DNA of 7,430 bases from assembly GCA_949739085.1 (NCBI GenBank), contig CATIYU010000357.1:1-7430 (forward strand), read 5' to 3'. This document shows positions 1 to 7,430 of the stretch, piece by piece; within the stretch, counting starts at the first letter, position 1, and each line of letters begins with the position of its first letter. A model generated the notes under the pieces. It made no database searches, had not been told where the DNA came from, and saw only the letters and a list, made by a program, of their open reading frames with translations. A program made the translations under genes and the position numbers. This DNA comes from an uncultured Eubacteriales bacterium. Its GTDB lineage: Bacteria > Bacillota_A > Clostridia > Oscillospirales > Oscillospiraceae.

Positions 1-121
1 CCTGCTCGTACTCATCTGTCTTTTTGTTCTTGCGACTGATGGACATACGCAGCTTTGTGCTGGTGTCGCTCATGGGAGTAACCTCCCACACTTTGGCATA
101 TGCGCCGGTACGAAATCCCAT
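1..121 (-). CDS. Phage SSB-like protein, N-terminal part (runs off left edge)
   Basis: Forty codons are visible, beginning MGFRTGAYAKVWEV and continuing with a basic SRKNKK segment; the rest lies beyond base 1. The ATG at 119-121 has an AAGGAG ribosome site (131-136) 9 bases upstream, inside the end of the ERF gene, so the two genes are in one transcript 6 bases apart and probably translated together. From memory, the opening GFR.G.YA.VWEV followed by a strand ending in SRKNK resembles small OB-fold, single-strand-binding-like proteins that follow ERF or RecT genes in clostridial phages. Context supports this, since annealing proteins are commonly paired with an SSB. No OB-fold core can be seen in so short a piece, so the function is an inference while the gene itself is well supported. 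Confidence 0.6.
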   Translation of the reverse strand, partial: MGFRTGAYAKVWEVTPMSDTSTKLRMSISRKNKKTDEYEQ

Positions 122-127
122 CTTATA

Positions 128-829
128 TCACTCCTTAATCTTGAAAGTCTCTTTGAAGTCGTCCAGCAGCTTAGCCGCCAGGGCGGACTCCGTAATAGCA
201 AAGTAGTTGCCGCCCTTTGCATACTTGGACACGAATTTCCTCACATCCTCAGCCATGGATTCGTTCGCCTTCAGGAACGCCTTGACCACCTCGTCAAAGG
301 TGCCGATAATCTGCTCGGCAATCATCTTATCCTCCGCCGCTTCTGCCGCACGCTGCTTACTGCGGTGAGCATCGGGGTCGTCATCCGTGGTCGCCACGTT
401 GAAATACTTGAGCAAGAAGTAGCGGTCGGAATACGTCAGACCAGATCCAAAAGCCTGGGAGGCATCTGACTGCTGGCCAACCAGCGTCCAGCCCACCACC
501 ACCTTCTCGTCCGGGTTGTCGTTATTTACCCACGTCCAGGTCATGTCGGCACTGACCAGTACCTCGTTGACATTCTCTTCATAGATGCCGCCGCCTTTGG
601 TGGTCTTAGTCTTCTTGTAGGGATAGGGTTCGACCTTTGTCGTACCGCCGACGATGCCAGGAATCAGGGACAGATGGTACTTATCCATGAACACGGTGAT
701 CTTGGCCAGAATTTCCTCCTCGGACACATATGTATAGCCGTAACCCCGCTTGTTCTTCTTGATGACCTCAACCTGCTTTCTGATTTTGGCAAGTTTTTGA
801 TAGATGTTCAGTTGTGCCTGCTCGGACAT
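128..829 (-). CDS. erf: ERF-family single-strand annealing protein (phage recombinase)
   Basis: Protein of 233 residues, about the usual length for the ERF family (P22 Erf type). These proteins bind single-stranded DNA and anneal complementary strands during phage recombination and genome circularisation. Visible family features are the N-terminal helix IYQKLAKIRKQVEVIKKNK (9-27), the GYGYTYVSEEEILAKI segment (29-44) and the hallmark core at about 126-151: AFGSGLTYSDRYFLLKYF followed by an acidic DDD (149-151). The C-terminal third is helical and charged and likely mediates partner contacts. The start was set at 829 because AGGAGG (836-841) lies 6 bases upstream; an in-frame ATG at 880 would add 17 residues and has no good ribosome site. 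The SSB-like gene follows 6 bases downstream. A promoter (926-955) and a leader hairpin (861-885) precede it, so it appears to be transcribed separately from the MrpR-like gene. Confidence 0.92.
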   Translation of the reverse strand: MSEQAQLNIYQKLAKIRKQVEVIKKNKRGYGYTYVSEEEILAKITVFMDKYHLSLIPGIVGGTTKVEPYPYKKTKTTKGGGIYEENVNEVLVSADMTWTWVNNDNPDEKVVVGWTLVGQQSDASQAFGSGLTYSDRYFLLKYFNVATTDDDPDAHRSKQRAAEAAEDKMIAEQIIGTFDEVVKAFLKANESMAEDVRKFVSKYAKGGNYFAITESALAAKLLDDFKETFKIKE

Positions 830-835
830 GCTATA

Positions 836-841
836 CCTCCT
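836..841 (-). promoter_or_regulatory. Ribosome binding site deciding the erf start
   Basis: A perfect AGGAGG on the minus strand, 6 bases before the ATG at 829. It fixes the start of the ERF protein at MSEQ rather than at the upstream in-frame ATG (880), which lies in the stem of the leader hairpin and has no comparable site. Confidence 0.85.
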
Positions 842-860
842 ATGATATACATTACGGTGG

Positions 861-885
861 AAGGCACGGCGGCTTGCCATGCCTT
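861..885 (-). other. Hairpin in the erf mRNA leader
   Basis: On the minus strand AAGGCATGGC (876-885) pairs with GCCGTGCCTT (861-870) through 10 base pairs, one a G-U wobble, around a 5-base loop. It lies between the predicted transcript start (about 919) and the ribosome site (836-841). No U-tract follows, so it is not an intrinsic terminator. It could stabilise the mRNA, bind a regulator or control translation. The in-frame ATG at 880 sits inside the stem, which further argues against its use as a start. Confidence 0.55.
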
Positions 886-925
886 TTGCCGTCTCAAAGC
901 TGAAACTACCCTCCTCTCATCCAGA

Positions 926-955
926 TTTATACGGAGCGCTTTTGCGCACTGTAAC
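926..955 (-). promoter_or_regulatory. Probable promoter for erf-ssb, with palindromic spacer
   Basis: On the minus strand GTTACA (950-955; 4 of 6 to consensus) and TATAAA (926-931; 5 of 6) are separated by 18 bases. The spacer contains GCGC-AAAA-GCGC (936-947), an inverted repeat placed where a repressor would block RNA polymerase. Predicted transcript start is about 919, giving a leader of about 90 bases. It lies between the MrpR-like gene's terminator and erf, where an independent promoter is needed. Confidence 0.5.
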
Positions 956-976
956 ATATTTAATTTATTTACAAAC

Positions 977-1009
977 AAAAAAAGAGGAACCCGCCAAGCG
1001 GGTTCTCTT
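977..1009 (-). terminator. Intrinsic terminator of the MrpR-like gene
   Basis: On the minus strand GAACCCGC (998-1005) pairs perfectly with GCGGGTTC (987-994) around a 3-base loop. Outer TCTT/AAGA pairing past one bulged G extends the stem, and seven Ts (977-983) follow. It begins 12 bases after the stop codon at 1021-1023. It insulates erf from transcription started upstream. Confidence 0.9.
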
Positions 1010-1020
1010 AGTTTTCGTGT

Positions 1021-1977
1021 TCAAATTGAAAAAGCCAGCTTCCAACGCTGATAGTCTATCATAAATTGTCTGGCACGCTGTCTCTGACGGATTTCAATTT
1101 TGTTGCGGTCCTTAATAACATAGTTCTTATCCCCCTCCGCCATGAGGCCGGTAGTCACGCCAGTAAAATTCACTGTCACACCGGCTCGTTCACGCTCATA
1201 CATCCGATAAAAAAGGCCAGACATCCAGATCCGATTGAAGCTCAGCTGCAGATCTGTTTTACCCTGTCTAATGGCATCCATCGAGAAGTGCGACATATTG
1301 GAGCGGAAATGGACTATCTTTGCCGTGCCACGGTATCCACGCATCAATGTGTCTCCAGGCATCCTGTCGCGACGGATCGGTTTGGCATAGTTCGGGTGTT
1401 TGTACAGGAAGCTTGTCAGCTCTACAGCGTTATGAAACGCTGGTAGCGCCTCCCGGTAGATAGGAACGCTGGTATCGCCATACTGTATATACATCTCTGC
1501 AAAGTTGACATCCGATGTCTTGACCTTTAGAACGTCGTCATCATGGATACCGCCATAGGCCATCCAATAGTAACAGCGGTAAAGATTATCCAGCATCTCA
1601 TTTTCCTCTTCGCTGAAAACCGCGTTCAGGTACTGCTGGAGGTGGAACGGACTGGACACCATCTGGTGCCGCACCTTCTCTAGTCCGGCAACGGTGATGT
1701 GGAGCATCCCGTCAATAGCGCCAGGAACCCCCGTCAGTATACACCATCTGACGTATTCCTTGAGTATAGTCAGCGACATACACTGACTGCTGGTGCGCAG
1801 CGCCACCACCTTGTCGATGACAGGCTGCAGTTCATTTGCAGACTTTGTACACAGGTCTGCCTGCCACGCTTTCTCAAAAGGCTCCATAGCATTAAACACA
1901 GTAGTCGCCACTTTGGCTGTCTTGATACTCTGCGTATAGTCCCCGATGAACTTGGCTTTCAACTCGTTATTGTACAT
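1021..1977 (-). CDS. MrpR-like phage regulator (catalytically degenerate tyrosine-recombinase fold)
   Basis: Protein of 318 residues. The N-terminal part (1-110) is helical, like the core-binding domain of tyrosine recombinases. From about 126 it follows the catalytic-domain pattern: LYRCYYWMAYGGIHDDDVL-VKTSDVNF (132-159) matches the usual LLLYTGLRISELLALKWSDID block, but the catalytic Arg of G-L-R is replaced (GGIH). A strand with VPIYREALPAF follows, then a RIWMSGLFYRMYERE helix (249-263) where active enzymes carry H-x-x-R. The C-terminal end (RQRARQFMIDYQRWKLAF) lacks an obvious nucleophile context. This matches my memory of the 'phage lytic cycle repressor MrpR' family, named from Bacillus phage SPbeta, in which an integrase fold serves as a DNA-binding repressor. 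The start at 1977 has AGGAGG (1984-1989) 6 bases upstream; an in-frame GTG at 2019 lacks proper spacing. A strong promoter (2193-2222) and long leader precede it and a clear terminator follows, so it is monocistronic. The alternative is a divergent but active integrase. Confidence 0.7.
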   Translation of the reverse strand: MYNNELKAKFIGDYTQSIKTAKVATTVFNAMEPFEKAWQADLCTKSANELQPVIDKVVALRTSSQCMSLTILKEYVRWCILTGVPGAIDGMLHITVAGLEKVRHQMVSSPFHLQQYLNAVFSEEENEMLDNLYRCYYWMAYGGIHDDDVLKVKTSDVNFAEMYIQYGDTSVPIYREALPAFHNAVELTSFLYKHPNYAKPIRRDRMPGDTLMRGYRGTAKIVHFRSNMSHFSMDAIRQGKTDLQLSFNRIWMSGLFYRMYERERAGVTVNFTGVTTGLMAEGDKNYVIKDRNKIEIRQRQRARQFMIDYQRWKLAFSI

Positions 1978-2077
1978 GATACACCTCCTACAGTCTATGT
2001 AGTTATGCCGGTACAGCACTATTCAGCGCAACTGCCTTCCTCCAAACAGAAATCAGGAGCTCTATATTCAGGTAGGG

Positions 2078-2114
2078 GATAGCGGCGGTAAGTCTGCTGA
2101 CCGCCGCTGCTATC
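2078..2114 (-). other. GC-rich hairpin in the MrpR-like gene leader
   Basis: AGCGGCGGT (2081-2089, plus strand) and ACCGCCGCT (2100-2108) form a 9-bp perfect stem with a 10-base loop. Alternatively GATAGC (2078-2083) pairs with GCTATC (2109-2114), giving a longer 12-bp stem with a 3-base bulge. It lies about 70 bases downstream of the predicted transcript start and 100 bases before the start codon. There is no T-run on either side, so it is unlikely to terminate by itself. A leader element or protein-binding site is possible. Confidence 0.55.
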
Positions 2115-2192
2115 TGTTTCATGTACTTCTCATCTTACTCTGGCTCTTCGTTTCGCGCCACACTCCTTCATATAAGTTGTGCTGATGGTTGG

Positions 2193-2222
2193 AGTATATC
2201 ACACGAATGGCCCGTTTGTCAA
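2193..2222 (-). promoter_or_regulatory. Strong promoter for the MrpR-like gene
   Basis: On the minus strand a perfect TTGACA (2217-2222) and TATACT (2193-2198) are separated by 18 bases, with TGA directly before the -10 giving an extended -10 element. Predicted transcript start is about 2186, leaving a roughly 208-base untranslated leader before the ATG at 1977. The stretch 1978-2254 holds this promoter and the hairpin at 2078-2114 but no convincing gene. Confidence 0.75.
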
Positions 2223-2254
2223 CTCAATAAAATAAAAACATGAAAGCAAAAAAA

Positions 2255-2578
2255 TTATGTCATGATGAGTCTGTGGGCTTCATGGCGCCTAGACGCCTTG
2301 GAATTGCCACAATAAAGTGTCAAGATCGTCCCCAGTAATGTAGATTCAGTGTCTATCTCTGCAAACCGCACTTCGTTGAAACAGATGCTGCTTACACCAG
2401 ATTTCAGGCAAACCTGGTTTGGATTTTCATAAATCAATACGGACTGGAAGTGAAGCCTCAGTTGGCATAGAGCGGCGTTTTTACAGCCAGTCTGATTCTC
2501 AGAGTAGTATGTGACCTGGTTGGGTGAGTTCCTTTCGCAGTACGCTTTCAACTCTCTGACAGATACCATTTTTTTCAT
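2255..2578 (-). CDS. Hypothetical protein, 107 residues, phage/mobile-element type
   Basis: I cannot name this family. The protein begins MKKMVSVRELKAYCERNSPNQVTYY, a helix then a strand. The middle and end (CQLRLHFQSVLIYENPNQVCLKSG, then ICFNEVRFAEIDTESTLLGTILTLYCGN) read as alternating beta strands of a compact globular domain with six Cys, not arranged as a clear zinc site. No helix-turn-helix, signal peptide or membrane segment is visible, so it is not a Cro-type partner of the repressor beyond. GGAGG (2591-2595) lies 12 bases upstream of the ATG, rather far. An alternative start at the fourth codon is even farther. No good leftward promoter is seen; the best -10-like match (TATAAC, 2618-2623) lacks a -35. 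The codon pattern and complete length suggest a real gene, but evidence is moderate. Confidence 0.6.
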   Translation of the reverse strand: MKKMVSVRELKAYCERNSPNQVTYYSENQTGCKNAALCQLRLHFQSVLIYENPNQVCLKSGVSSICFNEVRFAEIDTESTLLGTILTLYCGNSKASRRHEAHRLIMT

Positions 2579-2596
2579 CCCGCAGTAAAACCTCCA

Positions 2597-2625
2597 TTGA
2601 TTTATGCGTCAGAGCGTGTTATACT
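2597..2625 (+). promoter_or_regulatory. Plus-strand promoter ahead of a gene-less stretch
   Basis: TTGATT (2597-2602) and TATACT (2620-2625) are separated by exactly 17 bases, with TGT directly upstream of the -10 (extended -10). Predicted transcript start is about 2632. The -35 sits against the ribosome site (2591-2595) of the leftward 107-residue gene, so polymerase bound here should interfere with that gene. Confidence 0.65.
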
Positions 2626-2631
2626 ACAGGC

Positions 2632-2743
2632 GGTCCTAGGTGAGTGGTGTCATCTGTGGCCCGCCCGCAATATATCTCTTGTGGGTGGTGGCGCACCGTC
2701 CTGCTGGCTTTCATTTTCTGCTGGGCGGTGCGTTGCGTTTTTT
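2632..2743 (+). ncRNA. Candidate small RNA, about 110 nt, or terminated leader of the repressor gene
   Basis: This stretch is bounded by an extended -10 promoter and an intrinsic terminator and holds no ORF with a ribosome site. Three local helices can be drawn in order: GGTGA/TCATC (2639-2643 with 2650-2654, one G-U); CCGCCCGCAA with TTGTGGGTGG (2661-2670 with 2679-2688, 10 pairs, two G-U, 8-base loop); and the terminator stem. It resembles no small RNA family that I recognise. It may act alone, act against the 5' end of the divergent 107-residue gene's mRNA, or be a second transcript for the repressor that is stopped early unless antiterminated. The promoter and terminator signals are direct observations; the function is unknown. 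Confidence 0.5.
2692..2743 (+). terminator. Intrinsic terminator just before the repressor promoter
   Basis: CGCACCGTCC (2692-2701) pairs with GGGCGGTGCG (2723-2732) in 10 base pairs including one G-U; 2691 and 2733 can add another wobble. The loop is 21 bases, longer than usual. Six Ts (2738-2743) follow after a 5-base gap. It points rightward only; the minus-strand side has no T-run. It ends one base before the repressor's -35 element, so it would separate the upstream transcript from the repressor gene. Confidence 0.6.
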
Positions 2744-2744
2744 A

Positions 2745-2773
2745 TTGACAGAAACTAAACTTTGTGCTATGGT
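2745..2773 (+). promoter_or_regulatory. Promoter of the CI/LexA-like repressor gene
   Basis: A perfect TTGACA (2745-2750), a 17-base spacer, and TATGGT (2768-2773) preceded by TGC (extended -10). Predicted transcript start is about 2780, giving a 90-base leader. Confidence 0.8.
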
Positions 2774-2794
2774 ATTGAAAGAAACTTTTGTTTG
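2750..2794 (+). promoter_or_regulatory. Candidate autoregulatory operators
   Basis: AGAAACT occurs at 2750-2756 and again at 2780-2786, exactly 30 bases apart (about three helical turns). In a second register AAACTTTGT (2757-2765) and AAACTTTTGT (2782-2791) also match. The second site contains AAAC-TTTT-GTTT (2782-2793), a perfect inverted repeat. One copy lies in the promoter spacer and one at the predicted transcript start, where the encoded repressor could limit its own transcription. Which repeat unit is bound cannot be decided by eye. Confidence 0.4.
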
Positions 2795-2826
2795 CTTACA
2801 CCGATTATGCTACCATAAATCAGCGC

Positions 2827-2840
2827 CCCTGTCAACAGGG
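2827..2840 (+). other. Palindrome CCCTGT-CA-ACAGGG in the repressor leader
   Basis: Six perfect base pairs around a 2-base centre, 33 bases before the repressor ATG. As DNA it has the dimensions of a 14-bp operator for a dimeric repressor; as RNA the 2-base loop is too tight unless the end pair opens. No T-run follows. I did not find a second copy in the window. Confidence 0.4.
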
Positions 2841-2872
2841 AAATTTACCATTATTTTTTGGAGGAACATAAA

Positions 2873-3679
2873 ATGGACTTTGGGCAGAGGCTAAAGAATC
2901 TGCGCCTTGAGAAGGGATATACACAGAAAGAACTCGGAGCTGCCGTAGGCGTATCAGTCGTTTCCGTCCGCTCTTGGGAACAGAATACAAAAAAACCGAC
3001 TATGGACGCGCTACTCTCCCTTGGCCGGACGTTCAGTGTTTCAATGGATACCCTGATGGACTTTCAGCTTGGTGATATACCAAATTCAGGTTTGGTATTG
3101 TCTCCAGCGGAGCGGAGCCTGTTGGAAAACTATCAGATCCTCGATGCTCATGGGAGGAAAGCTGTAGAGACTTTATGCGCCATTGAAGCTGAGCGTATCT
3201 CCATCCAGCAGGAACCCTTACGGAAGAAAAAGATTATCAACCTAGAAGAAGCGAGGGCGGCTTCGAGATATATCCCACGCTACACCTCCCCATCCGCCGC
3301 AGGTATTGCCGCTCCGCTTGAGGGAAACGACTTTGAGATGATCCTGGTGGATGATACCGTACCAGAGGATGCCGACTATGCGGTGCGCATCTCTGGCGAC
3401 AGTATGGAGCCGTATATTGCGGACGGGGATATGGTCTATGTACAAAAAGACGCCGAACTATCCATTGGAGATGTCGGCATCTTCTGTGTCAACGGGGCTA
3501 TGTATTGCAAGCAATACTACCTGGATGACGATGGGAACCTTGTCCTGGTATCCGCCAACCCGGACTTGAGGGATTCAAATGTTTATGTGCCCGCTGATAG
3601 TGGGTATTCAGTAACGGTTTGCGGCAAGGTACTCCTTGGCCGTCGGATTGAACTGCCCGACTACCTGTTCGAGGATTGA
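2873..3679 (+). CDS. CI/LexA-like repressor, XRE helix-turn-helix plus S24 self-cleaving domain
   Basis: Protein of 268 residues. Residues 4-63 form an XRE/HTH_3 domain (FGQRLKNLRLEKGYTQKELG, then VGVSVVSVRSWEQ as the recognition part). A linker with a basic KKKI patch (118-121) leads to a peptidase S24 domain. The scissile Ala-Gly is A143-G144 in SPSAAGIAAP, the nucleophile is S177 in SGDSMEP, and the general base is K213 in MYCKQYY, about 36 residues on, as in LexA and lambda CI. All parts for RecA-stimulated self-cleavage are present, so it should bind operators until DNA damage inactivates it. The start at 2873 has GGAGG (2860-2864) 8 bases upstream; a TTG at 2858 is in frame but overlaps that site. 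It is the only plus-strand gene, has its own promoter (2745-2773), and ends at a terminator shared with the convergent operon. A host LexA is unlikely given the XRE-type N terminus. Confidence 0.92.
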   Translation: MDFGQRLKNLRLEKGYTQKELGAAVGVSVVSVRSWEQNTKKPTMDALLSLGRTFSVSMDTLMDFQLGDIPNSGLVLSPAERSLLENYQILDAHGRKAVETLCAIEAERISIQQEPLRKKKIINLEEARAASRYIPRYTSPSAAGIAAPLEGNDFEMILVDDTVPEDADYAVRISGDSMEPYIADGDMVYVQKDAELSIGDVGIFCVNGAMYCKQYYLDDDGNLVLVSANPDLRDSNVYVPADSGYSVTVCGKVLLGRRIELPDYLFED

Positions 3680-3680
3680 A

Positions 3681-3711
3681 AAAAACAGAGCGTTTCGCAC
3701 GCTCTGTTTTT
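3681..3711. terminator. Perfect bidirectional terminator between convergent units
   Basis: AAAAACAGAGCGT (3681-3693) and ACGCTCTGTTTTT (3699-3711) form 13 perfect base pairs around a 5-base loop. The A-run and T-run arms provide a U-tract in either direction. It begins 2 bases after the repressor stop. The leftward 198-residue gene's stop (3710-3712) lies inside the T-run arm. Confidence 0.93.
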
Positions 3712-4306
3712 ACAACTTCCAACCCATACGCTCCTCGCGCTTATCGCTACCCGCAATATGTCCATGTCCAACAGGGTTGTTTGGAAAGTAGAATTCTTCT
3801 TCTACACCATGCCGCTTCAGCTCATCGGCACACCATTTGAAAACGTATGCCTGTAACAATATCCACGTTGTAAGATTCTGCTGAGCGCCGCACAATGCTT
3901 TATAAGATGGAAATTTACCGCGTTTTGCCATCATGATACAAAGAGCGTTTTCGGAATCGAGCCTGCAAACAATCTCCTGCACCTTTTCATGATATGTGTC
4001 ACTCCACCCCTTCTTCTTTTTACACCAAAGCCACCTTGGAAAAAGTTCGTCAATTCTTCTGCCTTGCAAAATCTCATCATAAACATCGGACACCTCTTTG
4101 AGCACGGCGTCTCTATTCTCTGGGCGGCTGATAAACAGTCTGAGTTCTTGCTCAAGCTCGTCGTCTGTGATCATAGAGAGCCACTGGTTTCTTCGAGCTT
4201 CTGTGTCTGCCATACGGCGGGTTGCCTCTTTATGGTCTACATGTTCGCCTAATAGCTTGCTCCCATAGTATATTCCGCCGAATAGTGCGATAAATATCTC
4301 AAACAT
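3710..4306 (-). CDS. Membrane-anchored hypothetical protein, 198 residues
   Basis: Not a family that I recognise. The N terminus MFEIFIALFGGIYYGSKLL (1-19) is hydrophobic with no basic residue before it and no cleavage site, so it is best read as a single membrane anchor or buried helix. The rest is soluble: a charged helical stretch (HVDHKEATRRMADTEARRNQW, then ITDDELEQELRLFISRPENRDAVLKEVSDVYDEIL), a Trp/Lys-rich turn near 92-101 (RWLWCKKKKGW), and a mixed C-terminal half ending HGHIAGSDKREERMGWKL. Several Cys are scattered without a metal pattern. The ribosome site is GGTGGG (4315-4320), 8 bases upstream of the ATG, weaker than those of its neighbours. It is the last gene of the leftward unit started at 4960-4988, and its stop is embedded in the terminator. 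A role at the membrane, such as superinfection exclusion, is possible but only a guess. Confidence 0.7.
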   Translation of the reverse strand: MFEIFIALFGGIYYGSKLLGEHVDHKEATRRMADTEARRNQWLSMITDDELEQELRLFISRPENRDAVLKEVSDVYDEILQGRRIDELFPRWLWCKKKKGWSDTYHEKVQEIVCRLDSENALCIMMAKRGKFPSYKALCGAQQNLTTWILLQAYVFKWCADELKRHGVEEEFYFPNNPVGHGHIAGSDKREERMGWKL

Positions 4307-4327
4307 TGGACATACCCACCTTTACAC

Positions 4328-4561
4328 TCACTGACTAATTGCGGTTTCGATGTGTTCTTTCGCTTCCTCCAGCTTCTCCAGCGCATCGTTCAAACTATCG
4401 ACTGCTAACTCTGTGCGCTCGAACCTTTCTGTACCCTGCAGATTCTCAGGATAGTTATCCATACAGTCCTCTTCTTTATCGCAGACAGCCTCAACGATTG
4501 ACTGGACATCTGACAATTTCCTCACGGCTCCACGCAATCTGTTTCGCCTTTCATTATTCAT
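4328..4561 (-). CDS. Small acidic coiled-coil phage protein, 77 residues
   Basis: The protein begins MNNERRNRLRGAVRKLSDVQ and ends with a heptad-like helix (VDSLNDALEKLEEAKEHIETAI, about 54-75). In the middle is DCMDNYPENLQGTERFERTE, a pattern I remember as common in small clostridial phage proteins of unknown function, where PENLQ.SER is the most constant part. It is probably two long helices folded on each other. GGAGG (4570-4574) lies 8 bases before the ATG, which fixes the start at 4561; upstream in-frame codons have no such support and run inside the preceding gene. It overlaps the end of the 125-residue gene by 8 bases (4554-4561), which suggests translational coupling. No enzymatic residues are apparent. 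Confidence 0.82.
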   Translation of the reverse strand: MNNERRNRLRGAVRKLSDVQSIVEAVCDKEEDCMDNYPENLQGTERFERTELAVDSLNDALEKLEEAKEHIETAISQ

Positions 4562-4931
4562 AAGCGAATCCTCCAAGCCACAGCCCGGACACGATGAGTT
4601 CAATCCGTATGCTGTCAGGCTTAGCTTTTGAAAACCGAACCGAGTCTGCCAGTTCGGCGAGTTTGAAGAACGTATGTGCTCTCCCATGCTGTAAGATGAT
4701 TTGGTCGCACACAATATTGAAGATTAGTTCCTTGGTTGTTGTGTCAACATCTACGCTCACCTCACCACACCCAAACTCATCGTCAAATATTTGGACAACC
4801 TCATCTACAAGATCACAGATTTCGCCCAAATTCTCATATTTCATCTCGTTGAGAAAATATTTGTCGCCGAACTTCTCAGTAGCTTCCTCAATCACATCAA
4901 AAGCGGCATCCTTACATCCTGTGTACTCCAT
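4554..4931 (-). CDS. Hypothetical protein, 125 residues, first gene of a leftward operon
   Basis: I do not recognise the family. The protein is acidic and looks alpha/beta: an N-terminal helical part (CKDAAFDVIEEATEKFGDKYF, then ENLGEICDLVDEVVQIFDDEFG), a strand pair with VSVDVDTTTKELIFNIVCDQIILQ, then a helix LAELADSVRFSKAKP and a final strand IRIELIVSGLWLGGF. The strand-rich second half after an acidic helical first half could be a small ligand- or protein-binding fold. No catalytic motif, zinc site or membrane helix is visible. GGAGG (4938-4942) is 6 bases upstream of the ATG, and a good promoter (4960-4988) lies directly ahead, so this gene heads its unit. Its coding sequence seems richer in A and T than the cysteine desulfurase gene to the right. 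Confidence 0.75.
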   Translation of the reverse strand: MEYTGCKDAAFDVIEEATEKFGDKYFLNEMKYENLGEICDLVDEVVQIFDDEFGCGEVSVDVDTTTKELIFNIVCDQIILQHGRAHTFFKLAELADSVRFSKAKPDSIRIELIVSGLWLGGFAYE

Positions 4932-4959
4932 ACTACACCTCCATCATTTTTGATACCTC

Positions 4960-4988
4960 ATTTTAACACAAATGGCGTCGCTTTTCAA
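4960..4988 (-). promoter_or_regulatory. Promoter of the 125-77-198 residue operon
   Basis: On the minus strand TTGAAA (4983-4988) and TAAAAT (4960-4965) are separated by 17 bases, with TGT just before the -10 (extended -10). It fills most of the gap between the CxxC protein gene and the 125-residue gene, with the -35 beginning 7 bases after the former's stop. Confidence 0.72.
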
Positions 4989-4995
4989 TAGCCGT

Positions 4996-5283
4996 CTAAC
5001 CCGCTGATACTGTGGCTTCCCCGCGCTTCCTCACATTATCGATGTTCCAGTTGCAACGCAGAATCAATTCTTTAGTTGACATCCGGCCCTCTAACCAATT
5101 ATAGTAGCAGTGACGGCATAGCCGATACGGCCACTCCCTCCATCCAGTGTCACCCACCGCCGCTTCGTCCTCAAAATCGACTATGATGTCAATATCGTAG
5201 TGTGTCGTAGAATAGTTCTGGCAACAGTCGCACCTATACAGTTCCGGCTGGGCGGTAGCGGTGATAGTTTCCTTGTTTTCCAT
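4996..5283 (-). CDS. Small CxxC/CxxC putative zinc-ribbon protein, 95 residues
   Basis: Two cysteine clusters stand 35 residues apart: YRCDCCQNY (Cys 18, 20, 21) and YRLCRHCYYNW (Cys 56, 59). C18/C21 with C56/C59 gives four ligands of a treble-clef or zinc-ribbon type site. Between them is an acidic strand region (YDIDIIVDFEDEAAVGD). The C-terminal part (STKELILRCNWNIDNVRKRG) is helical. Such small zinc proteins in phages often bind nucleic acid or other proteins, but nothing here fixes the partner. The ATG at 5283 has only a weak ribosome site (GAGTGA-like), unlike most neighbours. The gene lies 64 bases after the helix-turn-helix gene, with a hairpin between them, and the promoter for the next operon begins just after its stop. 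Confidence 0.72.
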   Translation of the reverse strand: MENKETITATAQPELYRCDCCQNYSTTHYDIDIIVDFEDEAAVGDTGWREWPYRLCRHCYYNWLEGRMSTKELILRCNWNIDNVRKRGEATVSAG

Positions 5284-5316
5284 AGAGTCACTCTACTATT
5301 TTATTTAACTAAGCTG

Positions 5317-5345
5317 GAAGCCACTTGCTGTGAGCAGGCGGCTTC
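5317..5345 (-). other. Hairpin after the helix-turn-helix gene, weak terminator or processing site
   Basis: GAAGCC (5317-5322) pairs with GGCTTC (5340-5345). After one A-C mismatch, CTTGCT (5324-5329) pairs with AGCAGG (5333-5338, one G-U) around a 3-base loop. On the minus strand it follows the stop of the gene ending at 5348, but only an interrupted T/A stretch comes after it. It may reduce rather than stop transcription into the 95-residue gene, or protect the upstream mRNA. Confidence 0.5.
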
Positions 5346-5347
5346 TT

Positions 5348-5980
5348 TTAGTGTTCCGTCAGCTTGCACACAACTCTAACCTCCCCATTGGCGGCATCTC
5401 CAAGGATATGCTTCAAGGAATTTGCCACCATCTCCACATTGATGGGCCCAGTGAAGCAAATGGAGAACTCACTCATCTTCATCAATGCGGGTACAGATTC
5501 TACAGAGCTTACACTCATTTCATCTGTTAAAGCGATATTATCCTTTTCTATCGTACAGCCGTCCACGATGTAATCCTGGGCGCTATGTAAGAACCGCTCC
5601 CACGCGCTTCGCTGCTCGGCATTCATAGAGTGGCCGACGCGAAACTCAATGGCCAAGCCTGCTGACTGGATGTAGCGGCGGATAGTAGCTACACTCATCC
5701 CAAACATCTCGGCCAGATTGGTAGCATTGGCGTTGTAGGTCTCTGCCAGATGCCGCAGGTACTCTTCCTGAGTACCCTTGGAGAGCTCCTTGAAGTTTGT
5801 CCATGTTGTTGGCTTGTCAAAACTCACTGACACAACTTTTCCGTTCCTTTCTTTCCATTGTTTCTGGGTCATATAGTCGGTTGACATGGGGCAGCGTTTG
5901 CTTTTGCTTCCGCGCTTGCGGTGAGAAGCCTGATGGGCGAGGCGCTTCTTCTGCAAGCAGTCATACTCGAAGTCTGTCAA
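5348..5980 (-). CDS. Phage helix-turn-helix protein with TTG start, 210 residues
   Basis: The N terminus MTDFEYDCLQKKRLAHQASHRKRGSKSKRC is strongly basic and similar in my memory to a group of clostridial phage proteins beginning MTDFEYDV.QKKR. A likely helix-turn-helix lies at 84-108 (NATNLAEMFGMSVATIRRYIQSAGL), followed by a helical middle (AEQRSAWERFLHSAQDYI) and a C-terminal region with FSICFTGPINVEMVANSLKHIL. It is probably a DNA-binding regulator or replication-associated protein; the target is unknown. The start is TTG at 5978-5980, since no ATG occurs until codon 32, translation from TTG keeps the family-like N terminus, and GGGGGTGG (5985-5992) lies just upstream. The start overlaps the stop of the 73-residue gene in TTGA, implying coupled translation. 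A hairpin follows the stop. Confidence 0.8.
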   Translation of the reverse strand: MTDFEYDCLQKKRLAHQASHRKRGSKSKRCPMSTDYMTQKQWKERNGKVVSVSFDKPTTWTNFKELSKGTQEEYLRHLAETYNANATNLAEMFGMSVATIRRYIQSAGLAIEFRVGHSMNAEQRSAWERFLHSAQDYIVDGCTIEKDNIALTDEMSVSSVESVPALMKMSEFSICFTGPINVEMVANSLKHILGDAANGEVRVVCKLTEH

Positions 5981-6198
5981 TATACCACCCCCAATTTCTT
6001 CTCCACATCGAACTTGGTCTCAAGCTCCTTTGGAGAACGAGCCCTCCCGAGTTTCTTGAATGTGCCGTCAACCAGCTCATACAGGAAGTAATAATCTCGG
6101 GAGGATTCTTTACTTGTCAGGATGAAAAGAAGCTCGTGCTTGGTGTTATAGTATCCAACCCAAACTCGCTCGCCCTTTGGATATTTGGGGGTACTCAT
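5977..6198 (-). CDS. Small conserved phage protein, 73 residues, in the cysteine desulfurase operon
   Basis: Sequence starts MSTPKYPKGERVWVGYYNTKHELLFILTSK and continues SSRDYYFLYELVDGTFKKLGRARSPKELETKF. It reads as a four-strand beta sheet with a final helix; aromatic residues are frequent. I recall similar short proteins in clostridial prophages but no function for them. The ATG (6196-6198) overlaps the cysteine desulfurase stop in ATGA and its own stop overlaps the next start in TTGA, so three proteins are made in tandem. There is only a weak GGGA ahead of the ATG, so translation probably depends on the upstream gene. A role as a partner of the neighbouring enzyme or DNA-binding protein is possible from context only. 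Confidence 0.75.
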   Translation of the reverse strand: MSTPKYPKGERVWVGYYNTKHELLFILTSKESSRDYYFLYELVDGTFKKLGRARSPKELETKFDVEKKLGVVY

Positions 6199-7352
6199 AT
6201 TTTCCCATGGGAGCGCAGCACATCAATAAAGGATGCCATGATGTGCGCAGCATCTGTAACCTCGTCTACCGTGTTCATTCTGGAGAACGAAACCCGAATA
6301 GAGCTTCTCGCTTCTTCTGTGGTAAGCCCCATCGCTGTGAGCACATGACTTGGCTTAGACTCATGGCTTCGACAGGCAGAGCCAGCGGACACATAGATAT
6401 CCATATTGTCCAGCATCAGAATGAGGGACTCATTGTCAACACCGTCGATTCGGAGATTGATGGTCTTGCCGGGAGACAGGAGGGATGCCCCGTTGATATG
6501 TACGGTATCGCCGCCGAGATGACTCTGGAGCTCTGTCACGAACCGTTGCTTGAGCATGGAGACGGTCGTTCTGTCCTCATTCTGCTGGGCACTGGCAATC
6601 TCGCACGCCCGTCCAAACCCAACGATACCGGCCACGTTTTCCGTTCCGCCCCGCAGCCCAAACTCCTGGTCGTGTCCGCCGCAGATGAGAGGAGACAGGA
6701 TTGAGATGTCCTTGGCATAAAGTGCGCCTGTGCCTTTAGGGCCATGGATTTTGTGGGCCGAGATGGATAGAAAATCACAGCCGATGCTGGTGGTGTCGAT
6801 GGGGTGACACCCGGCGGCCTGTACACAGTCCGTATGGAACAGAACGCCGTGCTTCAGACAGATGCTCCCAATATCGCTTATCGGATTCTCTACGCCGGTT
6901 TCATTGTTGACATACATGACAGACACCAACCCGGTATCTGCCCGTAGAGCCCGCTCAACAGCCGCAGCAGGCACGGTCCCATTGCCGAGTACGGGAATAT
7001 ACTCGACATCAAATCCGTCTTTCATAAGGCTCTCTGCGGCTCTGAGAACACTGTCGTGCTCCACGGCAGACACCAGGATATGCGTGCATTCGATGCGCTT
7101 GAGATAGTCCCTCACGCCGTGGAACACAAGATTATTTGCCTCGCTTCCGCCGGATGTGAAAATGATGCTGTTTGTATCTGCGCCGATGAACCGAGCCACC
7201 CGTGCTCGTGCTTCCTGAATCGCCTCGTTGGCCGCTCGTCCAAATCTGTAGGGCGTACCGGCGTTTCCGTATTGAGTCGTCAGGTACGGCATCATAGATT
7301 CTAAGACCCTTGGGTCAATCGGGGTCGTAGCTGCTGCATCAAGATAAATCAT
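6195..7352 (-). CDS. Cysteine desulfurase, NifS/IscS/DndA-like, PLP-dependent
   Basis: Protein of 385 residues, the normal length. It should remove sulfur from L-cysteine, giving alanine and a protein-bound persulfide for transfer to Fe-S clusters, tRNA thiolation or DNA phosphorothioation. Visible are YLDAAATTPIDP (3-14), TSGGSEANN with the cofactor-phosphate loop (66-74), H99 in SAVEHDS, NNETG (149-153), D175 and Q178 in HTDCVQAAG, the PLP lysine K201 in SAHKIHGPKG, RGGTENV (234-240), and the catalytic C327 in SAGSACRSH followed by a C-terminal SSIRVSFSRMNT. The Cys lies in the longer loop of the class I (NifS/IscS) type. Nothing is missing, so it should be active. The start at 7352 has AAGGAGG (7359-7365) 6 bases upstream; an in-frame ATG at 7403 lies across the probable promoter. 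It overlaps the next gene by 4 bases, tying it to the phage operon. No sulfur acceptor, DndBCDE or Ssp protein is in view, so the pathway is open. Confidence 0.95.
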   Translation of the reverse strand: MIYLDAAATTPIDPRVLESMMPYLTTQYGNAGTPYRFGRAANEAIQEARARVARFIGADTNSIIFTSGGSEANNLVFHGVRDYLKRIECTHILVSAVEHDSVLRAAESLMKDGFDVEYIPVLGNGTVPAAAVERALRADTGLVSVMYVNNETGVENPISDIGSICLKHGVLFHTDCVQAAGCHPIDTTSIGCDFLSISAHKIHGPKGTGALYAKDISILSPLICGGHDQEFGLRGGTENVAGIVGFGRACEIASAQQNEDRTTVSMLKQRFVTELQSHLGGDTVHINGASLLSPGKTINLRIDGVDNESLILMLDNMDIYVSAGSACRSHESKPSHVLTAMGLTTEEARSSIRVSFSRMNTVDEVTDAAHIMASFIDVLRSHGKI

Positions 7353-7377
7353 TGACGCCCTCCTTGCAGTTTTATAA

Positions 7378-7386
7378 ATTGTAGCA
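7378..7386 (-). promoter_or_regulatory. Probable extended -10 promoter for the cysteine desulfurase operon
   Basis: On the minus strand TACAAT (7378-7383) is preceded by TGC (7384-7386), an extended -10. The hexamer 17 bases further upstream (TGCTTG) matches the -35 consensus poorly, so either the extended -10 suffices, an activator is needed, or the operon is also read from genes beyond the right edge. Predicted start is about 7371, about 20 bases before the start codon. Confidence 0.5.
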
Positions 7387-7412
7387 TAAGAACACCCCAT
7401 CAAGCACAGGAG

Positions 7413-7423
7413 AAACCGCTGTC
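7413..7423. repeat. Short inverted repeat near the right edge, approximate position
   Basis: The last 20 bases contain CTGTC-G-GACAG, five perfect base pairs around one base (within about 7413-7430), upstream of the probable promoter at 7378-7386. It could be an operator, but 5-bp arms occur easily by chance and the flanking sequence is cut off. Confidence 0.25.
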
Positions 7424-7430
7424 GGACAGG

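Follow-up and report, generated by a model that had tools for sequence, protein, structure and literature searches.

The window, by which we mean the whole stretch of 7,430 nucleotides analysed here, comes from a temperate phage, or a prophage, of Clostridia, relatives of its repressor having been found in IMG/VR viral contigs and in MAGs (titled Flavonifractor sp., Ruminococcus sp., Clostridia bacterium, Eubacteriales bacterium and Oscillospiraceae bacterium). Its switch region contains a repressor gene and a leftward early promoter that would serve an operon of a first early gene, an MrpR-like gene and an ERF recombinase gene (Table 1). A + strand cassette made of a promoter, hairpins and an intrinsic terminator separates the first early gene from the repressor promoter, and the transcript predicted from the leftward early promoter is antisense through the entire cassette. 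This position opposite the leader of the leftward early operon, absent from the first-pass annotation of the region, is, we think, the key piece of the anatomy.

Proteins encoded by the first early gene form one family in the 23 loci aligned, an alignment that includes L048, L052 and L018, which have no intact cassette, and L015, where it is decayed (L numbers designate related loci). The 107-residue protein of the window matches no Pfam or PHROG family. Its fold is predicted with a pLDDT of 89.5 and has no confident structural match, the best in the PDB being the haem-utilisation protein ChuX (E 0.025, TM 0.51); a weak likeness to haem-utilisation proteins such as ChuX/HemS can be seen. Relatives of the MrpR-like gene were found in all five loci compared (L105, L145, L048, L018 and L052). 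MrpR is the SPbeta master repressor according to the available excerpt of PMC10516654, and here an MrpR-like protein is encoded within the early operon, the phage having an S24-type repressor besides. The MrpR-like and ERF genes are separated by an inverted repeat (986-1006) that is T-rich on both sides and has the look of a bidirectional terminator. Adjoining the phage genes, an aminotransferase class V protein, cysteine-desulfurase-like, is encoded at 6195-7403 (-), and a gene that looks similar by eye stands at the end of L105.

Table 1. Predicted features of the cassette, the switch and the leftward early operon in the window
Feature	Position	Strand	Details
ERF recombinase gene	128-832	-	Leftward early operon, after the MrpR-like gene
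MrpR N-terminal-domain protein gene	1021-1977	-	Second gene of the leftward early operon
First early gene, 107-aa protein	2255-2578	-	Small mixed alpha/beta protein; Shine-Dalgarno GGAGG at 2594-2590 (-)
Small-RNA promoter	2597-2625	+	-35 TTGATT (2597-2602), 17-base spacer, TG and -10 TATACT (2620-2625)
Hairpin SL1	2632-2661	+	MFE fold; 11 pairs, loop GUGGUG
Hairpin SL2	2662-2687	+	MFE fold; 9 pairs, tenth pair 2661/2688 possible
SL3 and intrinsic terminator	2688-2743	+	Stem 2688-2736, 16 pairs, loop of 15; G, then six T (T-run 2738-2743)
Repressor promoter	2745-2773	+	TTGACA-17-TATGGT; pattern scan, counterparts read in relatives
Leftward early promoter	2807-2835	-	TTGACA-17-TAGCAT; pattern scan, faces the repressor promoter
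Repressor gene	2873-3679	+	HTH_3 and Peptidase_S24 domain matches

The RNA predicted from the cassette, whose start is presumed to lie near 2632, would span 112 nt (2632-2743). Its MFE fold consists of three consecutive hairpins, SL1, SL2 and SL3, at -54.9 kcal/mol against a mean of -35.1 in shuffled sequences (z -5.8; none of 200 shuffles as good). The promoter lies where the first-pass annotation had placed it, and so do the three hairpins, which nevertheless differ in size from their first description: the 'small hairpin' SL1 turns out to be an 11-pair stem, the fold gives nine of the ten pairs announced for SL2 (2661-2688), and the terminator has its stem and six Ts, but with 14 pairs plus 2 instead of 10. 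A pattern scan for terminators, limited to loops of 8, missed it because its loop exceeds that size. A2744 is the sole base between the T-run and the repressor -35 TTGACA, which starts at 2745, as had been described. At the other end, the Shine-Dalgarno sequence of the first early gene is a few bases from the small-RNA -35. Nine of the 12 hexamer letters match in the small-RNA promoter; since promoter-like matches are common in the window (18 found in the pattern scan, 9.2 expected), such a match in a single sequence is weak alone, and the weight of the promoter call is carried by its conservation in relatives.

Cassettes were gathered from the sequences that lie upstream of related repressor genes, or upstream of the related early gene. 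We counted the cassette, beside related early genes, in 22 tabulated loci (the window included) and in L145, which was found after the table was drawn up and is counted apart. L008, L046 and L049 are identical to listed cassettes, L016 is one base off L010, L031 is the same contig as L036, and the near-identical L035 and L036 are both rows of the table; two pattern matches in unrelated places (L028 and L032) were dropped. An extended -10 (TGn) is present in 22 of 22 tabulated cassettes, and the -10 is TATACT in 21, L009 having TACACT, as does L145; this hexamer served to locate most cassettes, so that its constancy is partly by construction. The -35, the spacing and the hairpins were not search criteria for most cassettes; the best -35 starts with TTG in all 22 tabulated cassettes, and the best spacer is 17 in 21 of them. 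Cassettes of relatives end in a hairpin and a T-rich run (the longest run was tabulated, which in L003 and L010 is not the terminal one), the SL3 region often holding two or more hairpins. The predicted RNAs range from 110 to 200 nt, with three hairpins in the window and often four or more in relatives. A common operator in TATACTACA was considered and rejected: the same -10 also stands before a tRNA-Arg gene in L092 and before a different phage gene in L122, and therefore looks like that of an ordinary strong promoter. In L122, at about 1500-1900, a gene of the L029/L035 phage that appears MazF/PemK-like by eye has its own TGTTATACTAC promoter downstream of the early gene.

The surroundings of the cassette are shared as well. 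In 19 of 19 loci tested, it is flanked on one side by a leftward TTGACA promoter and on the other by the start of a gene of the same small-protein family; the leftward TTGACA, on which the search was anchored, is found in these 19 loci and also in L105 and L145, and a TAnnnT stands 17 bases beyond it in 18 of the 19 (not in L007). Among IMG/VR repressor relatives with an E value of 2e-71 or better, 19 of 23 loci have the cassette, duplicate contigs included, and it is absent from the distant repressor relatives L057-L063. Among 394 genomes of one bacterial order, two carry the promoter pattern, and one of the two had been known before; 197 genomes yielded 25 repressor-like matches, and the cassette promoter adjoins a single one of these, the known one. 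The cassette is present or absent cleanly as one unit, as L052-L054 and L045 illustrate: in L048 and L052-L054 there is no cassette, and the early gene is directly beside the switch. L018 has no such small-RNA promoter, and in L015 the cassette is decayed, the promoter spacer being lost and the terminator part carrying an insert. The ends of this insert (L015, 3584-3869) are inverted repeats (GGAAATCAATTTT/AAAATTGATTTCC), like those of a small transposable element.

Two relatives, L105 and L145, keep the cassette promoter, the hairpins, the T-run, the first early gene, the MrpR-like gene and the leftward promoter, while their whole records (28.6 kb and 104.4 kb, possibly fragments) contain no match to the repressor alignment A1 or to Peptidase_S24. 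As positive controls, A1 finds relatives in 24 of 197 genomes in a separate search, and Peptidase_S24 was found in 11 of 14 controls. This suggests that the cassette follows the early operon rather than the repressor of the window; L105 and L145 possibly have a repressor of another kind. Their early promoter regions contain GAACAAATGTTC-like sequences (L105, about 2665-2690 (-); L145, upstream of its early gene), which we take to resemble the Gram-positive LexA box and which suggest that the early operon of these two phages is under direct SOS control.

Is the RNA itself what selection maintains? Compensatory changes were counted in SL1 and SL2. In SL1, aligned as a 12+6+12 build over eight relatives chosen for gapless alignment (A3, including the window, with L016 as a separate row), a choice that favours a good fit and drops other cassettes, 90.6% of cells are paired, and 21 cells are changed on both sides against 8.5 in shuffles that ignore the relatedness of the rows (none of 500 as high); the covariation score is 0.673 against 0.330 (none of 500 as high), and seven of the 12 pairs show two-sided changes, a number matched by 17 of 500 shuffles. 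For SL2, over ten relatives selected in the same way and compared with shuffles of the same kind (A4, an 8+4+8 build that excludes the window's own SL2 with its longer loop), 96.3% of cells are paired, the score is 0.642 against 0.320 (none of 500 as high), and five of eight pairs show two-sided changes (reached by 12 of 500 shuffles). Sliding the partner abolishes the signal in both hairpins. Two MAFFT alignments, A2 and A7, left SL1 unaligned across distant members and were excluded from the pair counts. The preservation of hairpins by compensatory changes, on which the first-pass annotation had staked its proposal, holds for SL1 and SL2 in these gapless rows.

The exceptions to Watson-Crick pairing are polarised. 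SL1 has 19 G-U cells, no A-C cell and nine others, SL2 has 16, one and two, respectively, and the sum of 35 G-U against one A-C on the + strand indicates that the + strand is the folded RNA under selection. In all 19 loci the + strand has a lower MFE than the - strand, and in 16 it also has the more extreme z-score, the exceptions being L014, L041 and L047, the last of which shows no excess folding energy (z -1.3). Chance hairpins are ruled out by the folding z-score, by folding in multiple loci and by the compensatory changes in SL1 and SL2. A hidden small protein was also rejected, because the two open frames of the window hit stops in relatives and the length differences are not multiples of three; no reading frame is conserved in the nine cassettes translated, in agreement with the earlier statement that the cassette holds no ORF.

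A covariance model built on the close group (R1) recovered none of 14 held-out intact cassettes at E values up to 10. It matched three other places, namely the decayed copy in L015, a site of L050 that lies outside the cassette, and L063; over 147 genomes it had a single match, a training relative. The failure on held-out cassettes implies that the cassette sequence changes fast, and that distant homology rests on place, promoter and build. As read from its sequence, the cassette has its own promoter, a strong one of the sigma-A type with an extended -10, and an intrinsic terminator around a non-coding structured transcript. The proposal of a candidate new phage small RNA gains from the conservation of promoter and hairpins, from the compensatory changes and from the strand polarity, and the cassette is very probably a real phage small RNA gene at the lysis/lysogeny switch.

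What might such an RNA do? A regulatory role in the choice between lysis and lysogeny, which the first-pass annotation had put forward, is plausible. Over its whole length the small RNA is complementary to the leader at the 5' end of the leftward early message, and in 19 of 19 loci, as well as in L105 and L145, it lies opposite a phage message with which it could pair. The reading that we prefer, at somewhat under an even chance, is that of a countertranscript directed against this leader, which would be made in the lysogen and would lower leaky early expression. We favour it because complementarity is given by position, because the module appears and disappears as one piece, and because the sequence drifts while the build is kept; divergence of the sequence under a constant build, together with presence or absence as one unit, fits an RNA that targets its own complement. 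In the lysogen, the small RNA would be transcribed while the leftward early promoter is silent; its G/U-rich loops would initiate pairing with early transcripts, whether leaky ones or those of a superinfecting relative. Pairing would lower early expression, for instance via RNase III cleavage of the duplex. On induction, leftward RNA polymerase would displace the small-RNA promoter and swamp the small RNA. Direct blocking of translation is not expected, the 5' end of the small RNA being about 38 bases from the Shine-Dalgarno sequence of the early gene, and a switch that masks this sequence finds no support, its mean predicted openness over 19 loci being 0.36 when free, 0.30 once the small RNA is bound and 0.33 if the cassette is left out. 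Two observations weigh against the countertranscript: a cis-antisense model does not call for the loop features discussed below (a GUGG/UGGU bias and a concerted difference between L035 and L044), and the relatives L048 and L052-L054 manage without the cassette.

No Rfam family matches the window at the gathering score, and the first-pass annotation likewise named no small RNA family with this sequence; in 15 related loci, tRNA is the only match at that score. At E values up to 10, only Chloroflexi-1, RT-19, Trp_leader and P18 appear, all far below gathering, and the Rfam C4 antisense RNA has no match; nor did we find a description of the cassette RNA in the open-access literature searched. 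Phage antisense RNAs are nevertheless established, and those treated in the available excerpts of two sources (PMC12197685, PMC13397905) include sar, OOP, aQ, c4 and STnc6030. The sar RNA of P22 is described there as a short RNA antisense to the mRNA of the antirepressor ant, which prevents its translation and is tuned to lysogeny. The cassette RNA is likewise short, phage-encoded and opposite a phage message; unlike sar as presented in these excerpts, it starts well away from the ribosome-binding site (the same 38 bases or so), has three or more hairpins, and lies upstream of an early gene that, in contrast to ant, matches no named family. In the excerpt of PMC12197685, c4 of P1/P7 is a structured immunity RNA thought to pair through loops, OOP and aQ of lambda are antisense RNAs that set the lysis/lysogeny balance, OOP via RNase III, and STnc6030 of prophage BTP1 is an antisense small RNA that limits superinfection. 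The targets differ: c4 acts around the ant ribosome-binding site, OOP and aQ act on cII and Q, and STnc6030 is antisense to the tailspike gene, while the cassette RNA is opposite an early leader, downstream of the early promoter and ahead of the first early gene. That the cassette RNA works like any of these can be proposed at most by analogy.

The main rival to the countertranscript is a trans-acting RNA whose loops show GUGG/UGGU to a shared partner, the antisense position being incidental and the gene an accessory one expressed in lysogeny. The partner could be an RNA-binding protein, sequestered as by a CsrB-type decoy (a decoy being a possibility that the first-pass annotation had raised), or a host or phage RNA, and the loop motif pattern indeed hints at a partner. 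Of 21 cassettes, 13 have GUGG in the SL1 loop, where shuffles that ignore the relatedness of the rows give a mean of 1.4 (maximum 6 in 2000); overall, the motif is present in 22 of 87 loops against a null mean of 4.8 (maximum 12 in 300) obtained in the same way. However, eight of the 21 SL1 loops are without GUGG, the rows are related, the excess outside the first loop is small (10 against a null maximum of 9), and the loops are generally G/U-rich, GTGT, TGTT and TGTG being likewise common. A loop motif is repeated over several hairpins of one RNA in L004, L017, L035 and L044, while the window has GUGG in one loop only. L044 and its relative L035 have near-identical switches, but three loops of the former carry GTGGTTG and three of the latter GTGCTTG, and in L017 one 14-mer is duplicated in two loops, which none of 5000 shuffles reproduced; triple 7-mers, in contrast, arise in 2-3% of shuffles (139 of 5000 for L044, 110 of 5000 for L035). 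CsrB/RsmZ-type decoy RNAs have several hairpins repeating one loop motif, the CsrA sites being GGA; the cassette motif is GUGG/UGGU instead, and its repeats occur in some relatives only. No likely trans target emerged in the places searched: the L035 motif was sought among the collected loci, the only extra match to the L017 loop motif in its genome is antisense in a coding region, the complement of the L004 loop motif, CAACCACA, is found in that phage record (29.8 kb) only on the cassette's own antisense strand, and CAACCACA is matched 12 times in the L044 record, where a control pattern is matched 11 times. A trans-acting RNA is, on balance, possible and rather unlikely.

Three further scenarios give the RNA less of a role, or another one. 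The act of transcription may matter instead of its product, if rightward transcription from the cassette runs into leaky leftward transcription while the terminator shields the repressor promoter. In keeping with this, the small-RNA promoter points towards the leftward early promoter in all 19 loci tested and is the most constant part of the cassette, but the compensatory changes in SL1 and SL2 and the strand polarity are then left unexplained, and we think it improbable. Alternatively, the functional RNA could be the leftward leader, for example as a put-like antitermination site, with a fortuitous promoter on the + strand. This region would be transcribed leftwards as a leader in any case, and the - strand, too, folds better than shuffles in most loci; yet the G-U to A-C imbalance, the lower MFE of the + strand in 19 of 19 loci, and a promoter and T-run both on the + strand make such a leader very improbable. 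Finally, the first-pass annotation had also envisaged an upstream transcript of the repressor, stopped at a terminator unless an antiterminator opens it. The cassette is co-directional with the repressor and ends adjoining its promoter, but the repressor has a promoter of its own; a repressor lies downstream in the same direction in the window and not in L105 and L145, which keep the cassette in records (possibly fragments) without a match to the repressor alignment or Peptidase_S24. We find this last scenario scarcely credible.

A bolder proposal goes beyond the countertranscript. The cassettes would form a fast-evolving RNA family of Clostridia phages, whose loops serve as interchangeable recognition heads (GUGG/UGGU), altered in concert so as to follow their partner, and lysogens would use the RNA as a type-specific immunity determinant. 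We regard it as doubtful. If it were true, phages with different loops would be heteroimmune at the RNA level, even without a protein repressor, as in L105 and L145, whose early operon may be under SOS control.

The phage small RNAs described so far come mostly from enterobacterial phages, as far as the available excerpts of PMC12197685 and PMC13397905 go. The build of the cassette RNA, for which Rfam has no family at the gathering score, is conserved across phages of gut Clostridia, at their lysis/lysogeny switch. The early leader, opposite which it lies, is a target open to direct testing, and related phages that have the cassette or do without it exist as natural variants. If it is an immunity RNA, it would add to lysogeny control a layer of RNA, one that persists in relatives where no such repressor was found.
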